Assembly: GCF_003781945.1 (NCBI RefSeq)
Contig: NZ_RJJW01000004.1
Coordinates: 90,824-154,823 of the forward strand
Direction of reading: 5' to 3'
DNA from: Halorubrum sp. CSM-61
Lineage (GTDB): Archaea; Halobacteriota; Halobacteria; Halobacteriales; Haloferacaceae
Length of the DNA stretch: 64,000 nt
Numbering within the stretch: position 1 is the first letter of the stretch; each line of letters opens with the position of its first letter. Below are positions 1-64,000 of the stretch, piece by piece. The position numbers and the translations under genes are program-made. Below the pieces are notes generated by a model. It saw only the letters and a list, made by a program, of their open reading frames with translations, searched no databases and was not told the DNA's origin.

Positions 1-249
1 AAGTCGTGCTCGTGCTGTGGTCGAAAGCGTGACGCGAACCGTGTTGAACGCGGGCTGTATGTGTGTGATGAGTGCGGGACGACGGCGAACGCGGATGTGA
101 ACGGTGCTGAGAACATTCGGCAGAAAGTATCTCCGAGTTCACCGAATCTCTCGGTGAATAGGAGTAACGGCTGGTTGGCACAGCCATCGACGTTCCTGTT
201 TGACACAGAAACTGGCGCGTTCGCGCCTCAAGAACAGGTAACGTCGTAA
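1..249 (+). CDS. tnpB: TnpB (IS200/IS605-type) C-terminal end, partial
   Basis: The reading frame is open from base 1, so the gene starts upstream of the window and only the last 82 residues are seen. They contain the zinc ribbon of the TnpB/OrfB family: a CxCC knuckle at residues 3-6 and CDECG near residue 25, followed by ADVNGAENI, the usual context of the last catalytic acidic residue of the RuvC-like nuclease. TnpB is an RNA-guided nuclease that helps IS200/IS605 elements persist. The tail after the zinc ribbon is low-complexity and ends just before the element's right-end hairpin. No TnpA is visible, so this is either an IS1341-type (tnpB-only) element or tnpA lies upstream. Confidence 0.88.
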   Translation, partial: KSCSCCGRKRDANRVERGLYVCDECGTTANADVNGAENIRQKVSPSSPNLSVNRSNGWLAQPSTFLFDTETGAFAPQEQVTS

Positions 250-319
250 ACCACAATATCCCAACCCAGCGGTGCAGCGCCGTGGGAATCCTCGCGCTTC
301 AGCGCGGGGAGGATGTCAA
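250..319 (+). mobile_element. Right end of the TnpB element with subterminal hairpin
   Basis: Between the tnpB stop codon and the antiporter remnant lies an 8-bp hairpin: CCTCGCGC (290-297), loop TTCA, GCGCGGGG (302-309), followed by AGGATGTCAA. Haloarchaeal IS200/IS605 and IS1341 elements typically end in such a hairpin shortly before the cut site. The homologous antiporter sequence resumes at about 316-320, which places the element boundary there. The same region is expected to form the 3' scaffold of the TnpB guide RNA (omega RNA), with the guide taken from the flanking antiporter DNA. That last point is inferred from the family. Confidence 0.65.
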
Positions 320-1353
320 AGAGCATCCCGTTTAACATGTACTGCCTGCTCGCGGTCGTGATGGTCGGGATCATCGTGCTCTCCCGGCGCGACTTCGGCG
401 AGATGCTCGACGCCGAGCACCGCTCGGCGACGGAGGGGAAGCTCCTGCGGGACGGGGCGATCCCGATGCAGAGCGCCGAAGACAGCCTCGGGGAGGTGCT
501 CACCGACTCGCCGAAGCTCCGGTACTTCGCCGTTCCCACCCTCTCGATGGTGGCGGTCGTGGTCGGCGGCGCGGCCTATACGGGACTCGAGGCCTCGGAT
601 CCCGGCGCGTCGGCGTTCGACATCGCCGGTAACGCAGCGTTCGTCGACGCGCTCCTGTGGGGAGCGTTCGCGCTGGTCGCCGTCGCGCTCGTCATGGGCG
701 TCGGGAGCGGTCTCGCCAGCCTCGACGAGGCGATGGACACCGTGATCGACGGCTTCGGAATGGTGCTGACCGCGCTCACGATCCTCGTGATGGCGTGGAC
801 GATCGGCTCCGTCACCACCGCGCTCGGCACGGGTATCTACGTCACGAACGTCGCGGAGACCTTCGTGTCGCCGACGCTGCTCCCGGTCGTCGTGCTGGCG
901 GCGTCCGCGCTCATCGCGTTCTCGACGGGCACCTCCTGGGGGACGATGGCAATCGTCACGCCGATCGCGGTCCCGCTGGCGTGGAGCGTCGGCGGGGGGA
1001 CGCCGGCGCTGCTCCCCGTCGCGATCGGGACCGTGTTCAGCGGCGCCATCTTCGGGGACCACTGCTCGCCCATCTCCGACACGACGATCCTCTCGTCGAC
1101 GTTCACCGGCGCCGACCACATCGATCACGTCCGCACCCAGATGTACTACGCCACGACGGTGCTGGTCGTCGCCGCCCTGCTGTTGACGGTGTGGGGCGCC
1201 ACCCGGATCACGCCGCTGGTGCTTCTCCCGATCGGCGTGGCGACGCTCGGCGGTCTGGTGTACGCGCTCTCGGAGTTCGACGCGAACCGGAAGGGCGTGG
1301 CGGCGACCCGCACGGTTCGAGCCGGAAAACGGTCGGTCAGCGGCGACGACTGA
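320..1353 (+). pseudogene. nhaC: NhaC-family Na+/H+ antiporter, 5' part removed by TnpB element
   Basis: About 345 residues of an NhaC-type antiporter remain. Two hallmark segments are clear: STGTSWGTMAIVTP (about residue 212) and FGDHCSPISDTTILSS (about residue 251), within a run of hydrophobic segments. Family members are about 450-550 residues, so the first helices are missing. The open frame can start at an ATG (313-315) that belongs to the transposon end, not to the antiporter. The encoded product would lack the N-terminal helices of the transport domain and is probably inactive. A complete 5' half may lie beyond the left edge of the window, on the far side of the element. Confidence 0.85.
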
Positions 1354-1423
1354 TCGTTCAAAAGACGTCGTGAATCGGTCGCAGCGACGGTCGGCTCGGC
1401 GCCGGTCCGTCTCGAACGCCCGT

Positions 1424-2134
1424 TCAGACCGCCGCGCCGAGGTCGTCGACGCCGCCGGCGCCGCCGATCCCACCCGCGTCGATCCGGTCGTTGACGCTCG
1501 CGAACGCGGAGCCGAACATCCGGAACACCGCGACCTGCCCGTAGAACTGGACGAAGGGAACGAGCAGGAGGCCGACGACCGTCGCCGCGAGCACCGCCGT
1601 GACGACCCACGTGATCACCGCCACGACGATGGGCATCAGCACGGCGACGAGGTACTCGGTGCTGAGAAGCGCCGGCTTCAGCAGGCCGACGTCGAAGGCG
1701 GCGCTCAGCTCCCCGCGGGCCGCGTACGCCGACAGCGCGGCCGGAACGGCGTAGTAGACGAGGAACAGCACCGGGACGAACGCCAGCGCCAACAGCACGC
1801 CGACGACGCCGATGAGCGCGCCCGCGTCGCCCCCGACCGCGCCGCTCGTACCGGCGACGACCGCGACGACGACGGCGTACAGGACCACCGGGATCACCGT
1901 GTACGCGATCGTGATGACCGTCCCGATAACGCCCTTCATCAGGAGGTCGCCCCAGTCGGTGAACTCCGGCGGCACGTCCTCGCCGCCGACCGTCTGTTCG
2001 AGCACCCGAACGAGGTACCCGACGATGACGAACGCCGGGAGGAGGAGCACCGAGAGGAATCCCAGTATCCCACCGATGATGATTCGACCGATCCAGTCGC
2101 CGCGAATCGGATACGAGAGTCCGTCTTCGAGCAT
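1424..2134 (-). CDS. DUF4013 family membrane protein
   Basis: A 236-residue polytopic membrane protein with about five or six hydrophobic segments. It matches the DUF4013 family of archaea: an N-terminal SYPIRG-D motif before the first helix, a GYLVRVLEQTVGG loop, a central glycine- and valine-rich helix pair, and a conserved C-terminal region (residues 150-215) with PFVQFYGQVAVFRMFG. The function of the family is unknown. It is transcribed away from the following gene, with a 117-bp intergenic region that must hold both promoters. Confidence 0.8.
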   Translation of the reverse strand: MLEDGLSYPIRGDWIGRIIIGGILGFLSVLLLPAFVIVGYLVRVLEQTVGGEDVPPEFTDWGDLLMKGVIGTVITIAYTVIPVVLYAVVVAVVAGTSGAVGGDAGALIGVVGVLLALAFVPVLFLVYYAVPAALSAYAARGELSAAFDVGLLKPALLSTEYLVAVLMPIVVAVITWVVTAVLAATVVGLLLVPFVQFYGQVAVFRMFGSAFASVNDRIDAGGIGGAGGVDDLGAAV

Positions 2135-2251
2135 GGATTACCTCACACGAATCTGATGTATAAACACTCCGGTAATTCACCAATTGTCGTATGTGGGCGG
2201 GATCGAGACCGGGGACGGGGGATACTTGCCGCCGGGCTTCCTCTTTCGACC

Positions 2252-3001
2252 ATGGACAAGCAGGCCGTCCGCGAAGCCGTCTGGGACGCCTTCGAGGAGC
2301 GCGGCGAAGCCCGGTTCCCGTTCCCGCCCCACGACCGGATCCCGAACTTCGCCGGCGCCGACGAGGCGGCGGATCGGCTGACCGACACCGACGCGTGGGA
2401 CGCGGCGGCGACGCTGAAGTGCAACCCGGACGCGCCGCAGCTCCCCGTTCGACGCGCCGCGCTCCGGGCCGGGAAGACGGTGTACGTCGCGCAGCCGCGG
2501 CTCCGCGATCCGGACCCGTTCCTCCGGCTCGACCCGGCCGAGATCGCTCCCGAAGAGATCGGCGACGCCACCACGGTCTCGGGCATCTCCGAGTACGGCG
2601 TTCCGACCGCGCCGGAGGACGTGTCTCGCGTCGACCTGATCGTCGCCGGCTCGGTGGGCGTCACGACCGACGGCGCCCGGATCGGGAAAGGGGAAGGGTA
2701 CAGCGACTTGGAGTGGGGGACGCTCCGGGAGCTCGATGCGGTCACTGATGCGACCACAGTCGCGACCACCGTCCACGAGCTGTCGGTCCTCGACGGCACC
2801 GAGTCGCCGATCGCGGATCCCGCCGAACTCCCGGCGCCCGACGCGCACGACGTGCCGCTGGATCTGGTTGTGACTCCGGAGCGAACGGTCCGCACCGAGA
2901 CGCCCCACGCGCGCCCCGAGGGGATCGACTGGGACGCGCTCGACGACGAGCGACTGGACGCGATTCCGGTGTTGGCCGAGCGCGCGCCGGGAAGGACGTG
3001 A
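2252..3001 (+). CDS. 5-formyltetrahydrofolate cyclo-ligase family protein
   Basis: 249 residues. The frame is open far upstream, but the ATG at 2252 gives MDKQAVREAVWDAFEERG, the typical haloarchaeal start. The protein carries the family features: a helical N-terminus, KCNPDAPQLPVRRAALRAGKTV (shortened ligase core, about residues 50-75), and IGKGEGYSDLEWGTLRE (about 148-165), the glycine-rich loop that binds nucleotide or substrate. Canonical enzymes convert 5-formyl-THF to 5,10-methenyl-THF with ATP. This archaeal branch (MTHFSD-like) is divergent, so the exact substrate, folate or another pterin, is uncertain. Confidence 0.8.
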   Translation: MDKQAVREAVWDAFEERGEARFPFPPHDRIPNFAGADEAADRLTDTDAWDAAATLKCNPDAPQLPVRRAALRAGKTVYVAQPRLRDPDPFLRLDPAEIAPEEIGDATTVSGISEYGVPTAPEDVSRVDLIVAGSVGVTTDGARIGKGEGYSDLEWGTLRELDAVTDATTVATTVHELSVLDGTESPIADPAELPAPDAHDVPLDLVVTPERTVRTETPHARPEGIDWDALDDERLDAIPVLAERAPGRT

Positions 3002-3094
3002 GGAGCGACGCGGAGATGAGAGACGGGTTGGAAGGTGTGAGAGACGAGGTGGAGGGAGTGAGGGCGAGTGGCGTTCGACCGATCGATACCGTCC

Positions 3095-3316
3095 TCAGTC
3101 CGCCCGCGGCGCCGGGGCCGACCGCTCCGTCCGGTGGTCGGCGACGTGACCGCACTCCGGGCACACGATGGTGCGCTCGTCGCCGTCGCTGACGACGAGC
3201 CACCCCTCGGAGACGGGGCTCTCGAAGTTGCACTCCGCACAGAAGAGAACGGACTTCCCGCGGAGGGGCCGGGAACTGCTGGCGTCTGACTGGGAACTGC
3301 TGGCGTCTGCGTTCAT
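3095..3316 (-). CDS. Small CPxCG-type zinc finger protein
   Basis: A 73-residue protein with two metal-binding knuckles: CAEC at about residue 26 and CPECG at about residue 52, separated by a beta-rich segment. Single zinc ribbons of this kind are abundant in haloarchaea, where several have regulatory roles. This one has a serine-rich N-terminus and an acidic middle. A TATA-like TTATAG lies on the minus strand about 25-30 nt upstream of the ATG (around 3340-3345), consistent with a leaderless transcript. Its specific partner is unknown. Confidence 0.7.
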   Translation of the reverse strand: MNADASSSQSDASSSRPLRGKSVLFCAECNFESPVSEGWLVVSDGDERTIVCPECGHVADHRTERSAPAPRAD

Positions 3317-3565
3317 ACATACTCTCAGTATCCGGAGCTATAAGGGTCTTTTTCGACCTGATCGATCGGTATGGTCCGCGTTCACACGCGAATACCGTTT
3401 AGAAATGCGCACAAAACAGATCAGACGTTTCAGAATATCGAATCTACCTGATCGCAACCGGTCTCGATCGCTCCGGTTTCGGACGGAGAGACGGAAGCCG
3501 CCGGGTGAAGGACGGAAGACGGGGGTCTCGAGCGGCAGACGAGAACCGAGAACCGAACGACGGGG

Positions 3566-4660
3566 CTACCGCGCAAGTGGCATGTTGTAGCTCGTCTCCT
3601 CCGCCATCACGAGCTCCCACGTCGCCTCGCACTCGCAGGACACCTGCTCGAAGACGCTCGGGTCCTGCCGCTTGTCGAAGTCCTTGATCGCGGTCTGGAC
3701 GCGGTCGTCGCACTCGCCGCAGTTGTGCGCGCCGCGGTCGGAACCGTGCCCGACCGGGTCGGAGACGACGATGGCGTCGACGTCGGCGGTCTCCTCGAGG
3801 ATGTGCGCGACCGACCAGAGCCACGGCGGGCGGTACCCCCCCTCGAAGAACAGCTCGTCGACCATCGTGTAGCGCTGGACGTTCGTCGGGTTCATCGAGA
3901 CGGTGTGGCATCCGTCCACGTCGGCGCAGCGCCGGATGGAGTCGATCATGTCGGCGGCGGCCTCCGGCTCCGCGAGGAAGGGCGGCTTCATCAGGAGGTA
4001 CGCCTTGATCCCCACGTCGGCGTCGAACTCCTCGTCGGCCGCGGCCGCCTCCGCACAGGCGTCCTCGAAGTCGGCGAAGTCGAAGTACTTGTTCACGCAG
4101 TCGTGGCGGACGCGGTCGGTCGCGGTCTCTAACCCGACCGCCACGTCGGTCGCGATGCCGTGGTCCGCGAAGTCGCCGATCTTCTCCCGGCTCACGAAGT
4201 CCGGCAGCGACTCGACGACGATCCGGTCGCGGTCAGCGAACGTCTCGGCGATGGCCCGCCGGGTCTCCGCGGGGACCTCGCGCTCGTCGAGGAAGGATCC
4301 GGAGGTGTAGATCTTGATCAGCTCGGCGGGGGCGTCCGCCTCCTCGCGCTCGTGGTCGAGGCACACCTCGATCTGGTTCATCAAGGCCTCGTGCCTCACG
4401 CTGCCGCCCTCCACTGATTCCGCGACGTAGCCGCACATGGTGCAGCCGCCGGCGCGGGCCCAGCGGCACCCGCCGGTGTTCAGGATGATCGTGAGGGAGT
4501 TCACGACCCCGTCGGGCGTGTTGTCCTCGTCGATCCACACGCGGGTGGGCTGGGTCGGGTCGTACGTCTCCGAGCGCTCGGCGCGGATGTCGCGCATCAC
4601 GGCGTTGTGCGCGTCCATCCCGCGCCCCTGCTCGTACGCGTCGGGGCTCGGCTTACTCAT
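3566..4660 (-). CDS. raSEA: Archaeosine biosynthesis radical SAM protein RaSEA
   Basis: 364 residues with a radical-SAM core: NTGGCRWARAGGCTMCGY at about residues 62-79 supplies the cysteines for the [4Fe-4S] cluster (C-x7-C-x2-C spacing). It is followed by the conserved KIYTSGSFLDE strand (about 115) and the C-terminal SVSMNPTNVQ-like region (SMNPTNVQRY, about 265). Near the end is a further CGEC...CEC motif (residues 320-350). RaSEA works with ArcS to convert preQ0-lysine at tRNA position 15 to archaeosine, and was earlier annotated as Elp3-like. The start codon and length agree with haloarchaeal orthologues. Confidence 0.9.
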   Translation of the reverse strand: MSKPSPDAYEQGRGMDAHNAVMRDIRAERSETYDPTQPTRVWIDEDNTPDGVVNSLTIILNTGGCRWARAGGCTMCGYVAESVEGGSVRHEALMNQIEVCLDHEREEADAPAELIKIYTSGSFLDEREVPAETRRAIAETFADRDRIVVESLPDFVSREKIGDFADHGIATDVAVGLETATDRVRHDCVNKYFDFADFEDACAEAAAADEEFDADVGIKAYLLMKPPFLAEPEAAADMIDSIRRCADVDGCHTVSMNPTNVQRYTMVDELFFEGGYRPPWLWSVAHILEETADVDAIVVSDPVGHGSDRGAHNCGECDDRVQTAIKDFDKRQDPSVFEQVSCECEATWELVMAEETSYNMPLAR

Positions 4661-4696
4661 TACCGGAGGAAGCGGGCGAGCGCGTAAAGCCGTGTC

Positions 4697-4760
4697 GTCA
4701 TCGCGGACCCCGACTCCCTATCGCGGATCCCGAGTCGTCATCGCGGACCCCCGATCCGGG
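4697..4760. repeat. Short imperfect direct repeats of TCATCGCGGACCCC
   Basis: The intergenic region contains three or four imperfect copies of a 15-20 bp unit of the type (TCGT)CATCGCGGA(C/T)CCCGA. It lies between the RaSEA start and the nucleotidase promoter. It looks like a small tandem expansion; no protein-binding role can be assigned. Confidence 0.5.
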
Positions 4761-4823
4761 CGCCGGCCGCGCCGCGAGCGACTTCTCGGAAATGACCCGA
4801 CGGCGGGGGAGCGCTCGTGAGAC

Positions 4824-4868
4824 CTATATTACAACCTATAGAAAGATTTTATAACTGTCACTAGGAGG
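4824..4868 (+). promoter_or_regulatory. TATA box and Shine-Dalgarno of the exported nucleotidase
   Basis: CTATATTA at 4824-4831 would start transcription near 4853. AGGAGG at 4863-4868 lies 9 nt before the ATG at 4878. A strong SD is notable because many genes in this window look leaderless. A second AT-rich run, TTTTATAA (4847-4854), could be an alternative TATA box. Confidence 0.55.
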
Positions 4869-4877
4869 AACACAACG

Positions 4878-6815
4878 ATGTCACGGGACCGAAACTACGG
4901 ACGGCGTGACGTGCTTCGCGCGGGTGGAATCGCTCTCGGCGGATCGCTCCTCTCCGGGTCGGCGGTGGGCGCCGACGGCGACGGGTCGACGACGCTGACG
5001 GTGCTGTCGTACAACGACGTGCAGACGGCGGCCGCGGAGGACGGGAACTTCCCGCGGCTGGTGACGCTCATCGAGGAGCAGCGGGCGGCCGCGGACGGGC
5101 CGGTCGTCGTGGTCGGGGGCGGCGACCAGGTGGGGCCGCACGCGCTCGGCGCCGTCTCGCAGTGGCGGGCGCCGGTCGAGGTGCTCAACGGCGTCGAGCC
5201 GGACGCCGACGTGATCGGAAACCACGAGTTCGACTACGGCCTCGACGGCGTCTCGGGCGTCACCGGCGACTCCGGGTTCCCGTGGCTGGCCACGAACCTC
5301 GTGGACAGCGACACCGGCGAGGCGTTCGACGGGACGGAGTCTTCCAAAATCGTCGAGCGAGGCGGCGTCAGCGTCGGCATCATCGGTCTGATCGACGAGG
5401 GGGCCACGTACGGTAAGACGAACATCGACTTCGAGGATCGCGGGCTCACCGTCGAGGACTTCACCGAGACGGGTCCGGCCGAGGCGAAGCGGCTCAGAGA
5501 GGAGGAGGACGTGGACGTCGTCGTCGCGCTCGCGCACACGGGCGTCCCGGACGCCGAGGCGCTCGCCGAGGCCGACGGGGACGACGACATCGACGTGGTC
5601 GTCGTCGGCGACGACGAGCTCGTGTATCCGCCCGCCGAGACGAGCGGGACGGTCGTCACCGAAGCCCAGGCCCGGGCGAACTATCTCGGAAAGATCGAAC
5701 TGACGGTCGAGGACGGCGCGGTCACCTCGTGGGACGGCGAGCTGATCGAGGTCACGGACGACGTGGAGAAGGACCCAGACGCCTCTCAGATCATCAACGA
5801 CTACCGCGCGGAGGCGAAGCTCGACACGGTCGTCGCGGAGACGGAAACGCCGCTCGACGCCACGTTCTCGTCGAACTACCACCGCGAGACCAACTACGGC
5901 AACCTGCTCACCGACGCGATGCGCGAGCGCGTCGACGCGGACGTCGCGATCACGAACGCCGGCGGGATCCGGTCGGACTCGGTGTACGGCCCCGGTGAGA
6001 TCACCGGCGGGGACGTGTTCAACACCCTCCCGTTCGCCAACACGCTCCGCAAGCTGGAGCTCACGGGCGAGGAGCTCGTGGCGGCGCTGGAGAGCCAGAT
6101 CGTCACGCTGGAGAGCGAGACCGGTCGGGAGTTCGGCGAGGAGGTCTCCCAACAGGTCAGCGGCGTGCGCTTCGAGTGGGTCCCCCACGACGACGCGGAC
6201 CAGCTGGTTCGCGACGTGCGCGTCGGCGGCGAGCCGCTCGACCCCGACGGGACCTACGAGGTGGCCGTCAACAGCTTCATCGCCGAGGGCGGGAGCGGCT
6301 TCCCGCTCGAGGGCAAGCCCGTGCTCGCGGAGACGGGCGAGCTGCTCGCGACGACGGTCATCGAGTACCTCGACGAGCGGGACGTCGTCGCGCCCGTCGT
6401 CGAGGGGCGGATGCAGCGGGTCGACCGCGACCTGTCCGACGCGTCGATTACGGTCGACGGGCGCGGGAAGGCGGTCGCCCGGTTCGACGCCCCCGACGAC
6501 GTCGAGTCGGTCGCCGAGGACACCGTTTCCGTGTGGTCGCCCGACGGCGACGAGCTCGCGGCCGAGAAGGCCGTCTTCGACGAGGAGGACCGGACGCTGG
6601 TCGTCCGCGTCGACGACGGCGCCCTCGCGGAGCTGCTGGGGGACGCCGACGACGGGGACGAGGTCCCGCTCGAGCTCTACGCGGAGTACGAGTCGAGCGA
6701 GTTCGACCACCCGTACTTCGAGCGCTCGCGGCTGAACGCCGCCGTCCGGGCCGTCATCGAGAAGCGGGGGCGCGGTCGCGGCCGCGGCCGGGGGAACAAC
6801 CTCGCGGCGCGCTGA
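4878..6815 (+). CDS. Tat-exported 5'-nucleotidase / metallophosphatase (UshA-like)
   Basis: 645 residues. A twin-arginine leader (GRRDVLRAGGIALGG, residues 9-23) ends near AVGADG, so the enzyme is exported folded. The metallophosphatase domain (about 35-290) has VVVGGGDQVGPHALG (metal site) and VIGNHEFDYG (about 115). The 5'-nucleotidase C-terminal domain (about 310-480) has NYGNLLTDAMR, ITNAGGIRSD and NTLPFANTL, the usual nucleoside-binding loops. The first motif reads SYNDVQT, where most relatives have a His after NDxH, so one metal ligand may differ. The acidic C-terminal 130 residues end in an RGRGRGRG tail. Likely role: phosphate or nucleoside scavenging outside the cell. Confidence 0.85.
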   Translation: MSRDRNYGRRDVLRAGGIALGGSLLSGSAVGADGDGSTTLTVLSYNDVQTAAAEDGNFPRLVTLIEEQRAAADGPVVVVGGGDQVGPHALGAVSQWRAPVEVLNGVEPDADVIGNHEFDYGLDGVSGVTGDSGFPWLATNLVDSDTGEAFDGTESSKIVERGGVSVGIIGLIDEGATYGKTNIDFEDRGLTVEDFTETGPAEAKRLREEEDVDVVVALAHTGVPDAEALAEADGDDDIDVVVVGDDELVYPPAETSGTVVTEAQARANYLGKIELTVEDGAVTSWDGELIEVTDDVEKDPDASQIINDYRAEAKLDTVVAETETPLDATFSSNYHRETNYGNLLTDAMRERVDADVAITNAGGIRSDSVYGPGEITGGDVFNTLPFANTLRKLELTGEELVAALESQIVTLESETGREFGEEVSQQVSGVRFEWVPHDDADQLVRDVRVGGEPLDPDGTYEVAVNSFIAEGGSGFPLEGKPVLAETGELLATTVIEYLDERDVVAPVVEGRMQRVDRDLSDASITVDGRGKAVARFDAPDDVESVAEDTVSVWSPDGDELAAEKAVFDEEDRTLVVRVDDGALAELLGDADDGDEVPLELYAEYESSEFDHPYFERSRLNAAVRAVIEKRGRGRGRGRGNNLAAR

Positions 6816-6833
6816 CGGGGGTCGGCGTCGCTG

Positions 6834-7367
6834 TCACCGCCGCCGGGCCGCGGCGGCCGAGCCGATCGCGTCGGCCGCGGCGAGCCCGACGAGACCGAGG
6901 CCCGCCCCGATCGCGTTGACGGCGGCGTCGCGCCACGCGAACGACCGCCAGGGGATCGGCGCCTGCACGAGTTCGATCCCGAACCCGAACGCGACCGCCG
7001 CGCCGGCGGCGATGAGGAGCCCGCGCCGCCCCCGACCGATCGCGCGGCTCGCGAGGATCGTCAGGACCGCGTAGCCGACGAGGTGAAAGGGGTCGGTGAG
7101 GCCGATATCGAGCGGGAGGGCGCCGCTCGCGTCGCCTCCGGTCTCTGCCCCGCCGGGGGCGACCCACGACACCGGGACCACCGACGCGCCGAGGACCGCC
7201 AGCGCGAACGCGACGGCGCCGAACCGCCGGTCGGTTCGCTTCTCGCGATCGGCGGGGCCGCTGTCGTCGTTGTCGTCGTCGCCGTCGGTGCCGTTCACGG
7301 ACCCTCGTTCTCCGGGCGCGAAGTTAGCGGTCACGGAGCGGTCCTGTGCACGGCGTGCTCCCTCCAC
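6834..7367 (-). CDS. VanZ-like family membrane protein
   Basis: 177 residues from the ATG; a GTG at 7296-7298 (codon 24) would remove a doubtful N-terminal stretch and is a plausible alternative start. After an acidic cytoplasmic segment come about four membrane helices. The VanZ signature is present: LTDPFHLVGYAVL (about residue 92) and IELVQAPIPWRSFAWRDAAVNAIGAG in parts around 130-155. VanZ-like proteins are small membrane proteins of uncertain function. It converges on the nucleotidase gene, whose stop codon lies 18 bp from this one. Confidence 0.75.
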   Translation of the reverse strand: MEGARRAQDRSVTANFAPGERGSVNGTDGDDDNDDSGPADREKRTDRRFGAVAFALAVLGASVVPVSWVAPGGAETGGDASGALPLDIGLTDPFHLVGYAVLTILASRAIGRGRRGLLIAAGAAVAFGFGIELVQAPIPWRSFAWRDAAVNAIGAGLGLVGLAAADAIGSAAAARRR

Positions 7368-7579
7368 GGCCGGCCCGCGCCGCCCGCGCCGAAACCGCTC
7401 GGCAGTACGGCCGCCGCAGCCGGTGTGCGAACGACACGCAACTGCGCTTCTGTCGGTGGTTTTCGGCGCGTTTCTCCGTTTTACCAGTTATATATCACGG
7501 TGCCGGCAGTCGACCGCCGACGTAACCGTTTGTCGTTTCGCTGGGAGGTGAACAACTAACCCGTTACAGTCCTTCTATA

Positions 7580-9526
7580 ATGAACGAGCATTACATGACT
7601 GAAATGGGTGGCTACAGAGACCGAGTTGCACAGGTCGACCTCGGGGACGGGGCGGTCGACTACCGGGGGATCGACGAGGAGGACGCGGAGAAGTACATCG
7701 GCGCGCGGGGGCTCGGCGTGAAGTACGTCTTCGACGCCGGCCCGGACGTCGACCCGCTGGGGCCGGACAACCGCCTCGCGTTCATGACCGGCCCCCTCAC
7801 GGGGACCCAGACGGTGATGAGCGGTCGGATCGCCTTGGTGACGAAGTCCCCGCTGACGGGGACGGTCACCGACTCGCACCACGGCGGCTGGTCCGGCGCG
7901 CGGCTCAAGTGGGCCGGGCTCGACGGCCTCCTGCTGGACGGCGCGAGCGACGAGCCCGTTTACCTCTTCGTCGAGGACGGCGACGTCGAGGTACGCGACG
8001 CCTCCCACCTCTGGGGACAGGGCGTCCGCGACACGATCGACCAACTCGGCGAGGAAGTCGACGGGAAGGTCGGTCGGAACGTCTCCGTGATGGCGATCGG
8101 CCAGGGCGGCGAGAACGAGGTGCGCTACGGCTGCGTCATCAACGAGGACGACCGCGCCTCGGGCCGCGGCGGCACGGGCGCCGTGATGGGCTCGAAGAAC
8201 GTGAAGGCCGTCGTCGTGAAGAGCGGCACCGACATGCCGAAGCCGGCCGACCCCGAGACGTTCCAGGAGGGGTACCAGCAGGCGATGGAGGTCATCCGGG
8301 AGTCCGACGTGACCGCGCCCAACGAGGGCGGGCTCTCGATGTACGGCACCAACGTCCTGATGAACGCGACGGAGGAGATGGACGGCCTCCCGTCGAAGAA
8401 CGCGAAGTACACCTCGACCGAGGCGTACAACGAGGCGGAGGGCGTCGACATCGAGGCGGAGCGCGTCTCCGGCGAGAACGTCCGCGAGAACATCCTCGTG
8501 GACGAGCCGACGTGTCACTCCTGTCCGGTGGCGTGCAAGAAGGAAGTCGACGTCGACGTCACCCACAAGGGCCAGGACATGAACGTCCGCACGGAGTCGT
8601 ACGAGTACGAGTCCGCGTGGGCGCTCGGCCCGAACTCGGGCCACTCCGACCGCGACGAGATCGCCCTCATGTTGGAGCGGTGTAACGACCTCGGCATCGA
8701 CACCATCGAGGCCGGCAACATGATGGCGATGGCGATGGAGATGAGCGAGGAGGGGAAACTCGACGGCGTCGGTCACCTCGACTGGGGCGACTCCGAGACG
8801 ATGATCGATCTCCTCGACGAGATCGGGCATCGCTCCTCGGACCTGGGCGACCTCCTCGCGGAGGGCCCCGAGCGCGTCGCCGACGCGAAGGACGCCCACG
8901 GCAACAAGCTCTCCGTGAAGGGCCAGACGATGGCCGCCTACGACCCGCGCTGCATGAAGGGCATGGGGATCGCCTACGCGACCTCCAACCGCGGCGCCTG
9001 CCACCTGCGCGGCTACACCCCGGCCGCCGAGATCCTCGGCATCCCGGAGAAGGTCGATCCGTACGAGTGGGAGGGCAAGGGCGAACTCACCGCCACCTTC
9101 CAGGACTTACACGCCGTCTCCGACTCCTTCGACATCTGCAAGTTCAGCGCGTTCGCGGAGGGGATCGAGGAGTACGTGCTCCAGTACAACGGCATGACCG
9201 GCCGCGACGTCACCGAGGACGAGCTGTTCGAGGCCGGCGAGCGCGTGTACAACCTCGAACGGTACTTCAACAACCTCGCCGGCTTCGACGGCGCGGACGA
9301 CACCCTGCCGAACCGCTTCGTCGAGGGGCACCCGGACGCCATCCCCGGCACGGGCGCCAGCGAGGGCGAACTGGTCGAACTCGACGAAATGAAGGCCGAG
9401 TACTACGAGACCCGCGACTGGATCGACGGCGTCGTCCCCGACGAGAAGCTCGACGCGCTCGGGATCGACGTCGGCCCCGGCACCGGCGTCTCCGCCGGCG
9501 ACTCCGCGGCGCCCGCCGACGACTGA
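7580..9526 (+). CDS. aor: Aldehyde ferredoxin oxidoreductase (tungsten enzyme, AOR family)
   Basis: 648 residues, the normal length for AOR-family tungstopterin enzymes that oxidise aldehydes to acids with ferredoxin. The N-terminal beta domain has GARGLGVKYVFD and HHGGWSGARLKWAG (tungstopterin binding). The iron-sulphur motif CHSCPVACKK (about residues 313-322) and a later DICKF cysteine (about 521) supply the four cluster ligands; SNRGACHLRGY (about 472) is also typical. Relatives usually begin MTEMGGYRDRVA, which here corresponds to the second ATG at 7595, so the true start may be 15 nt downstream. A TATA-like TTATATAT lies at 7488-7495. Confidence 0.9.
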   Translation: MNEHYMTEMGGYRDRVAQVDLGDGAVDYRGIDEEDAEKYIGARGLGVKYVFDAGPDVDPLGPDNRLAFMTGPLTGTQTVMSGRIALVTKSPLTGTVTDSHHGGWSGARLKWAGLDGLLLDGASDEPVYLFVEDGDVEVRDASHLWGQGVRDTIDQLGEEVDGKVGRNVSVMAIGQGGENEVRYGCVINEDDRASGRGGTGAVMGSKNVKAVVVKSGTDMPKPADPETFQEGYQQAMEVIRESDVTAPNEGGLSMYGTNVLMNATEEMDGLPSKNAKYTSTEAYNEAEGVDIEAERVSGENVRENILVDEPTCHSCPVACKKEVDVDVTHKGQDMNVRTESYEYESAWALGPNSGHSDRDEIALMLERCNDLGIDTIEAGNMMAMAMEMSEEGKLDGVGHLDWGDSETMIDLLDEIGHRSSDLGDLLAEGPERVADAKDAHGNKLSVKGQTMAAYDPRCMKGMGIAYATSNRGACHLRGYTPAAEILGIPEKVDPYEWEGKGELTATFQDLHAVSDSFDICKFSAFAEGIEEYVLQYNGMTGRDVTEDELFEAGERVYNLERYFNNLAGFDGADDTLPNRFVEGHPDAIPGTGASEGELVELDEMKAEYYETRDWIDGVVPDEKLDALGIDVGPGTGVSAGDSAAPADD

Positions 9527-9565
9527 TCGCGGTCGCGTCTCGACGGCCGCGCCGGTTCGCGTTCA

Positions 9566-9574
9566 TTTTTAAGT
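9566..9574 (+). promoter_or_regulatory. TATA box for a leaderless small membrane protein gene
   Basis: TTTTTAAGT lies 24-32 nt before the ATG at 9598, the spacing expected when transcription starts at the start codon. Confidence 0.5.
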
Positions 9575-9597
9575 GATTCGCGCCGGTAGCGCCGCGT

Positions 9598-9924
9598 ATG
9601 GCGCACGACCCGCTCTCGCCCTCCGAGGCCCTCCTGACGCCGATCGGGGCGGTGCTCACCGCCGTCTCCTTGTTCGTGCTCTTGTACTCGGTCGTTATCG
9701 TCGCACAGGTCCTCCTCGGCCTTCTGATCGGCGTCGCGCTGCCGATCGGCCTGTACCTCAGCTACCGGACCCTCTCCGTCCTCGACTCGATCGCCGACGC
9801 CGCTCAGCGGTTCGCCGATATCCGCGAGCGCGAGGCCGACGAGGCGTCCCGGTTCGGCTCCCCAACGGAGCGCGACTCCTCGGCGTCGCAGTCGTCGGAC
9901 CGAATCACCGAGCGCGAGCGGTAG
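9598..9924 (+). CDS. Hypothetical two-helix membrane protein
   Basis: 108 residues with two hydrophobic segments (about 17-37 and 40-58, VVIVAQVLLGLLIGVALPIG) followed by a charged, serine-rich cytoplasmic tail. No family is recognised with confidence. It resembles the many small haloarchaeal membrane proteins of unknown role. It stands alone between the AOR gene and repeat element A. Confidence 0.65.
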   Translation: MAHDPLSPSEALLTPIGAVLTAVSLFVLLYSVVIVAQVLLGLLIGVALPIGLYLSYRTLSVLDSIADAAQRFADIREREADEASRFGSPTERDSSASQSSDRITERER

Positions 9925-9957
9925 ACGGGGATCTCACCACGTTCGGTCCTGCTGAAC

Positions 9958-10404
9958 TACGGCGGGAGTGCGTATGTCAGTGTGGTTGATCGGTCGTTTA
10001 TACGTGATCGAGCGGTGTTGCTGGCGGCTGTTTATAAGGGTACGACGGTGCTGCGGGAAAAGCGTTCAAAGCCCCAGCCGCTGTGGACGGCGCACGCTCG
10101 CTGCGCGTCTCACTCGGTCGCTCACGGTGTTCTCTCCCTCGTTGCGGTGCTTGAGTCGCCTGCGCCGCCCACAGCGGCTGCCCCTTTGAGTCCCACCCGC
10201 CCGCAACCGCACCGCAGCCTCACGCCTCCCCAGCCTCGTCGCTGGCGGCGGCAGCCGCCAGCGACTCCCTCGCGCGTGCACCTCGCGCCCTGCGGGCGCT
10301 CGGCGGCACGCGCCACCGCACTCGTCATTTATAAGCGATCGTCGCCGTCCACACAGCCGTTTAAATACCGAACTACCGCCGCCGATCTGCTTTATCCACT
10401 CCCG
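9958..10404 (+). repeat. Structured dispersed element, copy A
   Basis: No gene is seen in this 0.5-kb stretch, but it shares ordered blocks with elements B and C. Blocks in order: a GTTTATA box (9996-10002) with GTGATCGAG, a second TTTATAAG (10031-10038), GCCCCAGCCG (10071-10080), GCGGTGCTT..GTCGCC, CGGCTGCCCCTTTGAGTCCC (10175-10194), CCTCCCCAGCCTCG, CTCCCTCGCG, CGCCACCGCA, TTTATAAGCGATCGTCGCC (10329 on) and a terminal CACTCCCG. Three hairpins are visible. Stem 1 pairs 10077-10094 with 10161-10178 (17 of 18 bp). Stem 2 pairs 10238-10248 with 10255-10265 (11 of 11). Stem 3 pairs 10272-10279 with 10306-10313 (8 of 8) around an inner 6-bp hairpin at 10285-10299. It sits between the 3' ends of convergent genes. 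Confidence 0.8.
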
Positions 10405-10443
10405 AAGCCGGTCGTCGCTGCGGACTGCAACGGGGTTCTCTCC

Positions 10444-11490
10444 CTAGAACTCGAAGCCGACGGCGTCGCGGTCGGGTCGGAGCGGGCTCATCGGGTACGG
10501 CGGCGACGCCTCGGGGTCGTTGAACGGCCGGGGAGCCACGTCGTTCGGCCCATCCGGGTAGAACAGGGCGGCGAGCGTCTGGACCGCGGTCCGGCCGCTC
10601 GCGAGCTCGAACTGGCCGCCGCCGTACAGCTCGATCCCCTCCTCCCGACAGTACGCGATCGTCTCGAACAGCGACTGGAGCGTGCCGAACCGGGAGGGTT
10701 TGATATTGCACCACCCCGGCTCGACCGGGAGCGACTCGAGGCTCTCGACGCCGTCGATCGGGTAGTCGAAGGAGAGCCGGTCGGCCTGCGGCTCGACGAG
10801 CGGGCGCGTCTCGGGCGTGAGCGCGGCGTCCTCGACGATCGCGGCCGGGAACGCCGCGAACACGTCGCGGTACAGTTCGGGGTCGGCCTCGCTGTCGACG
10901 TCGGTGCCCTCGTACCAGCCCTTCAGATCGAGGATCCGCACGGCGTCGGTCTCTCTGAGCGTCTCGAACGCTTCGTCGGGCCAGTCGGGCGTCGGGTCGA
11001 GCTTGAACTCCAGGTCGTCGTCGAGCGCGAGCAGCTCCTCGACGCGGTCGGTGGTCGGCGGCTCTCCCAGCCGCGTCGAGACGACGAACCGGACCGGCTC
11101 GGGCTCGCGACCGAGGAACTCGCCGAGCGACTCCTCGCGCTGCCGGAGCGCCAGATCGAGCGCGGCGCTCTCGACCGCCCACCGGCGGTAGTTGCGGAAG
11201 TACTCCTGTGCGGGCGGCTTGTGGGCGAACAGGTCGATCTCGTCGAGGCGGGCCGACAGCCCGTCTATCGTCCACTCGCCCTCGACGTCGATCGGATCGG
11301 TCCCGACGAGCGCGTCGTGGTCCTCGGTCTCGTAGGTCACGTCCTCGCCGCGCCCGACCACGCCGTCACCGGCGAGGCGAAACTCGGTGGTCGTCCGCTC
11401 GAATCCGCTCGTCGTTTTCCCTGTGTACCGGCGGCGCTCTACCGACTCGATCGTCACCGACAGGTCCGCGATCTCCTCGTACGCGCTCAT
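10444..11490 (-). CDS. Enolase-superfamily (mandelate racemase/OSBS-like) protein
   Basis: 348 residues. The N-terminal capping domain (about 1-110) and the C-terminal barrel follow the muconate-cycloisomerase/o-succinylbenzoate synthase plan. Candidate active-site positions are FKLDPT (K about 175), ILDLKG (D about 205), IVEDAAL (E about 233) and NIKPSR (K about 277), in the order K-D-E-K expected for the superfamily. The C-terminus GGGQFELASGR is also typical. The reaction is not deducible: menaquinone synthesis (MenC) is possible, but no men genes are nearby. Haloarchaeal relatives are usually annotated only as enolase-like. Confidence 0.75.
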   Translation of the reverse strand: MSAYEEIADLSVTIESVERRRYTGKTTSGFERTTTEFRLAGDGVVGRGEDVTYETEDHDALVGTDPIDVEGEWTIDGLSARLDEIDLFAHKPPAQEYFRNYRRWAVESAALDLALRQREESLGEFLGREPEPVRFVVSTRLGEPPTTDRVEELLALDDDLEFKLDPTPDWPDEAFETLRETDAVRILDLKGWYEGTDVDSEADPELYRDVFAAFPAAIVEDAALTPETRPLVEPQADRLSFDYPIDGVESLESLPVEPGWCNIKPSRFGTLQSLFETIAYCREEGIELYGGGQFELASGRTAVQTLAALFYPDGPNDVAPRPFNDPEASPPYPMSPLRPDRDAVGFEF

Positions 11491-11566
11491 GGCGTACCCG
11501 ACGGTCCGCGGGAACTTAAACGGGGGACGCCGCCGAACGGGTCGCGATTCGGGCGTCGTCGCAGAG

Positions 11567-12277
11567 TCAGGCGCCGCCGCCGGCGCGGATCCGGGTCCGG
11601 AGCGTGGCGACCCGCGTCGCGAGCGCCCAGAACAGCGGGATCACGGTGAGCGCGACGGCGCCGGCGGCCGCGACCTGCAGCACGGTCGTGGTGAACCACG
11701 GTTCGGCGTCGGGGTAGGGGATCGACGTGTGGGTCACCCCGCCGGTCACGGGGACGAAATAGTCCATCAGCAGGTCGACCGTGTACCACGCGGTCGCGAC
11801 CGCGACCGCCTTCACCGGGAAGTCGGTGATCCGGTGGAGCACGAACGCCTGCACGACCATCCCGAGGTGGCTCACGAACAGGAACGCGTACATCGCGGGC
11901 CCGGAGTTCGCGAGGAACGCCGGGTAGAAGACGACGAGCACGTACGGGGTCCAGAGCCCCAGCTTGACGTTCCCGAAGAATGCGAGCGTCGCGAGCGTGT
12001 CGCTCGACCGGCCGAGCGCCCACGCCGCGAGCGCGAGCGCGATCAGTAGCGTCGCGCCGGGGCTGTCGGGGATGAAGGGCCACGTCTCCATCGGTAGCTC
12101 GCGGAACTGGAACCGGTAGTACCAGAAACCGAACGCGGTGCCGAGGAGGTTGATAGCGACGATGGCCCAGACGAACCGGAAGGCGACGTCCTCCAGCGCC
12201 TCCGGGAGCGGGGCGAGCCACCGCGGCAGCGACTCGCGGTCCGGAGGATCGCGGCCAAGCGCGCCGACGATGTCCAT
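11567..12277 (-). CDS. DUF1405 family membrane protein
   Basis: 236 residues from the ATG at 12275-12277; the longer open frame upstream is arginine-rich shadow sequence. Six or so hydrophobic segments match the DUF1405 (YpjA-like) family: WAIVAINLLGTAFGFWYY at the first helix, then NVKLGLWTPYVLVVFYP and HLGMVVQAFVLHRITDF in the middle. The function of the family is unknown. It is divergent from fxsA, with about 150 bp between the starts for the two promoters. Confidence 0.75.
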   Translation of the reverse strand: MDIVGALGRDPPDRESLPRWLAPLPEALEDVAFRFVWAIVAINLLGTAFGFWYYRFQFRELPMETWPFIPDSPGATLLIALALAAWALGRSSDTLATLAFFGNVKLGLWTPYVLVVFYPAFLANSGPAMYAFLFVSHLGMVVQAFVLHRITDFPVKAVAVATAWYTVDLLMDYFVPVTGGVTHTSIPYPDAEPWFTTTVLQVAAAGAVALTVIPLFWALATRVATLRTRIRAGGGA

Positions 12278-12431
12278 ACGGTCGGCTCGGCCCGGCCGGT
12301 CAAAGCGGTGGCGGTCGCGGAACGGCGGGCCGGACGACCGCGGACTGGCGAGATTGACGACCGCGGCGCGGACGGCGGAACCGACGCCCCGGACGAAAAG
12401 GGCTATGGGTCCCCGGCGGGAAGGCGACGGT

Positions 12432-13118
12432 ATGCGCCCGCGAACGCTGTTCGCGCTGCTCCTCGTCGTCCCCCTCGTGGACGCGCTGTTCCTGATCGTC
12501 GTCGCGACGCGACTCGGGTGGCCCGTCACGGTCGCGCTCGTCGTGTTGACGGCGATCCTCGGGATGCTCCTCCTCCGCGCCGAGGGGCGCGCGACGCTCG
12601 CTCGGGTCCAGCGCAAGCTGGCCCGCGGCCAGCCCCCGACCGACGAACTGCTCGACGGTGGCCTCCTGATCGCCGCCGGCGCGTTCCTGCTCACGCCGGG
12701 GCTCGTCACCGACGCGATCGGGTTCCTGCTCGCGCTCCCCCTCTCGCGGGTCCCGATCCGCATGGCCCTCAAGAAGTACGTCGTGATCCCGTACCTCGAC
12801 AGCGAGACCGGCGGATTCACCACCGGCAACGTCTACATCGGCGGGTTCCCCGGCGGCGACGGGGACGGCGCCGGAACCGGATTCACGATGGGCGGGTCGT
12901 TCGGCGGCGGGAGCTTCGGGAACGGCGACTTCGAGGACGGCACTGGCTTCGACGCGGGAGACGCCGACGGCACCGACGAGTTCGACGGCCAGCGCTCCAC
13001 CGCCGACAGGGCCGGCGACGCCGCCGACGGCGACCGCTTCGACGACCCGGACCACGCGGACGACGTCGTCGACGTGGACTTCACGGTCGAAGACGAGGAG
13101 CCGGACCGGACCGACTGA
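12432..13118 (+). CDS. fxsA: FxsA family membrane protein
   Basis: 228 residues. The FxsA domain occupies residues 1-125: DALFLIVVATRLGWPVTVAL, an RAEGRATLARVQRKLARGQ cytoplasmic loop, and a helix pair ending GFLLALPLSRVPIR. The remaining 100 residues are glycine- and then aspartate-rich and probably disordered. FxsA in E. coli suppresses F-exclusion of phage T7; its normal role is unclear. The ATG at 12432 was chosen because the family starts directly with the first helix. Confidence 0.8.
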   Translation: MRPRTLFALLLVVPLVDALFLIVVATRLGWPVTVALVVLTAILGMLLLRAEGRATLARVQRKLARGQPPTDELLDGGLLIAAGAFLLTPGLVTDAIGFLLALPLSRVPIRMALKKYVVIPYLDSETGGFTTGNVYIGGFPGGDGDGAGTGFTMGGSFGGGSFGNGDFEDGTGFDAGDADGTDEFDGQRSTADRAGDAADGDRFDDPDHADDVVDVDFTVEDEEPDRTD

Positions 13119-13224
13119 CGGGCCCTTTTCGACGACCCGTTCGAGACGCGCTTTCCCCTCCGCGTGAGGTGGTTCTGACTCGATCCGAAATCGGCTGACT
13201 GCGGGCGATTCGCGAAAGGAAACC

Positions 13225-13232
13225 CTTAAAAT
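13225..13232 (+). promoter_or_regulatory. TATA box of the tRNA-Ile gene
   Basis: CTTAAAAT lies 33-40 nt upstream of the first tRNA nucleotide, preceded by purine-rich GAAAGGAAAC, which resembles a BRE. Confidence 0.5.
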
Positions 13233-13264
13233 CCTACCAGCGCAACGAACGAATGCGCTCACCT

Positions 13265-13338
13265 GGGCCAATAGCTCAGTCAGGTTGAGCGCTCGGCTGA
13301 TAACCGGGAGGTCCACGGTTCAAATCCGTGTTGGCCCA
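13265..13338 (+). tRNA. tRNA-Ile (anticodon GAT)
   Basis: A complete cloverleaf can be drawn. The acceptor stem is GGGCCAA/TTGGCCC with discriminator A. The D arm is GCTC..GAGC. The anticodon stem CTCGG/CCGGG holds the loop CTGATAA, with anticodon GAT. The T arm is CACGG/CCGTG with TTCAAAT. No CCA is encoded after the discriminator base; it is added after transcription. The gene marks the left edge of the accessory island, a common integration target, although no repeated 3' end (att copy) was found downstream. Confidence 0.97.
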
Positions 13339-13411
13339 CCTACTGCGCGCACGGTCTCTGGCCGTGCGGGATTGGTGGGCTGGGACTCCCCAGCCACCCA
13401 ATTTCGGTATT

Positions 13412-13672
13412 CTAACACTCCTGAGACGAGAGTCCAAAATCGCAACCCGAACGGTTCCCTAAGCGCACCGCCACGCTATCCCCCGGTGCGTAGAGCCGGA
13501 GGTGTCGGTGCGTGAGCGTCGACACGCCCTCGACGCCCGGTGCGTCGATCGGCTCGTTTCCTGGCCCCGCCTCGACGACGGTATCGCTCCGGAGCCGGTC
13601 ACCCACTGCGCGGGCGTCCAGTACGTCCTCAAGGACCCGGATCGCCGTAAGACCGTGTACGCGGCGACTCAT
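13412..13672 (-). CDS. Possible small hypothetical protein
   Basis: A minus-strand frame of about 86 codons from an ATG at 13670-13672 has haloarchaeal-like codon use and composition (acidic, few rare codons; for example RVLEDVLDARAVGD). No family is recognised. The surrounding 530 bp between the tRNA and the antitoxin gene hold no other convincing gene and look like eroded island sequence. It could equally be a remnant. Confidence 0.35.
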   Translation of the reverse strand: MSRRVHGLTAIRVLEDVLDARAVGDRLRSDTVVEAGPGNEPIDAPGVEGVSTLTHRHLRLYAPGDSVAVRLGNRSGCDFGLSSQEC

Positions 13673-13820
13673 CAGACGTGGTGCGACGAGGTTCACCGAT
13701 GCTCGTCGATCCACCCACACCGCGCGTGGAAGTCGTCGGCTTCCGGACAGCCCTCATCAGGTGTCTCGCGGACACGGACGACCCGGTGAACGCGAAAGGG
13801 AGGTTCACGGCTCCGAAGCG

Positions 13821-13846
13821 TAGTGTGATGACACACTATATTTATT
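13821..13846 (+). promoter_or_regulatory. Palindromic operator overlapping the TATA box of the AbrB/PIN pair
   Basis: TAGTGTG (13821-13827), spacer ATGA, CACACTA (13832-13838) form a perfect 7-bp inverted repeat. Its right arm merges with TATATTTATT (13837-13846), which lies 25-34 nt before the ATG at 13871. The position fits autorepression by the AbrB-type antitoxin encoded next. Confidence 0.6.
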
Positions 13847-13870
13847 GGCGGTGTCCCCGTACTCCAGTGT

Positions 13871-14122
13871 ATGAGCACCGAGAGCGTTGATTCCGAGAGT
13901 AAGGTCTCGGGAAACCAGGCGAACATCCCCGCCCACATCCGCCGAGAGCTGGAGATCGACGACGGCGACAAGCTCCGCTGGCAGATCGAGGACGACGGCA
14001 CGCTCCGCGTGCGGGTCGTCCAACAGCGCAGCGGGACGTTCAGCGACTTCGACGGATACGACGGCGACCGGGAGACCGACGCCGAGAGCGAACACGACGC
14101 CTGGGGCGTCGACACCGAGTAG
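13871..14122 (+). CDS. AbrB/SpoVT-type antitoxin
   Basis: 83 residues. Residues 10-55 form a swapped-hairpin AbrB domain: NQANIPAHIRRELEIDDGDK followed by LRWQIEDDGTLRVRV, typical of VapB/MazE-like antitoxins. The acidic C-terminus (residues 55-83) would wrap the toxin. The stop codon overlaps the GTG start of the PIN-domain toxin (TAGTG), as expected for a two-gene toxin-antitoxin operon. A palindrome over the promoter suggests autoregulation. Confidence 0.85.
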   Translation: MSTESVDSESKVSGNQANIPAHIRRELEIDDGDKLRWQIEDDGTLRVRVVQQRSGTFSDFDGYDGDRETDAESEHDAWGVDTE

Positions 14123-14556
14123 TGCCCCGTGCGCTCGTCGACACGACGGTTCTCTTCGCGGCGGCGTACCGCCGCGACAGCGCGCACGACGACGCGCTCC
14201 CGATCCTCAGCGGGATCGACACCGCCGACCTCCCGGAAGCGGTGATTCTCGAGTACGCGCTCGCCGAAACGCTCAACGGCTTGACGACGCACGCGGGCCA
14301 CGACGCCGCCGTCGACTTCCTCGACCGAGTGGAGGAGAACACGCGATTCCACGTCGAATCGTTGACGGCGGACGCGTTCGCGACGGCGAAGGGCCTCTTC
14401 CGGCAACACGAGCGGTTCTCGTTCGTCGACGCCTGTATCGTCGCGTACATGCAGATGGAGGGACTCGGCTATCTCTACGCGTTCGACGACGACTTCGACG
14501 CCGCCGATGACGTCTACCGCCTCGACGTCGCAACCAACCCGTATCAACCGGAGTGA
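14122..14556 (+). CDS. VapC-like PIN-domain toxin
   Basis: 144 residues, GTG start overlapping the antitoxin stop. PIN-domain acidic residues are visible: LVDTTVLFAA (D at about residue 7), ILEYALAETLNG (E about 43-48), FVDACIVAYMQ (D about 104) and FDDDFD (about 123). PIN toxins are Mg-dependent ribonucleases that cut tRNA or rRNA when the antitoxin is lost. Length and gene order match VapBC modules. As the first complete module after the tRNA it may help keep the island. Confidence 0.85.
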   Translation: MPRALVDTTVLFAAAYRRDSAHDDALPILSGIDTADLPEAVILEYALAETLNGLTTHAGHDAAVDFLDRVEENTRFHVESLTADAFATAKGLFRQHERFSFVDACIVAYMQMEGLGYLYAFDDDFDAADDVYRLDVATNPYQPE

Positions 14557-14623
14557 TCGAGGCGCGGTCCGTGTTCTGTGAGTCTCCTTCACACCCCGGA
14601 CGAGTGGTCTACGGTGTCGACCA

Positions 14624-14699
14624 TCCGGAACACCGTTCGGAACGCGCCTAATTCGGAGACGATACCGGAATCCCGACCGTCCGGAACCGTTCGGAACCC
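14624..14699. repeat. Repeated CCGGAAC/CGTTCGGAAC motifs
   Basis: Two closely similar blocks occur about 55 bp apart: CCGGAACACCGTTCGGAAC near 14625-14643 and CCGGAACCGTTCGGAAC near 14681-14697, with another CCGGAA at 14666. They lie in the 184-bp gap between the PIN toxin and the next gene. The arrangement resembles paired regulator half-sites, but no regulator can be named. Confidence 0.45.
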
Positions 14700-14740
14700 T
14701 CCGGGTCAGGCTAAACCGCAGTCGACGACCAGCCCTCGGT

Positions 14741-15058
14741 ATGGCCTCGAAGCAACCGGTCCACGGCAGTAGCGCACAGACGAAGGAGTTCGATATCGAC
14801 CTCGTCGACGAGAGGATTCGCGGTCGCAGTCCGGATCACGCCCGCGCCGTCGTCAGCCTCGACGCGAACGGGACGCTCCGCGTCGAGATCGAGGCGGCGA
14901 ACCAGTACGACTGGCAGCTCGACGTGCGGATCGTCGCCGGTTCGATCGAGATCGTCCGCACCTTCTGCGAGGGCGACACCGTCCACGACGTCGACGTGCC
15001 GGCCTGGGTCGAGCGCGTCGCCCGCGTCGTCGGCGAGCGCCTGGAAGGGGATCGGTGA
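14741..15058 (+). CDS. Hypothetical protein upstream of the Dam-type methylase
   Basis: 105 residues, predicted mostly beta-strand (ARAVVSLDANGTLRVEIEA) with a helical end VERVARVVGERLEGD. No family is recognised. Its stop codon overlaps the methylase start (TGATG), so the two were co-transcribed. Such small proteins beside solitary methylases are common in haloarchaeal proviruses. Confidence 0.6.
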   Translation: MASKQPVHGSSAQTKEFDIDLVDERIRGRSPDHARAVVSLDANGTLRVEIEAANQYDWQLDVRIVAGSIEIVRTFCEGDTVHDVDVPAWVERVARVVGERLEGDR

Positions 15059-15845
15059 TGGCGGACGCCGTCTTTCCCTTCCCCGGCGGGAAGAGCCGCT
15101 TCGCGTCGTGGATCCTCGACCAGACGCCCGAGCACACCTGCTTCGTGGAAGTGTTCGGGGGCGCCGCCGGCGTCCTCGCGAACAAGGACTCGGACACGAG
15201 CGACGTCGAGGTGTATAACGACCGCGACGGCGACCTCGTGTAGTTCTTCGAGGTTCTCCGCGACCGCACGGAGGAGCTGGTCGAGTGGCTCAACCGGACG
15301 CCGTACTCGCGGGAGATCTACGACGAGTGGGCGCACAAGTTCTTCCACGGCTACCGGCCCGCCGACCCGATCGAGCGCGCCGGGCAGTTCTTCTACCTCC
15401 GGTACACGCAGTGGGGCGAGACGTACGACAGCGGCGCCGGGTCCGGGACCTCGAAGGTTCGGAGTCAGGCCAGCCCCTACGCGAACAAGGTCAATCGCCT
15501 CGACGAGTTCGCCGACCGGCTCGAGGACGTGGTCCTCGAAAACCTCGACTGGCCCGAGGTCTTCGAGAAGTACGACAGCGCAGACACCGTGTTCTACTGC
15601 GACCCGCCGTACGTCGGTACGAGGACTACTACCTCGTGAACACGATCGACCACGAGGCGCTCGTCGACGGGCTCGCCGGGTTGGAGGGCGACTGGATCTG
15701 CTCGGACGAGGACCTGCCGGAGGGCTTCGAGGACGTGTACGTGCTCGATCGAGACGAGAAGCGGTTCATCAACAACGGGAAGCAGGGATCGTCGAAGGAC
15801 GCGAAAGAGCGGTTGGTGATGAACTTCGACCCGGAAAGGGTGTGA
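15058..15845 (+). pseudogene. Dam-type (D12 class) adenine-N6 DNA methyltransferase, broken
   Basis: Three pieces of one methylase are visible. Codons 1-61 carry the SAM motif FPFPGGKSRFASW. An in-frame TAG at 15241-15243 interrupts DLV-FFEVLRDRTEELV, most simply CAG mutated to TAG. The same frame then continues for 130 codons to the catalytic VFYCDPPYVG (about 15585-15620). A frameshift with probable loss of the following region then moves to another frame, which starts YEDYYLVNTIDHEALVDGL and ends at 15845. With a stop, a frameshift and a gap, the enzyme is inactive. Members normally methylate adenine in short sites and often travel with proviruses. Confidence 0.85.
15726..15845 (+). repeat. 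120-bp methylase tail, copy 1
   Basis: From TTCGAGG through the stop codon this segment encodes a C-terminus with VLDRDEKRFINNGK and KERLVMNFDPE. The same 120 bp recurs at 17334-17453 with roughly 88-90 % identity by eye, in the same orientation and frame, ending in a stop codon at the same position. Confidence 0.85.
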
Positions 15846-15896
15846 CTGCAGCGAGCAGCATCTGCTGTCCCTTGTATCAGTAATCTACGTCTCTAA

Positions 15897-16382
15897 TCAT
15901 AGCTTCTCAGCATCTTGCAGAACCCGTCTAACCTCGGAATTGAGCGGGACATCCTTGAAGTACTTCGGAAGGTTTCCTCGATAACTTTCCTTGGAGATAC
16001 CACACTGCTCGAACGTTTCCTTCAGAAACTTCGATCCCCAGCTCGTACCGAGATTGTTCTCCTTCGCTTTTGTCAATACCCGCTTATCGTTCGTAACGAG
16101 GACACCGTTTGGCCGCTCTTCGGTTAGACGGAGCAGAGAGTAATCAGCGTCCCCGAGACGAACCGAGCGCTCGGTCACCAGTTCATTTAGATTCGCTTCC
16201 TCGACTGACAGCCATCTGGGCACCTCCGTCCGTTCGTGATGGGGCACGTACTCGGTCTCCCAAACCCGTTCAGATGTCACGATTTTGTGCGTGTCGCTCC
16301 AGAATTCGATGCTTTTGAACCACCCAGATCGGGTAAACGCGGAAAGAACGGAGTTGTCGAGCACGAATACCTGTTCACTCAT
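15897..16382 (-). CDS. PIN-like (DUF3368-type) toxin
   Basis: 161 residues from the ATG at 16380-16382, giving MSEQVFVLDNSVLSAF. PIN-type acidic residues: VLDNSVL (D about 9), LGDADYSLLRL (D about 96) and LVTNDKRVLTKA (D about 112). The start lies inside the end of the upstream gene (overlap of a few bases), so the two are an operon. UPF0175 antitoxins paired with DUF3368 PIN-like toxins are a known archaeal toxin-antitoxin type, and the partner here has a UPF0175-like C-terminus. GC content is clearly lower than in the core genes. Confidence 0.7.
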   Translation of the reverse strand: MSEQVFVLDNSVLSAFTRSGWFKSIEFWSDTHKIVTSERVWETEYVPHHERTEVPRWLSVEEANLNELVTERSVRLGDADYSLLRLTEERPNGVLVTNDKRVLTKAKENNLGTSWGSKFLKETFEQCGISKESYRGNLPKYFKDVPLNSEVRRVLQDAEKL

Positions 16383-17214
16383 CGATCGACCCATCCTCAG
16401 AAAACAACTCTTCAGCAGATTCAGGACCGTATCGGACCTCGACCTCGGCTGCCTTCAAAACCTCGACGAAATCGTTTTGGGTAAGCCCTGCCAGTTCAGC
16501 TCCCCGATTCACGGAAATATCCTCTGTATCGTACACCACTACAGCCCCTACTTGGCGCTGCATCGCAACCGACTGATGCATCGACGTATTGGATGGATCC
16601 GGATAGTCCTTCGAGTTCGGAGCAATCTTACCTAGTAACGCGCTCCTAGCCCATACGAGATCGTTTGCGAGTGGGCTTAGATCGACCCACGATTCCTCGC
16701 TGTCAATCTGCCAAGCACGGTATATCCGAGCGTATACCGCAATAAACGAGGAGGCGAGGATTTTCCGTTCGTCCTCGGTAGGTTCGCTGTCATGGGTGAA
16801 TTCCAAACAAGAGTTCAGGAATTCGAACGCGGATAACAGGATCAGATGTCCGCTCGGATTGTCCGCATGGAGCGAATCCTCGATGACGTCGTCCATTACC
16901 ATCTCCAGTAGGTTCTCGAGAAATTGGATGGCCATCTCGTTGTCGAACGGGAGTACTGCCTCAAACGCATCGAGAGTACCGAACTCCTCGTTCACATGTT
17001 TCTCGATAACCTCGATTGATTCAGTAAATCGGTGTTCCGGTGGCTGATCTAAGACGTTGTTGACTACGGCTTCAAAGAACTCCTCCGGGTCATCGATAGA
17101 TATCGAGGTGGCCACTTCGATCTGCCGCACAACCAATGCGAGAGGCATACTCAGGTCTATCTGACCCGGATACTCGCCTCCAGCATCGCCTTTTATGCCA
17201 CCAAACCGTCCCAT
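16375..17214 (-). CDS. Large protein with UPF0175-like antitoxin C-terminus
   Basis: 279 residues. The last 45-50 residues (SVNRGAELAGLTQNDFVEVLK, AAEVEVRYGPES) resemble the UPF0175 antitoxin, a small DNA-binding ribbon or helix module. The preceding 215 residues are an unrecognised, mainly helical domain (FFEAVVNNVLDQPPEHRF, MAIQFLENLLEMVMDD). UPF0175 proteins are normally only about 80-100 residues, so the N-terminal extension is unusual. It precedes the PIN-like toxin and overlaps it. It lies between two copies of a methylase tail, as if brought in as cargo. The boundary between the two parts is inferred. Confidence 0.6.
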   Translation of the reverse strand: MGRFGGIKGDAGGEYPGQIDLSMPLALVVRQIEVATSISIDDPEEFFEAVVNNVLDQPPEHRFTESIEVIEKHVNEEFGTLDAFEAVLPFDNEMAIQFLENLLEMVMDDVIEDSLHADNPSGHLILLSAFEFLNSCLEFTHDSEPTEDERKILASSFIAVYARIYRAWQIDSEESWVDLSPLANDLVWARSALLGKIAPNSKDYPDPSNTSMHQSVAMQRQVGAVVVYDTEDISVNRGAELAGLTQNDFVEVLKAAEVEVRYGPESAEELFSEDGSIDE

Positions 17215-17333
17215 CGTAGATACGTATGAATCGGAGCGGCGGATAGGTATATCTATCGCAGACCGATCCTACCCCTGTCGTCTTTTTGGTCTTACAGCAA
17301 AATCTGCGTTGGTAATCGTGGCAATCGGAACTG

Positions 17334-17453
17334 TTCGAGGAAGTGTTCGTGCTCGATCGCGACGAGAAGCGATTTATCAACAACGGAAAGCAGGGATCGT
17401 CGAAGGACGCGAAAGAGCGGCTGGTGATGAACTTCGATCCGGAGGAGGAGTGA
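17334..17453 (+). pseudogene. Methylase C-terminal fragment, copy 2 of the 120-bp tail
   Basis: The fragment encodes about 39 residues (VFVLDRDEKRFINNGK, then KERLVMNFDPEEE) and a stop codon, matching the end of the broken Dam-type methylase at 15726-15845. No upstream methylase sequence precedes it; homology begins abruptly at TTCGAGG. It is a remnant of a second methylase or of a duplication. The two copies flank the UPF0175/PIN pair. Confidence 0.8.
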
Positions 17454-17580
17454 TTAGGAGAATGGCAAGAACCGATGTCAGCGTTCTTGGATTGAAAGGG
17501 GTCTTCGGTTGTCACTCCTGTTCGTAATTTTTGAAGATTTCACGAACACCTCAACTGATAGATGGCAATCCAATATGGAT

Positions 17581-18099
17581 CTATAGGTTCGACACCCGAG
17601 CAACGAGATACGCGAAACCACCGACAACGCCGAACACCAGGCTCACTGCCGGCCAGACTATCCGATTCGGACGGAACGGTGCGTTCTGTTTATGCAGTGA
17701 AATCGTGTCCAGAGCGATCACGATTGGAAGCCCGATCCATGTGCCGAACGCTACGAGTGAACCGATTACCGTTATGAAACTCGCTTGCGCGAAGATACCT
17801 GCAAACCCGGCGATCCACGCGATGGAGACGCCGACGATCGCCGCCGGATACATTCCCGAATCGACCTCTTCGGCGGGAATCGCGTCGGGATACTCCGAGC
17901 TCGGAACGGACACCGTTCCGTCGTCATCCATATCGTCTGGATCCCACTTGCGTAGTGTCTTCGAGACGTGCGAATCCGAGCAGCCGACTGCATCGGCGAT
18001 CTCAGCGTTCGACCAGTTAGGGTTCTCGTCTTTTTTGTAGAGGATCGCCTGTTGGGTCGAGGTGAGCTGTTTCCGATCTTCGCTCACGTTCGACACCAC
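17581..18099 (-). CDS. Membrane protein with N-terminal HTH
   Basis: 172 residues. Residues 12-52 form a helix-turn-helix (QQAILYKKDENPNWSNAEIA, then CSDSHVSKTLRKWDP) of the winged-HTH type used to sense or regulate at the membrane. An acidic linker follows. Three hydrophobic segments (about 83-100, 104-127, 145-165) make it an integral membrane protein. No specific regulator family can be named. It is an accessory gene within the island, with lower GC than the surroundings. Confidence 0.6.
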   Translation of the reverse strand: MVSNVSEDRKQLTSTQQAILYKKDENPNWSNAEIADAVGCSDSHVSKTLRKWDPDDMDDDGTVSVPSSEYPDAIPAEEVDSGMYPAAIVGVSIAWIAGFAGIFAQASFITVIGSLVAFGTWIGLPIVIALDTISLHKQNAPFRPNRIVWPAVSLVFGVVGGFAYLVARVSNL

Positions 18100-18236
18100 G
18101 CTGTCGTGTTCCTGCTGGCGGTCCCGCTACCGCCACCTGTTGTTTGCATGTACTGTTGAAGGGCAGAGCGTCTAGTTTTAAACTACCGTTTGCTTCCGCG
18201 TGCTGCTCTCGCCGATATCCGCTCAGAATCGCGTAT

Positions 18237-18932
18237 TCAGGCCTCTTCAGTGAATATCTCCAGTTCGGCCCTGTCGTACCCGTATTTCGCCATCACCTGC
18301 TCGATGACCCGAACAACCGTATTCGCGGAGAAGTTGGTTTCGAGGTACAGATCGGTATCGGGAATCCGTCGCGGTTTGACGAGTTCTGACTGCTGACCCT
18401 CCTCGACGAAGTAGCGCCGCTTGCGGCCTTCGATCTCCGTGATCGGCTCGTGGTCGTCGGCGTCGCGAAGGATCTGCGTCACCGCCGTGGTGAGCGTGTC
18501 CGCCCAGGTGTCGACGTCGTAGCTCTCGCCGAAGAGCTTGAGCACGGAGGGCGTCGTTCCGGTGTAGTCGTCGATCGCAGTGGAGTCGCTCGACGCCGGT
18601 TCTTCGGCGAGGTCCTCTCGGGTGGTGTTCTGCAGGAGCTTGTTGATCGTCTCCGCGAAGTCCTGGTACGCGCCCTGGAGGAAGACGAACTTCTCGCTCT
18701 GCTTGTCGTACGCGTACTTCTCAGCGACCTCGTGGACGCCGCGCTCGGCTGTGGACAGGTTCTTGTCGGGATTCGGTGTCCACATGTCGAGCAGCTCGAT
18801 GTCCCTGTTGCCTCTGCTGTACTGTCTGAGGGTGTTGTCGATGTTCGTGGACTTGCCGATCTTGATGTCCATGATCTTCAGGCCCGAATACTCCAAGTGA
18901 GAAATTCTGATTGCGTAGACAACTTCGCTCAT
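18237..18932 (-). CDS. GIY-YIG/T5orf172-like domain protein with C-terminal accessory domain
   Basis: 231 residues from the ATG at 18930-18932 (MSEVVYAIRISH); a longer start at 18995 is less likely. Residues 1-100 resemble the GIY-YIG-like T5orf172/Mug113 domain: YAIRISH, then KIGKSTNIDNTLRQYSRGN, with a later E and H in AERGVHEVAEKYA. The C-terminal part (about 125-231: VLKLFGESYDVDTWADTLT, GRKRRYFVEE, LYLETNFSANTVVRVIEQV) is a domain I associate with restriction- and defence-type proteins, but I cannot name it surely. The stop is 140 bp from the HTH gene. Likely nuclease or DNA-binding function; confidence is moderate. Confidence 0.55.
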   Translation of the reverse strand: MSEVVYAIRISHLEYSGLKIMDIKIGKSTNIDNTLRQYSRGNRDIELLDMWTPNPDKNLSTAERGVHEVAEKYAYDKQSEKFVFLQGAYQDFAETINKLLQNTTREDLAEEPASSDSTAIDDYTGTTPSVLKLFGESYDVDTWADTLTTAVTQILRDADDHEPITEIEGRKRRYFVEEGQQSELVKPRRIPDTDLYLETNFSANTVVRVIEQVMAKYGYDRAELEIFTEEA

Positions 18933-19019
18933 AGACAGGTCTTGCGTAAGTGGTCTCTTGAGGTTTTCCCGGAATTCACAGAGAAATCTAACCACACACC
19001 GAACGTCAATTACTACCAG

Positions 19020-20126
19020 CTAGTTGAGCTCATTCTCGATAGCATTGACCCAAATTGGAAGATAGTCGACTTTCTTTGAGGGACTAATCTGGTTGGCCGC
19101 ATTGAACGGACTGACGTACTCATTGAAATCCTCACGACATTCGTCTATAGTCTCGCCTAGATCCTGATCCTCGACTTCTCTGATCTGCTTGTATCTCGTA
19201 ACGAGATGGTGTTTCTTAATTGGGGTCTGTATATTCTCATCATCATCTTCCTCTCTTTCTGCTAGGTCGATCCAAGAGTCAAACTGATTTGAGCAGACCC
19301 TACAGTCGCACATAGGGGCATCCGCGAGTTGCTGTAGTTCTACCGTAGCAGGAATTTTGAGGAAGTCTTTCATCTGCGGAACGTAGTAGCGGGAGAGAGC
19401 ACCTCCACCGGACGTTCCTTCTACTGTTTCCTCCCCCTCCTCGCCCCACATCGTGCCATAAGTTACACCCGACAGACCAGCATGGTGGAGCATCGTACCG
19501 AAGTAATCTGCATAGTAGAAATGCGGGTCGATTCCAGCGTCTGAAACAGCCTTAACGAATCGAGTTATCTTCTCATAGGTGTCCTGTCCCGTATCTCGCT
19601 TGTCCAGACCTTCAACCCAAATGAAGCACTGATCCACACCGGTCTCAACAAGCATATCAAGAACCTGTTGTTGGTTGGATAGGTTTGTGATGAATCCTTT
19701 AGTCGTCTGTATACAGGGTTTGAGACTCAGAGAGGTCTGGTCCAGAGCAGTTTCAATAATATGAGTGTTGATATCCACATCTCCAGAAGATCGAATGCGA
19801 TGGTGCCACGGAATGATTGCCTTCGGCTGGTATTCAGATGCAGAGATATCTTGATATTTTGTCGCGTTTTCTTCGAGTGACTCTGGCACGATTCGCTCCT
19901 GGAACTTCACGTCGGACCGGACGATCTTCTCTCGATCTTCTGGAGAGATTTCTCCAGCGTCCAAGTTCAGTCGATCACATCGACAGCTGCGTAATCTCGT
20001 CTGATGGCGATGAATCAGATGGAACTGGTCATGGAGCGTCTTCGAAGCGCTGGTGAGTGTGATCTTCAGGATGGACCGTCGCTGTCGGCGGCGCACTGCC
20101 GCCGACGCGACAGTGTCGCCACTCAC
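19020..20126 (-). CDS. tRNA-guanine transglycosylase-like (possibly DpdA-like) protein, 5' end altered by ISH3
   Basis: 368 residues as read. Residues 90-250 look like an alpha/beta barrel (HIIETALDQTSLSLKPCIQT, DAGIDPHFYYADYFGTML, GALSRYYVPQMKDF). Then comes MCDCRVC (about 275-281) and, some 25 residues on, KKHH: a C-x-C-x2-C...H set spaced like the zinc site of tRNA-guanine transglycosylases. DpdA proteins are TGT relatives that insert 7-deazaguanine into DNA in phages and defence islands, and the barrel-plus-zinc layout fits. The catalytic Asp could not be fixed. The first 20-30 codons (MSGDTVASAAVRRR) probably come from the transposon end, so the native start is lost. Confidence 0.5.
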   Translation of the reverse strand: MSGDTVASAAVRRRQRRSILKITLTSASKTLHDQFHLIHRHQTRLRSCRCDRLNLDAGEISPEDREKIVRSDVKFQERIVPESLEENATKYQDISASEYQPKAIIPWHHRIRSSGDVDINTHIIETALDQTSLSLKPCIQTTKGFITNLSNQQQVLDMLVETGVDQCFIWVEGLDKRDTGQDTYEKITRFVKAVSDAGIDPHFYYADYFGTMLHHAGLSGVTYGTMWGEEGEETVEGTSGGGALSRYYVPQMKDFLKIPATVELQQLADAPMCDCRVCSNQFDSWIDLAEREEDDDENIQTPIKKHHLVTRYKQIREVEDQDLGETIDECREDFNEYVSPFNAANQISPSKKVDYLPIWVNAIENELN

Positions 20127-21360
20127 GACCGCTATCTAAATCGGTGGACAGCTACCGGAAGAACCGGTTGTCGAGTGGCTGGTTCGCTGGAATGGACCTA
20201 CGTACACCAAGCGCTGTCCAAGCGGCCCGCAGCACCATCTCACAGAACTCCGTGAACGACCACTGCCAGAGGCGGCGCCCCCCGTGGCGGGGCGCCGCCA
20301 CGTACTTCCAGTGAAGATACCGCCAGCTGTTCTGGAGCAGCAGGCTCACCACAAACATCACCAGCCGTAGCCCAGCGTCCTGAGAACTGGTGAATGCGAG
20401 GCTCTGCTTGGCTAATCGGTAGCTCGACTCGATGCCGAAGCGCTTGCTGTAGTGTTCTCGGGCATCCCGTGGGGTGTCGATAAACGGCGCGTCAGCGGCG
20501 TAGCCGTGACGCGCCACCCCGTGTTCGTCGTATCGTCCCTGTTGGTAGACGCAGTCGATGAACACAGGGAACGTTACCTTGCCGGCGAGATCGTGTTCGA
20601 TCTCGCGGCTCCAGCCGCTACTGAGTTCGTCTTGGATCGTTTCACCCCACTTGACGATCGGCATCACGTAGGCGTAGTTGTGCGTGGACAACAGCCCAAG
20701 ACAGGTGCTGTTGTAGAATCCGCGATCGAGATAGACGGCCTTGACGCCGAGGTCAAGGCCGTCGAGGAGCTCGAGAAACTCACCAAGGACGTCGCTGGTG
20801 GTGTCGCCAGCGACAAGCTGGCGCACCGCCAGCGTGTACCGCTTGTTGCGTACCCGCGCGTACAGCGTCGCGTACGCGTGAAACGTCGTCGTTCCCCGTT
20901 TCGCCTGTGAGGAGTACAGCGCTTCCGTTTCGTCTTCATCGCCGTAGTAGGGGTCGAGGTGGAGGTCTGCACAGACCTCCACCGGTCGATCTGGAAGCGT
21001 CTCAAGCGTATCTCGTTGAAGTAGCGTGTCGCCAACCGCCTCAACGGAGTCAAGTTCGAACTGCTCGGTGAGATGTCCTCGGACGGTGTTGGCGTGTGGC
21101 GAGTCCTCGGTCGTTTCGCAGACGTGATTGATCGAGGTCCCGCCGGCGCTGGCGCCGGCGAGGACCTCGTACAACGTCTCTGTCGTGACCTTGACGTTCT
21201 CGTCGAGATCTATCGCAAGCTCTTCGTTGAGGCTGTTGACGACAAAATTAAGGAGGTGCTCTTCTTCTATCTCGCTGTCTGCTTCGGTAGCTTCCACACC
21301 CTTCCCAAGCAGACACTTTCACTCAAACCCGATGTGATCGACTGACACTCGCTGATCTCA
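20040..21360 (-). mobile_element. ISH3-family insertion sequence
   Basis: The element carries one transposase gene on the minus strand. Its exact ends are not proven. The hexamer GAGTGT near 20056 and its inverse ACACTC near 21345, both adjacent to GCTG, could mark termini and a short target duplication, but the inverted repeat is weak. Downstream of the transposase are a perfect hairpin (GTCGGCGGC..GCCGCCGAC, about 20085-20107) and GCGACAGTGTCGC. The element separates the TGT-like gene from the HEPN-like gene. Confidence 0.7.
20152..21297 (-). CDS. ISH3-family transposase
   Basis: 381 residues, full length for the family. It has an IS4-like DDE fold: VCADLHLDPYYGDED (first D, about residue 110), VKAVYLDRGFYNS (second D, about 193) and YSKRFGIESSYRLAKQ (E, about 295). 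The region RVRNKRYTLAVRQLVAGDTT is also characteristic. The frame is intact and all three acidic residues are present, so the copy may still be active. Confidence 0.9.
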   Translation of the reverse strand: MEATEADSEIEEEHLLNFVVNSLNEELAIDLDENVKVTTETLYEVLAGASAGGTSINHVCETTEDSPHANTVRGHLTEQFELDSVEAVGDTLLQRDTLETLPDRPVEVCADLHLDPYYGDEDETEALYSSQAKRGTTTFHAYATLYARVRNKRYTLAVRQLVAGDTTSDVLGEFLELLDGLDLGVKAVYLDRGFYNSTCLGLLSTHNYAYVMPIVKWGETIQDELSSGWSREIEHDLAGKVTFPVFIDCVYQQGRYDEHGVARHGYAADAPFIDTPRDAREHYSKRFGIESSYRLAKQSLAFTSSQDAGLRLVMFVVSLLLQNSWRYLHWKYVAAPRHGGRRLWQWSFTEFCEMVLRAAWTALGVRRSIPANQPLDNRFFR

Positions 21361-21371
21361 ACAGACGACCG

Positions 21372-21773
21372 ATGAAAGAGATGCTATACCGGATTTTTGC
21401 CGAGATTGCTGCATCTATCTCTTCAAAAATAGAAAATGAATTTCCCAATTCAGAGGATTTACTCTTATATGCAAATGATAGATCAGTAGGTGACTGGAAG
21501 AAAGATCAGATTCGGGGGGTTGATCTACATATATCCGAACGTATGAATCTAACAGAAATGGAGAGGGTTTTAGAATCTTCTGACTCAAATGAATACTTTG
21601 TACAGAGTTGTGGGTTTGACTCAAAAGATGATGTTGACCTGCTTTCGACAATATCCTCTGTAAGAAATAAAGTAATGCATGCCAATCGATCTCTTGTTCA
21701 TGATCGTGATGGGATTCGAACGGTCTTAGATACGATTGAGATTGGCCATTCGATCTTGGAAGACATGAAATAG
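21372..21773 (+). CDS. HEPN-like small protein, AT-rich
   Basis: 133 residues. The C-terminal half contains SSVRNKVMHANRSLVHDRDG: RNKVMH fits the HEPN ribonuclease motif R-x4-6-H with a polar residue after R, in the context seen in Swt1-like HEPN proteins, followed by the helix TVLDTIEIGHSILEDM. The base composition is strikingly AT-rich compared with the rest of the window, pointing to recent transfer. The ATG is about 20 bp from the probable ISH3 end, so it may be truncated or driven from the transposon. HEPN proteins are usually toxins or abortive-infection effectors. Confidence 0.55.
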   Translation: MKEMLYRIFAEIAASISSKIENEFPNSEDLLLYANDRSVGDWKKDQIRGVDLHISERMNLTEMERVLESSDSNEYFVQSCGFDSKDDVDLLSTISSVRNKVMHANRSLVHDRDGIRTVLDTIEIGHSILEDMK

Positions 21774-21819
21774 ATGTACCAATCGTAATGAAACCGATTG
21801 GATCGGTTGCCAAACTACC

Positions 21820-22749
21820 TTACAGCTCGATCCGGTCGACGATCGTCCCGTTGCCGTCGTCGTCGCGGTGGGTGTTGATCGCGATCGTCCGGATCTGGTC
21901 TTCCAGCAGCGAGCCGTCGATCTTCGCCTTGAGTAGGGAGTCGACCTGGTAGACGCCGGCCGCGTTGTTCATGCGGATCTCGACCTCCGCCGGGATGTCG
22001 TCGCCCTCGCGCAGCGAGACGCGCTCGATCGCCTGCGAGGAGACGGTGTTGATCCCGCGCCCGCCCTCCTCGTAGGGGACCCGCGAGCGACCCCGCTCCA
22101 TGTCGAGGCCGTCGGCGATCCGGACGACCCCGGCCTCCCGGGTCAGCGGCTGCTCCTCGGTGTGGTGACAGAGGATGGCGTGGAGCACTTCGGCCTTGAC
22201 CCGGACCTGACCCGGAACGTCGTAGAAGGAGGGGAGGAAGTCGTCGAGGAAGTCGGCCGCGAGCGGGATCGAGTAGTACGGGTGGTCGTGGCGGTGGACG
22301 ACGTGCCCGATGTCGTGGAGGGTGGCCGCGAGCGCGATGATGACCGGCTCGTCGGCCTCGTCGAGCCCCTGCTGGCGGGCGCCGTTGAACTCGACGCCGC
22401 CGGCCTTCAGCAGGTCGTACAGCCGGAGCGCGCGGTCGCGCACGATCTCGACGTGTTTCGTCCCGTGGTCGTTGTACCCCTTCCGGTCGACGGGGTTGAC
22501 GTTCTGGGCCTCCAGGTACGCCGCGATCTCGGTGTTCGAGTCGATCCGGTCGAGCATCTCGTTGAGCCGGTCGTCGGGGAAGGCGTGTGCTTGTCCGGGG
22601 TGGTACTCGTGCCGATCGGCGTCGGGGTCGCCGTCCGGGTCCATGTCGTCGTCGAGGGCGTCGGCGGGGTCGGCCTCGGCGTCGACCGGGTCGGATCCGG
22701 CGGGGTCGCCGTCGCCGTCGGGGGAGTCGGTGTCGGGAGAATCGCTCAT
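21820..22749 (-). CDS. HD-domain phosphohydrolase
   Basis: 309 residues, with an aspartate-rich N-terminus (residues 1-45) and an HD domain (about 90-230). Metal ligands: NDHGTKHVEIV (H about 97), ATLHDIGHVVHRHDH (HD about 146-147) and ILCHHTEEQ (HH about 196). HADGLD-type spacing is present as RIADGLDMERGR (D about 214). The product probably hydrolyses a nucleotide or phosphate ester. The ATG (22747-22749) is supported by a TTTTAAG box 26-33 nt upstream on the minus strand. The gene is back in normal high-GC core sequence and marks the right limit of the island. Confidence 0.8.
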   Translation of the reverse strand: MSDSPDTDSPDGDGDPAGSDPVDAEADPADALDDDMDPDGDPDADRHEYHPGQAHAFPDDRLNEMLDRIDSNTEIAAYLEAQNVNPVDRKGYNDHGTKHVEIVRDRALRLYDLLKAGGVEFNGARQQGLDEADEPVIIALAATLHDIGHVVHRHDHPYYSIPLAADFLDDFLPSFYDVPGQVRVKAEVLHAILCHHTEEQPLTREAGVVRIADGLDMERGRSRVPYEEGGRGINTVSSQAIERVSLREGDDIPAEVEIRMNNAAGVYQVDSLLKAKIDGSLLEDQIRTIAINTHRDDDGNGTIVDRIEL

Positions 22750-22774
22750 GAGATCGGTGAAAACGCGGCGAGTT

Positions 22775-22783
22775 CTTAAAAGG
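22775..22783 (-). promoter_or_regulatory. TATA box of the HD-domain gene
   Basis: The minus strand reads CCTTTTAAG, 26-34 nt upstream of the start codon at 22749, as for a leaderless transcript. Confidence 0.5.
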
Positions 22784-23057
22784 GTGTTCGTGGTTAGTGA
22801 TCGGGAAACGGAGGCCCGATCGGTCGCGCGGACCGCAATTTTCCGTCCGAGGCGCAATCTATAAGCGAGCCAAAGGCGCATACCGTGGTGTGACCCGACC
22901 CGCGTCCGAACGCGGCTCGCCGACGCCGGCAGCGACGCGGCTCTTCTCGAAAAAACGCGCGTGAACCGTCCGCCGGCGGGAGTGGCGACCCCGTCCCGGA
23001 CGACCCCCGACTCGCGCGCACCGATCCGCTGACCGATCCGCACTCACCGCAGCACCC
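22784..23057. other. Intergenic region upstream of dapA
   Basis: No gene is seen between the HD-domain gene and dapA. CTATAAGCGAG near 22859-22869 is the best TATA candidate for the dap cluster on the plus strand and would leave a leader of about 160 nt. No riboswitch fold was recognised. Confidence 0.4.
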
Positions 23058-24056
23058 ATGACAGACACGACCACCACGACACCCTACGACGCACGAAACG
23101 CGAGCGAGCGAGACCGAACCGACGAGCCCTTCGAGGGCGTCTACCCGGCGATGACGACTCCGTTCACCGACGGCGACGAGGTCGACCACGAGCAGCTCGC
23201 CGCCAACGCTCGGTACCTCGAGCGCGCCGGCGTCGACGGGGTCGTCCCCGTCGGCTCCACCGGCGAGTCGGCGACGATGACCCACGACGAGCACGTCGAC
23301 GTGATCGAGACGGTCCGTGACGCCGTCGACGACATCCCCGTCGTCGCCGGCACCGGCTCGAACAACACCGCCGAGGCGCTCTCGCTGTCTCGACGGGCCG
23401 CCGACGCGGGCGCGGACGGGCTCCTCCTCATCTCCCCGTACTACAACAAGCCCGAGCCCGCCGGCTTCCTCGAGCACTACCGCACCATCGCCGACGAGGT
23501 GGACCTCCCGCAGATCGTCTACAACGTCCCGAGCCGGACGGGCCAGTCGATCCCCGTCGACGTGACCGTCGAGCTCGCCGAGCACCCGAACATCCAGGGG
23601 TACAAGGCCGCCTCCGGGGACCTGAACCTCATCAGCGAGGTGATCGAGCGCACCCGCGAGGAGGCGTTCTCCGTGCTCTCCGGCGACGACGGGCTCACGC
23701 TCCCCGTGCTCTCGATCGGCGGCACCGGCACCATCAGCGTCGTCGCCAACGTCGAGCCGGAGCGCTCCTGCGCGATGGTCGGCGCCGCGCTCTCGGGCGA
23801 CTACGACCGCGCGCGAGCGATCCACCACGAGCTGTCGCCGCTCGTCCGCGAGCTGTTCGCCGAGACGAACCCGATCCCGGTGAAGGAGGCGATGCACATC
23901 CGCGGGCGCGGCGGCCCCGCCGTGCGCCCCCCGCTCTCGCGGCTCTCCGAGGAGCGGCGCGGGGTCCTGCGCGAGCTGCTGGCCGAGTACGAGGAGGGCG
24001 CGCCCGGCGCCGTCGCTCCGGAGACCGTCGAGCCCTCGACGGGGGGCGCCGAATGA
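23058..24056 (+). CDS. dapA: 4-hydroxy-tetrahydrodipicolinate synthase
   Basis: 332 residues; the core begins at about residue 25 (FEGVYPAMTTPF) after a Thr/Arg-rich extension. DapA condenses pyruvate with aspartate semialdehyde. Diagnostic parts: VPVGSTGESATM (substrate loop, about 62), SPYYNKP (about 126), VYNVPSRTG (catalytic Tyr, about 155) and QGYKAASGDL (Schiff-base Lys, about 183). It is the first gene of the lysine/diaminopimelate cluster and overlaps dapB by 4 bp (ATGA). The last 35 residues (EEGAPGAVAPETVEPS) are a poorly conserved tail. Confidence 0.95.
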   Translation: MTDTTTTTPYDARNASERDRTDEPFEGVYPAMTTPFTDGDEVDHEQLAANARYLERAGVDGVVPVGSTGESATMTHDEHVDVIETVRDAVDDIPVVAGTGSNNTAEALSLSRRAADAGADGLLLISPYYNKPEPAGFLEHYRTIADEVDLPQIVYNVPSRTGQSIPVDVTVELAEHPNIQGYKAASGDLNLISEVIERTREEAFSVLSGDDGLTLPVLSIGGTGTISVVANVEPERSCAMVGAALSGDYDRARAIHHELSPLVRELFAETNPIPVKEAMHIRGRGGPAVRPPLSRLSEERRGVLRELLAEYEEGAPGAVAPETVEPSTGGAE

Positions 24057-24862
24057 GCGGCGGCGCGGACGACTCGGCCGACGCCGACCTCCGACTCGCA
24101 GTCACCGGCGCCGGCGGTCGGATGGGCCGCGAGGTGATACAGGCCGCCGCCGACCGCGAGGGCGTCGCCGTCGCGGTCGCGGTCAACCGGACGCCGACCG
24201 ACCCGGTCGCGGGCGTCGCGGTCGAGGACGCCGACCGCCTCGACGAACTGCTCGCGGCCGCGGAGCCGGACGCGCTCGTCGACTTCACCGGGCCCGAGTC
24301 GGCGGTCGCGTACGCCGAGGCCTGCGCGGACGCGGGGGTCCCGATGGTGACGGGAACCACCGGGTTCGCGGACGCGCACGTCGACGGCCTCCGGGGCGCG
24401 AGCGAGTCGGTACCGGTCCTCAAGGCGTCGAACTTCGCGCGCGGCGTCGCCGCGCTCCGGCGCGCGGTCCGCGAGGCCGCCGCGGCGCTCCCCGGCTACG
24501 ACGTGGAGCTGACGGAGACGCACCACAACGCCAAGCGGGACGCGCCCTCCGGCACCGCGAAGTCGATCCTCGACGACGTGGAGTCGGTCCGCGACGACCT
24601 CGATCGGCGCGTCCACGGGCGGGAGGGCGACGCGCCGCGCGAGTCGGACGAGATCGGCGTCCACGCGCGGCGCGCGGGCGACGTGACGGGCGAGCACGAG
24701 GTGCTGTTCGCGGGGAACCGCGAGTCGATCGAGCTCACCCACCGCGCCGGCGACCGCGGCGTGTTCGCCGAGGGGGCGCTCGACGCCGCCGACTGGCTCG
24801 CCGACCGCGAGCCCGGCTGGTACGGGTTCGGCGACGTGTTGGACGCGGCTGCGGATGCCTGA
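24053..24862 (+). CDS. dapB: 4-hydroxy-tetrahydrodipicolinate reductase
   Basis: 269 residues. The N-terminal Rossmann fold has VTGAGGRMGREV (about 15-26) and VTGTTGFA (about 97). The substrate-binding domain has ASNFARGVAALRRAV (about 123), ETHHNAKRDAPSGTA (catalytic His and Lys, about 160-173) and VHARRAGDVTGEHEVLF. DapB reduces the DapA product with NAD(P)H. The start overlaps the dapA stop. It is followed by a 53-bp gap with an internal TATA box before dapD. Confidence 0.95.
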   Translation: MSGGADDSADADLRLAVTGAGGRMGREVIQAAADREGVAVAVAVNRTPTDPVAGVAVEDADRLDELLAAAEPDALVDFTGPESAVAYAEACADAGVPMVTGTTGFADAHVDGLRGASESVPVLKASNFARGVAALRRAVREAAAALPGYDVELTETHHNAKRDAPSGTAKSILDDVESVRDDLDRRVHGREGDAPRESDEIGVHARRAGDVTGEHEVLFAGNRESIELTHRAGDRGVFAEGALDAADWLADREPGWYGFGDVLDAAADA

Positions 24863-24882
24863 TACGCATACGAACATCGACG

Positions 24883-24890
24883 CATAAATA
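24883..24890 (+). promoter_or_regulatory. Internal promoter before dapD
   Basis: CATAAATA lies 26-33 nt before the dapD ATG, in the only sizeable gap (53 bp) of the dap cluster. It would let dapD-lysA-dapF-dapE be transcribed without dapAB. Confidence 0.5.
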
Positions 24891-24915
24891 CCGACACTCA
24901 TCTATACACCAGTCA

Positions 24916-25755
24916 ATGACGCTCGAAGCCGACGTATCCGATCTGTGGGACCGCTACCAGGACGGGCTGACCGCCGCCGACGCGACGGACGAGGACGCCG
25001 CCGTGATCGACGAGTTCCTCGCCGCCCTGGAGGCCGGCGAGGTCCGCGCCGCCGAGAAGACCGGCGACGACGTGACCTCGTGGGAGGCCAACGAGTGGGT
25101 CAAGCGCGGCATCCTGCTCAACTTCGGTCTGCGCGAGACCGAGGCGCGCGAGTACGGCGGCGTCACCTACCACGACGTGCTCCCGCTGCGTGATACCGCC
25201 GACCTCGGCGAGCGCGGCACGCGCAACACGCCGGACGGTACGGCGATCCGCCGGGGCGCGTACCTCGGGAACGACTGCATCATGATGAGCCCCTCGTTCG
25301 TCAACATGGGGGCGTACGTCGGCGACGGGACGCTCGTCGACTCGTGTGACACGGTCGGCTCCTGCGCCCAGCTCGGCGAGAACGTCAAGCTCGGCGCCAA
25401 CACGCTGATCGGCGGCGTCCTCGAACCCGTCGAGGACGCGCCCGTCATTATCGAGGACGGCGTCTCGCTCGGCGCGGGCTGCCGGGTCACCTCGGGCTTC
25501 CGCGTCGGCGAGAACTCGATCGTCGGCGAGAACACCCTGCTCACGCCTCGTATCCCCGTCTACGACCTCGTCGAGGAGGACGTGATCTACGGCCGCCTCC
25601 CGGCCGAGCGCCGGGCGTTCACCCGGATGGTGGAGTCGTCCGTGGGCGACCACGACCTCTTCGAGGGCGGCGCGTACAAGCCCGCGGTCGTCGCCACCCA
25701 CGTCGAGGAGGAGACGCTGGAGGCGACGCGGCGCGAGGACGCGCTCCGCGAATGA
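24916..25755 (+). CDS. dapD: 2,3,4,5-tetrahydropyridine-2,6-dicarboxylate N-succinyltransferase
   Basis: 279 residues. After a helical N-terminal domain (1-95) comes a left-handed beta-helix of hexapeptide repeats: GAYLGNDCIMMSPSFVNMGA, VGDGTLVDSCDTVGSCAQLG, then GANTLIGGVLEP and VSLGAGCRVTSGFRVGENS. This layout is that of DapD, which succinylates tetrahydrodipicolinate. Together with dapE it points to the succinylase branch of diaminopimelate synthesis. The stop overlaps the lysA start (ATGA). No dapC aminotransferase is in the window. Confidence 0.95.
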   Translation: MTLEADVSDLWDRYQDGLTAADATDEDAAVIDEFLAALEAGEVRAAEKTGDDVTSWEANEWVKRGILLNFGLRETEAREYGGVTYHDVLPLRDTADLGERGTRNTPDGTAIRRGAYLGNDCIMMSPSFVNMGAYVGDGTLVDSCDTVGSCAQLGENVKLGANTLIGGVLEPVEDAPVIIEDGVSLGAGCRVTSGFRVGENSIVGENTLLTPRIPVYDLVEEDVIYGRLPAERRAFTRMVESSVGDHDLFEGGAYKPAVVATHVEEETLEATRREDALRE

Positions 25756-27161
25756 GCGACCGCGACGCGGCGGAGACGCCGGGGACCGCCGGACCCACCG
25801 ACGGCGAGACCGCCGACGACAACCCCTCGGTCCGGCGCGTGAGCGACTGGAGCGCCGACCGGCTCGCCGAACTCGCGGCCGAGCACGGGACCCCCCTCTA
25901 CGTGCAGGACCTCGACCGCGTCCGCGAGAACTGCGAGCGCTTACGCGACGCCTTCCCGGACGCCGACGTGCGGTACGCGGTGAAGGCCCACACCGGTCGG
26001 GCCGTGCTGGAGGCGGTCCGCGAGGCCGGCCTCGACGCCGAGTGCGCCTCGGCGGGAGAGGTCGACCGCGCGCTCGCGGCCGGCTTCGGCGGCGACCGCC
26101 TCCACTACACCGCGGTCAACCCGCCCGCCCGCGACCTCGACTACGTCGCCGGCGTCGCCGAGGCGGAGCCCGATCTTACCATTACCGTCGGCGCCGTCGA
26201 CACCCTCGACCGCCTCGCCGAGCGCGGCTACGACGGGCGGGTCTGCGTCCGGGTGAACCCCGGCGTCGGCGCGGGCCACCACGAGAAGGTCCGGACCGGC
26301 GGCGCGGCGAAGTTCGGGATCCCCTACGACCGGGCCGCGGAGGCGACGCGGGACGCGGCCGAGCGCTTCGACGTGGTCGGGATCCACGCGCACGCGGGCT
26401 CCGGAATCGACTCGGACCAGCTCGACAGCCACCGCGAGCTGGTGGCGCGGATGGGCGAGCTGGCGCGTGAACTTGCGGAGCCGAACGACGGCGACGCGGG
26501 CGGCGACCCGGACGGGGACGGCCCCCCGGATCTCCTCGACATCGAGTACGTCGACGTCGGCGGCGGCTTCGGCGTCCCCTACGAGGAGGACGCCCCGGCG
26601 CTCGACCTGCCGGCGGTCGCCGAGGCGACGCGGGAGGCGGTCGCCCCGCTCCCCGCGGGCGTCGACCTCGCGATCGAGCCCGGGCGATACGTCGTCGCCG
26701 ACGCGGGCGTGCTGCTCACGCGCGTGAACACGGTGAAGCCGACGCCGGACGAGCGCGTCGTCGGCGTCGACGCCGGGATGACCGACCTGCTGCGCCCGGC
26801 GATGTACGACGCCTACCACCCGATCCGAAACCTCGGCGGGGCGGAGGGGGTGGACGGGAGCGACGCCCCCGCCCCCGCCGACCGGTCGGCAACCCCTGTC
26901 ACGGTCGCCGGACCTATCTGTGAGACCGGCGATACCCTCTGTAGAGACCGAGCGCTCGCCGACCCGGTTCGCGGGGACCTCCTCGCGGTCGGGATCGCGG
27001 GCGCGTACGGATACGAGATGGCGAACCAATACAACTCACGACCGCGGCCGGCGGAGGTCGCGCTCGACGACGGGACCGCGGCGGTCGTCCGCCGCCGAGA
27101 GACGCTCGGCGATCTGACGACGGTCGAGCGGACGGGAACGGTGACGGGGGGAGACCGATGA
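25752..27161 (+). CDS. lysA: Diaminopimelate decarboxylase
   Basis: 469 residues, PLP fold-type III. After a polar N-terminal extension (1-35) comes VRYAVKAHTG (PLP Lys, about 75), VGIHAHAGSGID (about 212), EYVDVGGGFGVPY (about 262), IEPGRYVVADAG (about 311), ICETGDTLCRDR (catalytic Cys loop, about 393) and GYEMANQYNSRPRPAEV (about 421). It makes lysine from meso-diaminopimelate. The start overlaps dapD and the end overlaps dapF by 4 bp each. Confidence 0.95.
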   Translation: MSDRDAAETPGTAGPTDGETADDNPSVRRVSDWSADRLAELAAEHGTPLYVQDLDRVRENCERLRDAFPDADVRYAVKAHTGRAVLEAVREAGLDAECASAGEVDRALAAGFGGDRLHYTAVNPPARDLDYVAGVAEAEPDLTITVGAVDTLDRLAERGYDGRVCVRVNPGVGAGHHEKVRTGGAAKFGIPYDRAAEATRDAAERFDVVGIHAHAGSGIDSDQLDSHRELVARMGELARELAEPNDGDAGGDPDGDGPPDLLDIEYVDVGGGFGVPYEEDAPALDLPAVAEATREAVAPLPAGVDLAIEPGRYVVADAGVLLTRVNTVKPTPDERVVGVDAGMTDLLRPAMYDAYHPIRNLGGAEGVDGSDAPAPADRSATPVTVAGPICETGDTLCRDRALADPVRGDLLAVGIAGAYGYEMANQYNSRPRPAEVALDDGTAAVVRRRETLGDLTTVERTGTVTGGDR

Positions 27162-28093
27162 GCACTCACGCCGTTCCGTTCGAGAAGTACCACGGCACGG
27201 GCAACGACTTCATCGTCGTCGACGCGGACGCCGAGGGCGTCGGCGACCGCGCGGCCTTCGCGCGCGCTCACTGCGACCGCGAGACGGGCGTCGACGGGGC
27301 GGACTTCGGCGCCGGCGCCGGGAGAGACGGGGAATCCACCGGGCGACGCGGCGCCGACGGCGTCCTCTTTCTCAGCGTCGAGGAGCGCTTTCACCCCACT
27401 CGCGTCGTGATGACGCTGGTCCAGCCCGACGGCTCCACCGCGACGATGTGCGGCAACGGCGCCCGCGTCGTCGCGCTGTGGGCACACGACCGGACGGGCG
27501 ACCGCGAGTTCATGATCGACACGCAGGCCGGCACCCGGCGCGCCTCCGTGAACGCGGACGCGACCGCGGCCACCATCGAGATGGGCGAGCCGACGTTCGA
27601 CCCCGCGCGGGTCCCGCTCGCCCGAGAGCAACCCCTGATCGACGAGCCGGTCGAGGGACTGACCGTCACCGCCGTCAACACCGGGGTCCCGCACGCGGTG
27701 GCGTTCGTCGACGGCGGCCGCGACGACCCCGACGGAATCGATGCGGTCGACCTCGACGCGGTCGCGCCGCCGGTCCGCCACGCCGACGTCTTCCCCGAGG
27801 GCGCGAACGTGAACCTCGCGAGCGTCGTCGACGACGGGTCCGGCGAGGGTCCCGCGGTCGTCGACCAGCGCACCTTCGAACGCGGCGTCGAGGGAGAGAC
27901 CCGCTCGTGCGGCACCGGCGCGGTCGCGACCGTCGCGGTCGCCCGCCGACTCGGCCTGATCGACGGCGACTCCGCGGTCGCCCGTCCCCCGGGCGGCGAG
28001 CTCGAGATCACGGTCCCCGACCGCGGCCACGCGACCCTGACCGGTCCCGTCGCCCGCGAGTACGAGGGGACGCTCCCCGCCGACCCGCGATGA
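27158..28093 (+). CDS. dapF: Diaminopimelate epimerase
   Basis: 311 residues. Both catalytic cysteine motifs are present: MCGNGARVVALW (about 99) and TRSCGTGAVATVAVA (about 249). FEKYHGTGNDFIVVD at the N-terminus and TVTAVNTGVPHAVAFVD in the middle are diagnostic. It converts LL- to meso-diaminopimelate. A glycine-rich insertion (residues 45-65) is not typical of bacterial DapF. Four-base overlaps join it to lysA and dapE. Confidence 0.95.
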   Translation: MSTHAVPFEKYHGTGNDFIVVDADAEGVGDRAAFARAHCDRETGVDGADFGAGAGRDGESTGRRGADGVLFLSVEERFHPTRVVMTLVQPDGSTATMCGNGARVVALWAHDRTGDREFMIDTQAGTRRASVNADATAATIEMGEPTFDPARVPLAREQPLIDEPVEGLTVTAVNTGVPHAVAFVDGGRDDPDGIDAVDLDAVAPPVRHADVFPEGANVNLASVVDDGSGEGPAVVDQRTFERGVEGETRSCGTGAVATVAVARRLGLIDGDSAVARPPGGELEITVPDRGHATLTGPVAREYEGTLPADPR

Positions 28094-29289
28094 CCGAGGC
28101 GGCGTTCGACCCGGTCTCCTTTTTGGAGCGGGCGGTCCGGATACCCTCCCGCGAGTCGGTCGACGAGGCGCGCGCGTTCGTCGTCGAGACGCTCGACCGG
28201 TTCGGGATCGAGTGCGAGGTCGTCGCCGGCGGCTGCGTGCTCGCCGAGAAGCGCTCGGACGCGCCCGAGGAGGGACCTCACCTCGTGTTGAACACCCACC
28301 TCGACACGGTGACGCCGCACGTCCCGTTCGAGCGCGGGGACGCCCGCGATGACGAGCGGGGCGGTTCGGAAGACGCCGGTGGCGCTCCCGAAGCCGTGAT
28401 CCGCGGCCGCGGATCCTGCGACGCGAAGGGGCCGCTCGCGGCGCTGCTCGCCGGATTCCTCGCCGCCGACCCGGAGCGCGGGCGGCTCACGCTGGCGCTC
28501 ACCCCGGACGAGGAGTCGCTGTCGCTCGGCGCGGCGGCGCTGACCGGGAAGCTGCCGGGGACCGACGACCGGCTCGACGGCGACCTGTTCCTGGTCGGCG
28601 AACCGACGGGGCTCGACGCCTGCACCGCCGCGAAGGGGCGATTTCAGGGGACCGTCGAGCTGTCGGGGACCGCCGCCCACGCCGCGGAGTTCGCGGGGGC
28701 GAACGCGGTCGCGGCCGCCGAGGGCGCGCTCGCGGCGGTCCGAACCTTCGACGAGGACGCAGGCGACCACCCCCAGCTCGGCCCCCCGAAGCTCACGCCC
28801 ACCGTCATCGAGGGCGGCGGCGCGACGAATCAGGTGCCCGCCGACTGCGAGATCACCGTCGACCGGCGGAGCGTCCCGCCGGAGACGGCCGAGGGATTCC
28901 GGTCGTCGCTCGCGGACGCGGTGCGGGCGCGGGTTCCCGACGACGTCGGCGTCGCGGTCGCGCTGACCGACCGCGAGTCGCCGTTCTTCGAGGCGTTCTC
29001 GACGGATCCCGACCACGAACTGGTGGAAGCGGTCGCGAACGCCGCCCGGGCGTCCGGCGAGTCGACGGGCCTGCCGGCGGACCGCGGCGGCGCGGTCCGT
29101 CCCTTCGGCGCGGCGACCGAGGCGTCTTACTTCGCGCCGGCGCCGACGGTCGTGTTCGGTCCCGGCGACCTCGCGGACGACGCCGGGGCGGTGGCGCACG
29201 CCGAGCGGGAGTACGTCCGGGTCCGCGAGGTGGAGGCGGCCGCGGAGACGGTCGAACGGGCGATCGACGCGCTGCTCGGGGACGCGTAG
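28090..29289 (+). CDS. dapE: M20-family deacylase, probably succinyl-diaminopimelate desuccinylase
   Basis: 399 residues from the ATG at 28090, which overlaps the dapF stop. Metal-binding motifs of M20 peptidases: VLNTHLDTVTPH (His and Asp, about 66-70), GRGSCDAKGPLAALLAGF (Asp, about 108), TPDEESLSLGA (catalytic Glu pair, about 140) and GEPTGLDACTAAKGRF (about 172). Family M20 includes DapE, ArgE and peptidases. Position at the end of a dap operon containing dapD is the main reason for calling it DapE. Confidence 0.85.
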   Translation: MTEAAFDPVSFLERAVRIPSRESVDEARAFVVETLDRFGIECEVVAGGCVLAEKRSDAPEEGPHLVLNTHLDTVTPHVPFERGDARDDERGGSEDAGGAPEAVIRGRGSCDAKGPLAALLAGFLAADPERGRLTLALTPDEESLSLGAAALTGKLPGTDDRLDGDLFLVGEPTGLDACTAAKGRFQGTVELSGTAAHAAEFAGANAVAAAEGALAAVRTFDEDAGDHPQLGPPKLTPTVIEGGGATNQVPADCEITVDRRSVPPETAEGFRSSLADAVRARVPDDVGVAVALTDRESPFFEAFSTDPDHELVEAVANAARASGESTGLPADRGGAVRPFGAATEASYFAPAPTVVFGPGDLADDAGAVAHAEREYVRVREVEAAAETVERAIDALLGDA

Positions 29290-29323
29290 CGTCGGCGGGA
29301 GACGGCTGGGGACGCTCGGCCCG

Positions 29324-29821
29324 CTACAGCAGGAACGTCTCCTCCTCTTCGGCGAGGTCGACGAAGTCGTCGGCGGCCTCGATCAGCTCGTCGGCGGCGG
29401 AGTTGCCGAAGCCCATCGCCTCGACGCGCACGCCCTCGTGGCGGAGGTGCGAGCAGAGCCGGGCGAAGTCGCCGTCGCCGGTACAGAGGACGACGGTGTC
29501 GACGTGGCTCGCGAGCGAGACGGCGTCGAGGCTCATCCCGAGGTCCCAGTCGGCCTTCTTCGAGCCGTCGGCGAACGTCTTGATGTCCTTGATCTTCGTC
29601 TCGAAGCCGATGTCGCGCAGCGCCTCGAAGAAGCTCTCCTCCTCCGGCGAGTCGGCGCGGATGACGTACGCGATGGCCCGCACGAGCGATCGGTCGTTCA
29701 CCGCCGCTTCGAGCAGTCCGGAGTAATCGATATTTCGAGAGTACACGCTCTGTGCGGAGTGATACAGGTTCTGTGAGTCGGCCAGCACGGCGACGCGCTG
29801 ATCGGGGTGAATTTCGGTCAT
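29324..29821 (-). CDS. NYN-domain (LabA/DUF88-like) protein
   Basis: 165 residues. It has a PIN-like NYN fold with VAVLADSQNLYHSAQ (first Asp, about 14), KADWDLGMSLDAVSL (Asp pair, about 90) and VVLCTGDGDFARLCSHLR (about 112-127, GDGDF), the standard acidic set of NYN/LabA ribonuclease-like proteins. The C-terminus is acidic. Such proteins may act in RNA processing or decay; the substrate is unknown. Confidence 0.85.
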   Translation of the reverse strand: MTEIHPDQRVAVLADSQNLYHSAQSVYSRNIDYSGLLEAAVNDRSLVRAIAYVIRADSPEEESFFEALRDIGFETKIKDIKTFADGSKKADWDLGMSLDAVSLASHVDTVVLCTGDGDFARLCSHLRHEGVRVEAMGFGNSAADELIEAADDFVDLAEEEETFLL

Positions 29822-29933
29822 ACGCGTCGTTTGCTCCGATGGGTTAGGGGTTTTGGGATCCGTTTGTCGACCGGGTTACGACGCATGTTCGACTATCTGA
29901 AGGTTTTTGTATGTTCACTTGTTGCATGGTTGT

Positions 29934-31834
29934 ATGTCACGGCGACACACAGACGGAATCGACGATGACGGCCGCCACATGGGTCGGCGGCAATGGCTCT
30001 CCGCGCTCGGGATCGCCGGCGTCGCGACGCTCGCCGGTTGTTCCGACCAAGGCGGCGACGGCGGGGACGGAAGCGACGGAAGCGACGGCAATGACGGAAG
30101 CGACGGCAGCACCTCCAGATCCCCGACTTCCCGCGGTTCGGGGTCGACGATCTCTACGGATCGGACGTCGCGCGGACGCTGGCTCGTCGCGCGTTCGAGG
30201 AGTCCGAGTACGACTACGGCTTCGACGGGGACACGATGGTCAATCCCGACGGGGACCAGGTCGAGATCGACATCTACCACAGCGCGGGACAGGAGACCTC
30301 GCAGCTGACGGCCGACTTCATCGCCCAGGAGCTCGGTCAGAACCTCGGGATCAACGTCGTCGTCGAGGCCATCGACGGCACGCGGTTCAACAACGAGTAC
30401 TGGACCGCCGACCCCCAGGGCGGGACCGACACGGTCAACGGCGAGGAGGTCGAGTGGGAGAGCCCGGCACCGACGAATCCCGGTCCCCGATCCGCCACGA
30501 GCAACGAGCCGTGGGACATGTCGATCGTGTTCGGTCTGAACACCTATCCGCTCAACCCGCTCACGAACGAGGTGTTCTTCGACGGCGCCACCCCGTTCTA
30601 CAACCCGGTCGGCTACTACCCGCAGTTCGACGTGCAGGGGCTGTTCGAAGAGGCGCGGCAGGCGTCGAGTCGAGACGAACTCCGTGAGTCGTTCGTCGAG
30701 ATCTTCGAGAACCTCGCCCGCGAGCAGCCGTACGTCACCCTGCTGTTCAGCGACGACCTCGTCGGCTACAACCCCGACCTCGAGGGGCCGACCGAGAACT
30801 TCTCGAACGGCTGGGACCTGCCCGCGTGGTACGAGGGCGACGAGAGCGTGAGCGGCTCGTACGACACCGTCACGTCCGCGCGGTTCACCACGCTGAACCC
30901 GCTATACAACACCGAAAACGGCGCGGGGACCGCGATCGAGCGCGCGCTCGACCCCGGGTACACCTTCGACGAGAATCAGGAGTACTTCCCGCTGCTGTAC
31001 GACATGTCCACCGAGGACGGCGAGGTGTGGACGTTCGACGTGCGGGAGAACCTCCAGTTCAGCGAGCCGTACGGGCAGGTCACCGCCGAGGACTTCGTCT
31101 ACCTCGTTCAGGAGCTCCACCAGTCGGAGTGGGCGAACACCGCCGCGTCGACCAGCTGGGACGGCGTGGAGGTCGAACAGACGGGCGAGTTCCAGTTCGA
31201 GGCGACGCTGGAGTCGCCGAACCTGCTGTGGCCCCAGACGTACGACCCGCTCCTGTACCCGATCCCGCGCGACCTCGTGGAGCCGTACGTCGAGGAGGAG
31301 GACGTCGAGGGACTCGAACAGGACGAGGAGCTGCTGGAGCTCCAGTTCGCCGGCAACCTCGGCGCGTTCGAGCTCACCGAGTGGAACCGCGGATCCGGGA
31401 CGGAGTACACCCGAAACGACGAGTACTACCTCCGCGACATCGACGAGGGGCCCGACCTGTTCTCCGAGGGACCGCTCTTCGAGGAGGCCTCGATCAGCGT
31501 CGTTCAGGAGCAGGCGTCGCGTCTCGGCGCGCTCGAGACCGGCGAGGCCGACTCGGCCGCGATCCCGCCCGAGCAGTACGAGTCGTACGACGAAGACGAG
31601 AACGTCGACGTCCTGCAGGTCCCCACGCCGTACAACACGATCATCTCCGTGAACCAGCGCGCGAACGGGTGGAACGCCGGTCCGGGGAACCTCTTCCAGC
31701 TGGTCCCGTTCCGTCAGGCGCTGGCGGCGGCGATCAGCAAGCAGGACCTCATCGACGGGGTCTACCGCGGGCTCGCCGAGCCGCACTTCACCTGGCAGCC
31801 CCGCTGGTCCGAGTTCTACCCGGGAGACGAGTAA
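29934..31834 (+). pseudogene. Peptide-type ABC substrate-binding protein, halves permuted and out of frame with its signal
   Basis: The gene begins with a Tat/lipoprotein leader (GRRQWLSALGIAGVATLAGC) in one frame, ending in a Gly/Asp/Ser spacer made of GACGGAAGC repeats. From about 30113 the coding continues in another frame to 31834. In that body the order of the SBP_bac_5 domain is reversed. First comes what is normally the C-terminal half (VEIDIYHSAGQETSQLTADF, then REQPYVTLLFSDDLVGY...DLEG). After about 30840 comes the normal N-terminal half (SARFTTLNPLYN, WTFDVRENLQFSEPYG, AFELTEWNRG, RQALAAAISKQDLIDGVY). No ATG or GTG in the body frame precedes 30236. Total length, about 630 codons, equals one normal protein. 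Probably inactive. Confidence 0.75.
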
Positions 31835-31876
31835 CAGCGAACCACCCCGTTCTCACCTCACCGTTTCAGACACCAC

Positions 31877-32851
31877 ATGGGATTTGGAAGGTACGTCACC
31901 GCTCGGGTTCTCTGGGCCGCAGTGGTATCGCTCATCATCGTCACCGTCACGTTCCTGCTGCTCGCGGCGGCCCCGAACCCGGCCGTCCAGCGGGCGGCGA
32001 CGCAGGCGGCGCTCCAGGGCGGCGACCCGGCGGCGGCCGCCGAGCGGGTGCGCGAGCTCCGCGGGCTCAACCAGCCGCTCCACGTCCGATACCTCGATTA
32101 CATCCAGAGCGTGTACACGCTCGACTGGGGCTGGTCGCAGAGCCGGAGCCAGCCCGTGATGGAGGCGGTCACGCAGGCGCTGTACTACACCGTGCAGTAC
32201 TCGGTTCCCTGGACGATCCTCACGATCATCTTGGGGCCGCTCGTCGGGGTCTACTCCGCCGCGAACATGTACAGCTGGAAGGACCACGCGGCGACCGCGT
32301 TCGCCTTCTTCGGCTACGCCATCCCGAACTTCTTCTTCGGGATCATTCTCCTGCTGGTTTTCGGGGTGTGGCTGGAGGTGATACCGATCGTCTACGACAC
32401 GGGCGTTCCGGTGTTCAGCGTCGAGAACGCGATCCAGCTCGCGGTTCCGGTGTTCGTGTTGGTCACCGGGTCGATCGGCGCCGTCATGCGGGTCTCCCGG
32501 AACGAGTCCGCGGAGTTCCAGAACGCGGACTTCATGAAGACGGCGAAGGCGAAGGGGGTCTCGCCCCTCCGCGCGTACGCCTACCACGTCATGCGGCCGA
32601 CGCTCGTGCCGCTCTCGACGACGCTCGTCGGACAGCTCCTCGCGCTGTTCATCGGTTCGTCGCTGCTCGTCGAGGTCGTCTTCGGGATACCGGGGCTCGG
32701 CCGACTGACCTACGAGGCACTGCTCGCACAGGACACGAACCTCGTGTTGGGGACGACGCTGTTCTTCACGTTCGTCGCCGTCATCGGGAACCTCCTCGAG
32801 GACATCGTGTTCACCGTGTTGGACCCGCGGATCAGCTACGATGACAGGTAA
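31877..32851 (+). CDS. ABC transporter permease, DppB/OppB type
   Basis: 324 residues with six predicted helices. The N-terminus GRYVTARVLWAAVVSLIIVT and the BPD_transp_1 core, with the EAA loop DFMKTAKAKGVSPLRAYAYH (about 217-236) and GSSLLVEVVFGIPGLGRL, are typical of dipeptide/oligopeptide permease B. It is followed by the DppC-type gene after 14 bp. Intact although the preceding binding-protein gene looks damaged. Confidence 0.9.
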   Translation: MGFGRYVTARVLWAAVVSLIIVTVTFLLLAAAPNPAVQRAATQAALQGGDPAAAAERVRELRGLNQPLHVRYLDYIQSVYTLDWGWSQSRSQPVMEAVTQALYYTVQYSVPWTILTIILGPLVGVYSAANMYSWKDHAATAFAFFGYAIPNFFFGIILLLVFGVWLEVIPIVYDTGVPVFSVENAIQLAVPVFVLVTGSIGAVMRVSRNESAEFQNADFMKTAKAKGVSPLRAYAYHVMRPTLVPLSTTLVGQLLALFIGSSLLVEVVFGIPGLGRLTYEALLAQDTNLVLGTTLFFTFVAVIGNLLEDIVFTVLDPRISYDDR

Positions 32852-32865
32852 CACAACGGAGAACG

Positions 32866-34050
32866 ATGGCAACTGAAAAACCGGAACGATTCGATCAAGT
32901 CGACTGGAACGACCTCTCGCGGTCCGGGCGGTTCGACCTGTCGGTCAACGCGCTCGGCATGTTGGCGACCGCGATCCCGCTCGTCCTGTTGGGGCTCTAC
33001 GAGTGGCAGTTCCTCGGCAGGCGGACCGCCACCTTCGAGTTCGTCGGCCTCGAGCGGAACCTCGAGACGATCGACTACTTCTTCGTGTTCACGCTGCTGC
33101 TTTTCGTCTGGTTCCTCGTCTTGCCGCTGTTACAGAACCCGCGGATGACGCGGTACTACTGGGAGGAGTTCAAGCGGAACCGGCCGGCGGTCGTGAGCCT
33201 CGTCTGGCTCGGGATCGTGTTCGTCGGCGGGCTCCTCGGCCCGCTCCTCGTGAGCGCCCCGCAACAGGACCTCCTCGTCGCCTACCAGCCGCCGGTGTTC
33301 ACCTCCGTGGTCGACACGACGCCGGCGACGTGCGTCGGCGAGGTGATCGAGGGGCGGTGTCACGGGACGTGGCAGCACCCGTTCGGGACGACCCAGGGCG
33401 GGAAGGACGTGTTCACGATGATCATCTACGGGATGACGGTGACGATGCAGATCGCCTTCATCACGACGACGATCGTGGCCGCGATCGGCATCTCGTTCGG
33501 GACCCTGAGCGCGTACGCCGGCGGCTGGGTCGACGAGGTCATGATGCGGTTCGTCGACATCATCCTCTCGTTCCCGACGTTCCTGATGTTCCTGCTCATC
33601 CTGTACATCTACGGGGCCGGACTCGGGATGTTCATCGTCGTGTTCTCGATCCTGGGCTGGGGCGGCACCGCGCGGTACGTCCGTAGCAAGTCGCTGTCGA
33701 TCTCCGAGGAGGAGTTCATCCAGGCGAGCCGCATCAGCGGCGCGAGCACGTATCGAGTCATCCGCGGACACGTCGTGCCGAACGTGGCGAGCAGCATCAT
33801 TACGCAGCTCACGCTGCTTATTCCCGGCTTCCTGCTCGCTGAGGCGCAGCTCGCGTTCCTCGGGATCGGCGACTCGTCGGTCCCCTCGTGGGGGCAGCTC
33901 ATCTCAGCGGGTCGGAGCGACCTCTCCTTCGCCCCGTGGATCGTGTTGGCGCCCGGTATCGTGCTGTTCCTGACCATCCTCGCGTTCAACTTCCTCGGCG
34001 ACGCGCTGTTGGACGCGTTGAACCCCGAAGCGGAGGCGGAGAACGGATAA
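32866..34050 (+). CDS. ABC transporter permease, DppC/OppC type
   Basis: 394 residues. A long N-terminal region with three hydrophobic segments precedes the DppC core (HPFGTTQGGKDVFTMIIYGM at about 165), then FVDIILSFPTFLMFLLI and the EAA loop EEEFIQASRISGASTYRVI (about 285), ending AFNFLGDALLDALNPEA. The signature DP(R/E)-type C-terminus fits the family. Its TAA overlaps the ATG of the first ATPase (TAATG). Confidence 0.9.
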   Translation: MATEKPERFDQVDWNDLSRSGRFDLSVNALGMLATAIPLVLLGLYEWQFLGRRTATFEFVGLERNLETIDYFFVFTLLLFVWFLVLPLLQNPRMTRYYWEEFKRNRPAVVSLVWLGIVFVGGLLGPLLVSAPQQDLLVAYQPPVFTSVVDTTPATCVGEVIEGRCHGTWQHPFGTTQGGKDVFTMIIYGMTVTMQIAFITTTIVAAIGISFGTLSAYAGGWVDEVMMRFVDIILSFPTFLMFLLILYIYGAGLGMFIVVFSILGWGGTARYVRSKSLSISEEEFIQASRISGASTYRVIRGHVVPNVASSIITQLTLLIPGFLLAEAQLAFLGIGDSSVPSWGQLISAGRSDLSFAPWIVLAPGIVLFLTILAFNFLGDALLDALNPEAEAENG

Positions 34051-35120
34051 TGTCCAGCGATCAACCGCTACTCGAGGTCGAAGACCTCACGACGACGTTC
34101 AGCACCGACGACGGAACGCTCACCGCGGTCGACGGGGTCGACTTCAGCGTCGACACCGGCGAGACCGTCTGTATCGTCGGCGAGTCGGGGTCCGGCAAGA
34201 CGGTCGCGACGGAGTCGATCACCAAGATCATCAAGACCCCGCCGGGACACGTCGAGGGGTCCGTCCGGTACGAGGGGCGCGATCTGCTGTCGCTTCCCGA
34301 GCCGAAGCTCCGGGAGATCCGAGGCAACGAGATCGCACACATCTTCCAGAACCCGCAAGAGGCGATGAACCACTGCTACACCGTCGGGTGGCAGATCGCC
34401 GAGGCGCTCCAGATCCATCAGGACGTCTCCGACGAGGCGGCCCGCGCGAAGGCGGTCGACCTCTTAGACCGCGTCGGGATCGCGAACGCGAGCTCGCGGT
34501 TCGACGACTACCCCCACGAGTTCTCGGGGGGGCAGAAGCAGCGCGTGATGATCGCGATGGCGCTCGTCGGCGACCCCGACCTGCTGATCGCCGACGAGCC
34601 GACGACCGCGCTCGACGTGACGGTGCAGGCGCAGATCCTGAAGCTGCTCGACGAGCTCCAAGACGAGTTCGACATGGGGATCCTCTTCGTGACCCACGAC
34701 CTGGGCGTCGTCGCGCAGATCGCCGACCGGATCGTCGTGATGTACGCCGGGAAGGTGATGGAGCGCGGCGGCGTGCTCGACATCTTCGACAACCCGGCGC
34801 ACCCCTACACCCAGCAGCTGCTGGAGTGTTTACCGGAGTTCGGCGGGACCGGCGGCGGCATCCCGGGCACGCTCCCCGATCCGCACGACCCGCCGGACGG
34901 CTGTCGGTTCGCGCCGCGCTGCGAGTACGCCGAGGAGGCGTGTCGCACCGGCGGCCAGCCGGAGGAGATCGAGGTCGCGCCGGGACAGCGCGTCTCCTGC
35001 GTCCACTACGGGCCGGGCGGGAGTCCCTCGGTCGTCCGAAGTGAAGAGTTCGGACCCGCTAACGGCGACGAGACCGGACCGACGGGCGGCGAGAGCGGAG
35101 TGGGGCCCGCCGATGACTGA
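34050..35120 (+). CDS. ABC transporter ATPase, DppD/OppD type
   Basis: 356 residues from the ATG at 34050. Walker [14 protein letters not shown] (about 44), Q-loop [10 protein letters not shown] (about 98), signature [15 protein letters not shown] (about 158), Walker [14 protein letters not shown] (about 178) and switch [10 protein letters not shown] (about 215) are intact. The oligopeptide C-terminal domain has [14 protein letters not shown], which in many relatives binds an Fe-S cluster. A tail of about 40 residues follows. It overlaps the second ATPase gene by 8 bp. Confidence 0.92.
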
Positions 35121-36447
35121 GCCGCTGCTGTCGGTGCGCGACCTGAAGAAGCACTACCCGATCCGGAAGGGGGTCTTCAACCGACAGGTCGGCGCCGCCC
35201 GCGCCGTCGACGGGATCAGCTTCGACATCGCGCCGGGCGAGACGCTGGGGCTCGTCGGCGAGTCCGGCTGCGGGAAGTCGACCGCGGCGAGTTCCGTCAT
35301 CCGACTGGAGGAGCCGACCGCCGGCGAGGTCGTCTTCAACGGGAACGGTCGCGAGGGGGCGGCGCGGACCCCCGACGGGACGCATCCCAACGACGTGACG
35401 CGGTTCGACGACGACGAACTGAAGGCGTTCCGCCGGGGCGCGCAGATGATCTTCCAGGACCCCTCCTCCAGTTTCGACCCGCGGATGTCGGTCGGGAACG
35501 CGGTCGGCGAACTGCTGAAGGTCCACGGGATGAGCGACCGTCACCGGCGTCGCGCGATCGTCGAGGACCTGCTCGAACGCGTCGGGCTCTCGGCGAACGA
35601 CTTCGACCGGTATCCCCACGAGTTCTCCGGCGGGCAGAAGCAGCGGATCGCGCTCGCCCGAGCGCTCGTGTTGAACCCGGACCTCATCATCGCCGACGAG
35701 CCGGTGAGCGCCCTCGACGTGTCGATCCAAGCGGAGATCCTCTCGCTCATCGACGACTTACAGGAGGAGTTCGGGCTCTCGCTGCTTTTCATCAGCCACG
35801 ACATGTCCGTGATACGGCAGATCTGCGACCGCGTGGCCGTGATGTACCTCGGCGAGATCGTCGAGATCGGGCCGGTCGAGGGAATCTTCTCCGACCCGCA
35901 ACACCCCTACACGGAGGCGCTGCTGTCGTCGATCCCGACGCCGGACCCGCGTGCGAGCGTCGGAGGAATCGAGCTGAAGGGAACCGTACCGAGCCCGACG
36001 AACCCGCCGAGCGGCTGTCGGTTCCACACGCGGTGTCACAAGGTGATCCAGCCCGAGGGCGTCGACGTCGACCAGGACGACTGGCGGGGGCTGTTGAACT
36101 TCCGCGACAGCGTCGTCGCCGGCGAGATCGACGTCGAACAGGTCCGCGAGAACGTCGCCGCCGGCGAGACCGCTCCGGCGGAATCCGAGGTTCGGGCCGA
36201 GCTCCGCCGGGAGTTCGACATCGGCGAGACGGTCGACGACCCCGACCTCGAGCGGACGCTCTCGGAGGCGATCGGACTCCTGTTGCAGGACGACGACGAA
36301 CGGGCGGGAGAGATCCTCTCGAACGCGATCACGACGCCGTGCGCGCAGACGGAGCCCGCGCGGACGGTTCACGGCCCCGATCACGAGTCCGCCTGTCTCC
36401 GGCACGAAGGGCGGGCGTCCGCGGAGCCGAACCCCGCGGACGACTGA
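35113..36447 (+). CDS. ABC transporter ATPase, DppF/OppF type, with C-terminal insertion
   Basis: 444 residues from the ATG at 35113 ([20 protein letters not shown]). Walker A GESGCGKSTAAS (about 52), FQDPSSSFDPRMSVG, signature [15 protein letters not shown] (about 170), Walker B LIIADEPVSALDVS and switch HDMSVIRQI are present. In the C-terminal oligopeptide domain about 90 acidic residues separate CRFHTRCHKV from CAQTEP...ACLRHE, where bacterial OppF has only about 15-20. I believe this insertion occurs in other haloarchaeal members too. Confidence 0.9.
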   Translation: MTEPLLSVRDLKKHYPIRKGVFNRQVGAARAVDGISFDIAPGETLGLVGESGCGKSTAASSVIRLEEPTAGEVVFNGNGREGAARTPDGTHPNDVTRFDDDELKAFRRGAQMIFQDPSSSFDPRMSVGNAVGELLKVHGMSDRHRRRAIVEDLLERVGLSANDFDRYPHEFSGGQKQRIALARALVLNPDLIIADEPVSALDVSIQAEILSLIDDLQEEFGLSLLFISHDMSVIRQICDRVAVMYLGEIVEIGPVEGIFSDPQHPYTEALLSSIPTPDPRASVGGIELKGTVPSPTNPPSGCRFHTRCHKVIQPEGVDVDQDDWRGLLNFRDSVVAGEIDVEQVRENVAAGETAPAESEVRAELRREFDIGETVDDPDLERTLSEAIGLLLQDDDERAGEILSNAITTPCAQTEPARTVHGPDHESACLRHEGRASAEPNPADD

Positions 36448-36474
36448 TCCGGACGCGTTCCCGTTCGGGGGGGC

Positions 36475-37266
36475 TCACTCGGTTCCCGACTCGGTTCTCG
36501 ACGCGAGCGTCGCGGGGTCGAGCCGCCGCGGTTCCGGAACCGCAACGCCCGCCGGAGCCACCGCCAGGTCGCCGCGCGGCCCGTCGCTCGCATCGCTCGC
36601 GTCGTCTCCGTCACCCGCGTCGCGGTCGGTGTTCGGCGGCGCGAGTACCGCGGTTCCGCCGACGGAGAGCGGGGCGACGAGACCGGCCGCGAGGGCCGGC
36701 GGATCGGAGAACGGTCGACGGAGGACCACCCGCGTCCCCTCGTCCATCTCGGTCGCCTCGACGGCGACCTCGGCCAGCGAACACAGGTCGCGGTGGCTGA
36801 ACTCGCGGGTCGACCCGAGGGCGGCGGTGGTTTCGGGACCGACGTCGCTCGGCGGCATCGCGGGGTTCTCGCTCCACAGCTCCTGCTCCCAGTGGGTCGT
36901 CTCGGGGCGGTCCGGCGGGCCGCCGAAGGCGACGAGCTTCGTGCCGGGAGCCGGTTCGACCGTCGACTCGTCGGCCACGCCGACGAGCACCACGCGGTCG
37001 CCCCGTTCGATTCCCGCCGGGGGATCGAACCTGACGGGAGCACCCAGCCCCGCGGCGCCGAGGAAGGCGAGCGTCGTGTGGAACCCCGGCGTCGGCTCGA
37101 CGGCGACGGTCGACCCCTCGCGGGCGCCGAGGTACCGCAACACGTTGGCGGCCTTGTACGCGTTGGTGATCAGGTCGCGGTACGTGCGCTCGCGCCCGTC
37201 GGCCGTGACGAGCGCTGTCTCGCGGCTCCGTCGGTCCCGGGCGAGCAAGTCGCCGACGACGTCCAT
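36475..37266 (-). CDS. AMP-binding (acyl-CoA synthetase-like) N-terminal domain protein
   Basis: 263 residues. Residues 1-70 match the N-terminus of ANL-superfamily enzymes (TYRDLITNAYKAANVLRYLG, then TLAFLGAAGLGAPV). The rest is shortened: the P-loop (T/S-GT-T-G-x-P-K) and the C-terminal lid domain are absent, so the protein cannot adenylate by the usual mechanism. There is no frameshift or premature stop, and a TATA box (TTTTTAAG, 37291-37298) stands 25-32 nt upstream, so it looks like an expressed, shortened family rather than a fresh pseudogene. Function unknown. Confidence 0.65.
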   Translation of the reverse strand: MDVVGDLLARDRRSRETALVTADGRERTYRDLITNAYKAANVLRYLGAREGSTVAVEPTPGFHTTLAFLGAAGLGAPVRFDPPAGIERGDRVVLVGVADESTVEPAPGTKLVAFGGPPDRPETTHWEQELWSENPAMPPSDVGPETTAALGSTREFSHRDLCSLAEVAVEATEMDEGTRVVLRRPFSDPPALAAGLVAPLSVGGTAVLAPPNTDRDAGDGDDASDASDGPRGDLAVAPAGVAVPEPRRLDPATLASRTESGTE

Positions 37267-37290
37267 ACGCGGAACTCGGGGCGGGCGAGA

Positions 37291-37298
37291 CTTAAAAA
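37291..37298 (-). promoter_or_regulatory. TATA box of the AMP-binding-like gene
   Basis: The minus strand reads TTTTTAAG, 25-32 nt upstream of the ATG at 37266. Confidence 0.5.
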
Positions 37299-37366
37299 CG
37301 CGGAGGCGCTCTCGGGCGGCGCGAGCCGCGCGTCGGGGATCGGAAGCCGGTGGTCGGCAGGGACGC

Positions 37367-37687
37367 TCAGGGCGCGCCGGCGATGACCATCTTCGAGCCG
37401 TCGGCGGAAAAGGCCAGATCGCGGCTGGAGTCGGCGTCGACCCGGACCGCGTCGCCGGGGCCGAGCTCGACGGGGTCGCCGTCGACGGTGAGCGTCGCCT
37501 CGCCGTGGAGCAGCACGTACACCTCCTCCTGACCGTCCTCGGCGTGGTCGTGTTCCATCCCCTCCCAGCCCTCGTCGGCCTCGACGACCGTGACGCCGAG
37601 CGCCTCGCAGTCGAGCGCGTCGCGGAGGAAGTACATGCCGGGAGCGCGCGGTTCGACGTCGTCGTAGGCGGTCGCGTCGTAGCCCAT
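37367..37687 (-). CDS. Cupin-domain protein
   Basis: 106 residues forming a single small beta-barrel. The metal-binding cupin motif is visible as EHDHAEDGQEEVYVLLHGEA (His/His/Glu, about 46-65), and the second motif as DGDPVELGPGDAVRVDAD. Substrate unknown; such small cupins are common haloarchaeal proteins of unassigned function. It lies between the AMP-binding-like gene and dnaJ, all on the minus strand but with separate gaps. Confidence 0.8.
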   Translation of the reverse strand: MGYDATAYDDVEPRAPGMYFLRDALDCEALGVTVVEADEGWEGMEHDHAEDGQEEVYVLLHGEATLTVDGDPVELGPGDAVRVDADSSRDLAFSADGSKMVIAGAP

Positions 37688-37740
37688 ACCCGCGAAAGGA
37701 GCCGAACTGCGGAAAAGGTACGGGTCGGCGAAGGCGATGT

Positions 37741-38910
37741 TTAAAAGGAGCTCTTCAGCTTCTCGAAGAAGCCGCCGCCCACGTCGACGTCCTCGCCGCC
37801 GGCCTCCGCGAACGCCTCGAGCGCCTCGCGCTGCTCCTCGTTCAGCGAGTCGGGAACCACGACCCCGACCTGGACGTAGAGGTCGCCGCGCCCGCGCCGA
37901 CGCAGGCGGGGCATCCCCTTCCCCTTGAGGCGGAACGTCTCGCCGCTCTGGGTGCCGGCGGGCACGTCCATCTCGACGCTGCCGTCGACGGTCTCGATCT
38001 CGACGGTGTCGCCGAAGACGGCCTGCGGGAAGGAGACGGCCTCGTTCACCCGGAGGTCGTCGCCGTCGCGGTCGAACCGGTCGCCGACGTCCACGTCGAC
38101 CTCGATCAGCAGGTCGCCCTTCGGCCCGCCGTTCTCGCCCGGCGCGCCCTCGCGCTCCATCCGGAGGCTCTGTCCCGAGCGGATCCCCGCCGGAATTTCG
38201 ACCGAGAGCGTCGCCTCCTCGTGGACGACGCCGTCGCCGCCGCAGTCTGCGCAGTCCTCGCTGTACAGCTCGCCCTCGCCCTCACACCGGGGACACGTCG
38301 AGGTCTGTTGGACGCGACCGAGCGGCGTCTGCTGGACCTGCTGGACCTGCCCGCGCCCGTTACACTGCGAGCAGGTCTCCACGTCGGCGTCGGGCGGGTG
38401 GCCCGCGCCGTCGCAGGTGTCGCACTCGGTCGGTCGCGTGAGCGTGACCTCCTTGGTCGCGCCCTCGAACGCCTCCTCCAGATCGATCGTGAGCCCGGTA
38501 CGGAGGTCCTGTCCCTGACGCGGTCGGTTGCCGCCGCCGCCGCCACCGCCGCGGCCGCGCCCGCCGCCGCCGAAGAACTGGTTGAAGATGTCCTCGAAGC
38601 CGCCGGCGCCGCCGGCGCCTCCCGCCCCGCCGAAGGGGCCGCCCGCGCCGCCCGGACCGCCCCCGCCGGTGGCGCCGCGCTTGTCGGCCTCCGTGAAGCG
38701 GTCGTGGCCCAGCTGGTCGTACTGCTGGCGTTTCTGCTCGTCGGTGAGCACCTCCTTGGCCTTCTGGATCTTCTTGAACCGCTCCTCGGCGTCGTCGTCG
38801 TCGCTGACGTCCGGGTGGTGTTCGGCGGCCTGCTTGCGGTACGCCTTCTTGATCTCTTCCTCGCTGGCGTCCCGCGATACCCCGAGGACGTCGTAGAAGT
38901 TCTCGCTCAT
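37741..38910 (-). CDS. dnaJ: Chaperone DnaJ (Hsp40)
   Basis: 389 residues. J domain at residues 1-70 with the HPD triad (EHHPDVSDD). A glycine/phenylalanine-rich linker (80-130) is unusually Gly-rich. The zinc-finger domain has four CxxCxGxG repeats ([32 protein letters not shown]). The C-terminal substrate-binding domains include [18 protein letters not shown]. It stimulates DnaK ATPase and delivers clients. It lies 85 bp downstream of dnaK. Confidence 0.96.
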
Positions 38911-38995
38911 GCGTTACGTTCGTTGGTGTGTCGTTCGTGGCTGGGTCGTGTTAAGCGGCGCGTCCGAAAGACGCCGCGAACCGAAAGGGTCGGCG

Positions 38996-40942
38996 CTACT
39001 CCTCGTCGTCGTTCTCATCAACGTCTTCGAAGTCGGCGTCGACGTACTCCTCGTCGTCGCCGTCCGGGCCCGCACCGCCCGGGCCTGCCGCACCACCGGG
39101 GCCGCCAGCGCCGCCCATCCCGCCCATGCCGCCGGGACCGGCGCCGGCCGCACCGCCCGCGCCGCCCGGACCGGCCTGCGCGGCCTGCCCTTCGTACATC
39201 TGCTTGCCGATCTCCTGGAGCTCCTCGGTGAGCGCCTCGGTGGCGGACTCGATCTCGTCGGTCTCGGCGTCCTCGTCTTCGAGGACTTCCTCGACGTCCT
39301 CGATGGCCGCCTCGATGTCGGCGACGAGCTCGTCGTCGTCGAGCTCCTCCTCGTTCTCCTCTAAGAGGGTCTCGGCGCGCTGGATCGACGTCTCGGCCTC
39401 GTTGCGGGCCTCGATCCGCTCGCGGCGGGCCTCGTCCTCCTCCTTGTGCTTCTCGGCCTCCTCCTGCATCTGGTCGATCTCCTCGTCGGAGAGGCCGACG
39501 CCCCCCTCGATGGTGATCGACTCGGTGTTACCCGAGCCCTGGTCTTCGGCCTCGACGTTGACGATGCCGTTCTCGTCGATGTTGAACGAGACCTCGATCT
39601 GGGGGGTTCCGGCGGGCGCCGGCGGGATGCCGGAGAGCTGGAACGCGCCGAGCAGCTCGTTCTCGTCGGCGATCTCGCGTTCGCCCTGGAAGACGCGGAC
39701 GTTGACGGAGGTCTGGTTGTCCGCGGCCGTGGTGAACACCTTCGACTCCTCGGTCGGGATCGTGGTGTTCTTCTCGATGAGCCGCTCGAAGAGACCGCCC
39801 TTCACCTCGATACCGAGCGAGAGCGGGGTCACGTCCAGCAGGACGATGTCGTCGACGTCGCCGGAGAGCACGCCGCCCTGGACCGCCGCGCCGAGCGCGA
39901 CCGCCTCGTCGGGGTTGACGTTCTTCTTCGGCTCCTGCCCGACGAGCTCCTCGACCTTCTCCTGGACCTGCGGCATCCGGGTGGAGCCGCCGACGAGGAT
40001 GACCTCGTCGATGTCGGACTTGGAGTAGTCGGCGTCCGAGAGCGCCTGCTCGGTCGGCTCGACGGTGCGCTCGATGAGGTCGGAGGTGAGGTTCTCGAAC
40101 GTCGCGCGGGTGACGGACTGTTCGAGGTGGACCGGACCGCTGTCGGTCGCGGTGATGAAGGGGAGGTTGACGGTGGTCTCCTTCTTGTTCGACAGCTCGA
40201 TCTTCGCCTCCTCGGCGGCGTCCTTCAGCCGCTGGAGCGCCTGCCGGTCGTCGCGGAGGTCGATCCCGTGGTTGTTCTGGAACTCCTCCGCGAGGTGGTC
40301 GATGAGCGCCTCGTCCCAGTCGTCGCCGCCGAGGTCGTTGTCCCCGTTCGTGGCGACGACCTCGTAGACGCCGCCGCCCAGATCGAGGACCGACACGTCG
40401 AACGTGCCGCCCCCGAGGTCGTACACGAGGACCGTCTGGTCGGACTCGTCGTCGAGGCCGTACGCCATGGAGGCGGCGGTCGGCTCGTTGACGATGCGCT
40501 CGACCTCGAAGCCGGCGATCTCGCCGGCGTCCTTGGTCGCCTGCCGCTGCTTGTCGTTGAAGTACGCGGGGACGGTGATGACCGCCTTCTCGACGTCGTC
40601 GCCGAGGTACTCCTCGGCGTCGCGCTTGATCTTCTGGAGGATCATCGCCGAGACCTGCTCGGGCGTGTACTCCTCGTCGCCGATCTCGACGGTGTAGCCG
40701 TCCTCGCCCATGTGCCGCTTGATCGACTGGATCGTGCGGTCGGGGTTCTGGACGGCCTGGTTCTTCGCGGGCTTGCCGACGAGGCGCTCGCCGTCGTCGG
40801 CGAAGGCGACGACCGACGGAGTGGTCCGGTCGCCTTCCGCGTTGGCGATGATCTCGGGCTCGTCGCCCTCCATCACCGCGAACGCGGAGTTGGTGGTACC
40901 GAGGTCGATACCGAGGATCTTGTTGCTCGCCATCTTGGTCAA
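38996..40942 (-). CDS. dnaK: Chaperone DnaK (Hsp70)
   Basis: 648 residues (or 645 from the second [11 protein letters not shown]). ATPase domain: [52 protein letters not shown] and [13 protein letters not shown]. Substrate-binding domain with [13 protein letters not shown], then the helical lid. The C-terminal tail is Gly/Pro/Met-rich and ends in an acidic [20 protein letters not shown] stretch, typical for haloarchaea. No grpE lies between dnaK and dnaJ here. Confidence 0.97.
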
Positions 40943-41050
40943 ATGTACCGGCTTGTGTCGGTTAAAGGTTACTAGACGGCGCGATCTCGTCGAACAGTCG
41001 AAACCGCCGCAGTCTTGCGATTTCCGTGATCGTGTGAACGCGTCTCACCG

Positions 41051-41062
41051 ATGTCTTTATAC
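41051..41062 (-). promoter_or_regulatory. TATA element upstream of dnaK
   Basis: The minus strand reads CGGTATAAAGAC about 110-120 nt upstream of the dnaK start. It would give a leader of roughly 85-90 nt. A nearer CTTTAAC (around 40966) may serve instead. No CIRCE or HrcA site was recognised. Confidence 0.35.
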
Positions 41063-41135
41063 CGATCCGCAAGCGCAGCAACTCGGTCCGGTCGCCGGGG
41101 AGGGAGGTTCGGGACCGATCGCCGTCGAAGAGGGC

Positions 41136-41780
41136 TCAGATCCCGCTGACGAGGTCCTCCAGCACCGCCTCCGGGTCGTCGGCCTTCGCCACGCCAGAGG
41201 CGAGCAGGACGCCGGCGGCGCCGAGGTCGCCGGCGGCGGCCACGTCCTCGCCGGTCGAGACGCCGGCGCCGCAGAACACGTCCACGTCCTCGTCGACGGC
41301 CTCGGCGGCCGCGACCGCGTCCTCGACGATCCCGGGGTCGGCCGTCGACACGGAGACGTCGCCGCCGATGAGCTCCGGGGGTTCGACGGCGACCGCGTCG
41401 GGGCCGAGCGCGGCGGCCGCGCCCACCTGCGCGGGGTTGTTCGCGCAGACGATCGTCTCCAGGTCGGCGCGCTCGGCCGCGCGGACGGAGCCGTCGACGT
41501 CCGCGAGCTTCAGGCGGTTCTCGGAGTGGTTGACGAGCGTCCCCTCCGCGCCGTTGTCGGCGACGGCCTCGGCGAGCGTCGAGCCGGTGTGAGATCCGTG
41601 GGCGTTCGGCGAGACGTGCTGGGCCCACGTCTCGACGCCGGTGTCGGCGACGCGGGCGACGTCGGCGGCCTGCGGCGAGACCGCGATCCGCGCGCCGGAC
41701 GCCTCGGCGACGTCGCGGGCGGCGGTCGCGACTTCGATCGGATCGCACGGGTACGCCTTGAGGTTCACCAGGATGAACAT
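41136..41780 (-). CDS. tpiA: Triose-phosphate isomerase (archaeal type)
   Basis: 214 residues from the ATG at 41778-41780, the short archaeal form. Catalytic features: VNLKAY (Lys, about 8), LVNHSENR (His, about 88-91), and [11 protein letters not shown] (catalytic Glu, about 134). [20 protein letters not shown] near 175-195 is the phosphate-binding region. It interconverts glyceraldehyde-3-phosphate and dihydroxyacetone phosphate. The longer open frame upstream is arginine-rich shadow sequence. Confidence 0.95.
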
Positions 41781-41895
41781 ACCCGCACTGGGGGTCCGCG
41801 GCGCAAATAGCTTCATACTCCGGCGACGCTCCCGCTGCGGATTTCTCGCGGGTCCCGAAACCGGTGCCCGACGCGACCTCGAAAGCAGTAACGAC

Positions 41896-41903
41896 CTTAT
41901 ACC
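41896..41903 (+). promoter_or_regulatory. TATA box of the DICT-domain gene
   Basis: CTTATACC lies 25-32 nt before the ATG at 41928. Confidence 0.45.
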
Positions 41904-41927
41904 CCGCACCTGTGGGTCCGGCAAGGG

Positions 41928-42707
41928 ATGTCCCTCATCGAGCTCATCGCCGGCGTGGAAGCTCACGAGGCCACGCTGACCGTCTTCAACGCCGACCCGG
42001 GGATCGCAGAGGAGCTCCGGGAGCACTTCGCCGACCGCAACATCCGGGTCGTCGAAGAACAGACCGCCGCCGGCCCGGAGGGGTTCGCCGTGCTCGCGCG
42101 CGACGGCGAGTTCGTCGCGGCCGTGACCGTCGACGAGCTGTTGCCGGGGCGAGGCGAGCCGGGAGGCGGCGAAAGCGAGCCGGGAGCCGGCGGGGCCGGA
42201 ACCGGCGAACCGAGCGGCGGCCGCGTCGGTGGACCGGTGTTGGACCACCTCGACGAGACGATGTTCGCCTCCTACTCGCGCGCGGACATGGTGGCCGCGT
42301 CCCGCGAGATCGAGGACCGCGCGTGGCGGGTCGGCGACGGGGAGCTCCACGCCGGCTTCCAGACGCTCGACGTGCTCACCGGCGAGGCGGACACCTACGA
42401 CCTTCTCGGCGGGAAAGAGCGGCTCGACGTGCACGCGTACGCCGCCGACGAGGGCGACGCGCCCGATGTCGAACACTACACCGTCCACGTCGGCGAGACC
42501 GCCGAGATCCGGGAGACGTGGTTCGTCGCGTACGACGGCGGCGGGTACGACGACGCCAAGTGCGCGCTGCTCGCCGAGGAGCGCGCCCCGGGCGAGTTCT
42601 ACGGATTCTGGAGCTACGACCCCGAGACGGTCGACTACATCATCGACTACCTGACCGAGCGATACGGCGGCTCGGGAGCGGTGAACGACGGCGGAGAGGC
42701 AGTGTGA
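41928..42707 (+). CDS. DICT sensory domain-containing protein
   Basis: 259 residues. An N-terminal segment (1-70, [18 protein letters not shown]) is followed by a Gly-rich linker and the DICT domain (about 100-250): [20 protein letters not shown], then [32 protein letters not shown] and [24 protein letters not shown] domains occur with histidine kinases, diguanylate cyclases and light or redox signalling proteins. Here the domain stands alone with its own N-terminus. It overlaps dsbB by 4 bp. Confidence 0.8.
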
Positions 42708-43123
42708 CCGGGAAGCCCTCGGAGACGACGCTCCGGCTGTCGGCCGCGACGCTCGTCGCGACGGTCGCGACCGCGGGGAGCCTCTGGTTCGGCCTCGGGC
42801 TGGGGCTCACGCCCTGCGACCTGTGCTGGTACCAGCGGATCGCCATGTACCCGCTCGTCGTCGTGCTCGGCGTCGCGACCGTCGAGAGGCGACCGGAAGT
42901 CGTCCGAACCGCGCTGCCGCTCGTGGGGATCGGCGGAGTCCTCGCCGTCTACCACTCGTACCTCCAAGCGACGCTGACGGAGTGCGCGCTGGGGGGTCCG
43001 TGCGCGGCCGTTCAGTGGGAGAGCCCGGTTCTCGGGCTCTCGATCCCGAACCTCTCGCTCGTCGCGTTCGGGCTGCTCGCGGTCCTCCTCGTCTGGACGT
43101 GGGCGCAGAGCGGACGGGAGTGA
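42704..43123 (+). CDS. dsbB: Disulfide bond formation protein B
   Basis: 139 residues, GTG start overlapping the preceding stop (GTGA). Four membrane helices. The first periplasm-side cysteine pair is [13 protein letters not shown] (about 38-50) and the second CALGGPC (about 91-97). These pairs pass electrons from DsbA-like thioredoxins to quinones. The helix [10 protein letters not shown] and the last helix [13 protein letters not shown] match the family. Typical for a haloarchaeon that exports disulfide-containing proteins. Confidence 0.88.
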
Positions 43124-43165
43124 TCGGCGGGAGAATGAGAGAGCGGTCGCGGACGAGTCCGGCCG

Positions 43166-43705
43166 TCAGTCCTTCCGCTTGACCACGTCGCCGAGCGTCA
43201 TCGTCCCGGCGTCGCCGCTGTCCCAGTCGGCGTCGTCGACGGAGTCGCCCTCGACCAGCGAGATGTCGAGCGCGCCTTCCAGCTTCCGCTGGATGTCGTC
43301 GGTCGGGAGCGTGTCGCCGCGCTCCAGCTTCCGGATGAGGCTCGCCTTCTCGTTGAGCTGGTTCGCCAGCTCCTCCTGACTGAGCCCGCGGGACTCGCGG
43401 GCGTTGCGGATCTGGTCGTCGTAGTCGGTGGCGATCTCGTCCATGTCGTCGAACATGTCGCGCGGGCGCGTCGAGCCGCCCGACGAACCGGACGAGCCGG
43501 ACGATCCGCCCGAGGAACCGGACGAGCCGGAGGACTTCCCGGTGCTCGAACTCGTGGAGTACTTGCTGCCGCCGGAGCCGGTGGACTCGTCGCGGACCTC
43601 GGTGCCGAAGTCCGTACACGAGCTGCACAGCTCCAGCTCGGCGCCTTCGACCTTCGTCGTCGTCAGCGAGGCCTCGTCGGCGCCACACATCTCACACTGG
43701 GGCAT
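43166..43705 (-). CDS. Archaeal multiprotein bridging factor aMBF1
   Basis: 179 residues from the ATG at 43703-43705 (MPQCEMCGADEAS). N-terminal zinc ribbon with CEMCG (4-8) and CSSC (27-30). A long Ser/Gly linker follows (residues 40-85). The C-terminal HTH (about 98-150) reads NARESRGLSQEELANQLNEK. Archaeal MBF1 is associated with the translation machinery. The linker is exceptionally low in complexity. Confidence 0.92.
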   Translation of the reverse strand: MPQCEMCGADEASLTTTKVEGAELELCSSCTDFGTEVRDESTGSGGSKYSTSSSTGKSSGSSGSSGGSSGSSGSSGGSTRPRDMFDDMDEIATDYDDQIRNARESRGLSQEELANQLNEKASLIRKLERGDTLPTDDIQRKLEGALDISLVEGDSVDDADWDSGDAGTMTLGDVVKRKD

Positions 43706-43728
43706 ACGCGACGCTAGCGCTCCCGGTG

Positions 43729-43738
43729 GTATAAAGGG
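43729..43738 (-). promoter_or_regulatory. TATA box of aMBF1
   Basis: The minus strand reads CCCTTTATAC, 25-33 nt upstream of the ATG at 43705, matching a leaderless promoter. Confidence 0.55.
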
Positions 43739-43845
43739 TACGCCGCGGACGTCGGTCGCTGAGTCGACCCCCCCACGCCGCGGAATCCCCCGCAGAATCG
43801 TGCCGCGGCCGGTACCCACTTGTCGCCGCGGGCGGCAGGGGAGGT

Positions 43846-45249
43846 ATGGACGTTCACGTCACCACCTCGACCGTGCGGGGGACGACCCGCGCGCCGCCCT
43901 CGAAGAGCTACACCCACCGCGCGCTGCTGGCCGCGGGCTACAGCGACGGCGCGACCGTGCGCTCTCCCCTCGTCTCCGCGGACACGAAGGCGACCGCCCG
44001 CGCCGTGACCGCCTTCGGCGGCGCGGTCGAGCCGGGACCCGGCTCCGACCCCGAGTCCGAGACCGCCGTCGACGACGATGACGCGCTCATCCCCGACGAC
44101 GCCGACGCGCTCGCCGTCGACGGGTTCGGCGGCCGCCCCGCCGTCCCCGACGACGTGATCGACTGCGCGAACTCCGGGACGACGATGCGGCTCGTCACCG
44201 CCGCGGCCGCGCTCGCGGACGGGACCACCGTGTTGACCGGTGACGGCTCCCTCCGCTCGCGCCCGCAGGGACCCCTCCTCGAAGCCCTCGGCGATCTGGG
44301 CGTGCGAGCGGAGTCGACCCGCGGGAACGGGCAGGCCCCCCTCGTGATCGCCGGGCCGCTCGCGGGTGGCAGGGTCGCGATCCCCGGCGACGTCTCCTCG
44401 CAGTACGTCACCGCCCTGCTGATGGCCGGCGCGGTCACGGAGGCGGGGATCGAGGTCGACCTGACGACCCCGCTCAAGTCGGCCCCGTACGTCGACATCA
44501 CGCTCGAACTGCTCGACGACTTCGGGATCGAGGCCATCCCGGTCGACGACGCCGGCGACGCGCTCGACGGCGCGGCCGGCGCGGCGGGCTTCGTCGTCGA
44601 CGGCGGGCAGTCGTACGCGCCCGCGGGCGGGAGCTACACCGTCCCCGGCGACTTCTCCTCCATCTCGTACCTGGTCGCCGCGGGCGCGGTCGCCGCCGAA
44701 CCGGGCGAGTCGGTCCGGATCGAGGGCGCCGTGCCGAGCGCGCAGGGCGACTCCGCGATCGTGGCGATCGCGGAGCGCATGGGAGCGGACGTTCAGTGGG
44801 ACCGCGAGGCCGGAGTGATCACCGTCCGGCGCTCCGAGCTGTCTGGCGTCGAGGTCGACGTGGGCGACACGCCCGATCTCCTCCCCACCATCGCCGCGCT
44901 CGGCGCGGTCGCCGACGGCGACACCACGATTACGAACTGCGAGCACGTCCGGTACAAGGAGACGGACCGCGTCGCCGCGATGGCCGAGGAACTGGAGAAA
45001 CTGGGCGCCGAGACGACCGAGGAGCAGGACACGCTGACGGTCCACGGCTCCGAGAGCGACCTCCGCGGCGCGAGCGTCGACGGCCGGGCCGACCACCGGA
45101 TCGTGATGTCGCTCGCGGTGGCCGCCTTGGTCGCCGAGGGCACGACGACGATCCGCGGCGGCGAGCACGTCGACGTCTCCTTCCCGGACTTCTTCGACGC
45201 GATGGCCGACCTCGGGATGACCGTCGAGCGCGACGGCGCGAGCGAGTAG
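43846..45249 (+). CDS. aroA: 3-phosphoshikimate 1-carboxyvinyltransferase (EPSP synthase)
   Basis: 467 residues. Shikimate-3-phosphate and PEP sites: [19 protein letters not shown] (about 20), [17 protein letters not shown] (about 108), [32 protein letters not shown] (about 184), [17 protein letters not shown] (about 268), [19 protein letters not shown] (about 367) and [14 protein letters not shown]. An acidic insertion (residues 65-90) is haloarchaeal. It makes EPSP for aromatic amino acids. It stands alone, immediately before element B. Confidence 0.95.
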
Positions 45250-45254
45250 CGCTC

Positions 45255-45645
45255 GGCGGAATTTATAAAGGCGGTGCGGTGGCGCGTGCCGAGGAGCGCC
45301 CGGTGGGCGCGACTCGCACGCGCGAGGGAGTCGGTCGCCCGAGCGAAGCGAAGGGCGGCCGACGAGGCTGGGGAGGCGTGAGGTGCGGGGCGGTGCCGTC
45401 GGGTGGGACTCAAAGGGGCAGCCGGGAGGACGAAGCACGGCGACGCAAGCACTGCAAGGAGCGAGCGAAGCGAGCGACTGAAGCGCGTGGTTCGAGAGAG
45501 CGAAGCTCTCTCGTCATCACGAAAGGCGCTTCGCGCCTTTCGAACGACAGCGAGCCGCGCGAGTCCTCCCGGCTGGGGCTTTGGAGGTGTTCACCGCAGA
45601 GTCACCGATCGCTTATAAGGGATCGACAACGACACCAACGCCGAC
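45255..45645 (-). repeat. Structured dispersed element, copy B (minus strand)
   Basis: Read on the minus strand it has the same ordered blocks as A and C: CTTATAAGCGATCG, CTCTGCGGTGAAC, GCCCCAGCCG, GCAGTGCTT..GTCGCC, CGGCTGCCCCTTTGAGTCCC, CCTCCCCAGCCTCG, CTCCCTCGCG, CGCCACCGCA and a final CTTTATAAA. Stem 1 pairs 45421-45431 with 45563-45573 (11 of 11 bp), stem 2 pairs 45330-45340 with 45353-45363 (10 of 11), and stem 3 pairs 45282-45289 with 45316-45323 (8 of 8). The stem-1 loop is longer (131 nt) and holds extra hairpins whose tips are CGAAG or CTTCG. It lies between the 3' ends of aroA and the presenilin-like gene. Confidence 0.78.
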
Positions 45646-46650
45646 TTAAAAGAATCCGCCGAGCCCGACCGCCTCGATCAGCGGGACGCCGGCGACGAGG
45701 GAGCCGATCAGGTACCCCCCGATCGCCCCGCCGTTTAAGAGCGGAAGCCCGGCGTGCGGCCGCCCCTTGATGACCCAGCTCATCAGCACGATCAGCCCCG
45801 CGAGGCTGCCGACCATCGCGAGCAGCGCGGGGACGTTGATCCCGATCAGCGGCACGTCGAGGGCCGCGGCCGGCGAGAACGTCGCCGCGCTCGCCACGAG
45901 CACCGTCGGGATCACGGCGTCGCCGAGCCCGATGAAGAACGCGTCGCGGTCCTCGATGTCGGTCGGCTCCGAGACGTCGGCGCCTTCCTCGGCCGGGTCG
46001 TCGGGATCGGCATCGGCGTCATCGTCGTCGGCGTCTTCACCGCCGTCGCTACCCTCAGCGTCCGACTCGGGTTCCTCCCCCAGAAGCGAGTACGAGAGCG
46101 ACAGCGGGATCACGAGCACCACGGGGATGTTCAGGTCCATCACGCCTTCCGCGAGCGACAGCATGTGCTCGGTGCCGTACACCGAGATCGCGTCGTAGAC
46201 CGCGAGGAAGGCCAACAGCAACAGCGCGGGCAGGAGTCCGAAGGAGATGCCGAACAGCCCCGCCGCGCCCGCGCCCATCAGCACCCCGGCGGTGTCGATC
46301 ACGTACCACTCGGGGTACGCGAGGAGGGCGACGCCGACCGCGACGGCGGGCACCGCGGCCGCGAGCGGCGACACCACCGCGGAGAAGACGTACCACGAGA
46401 GCCACGCGGAGACGCCGACGATCAGCAGCCGGATCCCCTGATCGAGGTCGTAGCGAAACGCGGCGAGCATCAGCCCCGTCATGGCGATGATCGCGGCGAT
46501 GTACACGAGGCTGTTCGTCGGGTTCTCGGGGTTCTCGACCGCCTGATAGCCGCTCTCTGCGAACTCCGGCACCAGCGCCAGCGCGCCCAGCTGAACGACG
46601 AGGAACAGGCCCACGACGAAGGCGACGCCGCGGTACTCGCGGGGGAACAT
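45646..46650 (-). CDS. Presenilin-family intramembrane aspartyl protease (PSH)
   Basis: 334 residues with about nine membrane segments. Catalytic aspartates are in LAVYDAISVYGTEHML (YD, about 168) and FFIGLGDAVIPTVL (GLGD, about 238). An acidic loop (195-225) separates the two halves. A PAL-like NVPALLAMVGSLAG (about 280) follows. Such enzymes cut membrane proteins within the bilayer. Substrates in archaea are unknown. Confidence 0.9.
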   Translation of the reverse strand: MFPREYRGVAFVVGLFLVVQLGALALVPEFAESGYQAVENPENPTNSLVYIAAIIAMTGLMLAAFRYDLDQGIRLLIVGVSAWLSWYVFSAVVSPLAAAVPAVAVGVALLAYPEWYVIDTAGVLMGAGAAGLFGISFGLLPALLLLAFLAVYDAISVYGTEHMLSLAEGVMDLNIPVVLVIPLSLSYSLLGEEPESDAEGSDGGEDADDDDADADPDDPAEEGADVSEPTDIEDRDAFFIGLGDAVIPTVLVASAATFSPAAALDVPLIGINVPALLAMVGSLAGLIVLMSWVIKGRPHAGLPLLNGGAIGGYLIGSLVAGVPLIEAVGLGGFF

Positions 46651-47326
46651 TCGACCGTCGGTTCGGGATCCGAGGGTTTCGTCCTTGCGCTTCGGCTCGG
46701 TCGGGGAACCGAATCCGACGCTACAGAAGCACGAGTCGGTGCCGAGAAACGGGTTCGGGTACGGTGTGGGAGCGGGTGGACCCGAGCCCGAAAGCCGACG
46801 GACGACGGACGGTGGAAGCGAGTCTCCGACCGGCCCGCCCGTAGACGGGGTGGGGCCGGCCGGTTTCGTCCGCGGCGTTTACGTGCTACCCTGACCGGGA
46901 TAAGTAGCTATCGTCCGAATTATCCATTTTGATACCTGAAAAGTCCGAACGGTCGTCGTCGACGGCGGATGCGAGCGCGAGTACGAACGCGCATCCTCGG
47001 AACGCGAGACCGCGGCTGTGAGTGGTTCGGAAAGGGGGAGAGAAGCGAAGGCGGCGAGAGGCGAAGTCGAGTGGCAAACGGAGAACCGGCGGCGAAAGGC
47101 GACGGGAAGGTCAAGCGGTGGGAGACGGACGGGAGGCGGACGGGCGGCGGCCGAACAGCGGACCCCCGGGCTGTCAGCGGCGTCGCCGCCCGAAGTGGTC
47201 GGGACGGGCGCGTGGTTTTGTCGCCGAACTCCAACGAGAAAAGCGTCGGACTTCGGCAATGTCTCCTTGGCGCTTCTCCCGTATAAATGAGACGGTCCGA
47301 AGCTACCGCCGGTCGCGCAGCACGGG
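46651..47326. other. Long intergenic region without a recognised gene
   Basis: About 675 bp between the start of the presenilin-like gene and the end of the nitrilase gene. Short frames exist on both strands but none has protein-like features. Visible items: a GC-rich hairpin near 46828-46862, a hairpin GGATGCG...CGCATCC (46967-46996), a long purine-rich stretch (47030-47160), a TATA-like CGTATAAATG (47279-47288) and a duplicated 18-bp ACCGCCGGTCGCGCAGC (first copy just outside the nitrilase stop). A small RNA is possible but unproven. Confidence 0.4.
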
Positions 47327-48133
47327 TTACCGCCGGTCGCGCAGCGCGGGGAACTCCTCGCGCACCGCGGCCACGCGATTCGGATCGATCTCGGCGGTCA
47401 CGGCCGTCGGCTCTTCGCCCGCCGACGCCAGCGTCGTCCCCCACGGGTCGTAGACGGTCGTTCGGCCGCAGAGCGCGTCGCCGTCGAACGCGCCGCTCCC
47501 GTTGACCGCCGCGACGTACGCCAGGTTCTCGATCGCCCGCGCCCGGCCGAGCGTGCGCCAGTGCTCCACGCGCGGATACGGCCACGCGCTCGGCACCAGC
47601 ACGCAGTCGACGCCCGCCTCGGCCATCCGGCGGAACTGCTCGGGGAACCGGAGGTCGTAGCAGGTCGTCACGCCGACGCGAACGCCATCGATCTCCGCCA
47701 CCGGCTCCCGCTCGCCGGGGACCATTCGGCTCGTCTCCTCGGAGCCGTAGCCGAACAGGTGGCGCTTCCGATAGACGAGCCGGCGCTCCCCGCTCCGGTC
47801 GAACAGCACCGCCGTGTTCGCGAGCCCCTCGTCGGCCGGCGCGTCGATCCCGTCGGCCGCGGACGCGGCGAGGTCCTCGACGACGGTCCCCGCCAGCACG
47901 TTGACGCCTTCCGCGGCGGCGACCGCGGCGAACCGGCCCAGCCGGTCGCCGCCGAGGCCCTCCGCCGCGCGGGCGTACGACTCGAACGCGAAGTACCCCA
48001 CGTCGAACAGCTCCGGGAGGACGACCAGGTCCGCTCCGTCGGCCGCGGCCTCGCGGACCGCCTCGATCGCGGCCGCGACGTTGTCCTCCACGGCGCCGCC
48101 CTCGACGCCGAGCTGGACGCAGGCGAGCCTCAT
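47327..48133 (-). CDS. Carbon-nitrogen hydrolase (nitrilase family amidase)
   Basis: 268 residues from the ATG at 48131-48133 (MRLACVQLGVEGG). Catalytic triad: LVVLPELFDVGY (Glu, about 44), YRKRHLFGYG (Lys, about 118) and TTCYDLRFPEQ (Cys, about 157). It belongs to the nitrilase superfamily, which cleaves omega-amides, carbamoyl compounds or nitriles. The substrate is not deducible. The ATG overlaps the stop of the SRPBCC-fold gene upstream (ATGA), so they are co-transcribed. Confidence 0.88.
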   Translation of the reverse strand: MRLACVQLGVEGGAVEDNVAAAIEAVREAAADGADLVVLPELFDVGYFAFESYARAAEGLGGDRLGRFAAVAAAEGVNVLAGTVVEDLAASAADGIDAPADEGLANTAVLFDRSGERRLVYRKRHLFGYGSEETSRMVPGEREPVAEIDGVRVGVTTCYDLRFPEQFRRMAEAGVDCVLVPSAWPYPRVEHWRTLGRARAIENLAYVAAVNGSGAFDGDALCGRTTVYDPWGTTLASAGEEPTAVTAEIDPNRVAAVREEFPALRDRR

Positions 48134-48558
48134 GCGGTCGTTCCGAACGACGCGCGCAGGGCGTCCTCCAGGTTGTCGAGCTCCGCGTCGAAGTTGCGCT
48201 CGAAGAACGACTCGACGCCCGGCAACCTCCCCTCGACCACGAACTCGTTGGCCAGCCGGCAGCCGCCGTCGGTCTCGGTGATCGTGTGCTCGCCGGTGAC
48301 GCGGAACGCCTTCGACTTGCCGACGAACTTCACTCGGCTCGGCGGCTCGCGCTCGACCTCCTCCGTCTCGACGGAGATGGTCGATCGGATCATCGGGATC
48401 GGGAGCGCGACGTGCCACGTCACTCGCCCGTCGCCGTGTACCTCGAAGGTGTCGACGACGCTTATCGCCCCTGCGCGCTGCTCGGCGTCCGAGATGAACG
48501 CCCACACGTCCTCGGGCGGGGCGTCGAACTCGAACGTCCGGGAGACTCGGACGGTCAT
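48130..48558 (-). CDS. SRPBCC-fold (CoxG-like) protein
   Basis: 142 residues: MTVRVSRTFEFDAPPEDVWA at the start, then GRVTWHVALPIPMIRSTISV and the C-terminal helix FFERNFDAELDNLEDALR, the helix-grip layout of the START/CoxG/polyketide-cyclase superfamily. These proteins bind a hydrophobic ligand. It is the first gene of a two-gene operon with the amidase. Confidence 0.8.
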   Translation of the reverse strand: MTVRVSRTFEFDAPPEDVWAFISDAEQRAGAISVVDTFEVHGDGRVTWHVALPIPMIRSTISVETEEVEREPPSRVKFVGKSKAFRVTGEHTITETDGGCRLANEFVVEGRLPGVESFFERNFDAELDNLEDALRASFGTTA

Positions 48559-48642
48559 ACGCTCCCGTTCGGGACTGCGGGAGTTAAAAGCACGCGAGTC
48601 GGACGGGCGGGGAAGAGTCGGGAGCGCGGAAGCGAGATCGCG

Positions 48643-48870
48643 TCAGCCCTGCGGGGTCACGCGCCACGTCGTCGACCGCGCTCGGCCCCACTTCTCGATG
48701 TCCACGTCGTCGGACTTCTCGGCGAGCCGGGGGAGCCGCGAGCCGACCTGCTTGGCGGTGAGGCCGATCGCGTCGGCGATCGTCTTCGAGCGGACGTACC
48801 GCTCGCCACGGGTGACGCTGTCCGTGAGGTACGCGAGGATGCGCTGCTCCTCCTCGGTGTACTCGCTCAT
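48643..48870 (-). CDS. Small winged-helix DNA-binding protein
   Basis: 75 residues: EEEQRILAYLTDSVTRGERY, then VRSKTIADAIGLTAKQVGSR and a wing region ending STTWRVTP. It forms a compact winged helix conserved as a stand-alone family in haloarchaea. It likely regulates transcription; targets unknown. The C-terminal WRVT strand is typical of the family. Confidence 0.75.
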   Translation of the reverse strand: MSEYTEEEQRILAYLTDSVTRGERYVRSKTIADAIGLTAKQVGSRLPRLAEKSDDVDIEKWGRARSTTWRVTPQG

Positions 48871-48921
48871 ACGCCGAAGTAGGCGTCAAACGTCCTTAAC
48901 GGTTACTCGTCCGGCCCGCGA

Positions 48922-49104
48922 TTAGTCGTAGACCTGTACGGCGACGACCGAACAGAGGGCGAAGAGGAACGCCGCTCCGAAGCCCCACGCCTTCCCGATC
49001 TGCGACGGGTGGCCGAACAGCACCACTGCGCCGACGACCGCGATCGCGCCCAACGCCAGTGCCACGCCGACGTCCATGTCAGACTCGATGGATGCCTCGC
49101 TCAT
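48922..49104 (-). CDS. Small two-helix membrane protein
   Basis: 60 residues with two hydrophobic segments (about 11-31 and 38-58, GFGAAFLFALCSVVAVQVYD) joined by a short polar turn FGHPSQIGKAWG. Unknown function; similar short membrane proteins are frequent in haloarchaea. Starts MSEASIESDMDVG. Confidence 0.6.
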   Translation of the reverse strand: MSEASIESDMDVGVALALGAIAVVGAVVLFGHPSQIGKAWGFGAAFLFALCSVVAVQVYD

Positions 49105-49164
49105 ATCCGTCGCTTTGCGGGCGGCTACTTAGTTCATGCGAAGCGGGGGCTCGGACTCGAAACG

Positions 49165-49206
49165 GCGGTCGGGTGCCGATCGAGCGGTCGGGTGCCGATC
49201 GAGCGG
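49165..49206. repeat. 19-bp tandem repeat
   Basis: GCGGTCGGGTGCCGATCGA occurs twice in perfect tandem (49165-49183, 49184-49202) with a partial third unit running into the stop of the PhoU-domain gene. It contains the palindrome TCGATCGGCACC-type half sites. It probably arose by slippage. Confidence 0.7.
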
Positions 49207-50238
49207 TCAGATGATCTCGACGTGCTCCGACTCCTCGTTGAGCGCGAGGTTCGCGGCGATCTCGGCGTTCCGCATCGCGTACTCCGCGGTGTGCTGGAGG
49301 CTGACGAGCACCTCGCGGGTCATTAACAGCGTGTCGTTGTCGAGGTCGCTCGGGAGCTCCCCGAGGATCTCCTGTTCGCGGTCCTCGAGCCGGGCGAACA
49401 GCTCCCGGCACTCGACCGTGAGGTCGTAGTCGCGCTCGACGACCGCCCGCACCGCCAGCGCGGTCAGCTCGTCCACCTGATCGGTGAACTCCCGGATCTG
49501 TCGCATCGTCGCGCTGTCGACGTCGAGCGTGTGGCCCTCCGCCTCCATCACGATGTCGGCGATGTCCTCCGCGTTGTCGGCGGTGAGCTCGAGGTTCTTC
49601 GCGACCGAGCGGTAGCCGATCAGCGGGAACCCCTCCTCTAACCCGACCGCGCGGGCGAGGTTCGGGTTCTGGTACGCCGTGAAGATGAGCCGGAGCAGGA
49701 GCACGAAGATCTTGTTCGCCTGCCGCTCGCGATTGAGCGCGCGCTGGGCCAGGTCGGGGTTGCCGTGCGCGAGCGCCTTGACGGCCTCGCCGCGCATCGT
49801 CGAACCCGTGTTCTCCAGCCGTTCGAGCAGGTTGTCGAGGGTGAAGTCCTCCGGGTCGACCGAACACCGGATCGAGATGTCCGAGGGCGTCTCCTCGATG
49901 ACGCCGAGCCCCATCAGCTGCGTCTCGGCCTTGTAGACGGCGTTGATGTGCTCGCTGTCGAGTGTCCCCTCGCTGCGGACGTGGATCACGCGCCGCCCGA
50001 GGACGTACTGCGCGACGATGGCGCGCTCGAGCGAGCGCGCGTCGAGCGCGTCCGCGTTGATCACGGCCTCCGACTCCTCCGTGCTCACCGACTCCGGCAG
50101 GACCGTGAGCGTTCCCTTGCCGCCCATCCGCAGCGAGACCTCGTCGCCCTTGTTGACGCCGTGCTCCTTCGCCCACTCCGCGGGGAGGGTCATCGCCAGC
50201 GTCGACGGCCCCAACCGCTGGACTTTCCGCGTTTCCAT
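49207..50238 (-). CDS. AbrB-PhoU domain phosphate-signalling regulator
   Basis: 343 residues from the ATG at 50236-50238 (METRKVQRLGPSTLAMTLPA). Residues 1-50 are an AbrB-type DNA-binding domain (LPAEWAKEHGVNKGDEVSLR). The rest contains two PhoU-like helical bundles, including REFTDQVDELTALAVRAVVE and ADNAEDIADIVMEAEG. In haloarchaea such fusions are thought to control phosphate uptake. No pst genes are adjacent. A GCGTATAATG box lies about 47-56 nt upstream. Confidence 0.85.
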   Translation of the reverse strand: METRKVQRLGPSTLAMTLPAEWAKEHGVNKGDEVSLRMGGKGTLTVLPESVSTEESEAVINADALDARSLERAIVAQYVLGRRVIHVRSEGTLDSEHINAVYKAETQLMGLGVIEETPSDISIRCSVDPEDFTLDNLLERLENTGSTMRGEAVKALAHGNPDLAQRALNRERQANKIFVLLLRLIFTAYQNPNLARAVGLEEGFPLIGYRSVAKNLELTADNAEDIADIVMEAEGHTLDVDSATMRQIREFTDQVDELTALAVRAVVERDYDLTVECRELFARLEDREQEILGELPSDLDNDTLLMTREVLVSLQHTAEYAMRNAEIAANLALNEESEHVEII

Positions 50239-50372
50239 GCGCAAGAATACCGCGGGATCCACCTTAACCTTGTTCCTATGTTCATTATACGCTTCGTCGA
50301 ATATACAAGGTGTTCTTCGGCATCGTCGACGAGGGAGGAGAGAGCCCTTCACCGGTTGCGGGTCGATCCGCG

Positions 50373-50379
50373 CGCTTAT
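50373..50379 (+). promoter_or_regulatory. TATA-like box of the response regulator gene
   Basis: CTTATGG-type sequence, 26-32 nt before the ATG at 50405; a weak match. Confidence 0.35.
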
Positions 50380-50404
50380 GGCGTTCAGCCGTCGACGGAC
50401 AGGT

Positions 50405-50764
50405 ATGACCGAGCGGGTGCTCGTCGTCGACGACTCCTCGTTCCAGCGGACCGTCGTCCGGGACGCGCTGGAGGGGCCCTTCGAGGTGGTCGACGAGGCG
50501 GAAAACGGCGCGGAGGCGGTGGAGCTGTTCGAAGCGTACGAACCGGACGCGGTGTCGATGGACGTCGTCATGCCGGAGATGACCGGGATCGAGGCGACCG
50601 CCGCGATCAAGGACCGCTGGCCCGACGCGGTGATCGTGATGTGCACGAGCGTCGACCAGCAGGAGAAGATGATGGAGGCGGTGAAGGCCGGCGCGGACGG
50701 CTACGTCACGAAGCCCGTCGACGCCGACGAGCTGGTCCCCGAGATGCGGAGCCACTTCGAGTGA
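50405..50764 (+). CDS. Single-domain response regulator (CheY-like)
   Basis: 119 residues: RVLVVDDSSFQRTVV (acidic pair, 9-10), AVSMDVVMPEMTG (phospho-acceptor Asp, about 53), VIVMCTSVDQQ (Thr/Ser switch, about 82) and GYVTKPVDADEL (Lys, about 103). All receiver-domain positions are kept. It may be CheY of the archaellum/chemotaxis system or a similar relay, but no che genes are near. Divergent from the PhoU-domain regulator. Confidence 0.85.
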   Translation: MTERVLVVDDSSFQRTVVRDALEGPFEVVDEAENGAEAVELFEAYEPDAVSMDVVMPEMTGIEATAAIKDRWPDAVIVMCTSVDQQEKMMEAVKAGADGYVTKPVDADELVPEMRSHFE

Positions 50765-50800
50765 GCGGCTCGCGGTCGTGGCGGAGGCGGGCCGACTCCC

Positions 50801-51181
50801 TCACGCCGGATCGAACGACCGTAGGATCGACGCGAGCGCGCTCGCGAGCTCCTCGAAGCGGTCGATGTCCATCGAGTCGGTCGTCACCCAGATCCCGTGC
50901 CCGTCGTTGATGACTCGCGTGAGGTAGCCGTTCTCGAACACGCGGACCGTGAACCGGTACTCGCCGAGCTGGGTGTCGGCGTACAGCGACTGCGCGTGGA
51001 ACCCGTGTCGCTCGCTCTCCGCGAAGCCGACGAGGTCGGCCGTCCGGCTCAGGTCGCTGCGGAGGTAGAGCTGCTCGACGTCCTCCTCGGTGAAGTACGT
51101 GAGGCTCCGCAGCTCGTCGCCGGTGGCGGTCCGCGCGGCGCTGAGCAACTCCTCGACGCGCTCGTCCGGTGGATGTGTCAT
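50801..51181 (-). CDS. Hypothetical haloarchaeal protein
   Basis: 126 residues from the ATG at 51179-51181 (MTHPPDERVEELLSAART); a start nine codons earlier is possible. Residues 20-60 look like a helix pair (ELRSLTYFTEEDVEQLYLRS) and residues 65-115 like a profilin/roadblock-type beta-sheet (YRFTVRVFENGYLTRVINDG, then FEELASALASILRSF). A conserved but uncharacterised family. Divergent from the glycosyltransferase gene. Confidence 0.65.
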   Translation of the reverse strand: MTHPPDERVEELLSAARTATGDELRSLTYFTEEDVEQLYLRSDLSRTADLVGFAESERHGFHAQSLYADTQLGEYRFTVRVFENGYLTRVINDGHGIWVTTDSMDIDRFEELASALASILRSFDPA

Positions 51182-51319
51182 GCTACCACGATCGATCGTC
51201 TGGTACATGAGCGTATGGGTGCTCGCAGAACCGACGGGCCGGGGGTCCATCGGTCTGCGGGGGACCGGTCCCGACCCGGAAGGACAGAGTTTAGCGACTC
51301 CCCCGATATCGACCGCGTA

Positions 51320-52252
51320 ATGAGCGAGTACGACGACGTCTGCGTCCTGCTGCCGACGATGGACGAGGTCGAGACGGTCGCGCGCGTCGTCGAGTCGTTC
51401 CGCGATGCCGGACTCGACGAGGTCCTCGTCATCGACGGCGGATCGACGGACGGCACGCGGGAGGCCGCCCGAGAGGCGGGCGCGCGCGTCGTCGAGCAGT
51501 CCGGACGGGGGAAGGGTCAGGCCGTGAGAGAGGCGGTCCGCGACCACGTCGACGCGTCCTACGTCGTGATGGCCGACGCGGACGCGACGTACGACGCTGA
51601 CGACGCCGACGCGATGCTCGATCCCCTGCTGTCCGGCGAGGCGGACCACGTCATCGGGAACCGGTTCGCGGACATGCGCCCGGGCGCGATGACGCGGCTG
51701 AACCGGATCGGCAACCGGCTCATCAACCTCGCGTTCCGCGTCATCCACGGCGAGAACTACGGAGACATCCTCTCCGGCTACCGGGCGTTCACGCGCGAGT
51801 CGTTCAGCAGGCTCCACCTCACCGCCGACGGGTTCGGGATCGAGACCGAGATGGCGGTCGAGTGCGTGAAGAACCGGCAGTCGGTCGCGGTCGTCCCGAT
51901 CACCTATCGGGAGCGCCCCGGCGGCTCCGCCACCAACCTCCACCCCGTCCGCGACGGCGGCGTGATCTTCCTCGAGCTGTACCGGAAGGCGAAGACGAAC
52001 AACCCCCTGTTCTACTTCGGCAGTCTCGGCGCGATCTCGACGAGCGCCGGGGCGCTCATGACCGGCTACGTGCTCTACGACTGGTTCGCCAACGGGATCA
52101 CCCACGAGGTGATCACGATGGGAGCCGTCGGGGCCGCGATCTTGGGGATCCAGCTGCTGATCTTCGGATTCCTCGCCGACATGATCCTCTCGCTCCACCG
52201 CGAGCAGGTGGCGCACTACGAGCGTTCGATCGACGACGGCTCGGACCGGTAG
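51320..52252 (+). CDS. aglJ: Family 2 glycosyltransferase, probably AglJ
   Basis: 310 residues. The GT-A domain begins VCVLLPTMDEVETVARVVES; it has VIDGGSTDGTREAA (about 40), VMADADATYDADDAD (metal-binding DxD, about 86-96) and ILSGYRAFTRESF (about 150). Two C-terminal helices (about 230-250 and 263-285) anchor it. This is the layout of AglJ, which adds the first sugar to dolichol phosphate in S-layer N-glycosylation. No other agl gene is in the window, so a related dolichyl-phosphate transferase cannot be excluded. Confidence 0.72.
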   Translation: MSEYDDVCVLLPTMDEVETVARVVESFRDAGLDEVLVIDGGSTDGTREAAREAGARVVEQSGRGKGQAVREAVRDHVDASYVVMADADATYDADDADAMLDPLLSGEADHVIGNRFADMRPGAMTRLNRIGNRLINLAFRVIHGENYGDILSGYRAFTRESFSRLHLTADGFGIETEMAVECVKNRQSVAVVPITYRERPGGSATNLHPVRDGGVIFLELYRKAKTNNPLFYFGSLGAISTSAGALMTGYVLYDWFANGITHEVITMGAVGAAILGIQLLIFGFLADMILSLHREQVAHYERSIDDGSDR

Positions 52253-52333
52253 GCGACGGGTTCTCCTCTCCCCCTCCGCCCTCCAAACCGACCGAGCCCC
52301 ATGGTTTATGACGGACCGCGAAGAGGAACCGCT

Positions 52334-53497
52334 ATGGACGAAAAGCGGTTCGTCATCGCCCTCTTCGGACTCGTCATCGCGGTGCTCGTCGGGTTCATCG
52401 CCTACCGGTTCGTCGCGCCGCTCACGGTCGCCGTCTTCCTCTACTACTCGACTCGACGCCTCTTCCACCGGCTCGAACGCTTCCACCTCCCCGCTCGCGT
52501 CAGAGCGGTGGCCTCGCTGTCGCTGATCGGCGTCCCGCTCATCGGGCTCTTGGGCTACACCGTGCTCCTCCTTTTGATCGAGGCGCGTCGGTTCATCGAG
52601 CAGTACCCGGTCGCCGAGACGGTCGGCGCCGAGAACTCGTGGGTCGGCGACCTCGCCGCGCTCTCGAACCCGACGTTCGACGGGATCATGCAGGCGTACC
52701 AGTCCGGCCAGCTCGACCCGCTCATCGACTTCGCCTCCGAGCAAGCGGGGCTGTTGGCGGGCGTGCTCTCGGCGCTCGCGTTGAACCTCCTCATCACGAT
52801 CGTCGTCACGTACTACCTGCTGCTCGACGGCTCGAAGTTCCACGAGTGGCTGCTCACGTTCGACGACGACGCCGTCGTCCGCGAGTACTTGGAGACGGCC
52901 GACGCCGAGCTGGAGGCGGTGCTGTACGGGAACCTGCTCAACGTCATCGCCATCTCGATCATCGCCGTCGTGACCTACACCGGTTACAACGTGGTCGCGC
53001 CCGAGATCGTCGAGGTCCCCTACCCGGCGCTCGCGGGCGCTCTCACGGGAATCGCCAGCCTGATTCCCGTGATCGGAATGAAGATCGTGTACGTCCCGCT
53101 CGCGGCGGTGACCGCGGTCCCGCCGGTCCTCGGCGACGAGGTCGCCACGCTCGCGTACGTCGTCGGGTTCCTCGTCGTCGCCGCGGTCGTCGTCGACACG
53201 ATCCCCGACATCGTGCTCCGGCCGTACTTCAGCGGGAAGACCACTCACGTCGGGCTGCTCATGCTGGCGTACATCTTCGGCCCGGTCGTGTTCGGGTTCC
53301 ACGGGCTGTTCCTCGCGCCGATCGTGCTCGTGTTGGCGCTCACGTTCGCCGACACCGCCCTGATACGGCTGCTCGGCGGCGACCCCGACGAGGTCGGTCC
53401 GGAGATCCCGCGCGGACAGCGGCAACTCGACGAGTTCGGATCGGCGAGTTCGAGTCGGCGGGTTTCGAGCAGGGACATCTCCGAGCCGAAAAGATAA
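52334..53497 (+). CDS. AI-2E family transporter
   Basis: 387 residues from the ATG at 52334 (MDEKRFVIALFGLV), with GTTTATG 24-30 nt upstream. About eight membrane segments. Family features: a long cytoplasmic middle (90-150), then YYLLLDGSKFHEWLLTF (about 158) and the conserved C-terminal set GIASLIPVIGMKIVYVPLA (about 238) and FGFHGLFLAPIVLVLAL (about 318). Members export signals or exchange ions. The substrate here is unknown. Confidence 0.85.
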   Translation: MDEKRFVIALFGLVIAVLVGFIAYRFVAPLTVAVFLYYSTRRLFHRLERFHLPARVRAVASLSLIGVPLIGLLGYTVLLLLIEARRFIEQYPVAETVGAENSWVGDLAALSNPTFDGIMQAYQSGQLDPLIDFASEQAGLLAGVLSALALNLLITIVVTYYLLLDGSKFHEWLLTFDDDAVVREYLETADAELEAVLYGNLLNVIAISIIAVVTYTGYNVVAPEIVEVPYPALAGALTGIASLIPVIGMKIVYVPLAAVTAVPPVLGDEVATLAYVVGFLVVAAVVVDTIPDIVLRPYFSGKTTHVGLLMLAYIFGPVVFGFHGLFLAPIVLVLALTFADTALIRLLGGDPDEVGPEIPRGQRQLDEFGSASSSRRVSSRDISEPKR

Positions 53498-53524
53498 ACC
53501 CCCGCTCGACGACCGGGGTGACGT

Positions 53525-54694
53525 ATGCGTGTACACGTCATCGGTCTCGGGGGCGCCGGGGGCCGGGTCGCCGACCGGCTCGCGACGGACAGCGACGGGG
53601 ACCGGTTCCTGCGGGGCGTCAACGCGTTCGACACCGACGCGGCCGCGCTCGACGCCCTCCGGTCGATCGACGAGCCCCGCCGGTACCGCTTCGGCGACGC
53701 GGCCGGCGGCGGCGGGCTCGACGGCGACCTCCACGCGGCCCGGCGGCTCGGCGACGCCCACGCCAGCGAGCTCGGCCGGGCGATGGACGACCAGCAGCCC
53801 TCGCTCGCGGAGGCGTTCGTCCTCGTCGTCGGGGTCGGGGGCGGCGCGGGCGCGGGCGTGGCGCCGGCGCTGGCCGAGGAGCTGACGCGGCTCTACGACG
53901 TGCCGGTCTACGCCGTCGGGCTGCTCCCGACGCCCGCCGAGTCCGAGGCCGGCGGGTCCGGCCGGCCCGGCGACTCCGACTCGCCCCGCTCGAGCGCGAC
54001 CGGCGACGGCTCCGCGGAGCGCCCGCCGGAGCGCCCCCTCGCGGAGAAGAACGCGGCGCGGACCCTCGAGGCGCTCTCGGACCGGTGCGCGGCGGTCTTC
54101 CCGTTCGACAACGCCGAGTGGCTCCGCCCCGGCGAGACGGTCGCCGACGCCCGCGACCGGCTGAACGGGGTCGTCGCGGAGCGGGTCGCGGCGCTGTTCG
54201 GCGCCGGCGAGGCCGACGGCGCGGACTCGACGCCCCAACAGGTCCTCGACGCGAGCGACGTGGCCCGAGCGGTCGGCGACGACGGGGAGGTCGCCGCCGT
54301 CGGCCACGCGACGCAGGCGGTCGAACCGCTCGAGTCGGGGTCGCGGTTCGGACTCGGGCTGTTCGGCTCCTCGGAGCCCGCCGAGATCGACACGAGCGAG
54401 GCGGTGTCGGCGATCGAGACGACGATCCGGAAGGCGACCCGCGGGAAGAACACCGTCGAGGTGCCGGACGGGCGGGCCGACCGGACCCTGCTCGTGGTCG
54501 GCGGGCCGCCGGCGTGGCTCAACCGCGAGGCGATCGCGGACGGGCGACGGTGGCTCGAAGACGAGACCGGCTCCGGCGCCATCCTGAGCGGCGACGCCCC
54601 GGTCCCGGGCGGCGACGAGGTGTTCGCGCTGGTGGTGCGGTCGGGGATCGACGAGCCGGCTCGAGTCCGCGAGATCCGGGAGTCGATCGCGTGA
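53525..54694 (+). CDS. Divergent FtsZ/CetZ (tubulin-superfamily) homologue
   Basis: 389 residues. The N-terminal GTPase start MRVHVIGLGGAGGRVADRL and the phosphate loop VVGVGGGAGAGVAPALAEEL (about 100-119) replace the tubulin signature GGGTG(T/S)G by GGGAGAG. The region 135-175 is a low-complexity acidic insertion. The catalytic T7 loop (N-x-D-x-x-D) could not be found; the matching area reads FPFDNAEWLRPGETVADARD. It may bind but not hydrolyse nucleotide. The C-terminal half (LVVGGPPAWLNREAIADGRR) is tubulin-like. Next to a two-repeat hypothetical protein, 66 bp downstream. Confidence 0.75.
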   Translation: MRVHVIGLGGAGGRVADRLATDSDGDRFLRGVNAFDTDAAALDALRSIDEPRRYRFGDAAGGGGLDGDLHAARRLGDAHASELGRAMDDQQPSLAEAFVLVVGVGGGAGAGVAPALAEELTRLYDVPVYAVGLLPTPAESEAGGSGRPGDSDSPRSSATGDGSAERPPERPLAEKNAARTLEALSDRCAAVFPFDNAEWLRPGETVADARDRLNGVVAERVAALFGAGEADGADSTPQQVLDASDVARAVGDDGEVAAVGHATQAVEPLESGSRFGLGLFGSSEPAEIDTSEAVSAIETTIRKATRGKNTVEVPDGRADRTLLVVGGPPAWLNREAIADGRRWLEDETGSGAILSGDAPVPGGDEVFALVVRSGIDEPARVREIRESIA

Positions 54695-54760
54695 GTTCGG
54701 GTGGGTGTGGTTCCGCTCCCGACCCGAACTCGTTAACCGGGTGAGGCGCCCAGTACGCCC

Positions 54761-55495
54761 GTGACCACCCACGCCGACCTCGGGCTCGACCTCGACGTGC
54801 GCGACGCGGGCGCGGTCGCCGACCGGCGCGACGAGCTCGTCGCCGCCGTGCGGGACCACGCCGGAACGATCGCCTACCAGCTCGCGAAGCTGCAGGGCGG
54901 CGACTACGGGCGACAGGAGCTGTCGACGCCGGGCGGGACGTGGACCGTCAAACACGAGGCCGGCGAGCTGGAGTTCCTGCTGTTCTCGCCGAAGTCGGGC
55001 TCGGACGTGTACGTGATCTCGACGAAACAACCGCCGGAGCCCGCCGACCTGGCGACCGCGCTCGACGACTACGCGAACTTCGTCGCCGCGTGGAACGAGT
55101 GGGTCCGATCGCTCTCGGGCGTCCTCGACGGCGTGAGCGCCGAATTCCCAGAGACGGCCTCGACCGACGGCGTCGTCGCCGAGCGCGACCGGGTGCTGGA
55201 CCGCGTGCGCGACACCTGCTCGGTCATGGCCGGCGAGATCTACCGATACGAGGGCGACGACTACGGCACCTTCACCGCCCGCGTCGACGGCGACCGCTGG
55301 GAGCTGAAGTGGGAGGAAGGGACCGTCTCGTACCTCCGGGTCGGCGGATCGGGCGGGCTCTACCTCCTCTCGCAGTACGAGGCGCCGTCGGCGGCCGACG
55401 TGCGCGAGTACGCCGACTCGTTCCGGGGGTTCGTCGACGCGTACAACGAGTTCGTCGCGGAGCTGGAAAGCGACCTCGCGGCGGTCGAGCTGTAG
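54761..55495 (+). CDS. Two-repeat hypothetical protein (possible profilin-fold)
   Basis: 244 residues, GTG start. Internal duplication: the segment TIAYQLAKLQGGDYGRQELS...YVISTKQPPEPADLATALDD (about 36-105) resembles VMAGEIYRYEGDDYGTFTAR...LYLLSQYEAPSAADVREYAD (about 154-222), each ending in a helix with F-V-(A/D)-A-(W/Y)-N-E. Each unit is alpha-beta and fits a profilin- or roadblock-like fold, a family seen in haloarchaea; the fold is a guess. Co-oriented with the FtsZ-like gene and close enough for co-transcription. Confidence 0.6.
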   Translation: MTTHADLGLDLDVRDAGAVADRRDELVAAVRDHAGTIAYQLAKLQGGDYGRQELSTPGGTWTVKHEAGELEFLLFSPKSGSDVYVISTKQPPEPADLATALDDYANFVAAWNEWVRSLSGVLDGVSAEFPETASTDGVVAERDRVLDRVRDTCSVMAGEIYRYEGDDYGTFTARVDGDRWELKWEEGTVSYLRVGGSGGLYLLSQYEAPSAADVREYADSFRGFVDAYNEFVAELESDLAAVEL

Positions 55496-55517
55496 GCGCC
55501 GGGAACCGACTGTGAAC

Positions 55518-55949
55518 GATAGCGGGAGTACGTATTGCAGATCGTTTGGGTGGTTGTTTATAAGTGATCGAGTGGTGTTGCTGTCGGCTGTTTATAAGTG
55601 ATCGACGACGCTGCGGTGACGGCCTCCGAAGCCCCAGCCGTGAGGCCGCAGTACGCTCGTTGCGCTCCTCGCTCGCGCTGCTCGCTGCGGTGCTTACGTC
55701 GCCTACTGCGGCCTCACGGCTGCCCCTTTGAGTCCCTCCCGCCGCAACCGCCCCGCGCCTCACACCTCCCCAGCCTCGCGGTTCGCGCTCTTCGAGCGCT
55801 CACCGCGTCCCTCGCGGGCTGGCTCGCGGCCGCCACCGGCGACCGCTCGCAGGCGCGCCACCGCATCGTTCTTTATAAGCGATCGTCGCCGTCGCTCACG
55901 ATCGTTTAAATACCGCATCTCTGCCACCGATCTGCTTCACCCACTCCCG
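55518..55949 (+). repeat. Structured dispersed element, copy C
   Basis: Same blocks in the same order as copy A: AGCGGGAGTACGTAT, two TTTATAAGTGATCGA boxes (about 55557 and 55591), CGCTGCGGTGA, GCCCCAGCCG, GCGGTGCTT..GTCGCC, CGGCTGCCCCTTTGAGTCCC, CCTCCCCAGCCTCG, CGTCCCTCGCGGG, CGCCACCGCA, TTTATAAGCGATCGTCGCC and CACTCCCG. Stem 1 pairs 55637-55653 with 55704-55720 (17 of 17 bp), with a sequence unlike that in A or B. Stem 2 is GCGGTTCGCGCTC/GAGCGCTCACCGC with two mismatches; stem 3 is weak. It lies between the two-repeat protein gene and purK. Confidence 0.8.
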
Positions 55950-56074
55950 TGATCGAGCAAAAAGGATGCTTCGGCGATCAGCTGCTGTATACTGCACTCT
56001 GTCTGCAGAACGATATTTCAACAGAGCGGCGAAGTCTGAACACGATCGTGGTCAATATACTACCCGATGTGGGA

Positions 56075-56082
56075 ATATTTAT
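56075..56082 (+). promoter_or_regulatory. TATA box of purK
   Basis: ATATTTAT lies 26-33 nt before the purK ATG at 56108. Confidence 0.5.
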
Positions 56083-56107
56083 GCAGTAACGTCCGGTACC
56101 GTCGCGT

Positions 56108-57295
56108 ATGACGATCACGCTACCGGGACCGACGCTCGGCGTCGTCGGCGGGGGGCAACTGGGTCGGATGATCGGCGAGGCGGTCGCGCGGCTCGGCGTC
56201 GAGGTCGTCGTCCTCGATCCGACGCCCGACTGTCCGGCCAGTCCCGTCGTCAGCGACCAGATCGTCGCCGGCTTCGACGACCCGGAGGGAATCGACGAGC
56301 TGGCGAGCCGCGTCGACGCCCTGACCTTCGAGATCGAGTTAGCCGATCCGGACCTCATGGCGGAGGCGGCCGCCGAACACGGCGTGCCCGTCCACCCCGA
56401 TCCGGACACGCTCCGCACCATTCAGGACAAGCTCGTCCAGAAGGAGGCGCTGGTCGACGCCGGGATCCCCGTCCCCGAGTTCGCCGCGGTCGCCACCGCC
56501 GAGGGGCTCGAACGGGTCGCCGAGGAGTTCGGCGGCGTCATGCTGAAGGCCCGAGAGGGCGGGTACGACGGCCGCGGGAACGTCCCGGTCCGGGACCCCG
56601 CGGACGCCGCCGACGCGCTCGACGAGGTCGGCGGCGCCGCGATGGCCGAGGAGCTCCTCGACTTCGAGCGGGAGATCGCCGTGATGGGCCTGAAGGGCGC
56701 CGACGGCGAGACGCGGACTTATCCCGTCACGGAGACGGTCCACCGCGAGGAGATCCTCCGCGAGAGCGTCGCACCGGCCCGGACCGACGACGCGGTCGTC
56801 GCCGAGGCCGAGTCGGTCGCCCGCGACGTGCTCGACGTCCTCGACGGCCGGGGCGTCTACGGGATCGAGCTGTTCGAGACCCGCGAGGGCGACGTGTTAG
56901 TCAACGAGATCGCACCCCGGCCGCACAACTCCGGCCACTGGACCATCGAGGGCGCGCGCACCTCGCAGTTCGAGAACCACGTCCGGGCCGTGCTCGGGTG
57001 GCCGCTCGGGCCGACCGATCTCGTCGCGCCCGCGGTCACGGTGAACGTGCTCGGCGACACAGACGAGACGCAGGAGGCGACGCTGTCGGGCGTCGAGGAG
57101 GTCCTCGCGGCGCCCGACGCCGACCTCCACTGGTACGGGAAAGGCGACGCGCGCCCGCTCCGGAAGATGGGTCACCTGACGGCGACTCCCGGAGATGACG
57201 GGGACGACTCGGACGCGGCCCCGGAGGACGACCGCGACGCCCTGCTCGCGCGGGCACGGGACCTCCGCGACGCGCTGACGTTTCGGGACGCGTAG
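56108..57295 (+). CDS. purK: N5-carboxyaminoimidazole ribonucleotide synthase
   Basis: 395 residues, ATP-grasp. It starts LGVVGGGQLGRMIGEAVA; the middle has QDKLVQKEALVDAGIPVPEF (about 98), MLKAREGGYDGRGNVPV (about 142) and ELLDFEREIAVMG. The C-terminal VNEIAPRPHNSGHWTIEGA (about 263) is diagnostic of PurK. With ATP and bicarbonate it makes N5-CAIR from AIR. purE, the next enzyme, is 2.2 kb downstream rather than adjacent. Confidence 0.95.
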   Translation: MTITLPGPTLGVVGGGQLGRMIGEAVARLGVEVVVLDPTPDCPASPVVSDQIVAGFDDPEGIDELASRVDALTFEIELADPDLMAEAAAEHGVPVHPDPDTLRTIQDKLVQKEALVDAGIPVPEFAAVATAEGLERVAEEFGGVMLKAREGGYDGRGNVPVRDPADAADALDEVGGAAMAEELLDFEREIAVMGLKGADGETRTYPVTETVHREEILRESVAPARTDDAVVAEAESVARDVLDVLDGRGVYGIELFETREGDVLVNEIAPRPHNSGHWTIEGARTSQFENHVRAVLGWPLGPTDLVAPAVTVNVLGDTDETQEATLSGVEEVLAAPDADLHWYGKGDARPLRKMGHLTATPGDDGDDSDAAPEDDRDALLARARDLRDALTFRDA

Positions 57296-57313
57296 TCGCG
57301 AACGGGTCGATCT

Positions 57314-57565
57314 TCACGAGTTCCGATCGATCCACGCGCAGAAGGCGTCGAAGTCGCGTGCTCCCGCGCTTTCTGCGATGTTCCTGGGCGTTCCCTCTCG
57401 AACTTCCTCGTGCAACGGGACCGTGACGTGTCTTTCGTCCGCCTCGTTCGTCGGGTGCTCGTAGTAGAGCTGTGCGTGGTCGCCGGTGGTCCGCCGCCAC
57501 TCGAAGCCGCCGCGGTTGACGAGCACTTTCACGATCTCCCGTCCGGAGAACGTGCGCCTCGCCAC
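57314..57565 (-). CDS. hicA: HicA-family toxin
   Basis: 83 residues from a GTG at 57563-57565 (VARRTFSGREIVKVL). The HicA double-stranded RNA-binding fold is visible: GREIVKVLVNRGGFEWRRTT, then GDHAQLYY with the catalytic histidine region, and TVPLHEEVREGTPRNIAESA. HicA cleaves mRNA. The start is 1 nt from the stop of the antitoxin gene upstream. Confidence 0.85.
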   Translation of the reverse strand: MARRTFSGREIVKVLVNRGGFEWRRTTGDHAQLYYEHPTNEADERHVTVPLHEEVREGTPRNIAESAGARDFDAFCAWIDRNS

Positions 57566-57566
57566 G

Positions 57567-57836
57567 CTATTCGAGCGCGTCGGGCGGCTTCGCGTCTCCG
57601 GTCGCGTTCCTCTCCGGATCGATCCCGAGTTCCCGAAGCTCTTCGTCGGTCGGTTCGCGGCCGACCTCTCCCCTGTGAAGCGCGACGGCCTCGTCGAGGT
57701 TCTCCAGCGCGTCGCCTCGTGACTCCCCCTGTGTCGTGACGCCCGTCCCAACGTCCCGGGCGATCCACCAGTCGTCCTCTCGCCACAGCCGGATCTCGCC
57801 CTCGTGATCCGGCCCGTTTTCCGTCGAGCTTGCCAT
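57567..57836 (-). CDS. hicB: HicB-family antitoxin
   Basis: 89 residues. The partial RNase-H-like HicB fold: IRLWREDDWWIARDVGTGVT, TQGESRGDALENLDEAVALH. A C-terminal acidic tail ends it (PTDEELRELGIDPER). The antitoxin is first and the toxin second. The pair is inserted in what is usually a purK-purE region. Confidence 0.85.
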   Translation of the reverse strand: MASSTENGPDHEGEIRLWREDDWWIARDVGTGVTTQGESRGDALENLDEAVALHRGEVGREPTDEELRELGIDPERNATGDAKPPDALE

Positions 57837-57919
57837 TACGGTAGAGTTCGTGCGATTTCGTTGTTAAGGGTTGGGCAGGCGAACGACTGATACGGATACG
57901 ACGACCAACGGTCGAACCG

Positions 57920-58126
57920 ATGCCCGACGACCGCCCGGCCGACGCGGTCGCGTTCGAGGCCGACTCCGTGAGCTACGCGGCGCGCGCCGAGGGTCGCATT
58001 CCCGACGCCGCTGAGCTGGGGGTCGATCCCGGCGAGATCCGCACCGCGCGGTGGTTCGACGGGACCCCAGACCGACTACACGACGGCGACCTGCTTCGAG
58101 CGTATCTCTCAGGAAAGAACCACTAA
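57920..58126 (+). CDS. Small hypothetical protein
   Basis: 68 residues. The end EIRTARWFDGTPDRLHDGDL recalls the last strand and helix of Nudix hydrolases, so it may be a surviving tail of one, but the Nudix box is absent. It overlaps the end of the convergent lipoprotein gene by 18 bp. Confidence 0.4.
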   Translation: MPDDRPADAVAFEADSVSYAARAEGRIPDAAELGVDPGEIRTARWFDGTPDRLHDGDLLRAYLSGKNH

Positions 58127-59329
58127 CTGCCCGCTACCGTTTTCCGCCGCCACCGTCGCGAACAGCCTCCCGTCGGCGGCCGTGACGTAGCTGGCGCCGC
58201 CGTCGACCTCGCGTTCGAACCGCGTCTCGCCGACGCGGACGGATCGGACGCCGACGCCTCCGCCGACGCCGACCCCGTGGAGCCGTTCTCCGCCGACGTA
58301 TATCGTGTCACCGACGAGCGCCGGCGGCGTCGGTCGAACGGCGTTCCCGATTCCGGTCCGCCACGCGTGATTCCCGCTCTCCGCGTTCAGCCCGTACAAC
58401 CGCCCGGCCGAGACCGCGAACACTCCGCCGTGGCCGGCCGCTATGCCCCCTTCGGCGAATCCGCGAAGGCCGGCTCGCCACTGCGGCTTCCCGGTCGCGT
58501 CGAAACAGCGAACCGACCCGTCGCCCGCGCCGACTACCACGTCCCCCGACCCCCGTATCGATTCGCCGTCCGGTCCGCGTGACCCGACGACGGTCGGCGG
58601 GGTACGGATCCCGGCGGCGACGGTCCGGTTCCAGCGCACCCGTCCGTCGTCGACCGCGTACAGCTCCCCGCCGGTGGTCGCGGCGTAGACGACGCCGTAC
58701 ACCGACGCCAGTGAGTGGGCGGCGGCACGCCGGACGATCCCACCGAGCCGGCGCTCCCACTGCAGTTCGCCCGTCGAGCCGTCGAACGCCCGGAGGTACT
58801 CGCCGGCGCCGATCACCACTCGGTGGCCGTCCCCGCGGTCGACCACGAGGGGCGTCGTCTCCCCGAAGACGTACTCGAACTCCCGACCCCACAGCCGCTC
58901 ACCGGTGTCGAGGTCGCGGGCGACCAGCGCGTCGCTCTCCGGGACGTACGCCACGCCGTCCGCGACGGCCGGCGCCCCCGTGTAGCGGAACGCGCTGTTG
59001 TCGTCGGGAGCGACGGCCCAGCGCCGGCTCAGGTCCCCGCGGTCGAGCGCGACCACGTCCACGCCGATGTTGAGAAGCACTACCTCGTCGGTCACCACCG
59101 GGTCACCGGCGGGAATCCCGTCGAACTCGTGCGTCCGGTCGACGGTCGGGTCGTCGCGCGGCGCAACGCCGTTCGGCACCGCCCGCGAGTTCAAATCGTC
59201 GCCGCCGCCGCTCGGCCAGTCGTACGTCTCGTCGTCGCCGGGGCCGGCGTCGAACCCGGTGAGACAGCCGGCGGTAGCCGTCAGTCCGGCCGCTCCGAGG
59301 CCGGAGAGAAACGCGCGTCTGGAGGGCAT
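58109..59329 (-). CDS. Tat-exported PQQ-like beta-propeller lipoprotein
   Basis: 406 residues. Leader MPSRRAFLSGLGAAGLTATAGC: a twin-arginine motif and a lipobox ending at Cys. The mature protein repeats blades of the PQQ/quinoprotein type with strands such as VVALDRGDLSRRWAVAPDD, LVARDLDTGERLWGREFEY and VRCFDATGKPQWRAGLRGFA. Probably anchored outside the membrane. Function unknown; likely protein interaction or, less likely, a quinoprotein enzyme. Confidence 0.85.
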   Translation of the reverse strand: MPSRRAFLSGLGAAGLTATAGCLTGFDAGPGDDETYDWPSGGGDDLNSRAVPNGVAPRDDPTVDRTHEFDGIPAGDPVVTDEVVLLNIGVDVVALDRGDLSRRWAVAPDDNSAFRYTGAPAVADGVAYVPESDALVARDLDTGERLWGREFEYVFGETTPLVVDRGDGHRVVIGAGEYLRAFDGSTGELQWERRLGGIVRRAAAHSLASVYGVVYAATTGGELYAVDDGRVRWNRTVAAGIRTPPTVVGSRGPDGESIRGSGDVVVGAGDGSVRCFDATGKPQWRAGLRGFAEGGIAAGHGGVFAVSAGRLYGLNAESGNHAWRTGIGNAVRPTPPALVGDTIYVGGERLHGVGVGGGVGVRSVRVGETRFEREVDGGASYVTAADGRLFATVAAENGSGQLVVLS

Positions 59330-59452
59330 GTTCGTCCCGCGATTCCGCGGCCGGAGCCTTCGGCCTTGCGGTCGCCGGGGTGTCTATCAACGGCGTGATA
59401 GTCGGACACGGGACCGGCACGATTTACAACCCGCCTCGCGTCACCCACACCC

Positions 59453-60070
59453 ATGACCACGGTTCAAGACCTGATCGACCGGCTCGAAGCGGAGGCGGCG
59501 GCCGACGCCGACCCCGAGACCACCCCGGACGTGGGGATCATCATGGGGTCGGACTCCGATCTCCCCGTCATGGAGGGCGCGTACGAGGCGCTCGACGAGC
59601 TCGGGTTCGCCGAGCAGACCGACTTCGACGACGCGCCGGACGCGCGGTTCACCTACGAGAGCTACGTCGTCTCCGCGCACCGGACCCCGGAGCTCATGTA
59701 CGCCTACGGGGAGACCGCGGCGGCTCGCGGGCTCGACGTCGTGATCGCGGGCGCGGGCGGCAAGTCAGCCGACCTTCCGAACATGACCGCGTCGCTCGCG
59801 TACCCGATCCCGGTGATCGGGGTCCCGGTTCAGGAGAAGTCTGTCGACTCCGTGATCGGGATGCCCACGGGCGCCCCGATCGTCGCCGTCGACGCCGGCA
59901 AGTCGTTCAACGCCGCCCTGTCTGCCGCGCAGGTGCTCGCGCGCGAGCACGACGCGATCGAGGAGCGACTGATCGAGTACCACGAGGGACTGAAAGGCGA
60001 CGTGGCGGCGGTGTCGGCCGACCTACACGACCTCGGTATCGACGGGTTCCGCGAGCGCGACGAGTCGTAG
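59453..60070 (+). CDS. purE: N5-carboxyaminoimidazole ribonucleotide mutase
   Basis: 205 residues. The PurE core starts about residue 27: VGIIMGSDSDLPVMEGAYEA (phosphate loop), then YVVSAHRTPELMYAY (SAHR, about 72), VIAGAGGKSADLPNMTASL (about 100) and VIGVPVQEKSVDSV. It converts N5-CAIR to CAIR. The N-terminal 25 residues are an acidic extension. GATTTACAA lies 24-32 nt before the ATG. Confidence 0.95.
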   Translation: MTTVQDLIDRLEAEAAADADPETTPDVGIIMGSDSDLPVMEGAYEALDELGFAEQTDFDDAPDARFTYESYVVSAHRTPELMYAYGETAAARGLDVVIAGAGGKSADLPNMTASLAYPIPVIGVPVQEKSVDSVIGMPTGAPIVAVDAGKSFNAALSAAQVLAREHDAIEERLIEYHEGLKGDVAAVSADLHDLGIDGFRERDES

Positions 60071-60169
60071 CACTGGGGGGAAAGCGAGAAGGTACCGGAT
60101 CCGGATCGTCCGTCCGACCCGCTCGCCGCCGTTTTCGGCGACGCGGAGCCGTTGCGGTGAAGACTCAAC

Positions 60170-60178
60170 GCTTATGAG
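60170..60178 (+). promoter_or_regulatory. Probable TATA box of the nuo operon
   Basis: GCTTATGAG lies 38-46 nt upstream of the nuoA ATG at 60216. It would give a leader of about 12-20 nt. Confidence 0.35.
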
Positions 60179-60215
60179 GGGGCGGTCCAAACCCCAGCAC
60201 GTTACGGAGACCTAT

Positions 60216-60632
60216 ATGAGCGATTGGATAGCGATCGGCGCCTTGGCGGCCGTCGGCGTGCTCATCCCGTTGGGGATGATGTCCGTGTCGGCGTTGCTCC
60301 GTCCGAGCGTGCCTGAGACCGGTAAAAGTACCACCTACGAGTCCGGCGAGACCCCGACTGGCGGGACGCGGATCCGGTTCAACATCCAGTACTACATGGT
60401 CGCGCTGTTGTTCGTCGTGTTCGACATCGAGACCGTGTTGCTGTTCCCGTGGGCCGTCATCTACCGCCCGGCGATCGCCGCTGGCGTGCCGATGATCGAC
60501 CTGCTGTGGCCGATGTTGGCGTTCGTCGGAATCCTCGCGATCGGGCTCGTCTGGGCGTGGCGCTCCGGCGCGATCAGCTGGGCCCGGAGTCCCCGCGCGA
60601 CGAGTCGAAAGACGGAGCGTGACCTCAACTAA
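60216..60632 (+). CDS. nuoA: Complex I subunit NuoA
   Basis: 138 residues from the ATG at 60216. Three membrane helices. Conserved NuoA loop YESGETPTGGTRIRFNIQYY (about 43-62) and helix LLFVVFDIETVLLFPWAV (about 67-84). The stop overlaps the nuoB start (TAATG). It is the first gene of the proton- or sodium-pumping complex I operon. Confidence 0.95.
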   Translation: MSDWIAIGALAAVGVLIPLGMMSVSALLRPSVPETGKSTTYESGETPTGGTRIRFNIQYYMVALLFVVFDIETVLLFPWAVIYRPAIAAGVPMIDLLWPMLAFVGILAIGLVWAWRSGAISWARSPRATSRKTERDLN

Positions 60633-61330
60633 TGAGCAGCGATCAACCATTCATCACCGACGAATCGCAAGTCGTAACCGAGACCCGCGACGCCCGGATG
60701 ACCGGGCAGGGGGACCGGTTTAACTCCCGCCTCCGAGAGGCGTTCGGCTCCTCGCCGTTCATCCTCACCAAGTTCGACAAGTTCCTGAACTGGTGTCGCG
60801 GCTCCTCGATGTTCATGCTGCAGTTCGGTATCGCCTGCTGCAGCATCGAGATGATGCACACCTACGCGGTGAAACACGACCTCGACCGATTCGGGTCGGG
60901 CGTCCCCCGCGCCTCGCCGCGACAGGCCGACGTGATGATCGTCCCCGGGACGATCGTCTCGAAGTTCGCGCCGCGGATGAAGCGCGTGTACGACCAGATG
61001 CCCGAGCCGAAGTTCGTGGTCGGCATGGGCTCGTGTACCATCTCCGGCGGCCCGTTCCAGGAGGGGTACAACGTGATCAAGGGCGCCGAGGAGGTCATCC
61101 CGATCGACATCCACGTCCCCGGCTGCCCGCCCCGCCCCGAGGCGCTCGTCTACGGCGTCGTGAAGCTGCAGGAGCGCGTCGCCAACGGCGAGGCCTCCCC
61201 CGTCACCGTCAAGCCGTACGAGCTGGAGGAGTTCTCCGACCTCGAACGCGACGAGCTCGTCGACAAGCTCGCCGACCAGATCGACGAGGACGAACTCGTC
61301 ATGCGGTACAACTTCGCTGATTCACCATGA
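60632..61330 (+). CDS. nuoB: Complex I subunit NuoB (N2 cluster)
   Basis: 232 residues. The N2 [4Fe-4S] ligands are MLQFGIACCSIEMM (tandem Cys, about 68-69), VGMGSCTISGGPF (about 133) and HVPGCPPRPEALVYG (about 163). It is the electron-transfer end that reduces quinone with NuoD. The last 60 residues are an acidic extension common in haloarchaea. It overlaps nuoCD by 4 bp (ATGA). Confidence 0.96.
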   Translation: MSSDQPFITDESQVVTETRDARMTGQGDRFNSRLREAFGSSPFILTKFDKFLNWCRGSSMFMLQFGIACCSIEMMHTYAVKHDLDRFGSGVPRASPRQADVMIVPGTIVSKFAPRMKRVYDQMPEPKFVVGMGSCTISGGPFQEGYNVIKGAEEVIPIDIHVPGCPPRPEALVYGVVKLQERVANGEASPVTVKPYELEEFSDLERDELVDKLADQIDEDELVMRYNFADSP

Positions 61331-62991
61331 GCCTCGAACGACCAGACACCGCCGACGACGGCGCCGTCGAGCGCACCCCCGACGAGCTGGAGGCGCTCCT
61401 CGGCGACCTCGTCGTCGACCGCGACGACCACCTGAACGCGCCCGGGTTCGTCATCCGGCCCGACACCGTCCAGGAGACGCTCTCGATCCTGAAAGAGCAG
61501 GCGGGGTACGACCACCTCTCGCTGGTCACCGCTCAGGAGTACGAGAACCGCTACGAGTCGATCTACCACCTGAAGAAGTTCGACGATCCGACCCAGGAGG
61601 TCAGCATTGTCGTTCCCGCCGACAAGGACACCCCCGTCTCCGAATCGGCCGAACCGGTGTTCCGCACCGCCGACTGGCACGAGCGCGAGGCGTACGACCT
61701 GATGGGCGTCGAGTACGACGACCACCCCGACCTGCGCCGGATCCTGCTGCCCGAGACGTGGCAGGGCCACCCCCTGTCGATGGACTACGACCAGGAGCGG
61801 CCGCAGATCGCCTCGCTTCCGGAGCACGCGAACCCGCTCCAGGAACACCACAAGGACGCGGAGTCTGACACGATGTTCCTCAACATCGGGCCGCACCACC
61901 CGGCGACCCACGGGGTGCTCCACCTGAAGACGGTCCTCGACGGCGAGCAGGTCGTCGACGTCGAGCCCGACATCGGCTACCTCCACCGCTGTGAGGAGCA
62001 GATGGCCCAGAACGGGACGTACCGTCACCAGATCATGCCGTACCCGGACCGCTGGGACTACATCTCGGCGGGCCTGCTCAACGAGTTCGCGTACGCCCGC
62101 GCGGCCGAGGACCTCGCCGACATCGAGGTCCCCGAGTACGCGCAGGTCATCCGCACGATGGGCGCCGAGATGTCTCGGATCGCCGCGCACATGCTCGCGC
62201 TCGCCACGTTCGCGCTCGACATCAACGGCGACTTCACGGCGACGTTCATGTACGCCATCAACGACCGCGAGCGCGTGCAGAACCTCTTGGAGGACCTGAC
62301 GGGCCAGCGGCTGATGTTCAACTACTTCCGGCTCGGCGGCGTCGTCTGGGACCTCCCGGAGCCGCGCGAGGAGTTCTTCTCGAAGACCCGGGACTTCCTC
62401 GACCAGCTCCCGGAGTCGATCGAGGAGTACCACAACCTCATCACCTCCAACGAGATCTTCCAGATGCGGACGATCGACACCGGCGTCCTCCCGCCGGAGG
62501 TCGCGAAGAACTACGGCGCGACCGGTCCCGTCGCCCGCGGCTCGGGCGTCGACTACGACCTGCGCCGCGACGACCCGTACGGCTACTACGACGAGCTCGA
62601 CTGGGACGTGGTCACGGAGGACGGCTGCGACAACTTCAGCCGCCTGCTCGTCCGAATGCGCGAGGTCGAGGAGTCCGCGAAGATCATCGAGCAGTGCGTC
62701 GATCTGCTCGAGGACTGGCCCGAAGACGAGCGGAACATCCAGGCGAACGTGCCGCGCACGCTGCGCCCGGACGACGACACCGAGATCTACCGCGCCGTCG
62801 AGGGCGCGAAGGGCGAGCTCGGCATCTACATCCGCTCGGACGGCACGGACAAGCCGGCGCGGTTCAAGATCCGGTCGCCGTGCTTCTCGAACCTCCAGAC
62901 GCTCCCGGAGATGGCGAACGGGGAGTACATCCCCGACGTCGTCGCCGCGCTCGGTAGCCTGGACATCGTTCTCGGGGAGGTGGACCGCTGA
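61327..62991 (+). CDS. nuoCD: Fused complex I subunit NuoCD
   Basis: 554 residues. NuoC part (about 1-155): LSLVTAQEYENRYESIYHLK, and RTADWHEREAYDLMGVEYDD, HPDLRRILLP. NuoD part (about 175-554): NIGPHHPATHGVLHLKTVLD, DIGYLHRCEEQMAQN, and RSPCFSNLQTLPEMANGEYI near the end. Fusion of C and D is usual in haloarchaea. Its stop overlaps the nuoH start (TGATG). Confidence 0.96.
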   Translation: MSLERPDTADDGAVERTPDELEALLGDLVVDRDDHLNAPGFVIRPDTVQETLSILKEQAGYDHLSLVTAQEYENRYESIYHLKKFDDPTQEVSIVVPADKDTPVSESAEPVFRTADWHEREAYDLMGVEYDDHPDLRRILLPETWQGHPLSMDYDQERPQIASLPEHANPLQEHHKDAESDTMFLNIGPHHPATHGVLHLKTVLDGEQVVDVEPDIGYLHRCEEQMAQNGTYRHQIMPYPDRWDYISAGLLNEFAYARAAEDLADIEVPEYAQVIRTMGAEMSRIAAHMLALATFALDINGDFTATFMYAINDRERVQNLLEDLTGQRLMFNYFRLGGVVWDLPEPREEFFSKTRDFLDQLPESIEEYHNLITSNEIFQMRTIDTGVLPPEVAKNYGATGPVARGSGVDYDLRRDDPYGYYDELDWDVVTEDGCDNFSRLLVRMREVEESAKIIEQCVDLLEDWPEDERNIQANVPRTLRPDDDTEIYRAVEGAKGELGIYIRSDGTDKPARFKIRSPCFSNLQTLPEMANGEYIPDVVAALGSLDIVLGEVDR

Positions 62992-64000
62992 TGGGGACGG
63001 CGCCCGCACAGCTGTTCCCCGAGTTCCTCGTCGACACGTTCGGCCTCCCGGGCGTGCTGGGCGAGGTCGTCGCCTCGCTGATCGGAGCGGCGGTCGTCGC
63101 CAACATCATCCTCGCGTTCTCCGGCGTCGCCGGACCGTGGGCGAAACGGAAGATCACGGCGGCGTTCACCGACCGGATCGCGGTCGACCGGATCGGCCCC
63201 TTCGGGCTGCTCATCATCCCGGCTTCGGCGGTCCAGCTGCTCGCGAAGGAGCTCATCATCCCCGAGGGAGTCGACCGCCCGACGTGGGACATCGCTCCGA
63301 TCCTCCTGCCGGCGTCGGCGATGCTCGGCTTCTCCGTGATCCCGATGGGCCAGATCGGCCCGCTGAACATCCACCTCGCCGACCCCGAAGTCGGGTTGGC
63401 GCTGGTGTTCGCGTTCGCCTCCATCGCCTCCGTCTCGCTGGTGATGGCCGGCTACGCGTCGAACAACAAGTACTCGCTGCTCGGCGGGCTCCGCGCCGTC
63501 GCGCAGAACCTCGCGTACGAGATCCCGCTCATCGTCACCGCGATGTCGGTCGTGATCTTCGCGGGGACGCTCCAGATAAGCGGCGTCGTCGGGGCGCAGA
63601 CGGAGACGCTCGCGACGGTCGCCGGGTTCGATATCCCGGCGTGGTTCGCGTTCGTGAACCCGTTCGCGTTCGTGCTGTTCCTCACGGCGAACTTAGCGGA
63701 GATCGGTCGGAACCCGTTCGACATCCCCGAGGCGCCGACGGAGATCGTCGGGGGGTACCAGACGGAGTACTCCTCGGCGTACTTCGTTCTGTTCTACCTC
63801 GGCGAGTTCGTCCATATCTTCCTCGGCGGCGCGATCCTGTCCGTCGTGTTCCTCGGTGGCGCGTCCGGTCCGGGCCCGGAGAGCATCAGCTTCATCTGGT
63901 TCGTGGTGAAGGTCTGGGGCTTCTTCCTGTTCACGCAGTGGGCCCGCGCGGCGATTCCCCGCGTCCGGATCGATCAGCTGATCGAGATCGGATGGAAGGG
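62991..64000 (+). CDS. nuoH: Complex I subunit NuoH, partial (runs off window)
   Basis: The frame opens at ATG 62991 and has no stop to base 64000 (336 residues seen). Membrane helices with the NuoH motifs GYASNNKYSLLGGLRAVAQN (about 144-163), AYEIPLIVTAM, LAEIGRNPFDIPEAPTEIV (about 236) and the loop GYQTEYSSAYFVLFYLGEF. It forms the quinone chamber with NuoB and NuoD. The C-terminus and further nuo genes lie beyond the window. Confidence 0.95.
   Translation, partial: MGTAPAQLFPEFLVDTFGLPGVLGEVVASLIGAAVVANIILAFSGVAGPWAKRKITAAFTDRIAVDRIGPFGLLIIPASAVQLLAKELIIPEGVDRPTWDIAPILLPASAMLGFSVIPMGQIGPLNIHLADPEVGLALVFAFASIASVSLVMAGYASNNKYSLLGGLRAVAQNLAYEIPLIVTAMSVVIFAGTLQISGVVGAQTETLATVAGFDIPAWFAFVNPFAFVLFLTANLAEIGRNPFDIPEAPTEIVGGYQTEYSSAYFVLFYLGEFVHIFLGGAILSVVFLGGASGPGPESISFIWFVVKVWGFFLFTQWARAAIPRVRIDQLIEIGWK

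Follow-up and report, generated by a model that had tools for sequence, protein, structure and literature searches.

A family of dispersed haloarchaeal repeats built around a conserved hairpin module, probably non-autonomous mobile elements

We analyzed a 64,000-nucleotide stretch of the Halorubrum sp. CSM-61 genome (termed the window) and found that three of its intergenic elements belong to a large family. We consider, with a probability of about two in three, that this family consists of non-autonomous haloarchaeal mobile repeats, similar to REPs, PATEs, and MITEs and built around one conserved hairpin module. Its copies have spread to many sites, and individual copies found in one species are missing from the corresponding site of other species. 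Some copies moved inside IS6-family-type ends, and the inner segment can flip between flanking inverted repeats. In the module, the helices P0 and P1 are kept paired through compensatory changes.

Results

Anatomy of the three copies in the window

The original prediction listed short blocks shared by copy A (9958 to 10404, + strand), copy B (45255 to 45645, - strand), and copy C (55518 to 55949, + strand), and a MAFFT alignment indeed placed these blocks in the same order in the three copies. The block GGCTGCCCCTTTGAGTCCC has three exact matches in the window and none in 100 shuffles, even when 3 mismatches were allowed. The intervening segments, initially described as not aligning, are mostly hairpin stems, and the arms of P1 pair within each copy. 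As had been noticed, all copies are intergenic and two lie between convergent genes: these are A and B, the latter flanked by genes for an EPSP synthase and an SPP-type protease, and C is located upstream of purK. Two corrections to the first description concern the boundaries, since inverted repeats of ~22 bp bound A and C (B is without them) and an IS6-type terminus is found at 56015 to 56028, ~60 bp past copy C. The features are the following:

9954 to 9975, + strand: left inner inverted repeat of copy A (GAACTACGGCGGGAGTGCGTAT; the genome-wide consensus TGATCGATAGCGGGAGTGGGTAT has 85 matches in the genome)
10031 to 10037, no strand: left TTTATAA box of copy A (from sequence; spacing conserved over the copies)
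10064 to 10194, + strand: P0 arms, C4/C4 internal loop, and variable P1 hairpin of copy A, ending in GGCTGCCCCTTTGAGTCCC
10195 to 10320, + strand: linker, P2 hairpin, CTCCCTCG, P3 hairpin, and CGCGCCACCGCA of copy A (from sequence and alignment)
10328 to 10334, no strand: right TTTATAA box of copy A (from sequence and the right-side spacing over the copies)
10385 to 10408, - strand: right inner inverted repeat of copy A, degenerate (from sequence)
45275 to 45586, - strand: core of copy B, with P0/P1 at 45405 to 45586, linker, P2, P3, and the end block at 45275 to 45286
45489 to 45545, - strand: twin-hairpin cassette nested in the P1 hairpin of copy B (from sequence; similar in other copies)
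55514 to 55535, + strand: left inner inverted repeat of copy C
55591 to 55597, no strand: left TTTATAA box of copy C, with a further box at 55557 to 55563
55624 to 55736, + strand: P0/P1 hairpin module of copy C
55737 to 55865, + strand: linker, P2, P3, and end block of copy C
55872 to 55878, no strand: right TTTATAA box of copy C
55937 to 55958, - strand: right inner inverted repeat of copy C
56015 to 56028, - strand: IS6-family-type terminus (ATTTCAACAGAGCG) downstream of copy C, remnant of an outer mobile vehicle

Size and distribution of the family

We then looked for the 19-base core block GGCTGCCCCTTTGAGTCCC in the Halorubrum genome that contains the window (G000), whose copies were examined as fetched stretches. 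With at most 2 mismatches, the block has 177 matches in this genome (84 and 93 for the two strands) and the reversed pattern has none, which contradicts the possibility, considered at the outset, that only three copies exist. The block is present, with at most 1 mismatch, in 33 of the 34 other Halorubrum genomes, at 3 to about 140 copies, so that most genomes of the genus hold between 3 and about 177. A search with GCCCCTTTSAGTCCCACCC, which accommodates either version of the motif (at most 2 mismatches), gave matches in 218/293 genomes of the order; copy numbers ran from 0 to 188 per genome. The reversed pattern gave at most one match, in few genomes; against this control single matches are not meaningful, and the counts of at least 50 copies obtained for 34 genomes are. 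Outside the order, only two stray one-mismatch matches were found among 242 genomes of the phylum. Divergent copies are carried by haloarchaeal plasmids. Chance was rejected as the source of the matches on account of the shuffles and the reversed controls (zero and near zero), and so was a viral origin, since neither phage records nor viral contigs contained a family match.

A known RNA family was also rejected: no Rfam family reached its gathering threshold over the copies, in agreement with the first impression that the element is not a known archaeal RNA. The Rfam matches in the window are a tRNA and sot0042 (positions 125 to 310; 169.8 bits), an RNA associated with IS1341-type (TnpB) genes, which lies directly before an open reading frame at 313 to 1353.

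A hairpin module with compensatory changes

Outside Halorubrum, the recurrent unit is one hairpin module, in which a variable stem and its loop are enclosed by GAAAGCCCC on one side and GCCCCTTTCAGTCCCACCC on the other, with a linker and further hairpins (CTCCCCAGCC, P2, GTCCCTCG, P3) as optional parts. The usual form in Halorubrum carries the linker, P2, and P3 after the module. In the module itself, P0 is a short outer helix (xAAAG/CTTTx); it is followed by an internal loop of unpaired CCCC/CCCC and by the long stem P1, whose sequence may change freely provided that pairing is kept. Outside Halorubrum, loops of two unrelated types occur in it; the second type (GCGGTCGCT...ATATCC...GGATAG...GACGACCACGTAAACGCGAG) was observed between the same constant ends in loci L261 to L290, from other genera. 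The P1 loop has the standard orientation in 239 copies and the inverted one in 6.

To evaluate the pairing of P1, we used 142 distinct arm pairs and found 89% pairing within copies versus 60% when the arms were dealt among copies (z of ~27), most variable positions showing three or four types of Watson-Crick pairs. P0 proved to exist in four matched types, one per genome among the copies examined: CAAA/TTTG in 76/76 scorable copies of G000, CGAA/TTCG in 8/8 copies of G015, GGAA/TTCC in 8/8 copies (6 from G137 and 2 from G156), and GAAA/TTTC in 22/23 copies from other genera. At the outermost position of P0, 99% of copies have a Watson-Crick pair versus 77% after shuffling, and at its other variable position 98% versus 82%. 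The genome-specific spellings of the motif in G015, G137, and G156 (TTCGAG, TTCCAG; loci L421 to L440) are matched on the other P0 arm. The outer pairs of P3 are nearly invariant, show no covariation, and provide no support for that helix. Overall, the pairing of P0 and P1 above that of shuffled arms contradicts a lack of covariation, and the proposal that the element is maintained for its fold is supported, through compensatory changes, for these two helices. Two orthologous copies, L208 and L172, show a clean loss of P1, and in L052 only a few bases of it are left.

Two smaller repeats were also seen. Twin-hairpin cassettes of ~55 to 60 bp occur within the stems of elements (window positions 45489 to 45545; L004, L039, L046, and L290); similar versions exist in another family and recall the insertion of SMR-A in palindromes. 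A 5' unit, which combines TTTATAA (alternatively, a related AT-rich box) with either CCAAAGCCCCAGCCG or CGAAG, is found in tandem upstream of L240, L001, L011, and L054, with several such units at L240.

Genomic setting

Genes were called around the copies with a simple codon-usage gene finder, which left 80 usable copies. None of them overlapped a predicted open reading frame (0/80), as expected from the view that the elements encode no plausible protein, and their stems covary; degraded coding sequence was rejected on these grounds. Convergent genes enclose 43 copies, divergent genes 10, and the two kinds of tandem gene pairs 14 and 13. Convergent gaps are thus enriched compared to the gaps of the window (43/80 versus 9/42; Fisher p = 0.0009), an effect whose size is approximate since the background comes from this window alone. 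No strand preference relative to tandem genes was detected (14 versus 13).

The enrichment between convergent genes would be in line with site-specific nucleoid, termination, or mRNA-end hairpins, which stop read-through or bind a chromosomal protein and are spread by gene conversion, and the single P0 haplotype per genome fits either co-evolution with a binding protein or homogenization. We find this explanation very improbable, as 37/80 copies lie in gaps of other kinds, many genomes of the order lack the repeat, and decayed and truncated copies persist.

Evidence for mobility

We then compared 88 copies extracted from G000. Many pairs align with 80 to 91% identity over ~450 bp, from about -215 to +235 around the core, and have different flanks; for copies at different sites that are 85 to 91% identical, the alignment stops at the inverted repeats. 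Inner inverted repeats of the consensus TGATCGATAGCGGGAGTGGGTAT are present at both ends in 24/88 copies, and beyond them we distinguished two types of ends (alpha and beta), both starting with GGCTCTGTTGAAATCC. Some copies (those of types A and C) are located between the ~22-bp inverted repeats, inside units of ~600 to 680 bp with IS6-family ends, and type B copies are without inverted repeats. IS6-family terminal inverted repeats accompany a subset of copies only and are represented in the window by the one-sided remnant at copy C. That both inverted repeats or recognizable IS6 ends are found in a minority of copies speaks against the mobile-repeat reading.

The same termini are not restricted to the hairpin copies. 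One unit bounded by them holds a transposase open reading frame with the IS6/IS240 DDE domain (PF13610), and others contain a lipoprotein gene, a MATE-type transporter, or membrane proteins, as read from the translations. At L411, L414, L416, and L420 (contigs C11, C8, C22, and C23 of G000), the inserts between GGCTCTGTTGAAATCC termini hold no transposase and consist of ordinary genes or of short cargo, with 8-bp duplications in some cases, and these units appear to be small passenger transposons. The duplication is perfect at L420 (GGTTTTTG) and near-perfect for several other cargo units. A 1.3-kb pair of IS6-type ends at L411 was considered as an autonomous element and rejected, as it holds the lipoprotein gene and no transposase.

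Among the hairpin copies, L363 provides a complete example: it measures 682 bp, has both ends, and is flanked by a target duplication identical at 7 of 8 positions (GTCCTGTC/GTTCTGTC). The orthologous site is unoccupied in 10 other Halorubrum genomes, in which the intergenic sequence is too diverged for the exact junction to be placed. The target duplications of most other hairpin copies have decayed, which again counts against the mobile-repeat reading, and no convincing duplication was found directly at the inner inverted repeats.

Evaluation of orthologous sites revealed that the inner segment at site C is inverted in G005 compared to G003 and G012, with collinear flanks. Site C is thus the one site where both orientations were observed, and this in a comparison of species. 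Among the copies of G000, the inner segment is found either way round with respect to the alpha and beta ends. Site A harbors the element in a single orientation across many species, with degenerate or absent versions in others, and sites B and C are patchier across species. The constancy of place and orientation at site A counts against the mobile-repeat reading, as it also fits selection for a local role. The original prediction had left the choice between a structured RNA and a mobile element; its mobile half is supported by the 85 to 91% identical dispersed copies, by their presence or absence between species, and by the IS6-type ends.

Search for a mobilizing factor

The family resembles REPs, which are high-copy extragenic palindromes often found in inverted pairs, and we asked about IS200/IS605-like (RAYT) tyrosine transposases, which would move such repeats as single-stranded hairpins. 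Copies in excess of 100 per genome, extragenic and palindromic, agree with this idea, as do the inverted pairs of modules 37 to 46 bp apart in several genomes of other genera and a gap preference like that reported for REPs (PMC3733652). Y1 transposases were, however, not associated with the repeat: they are lacking in 11/34 genomes with at least 50 copies versus 97/293 overall (compared by hand from two tables, each genome being counted individually), so that high-copy genomes have no excess of Y1_Tnp, and several genomes with 58 to 106 copies have none. We therefore rejected dependence on an IS200/IS605 Y1 transposase. In addition, the unit is 100 to 450 bp long instead of 20 to 40 bp, and visual inspection of the ends examined revealed neither a GTAG nor a CGTC tag. 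REP/BIME-type repeats moved by a RAYT are in our opinion improbable. An autonomous partner of the core was not found either; together with the lack of a Y1 association, this weighs against the mobile-repeat reading.

RNA or single-stranded DNA

TTATAA precedes the hairpin by 36 or 39 nt in 108/273 copies and follows the last block at a distance of 7 to 9 nt in 87/179 copies, compared to a background of 0.8% of window 70-mers in both cases. Judging from their sequence and position, these TATA-like boxes at both sides would be compatible with promoters that face inward, one for each strand, or they may be parts of the element. Their fixed spacing suggests a transcript, which is a point against mobile repeats and in favor of a multi-copy structured RNA family, in which every copy would have its own TATA box and yield a folded RNA with a regulatory or scaffold role. 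Strong folding (on both strands, with z of -3.6 and -4.2), the compensatory pairs, and the persistence of the element at one site across many species also agree with a family of RNAs. We nevertheless regard it as unlikely, given that copy number varies from 0 to 188 within one order and from 3 to about 177 within most of the genus, that orientation relative to tandem genes shows no preference (14 versus 13), that P1 is lost from L208 and L172 and reduced in L052, and that the two strands are not distinguished. Indeed, mismatch asymmetry differs between the helices: on the + strand, A.C exceeds G.T in P1 (41:17), P2 has no such excess (10 A.C versus 8 G.T), and the few P0 intermediates lean the opposite way. 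Assigning the strand from G.U versus A.C was dropped, because P1 suggests the minus strand, P2 and P0 disagree, and the copies are related. Judged from sequence, the fold may act as RNA or as single-stranded DNA.

Discussion

If the family consists of mobile repeats, as we favor, a trans-acting factor (a transposase, a recombinase, or a hairpin-binding protein) would recognize the folded single strand. Recognition would rely on the constant ends and the internal loop and would tolerate any paired stem. Insertions would survive mainly in gaps between convergent genes, because they cause the least harm to the host there. We propose more tentatively that these are order-wide mobile hairpins read by shape, that the specificity of the factor may have shifted between lineages with both P0 arms following in all copies of a genome, and that stems and even whole loops may be exchangeable.

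The closest systems in behavior are REPs/BIMEs and the PATE, SMR, and MITE repeats of Haloquadratum walsbyi. REPs and BIMEs, with their RAYTs, are likewise high-copy, extragenic, imperfect palindromes that form inverted pairs and lie preferentially in gaps remote from promoters (PMC2817692, PMC3733652), but the family described here is longer, archaeal, and without a Y1 association, and it combines a conserved CCCC/CCCC internal loop and constant ends with a freely varying stem. The Haloquadratum repeats are also transposase-free, mobile, and palindromic, with small repeats nested in palindromes and repeat-mediated deletions of the core (PMC3119063). PATE palindromes match IS605-type ends, and PATEs have no terminal inverted repeats (PMC3119063), whereas in our family inverted repeats and IS6-type ends occur in a subset of copies and the core hairpin extends across the order. 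The separation from PATEs and SMRs was made on their descriptions, and sequence identity to a published PATE or SMR family is possible.

IS6-family MITEs and passenger units share with our family the GGCTCTGTTGAAATCC termini, the cargo between the ends, and, in some units, the 8-bp duplications, but here only some copies are of this kind, and the core hairpin also exists without such ends and in many other genera. The attC sites of integrons have constant ends and a palindromic middle conserved in shape rather than in sequence. By analogy, the hairpin module may be likened to them, although no integrase or cassette array was seen here. In the open literature, our search found no matching description, and the papers containing a motif string were unrelated ones. 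The family is thus apparently undescribed in that literature.

Most of the haloarchaeal genomes sampled contain the repeat, and its density reaches about one copy per 16 to 21 kb. Its copies, which form inverted-repeat pairs and invertible segments and serve as cargo between IS6-type ends, affect annotation, assembly, and rearrangement. With matched P0 types that are fixed per genome, whether a cellular factor reads the fold becomes directly testable, and candidate factors can be sought by comparing the genomes of each P0 type.
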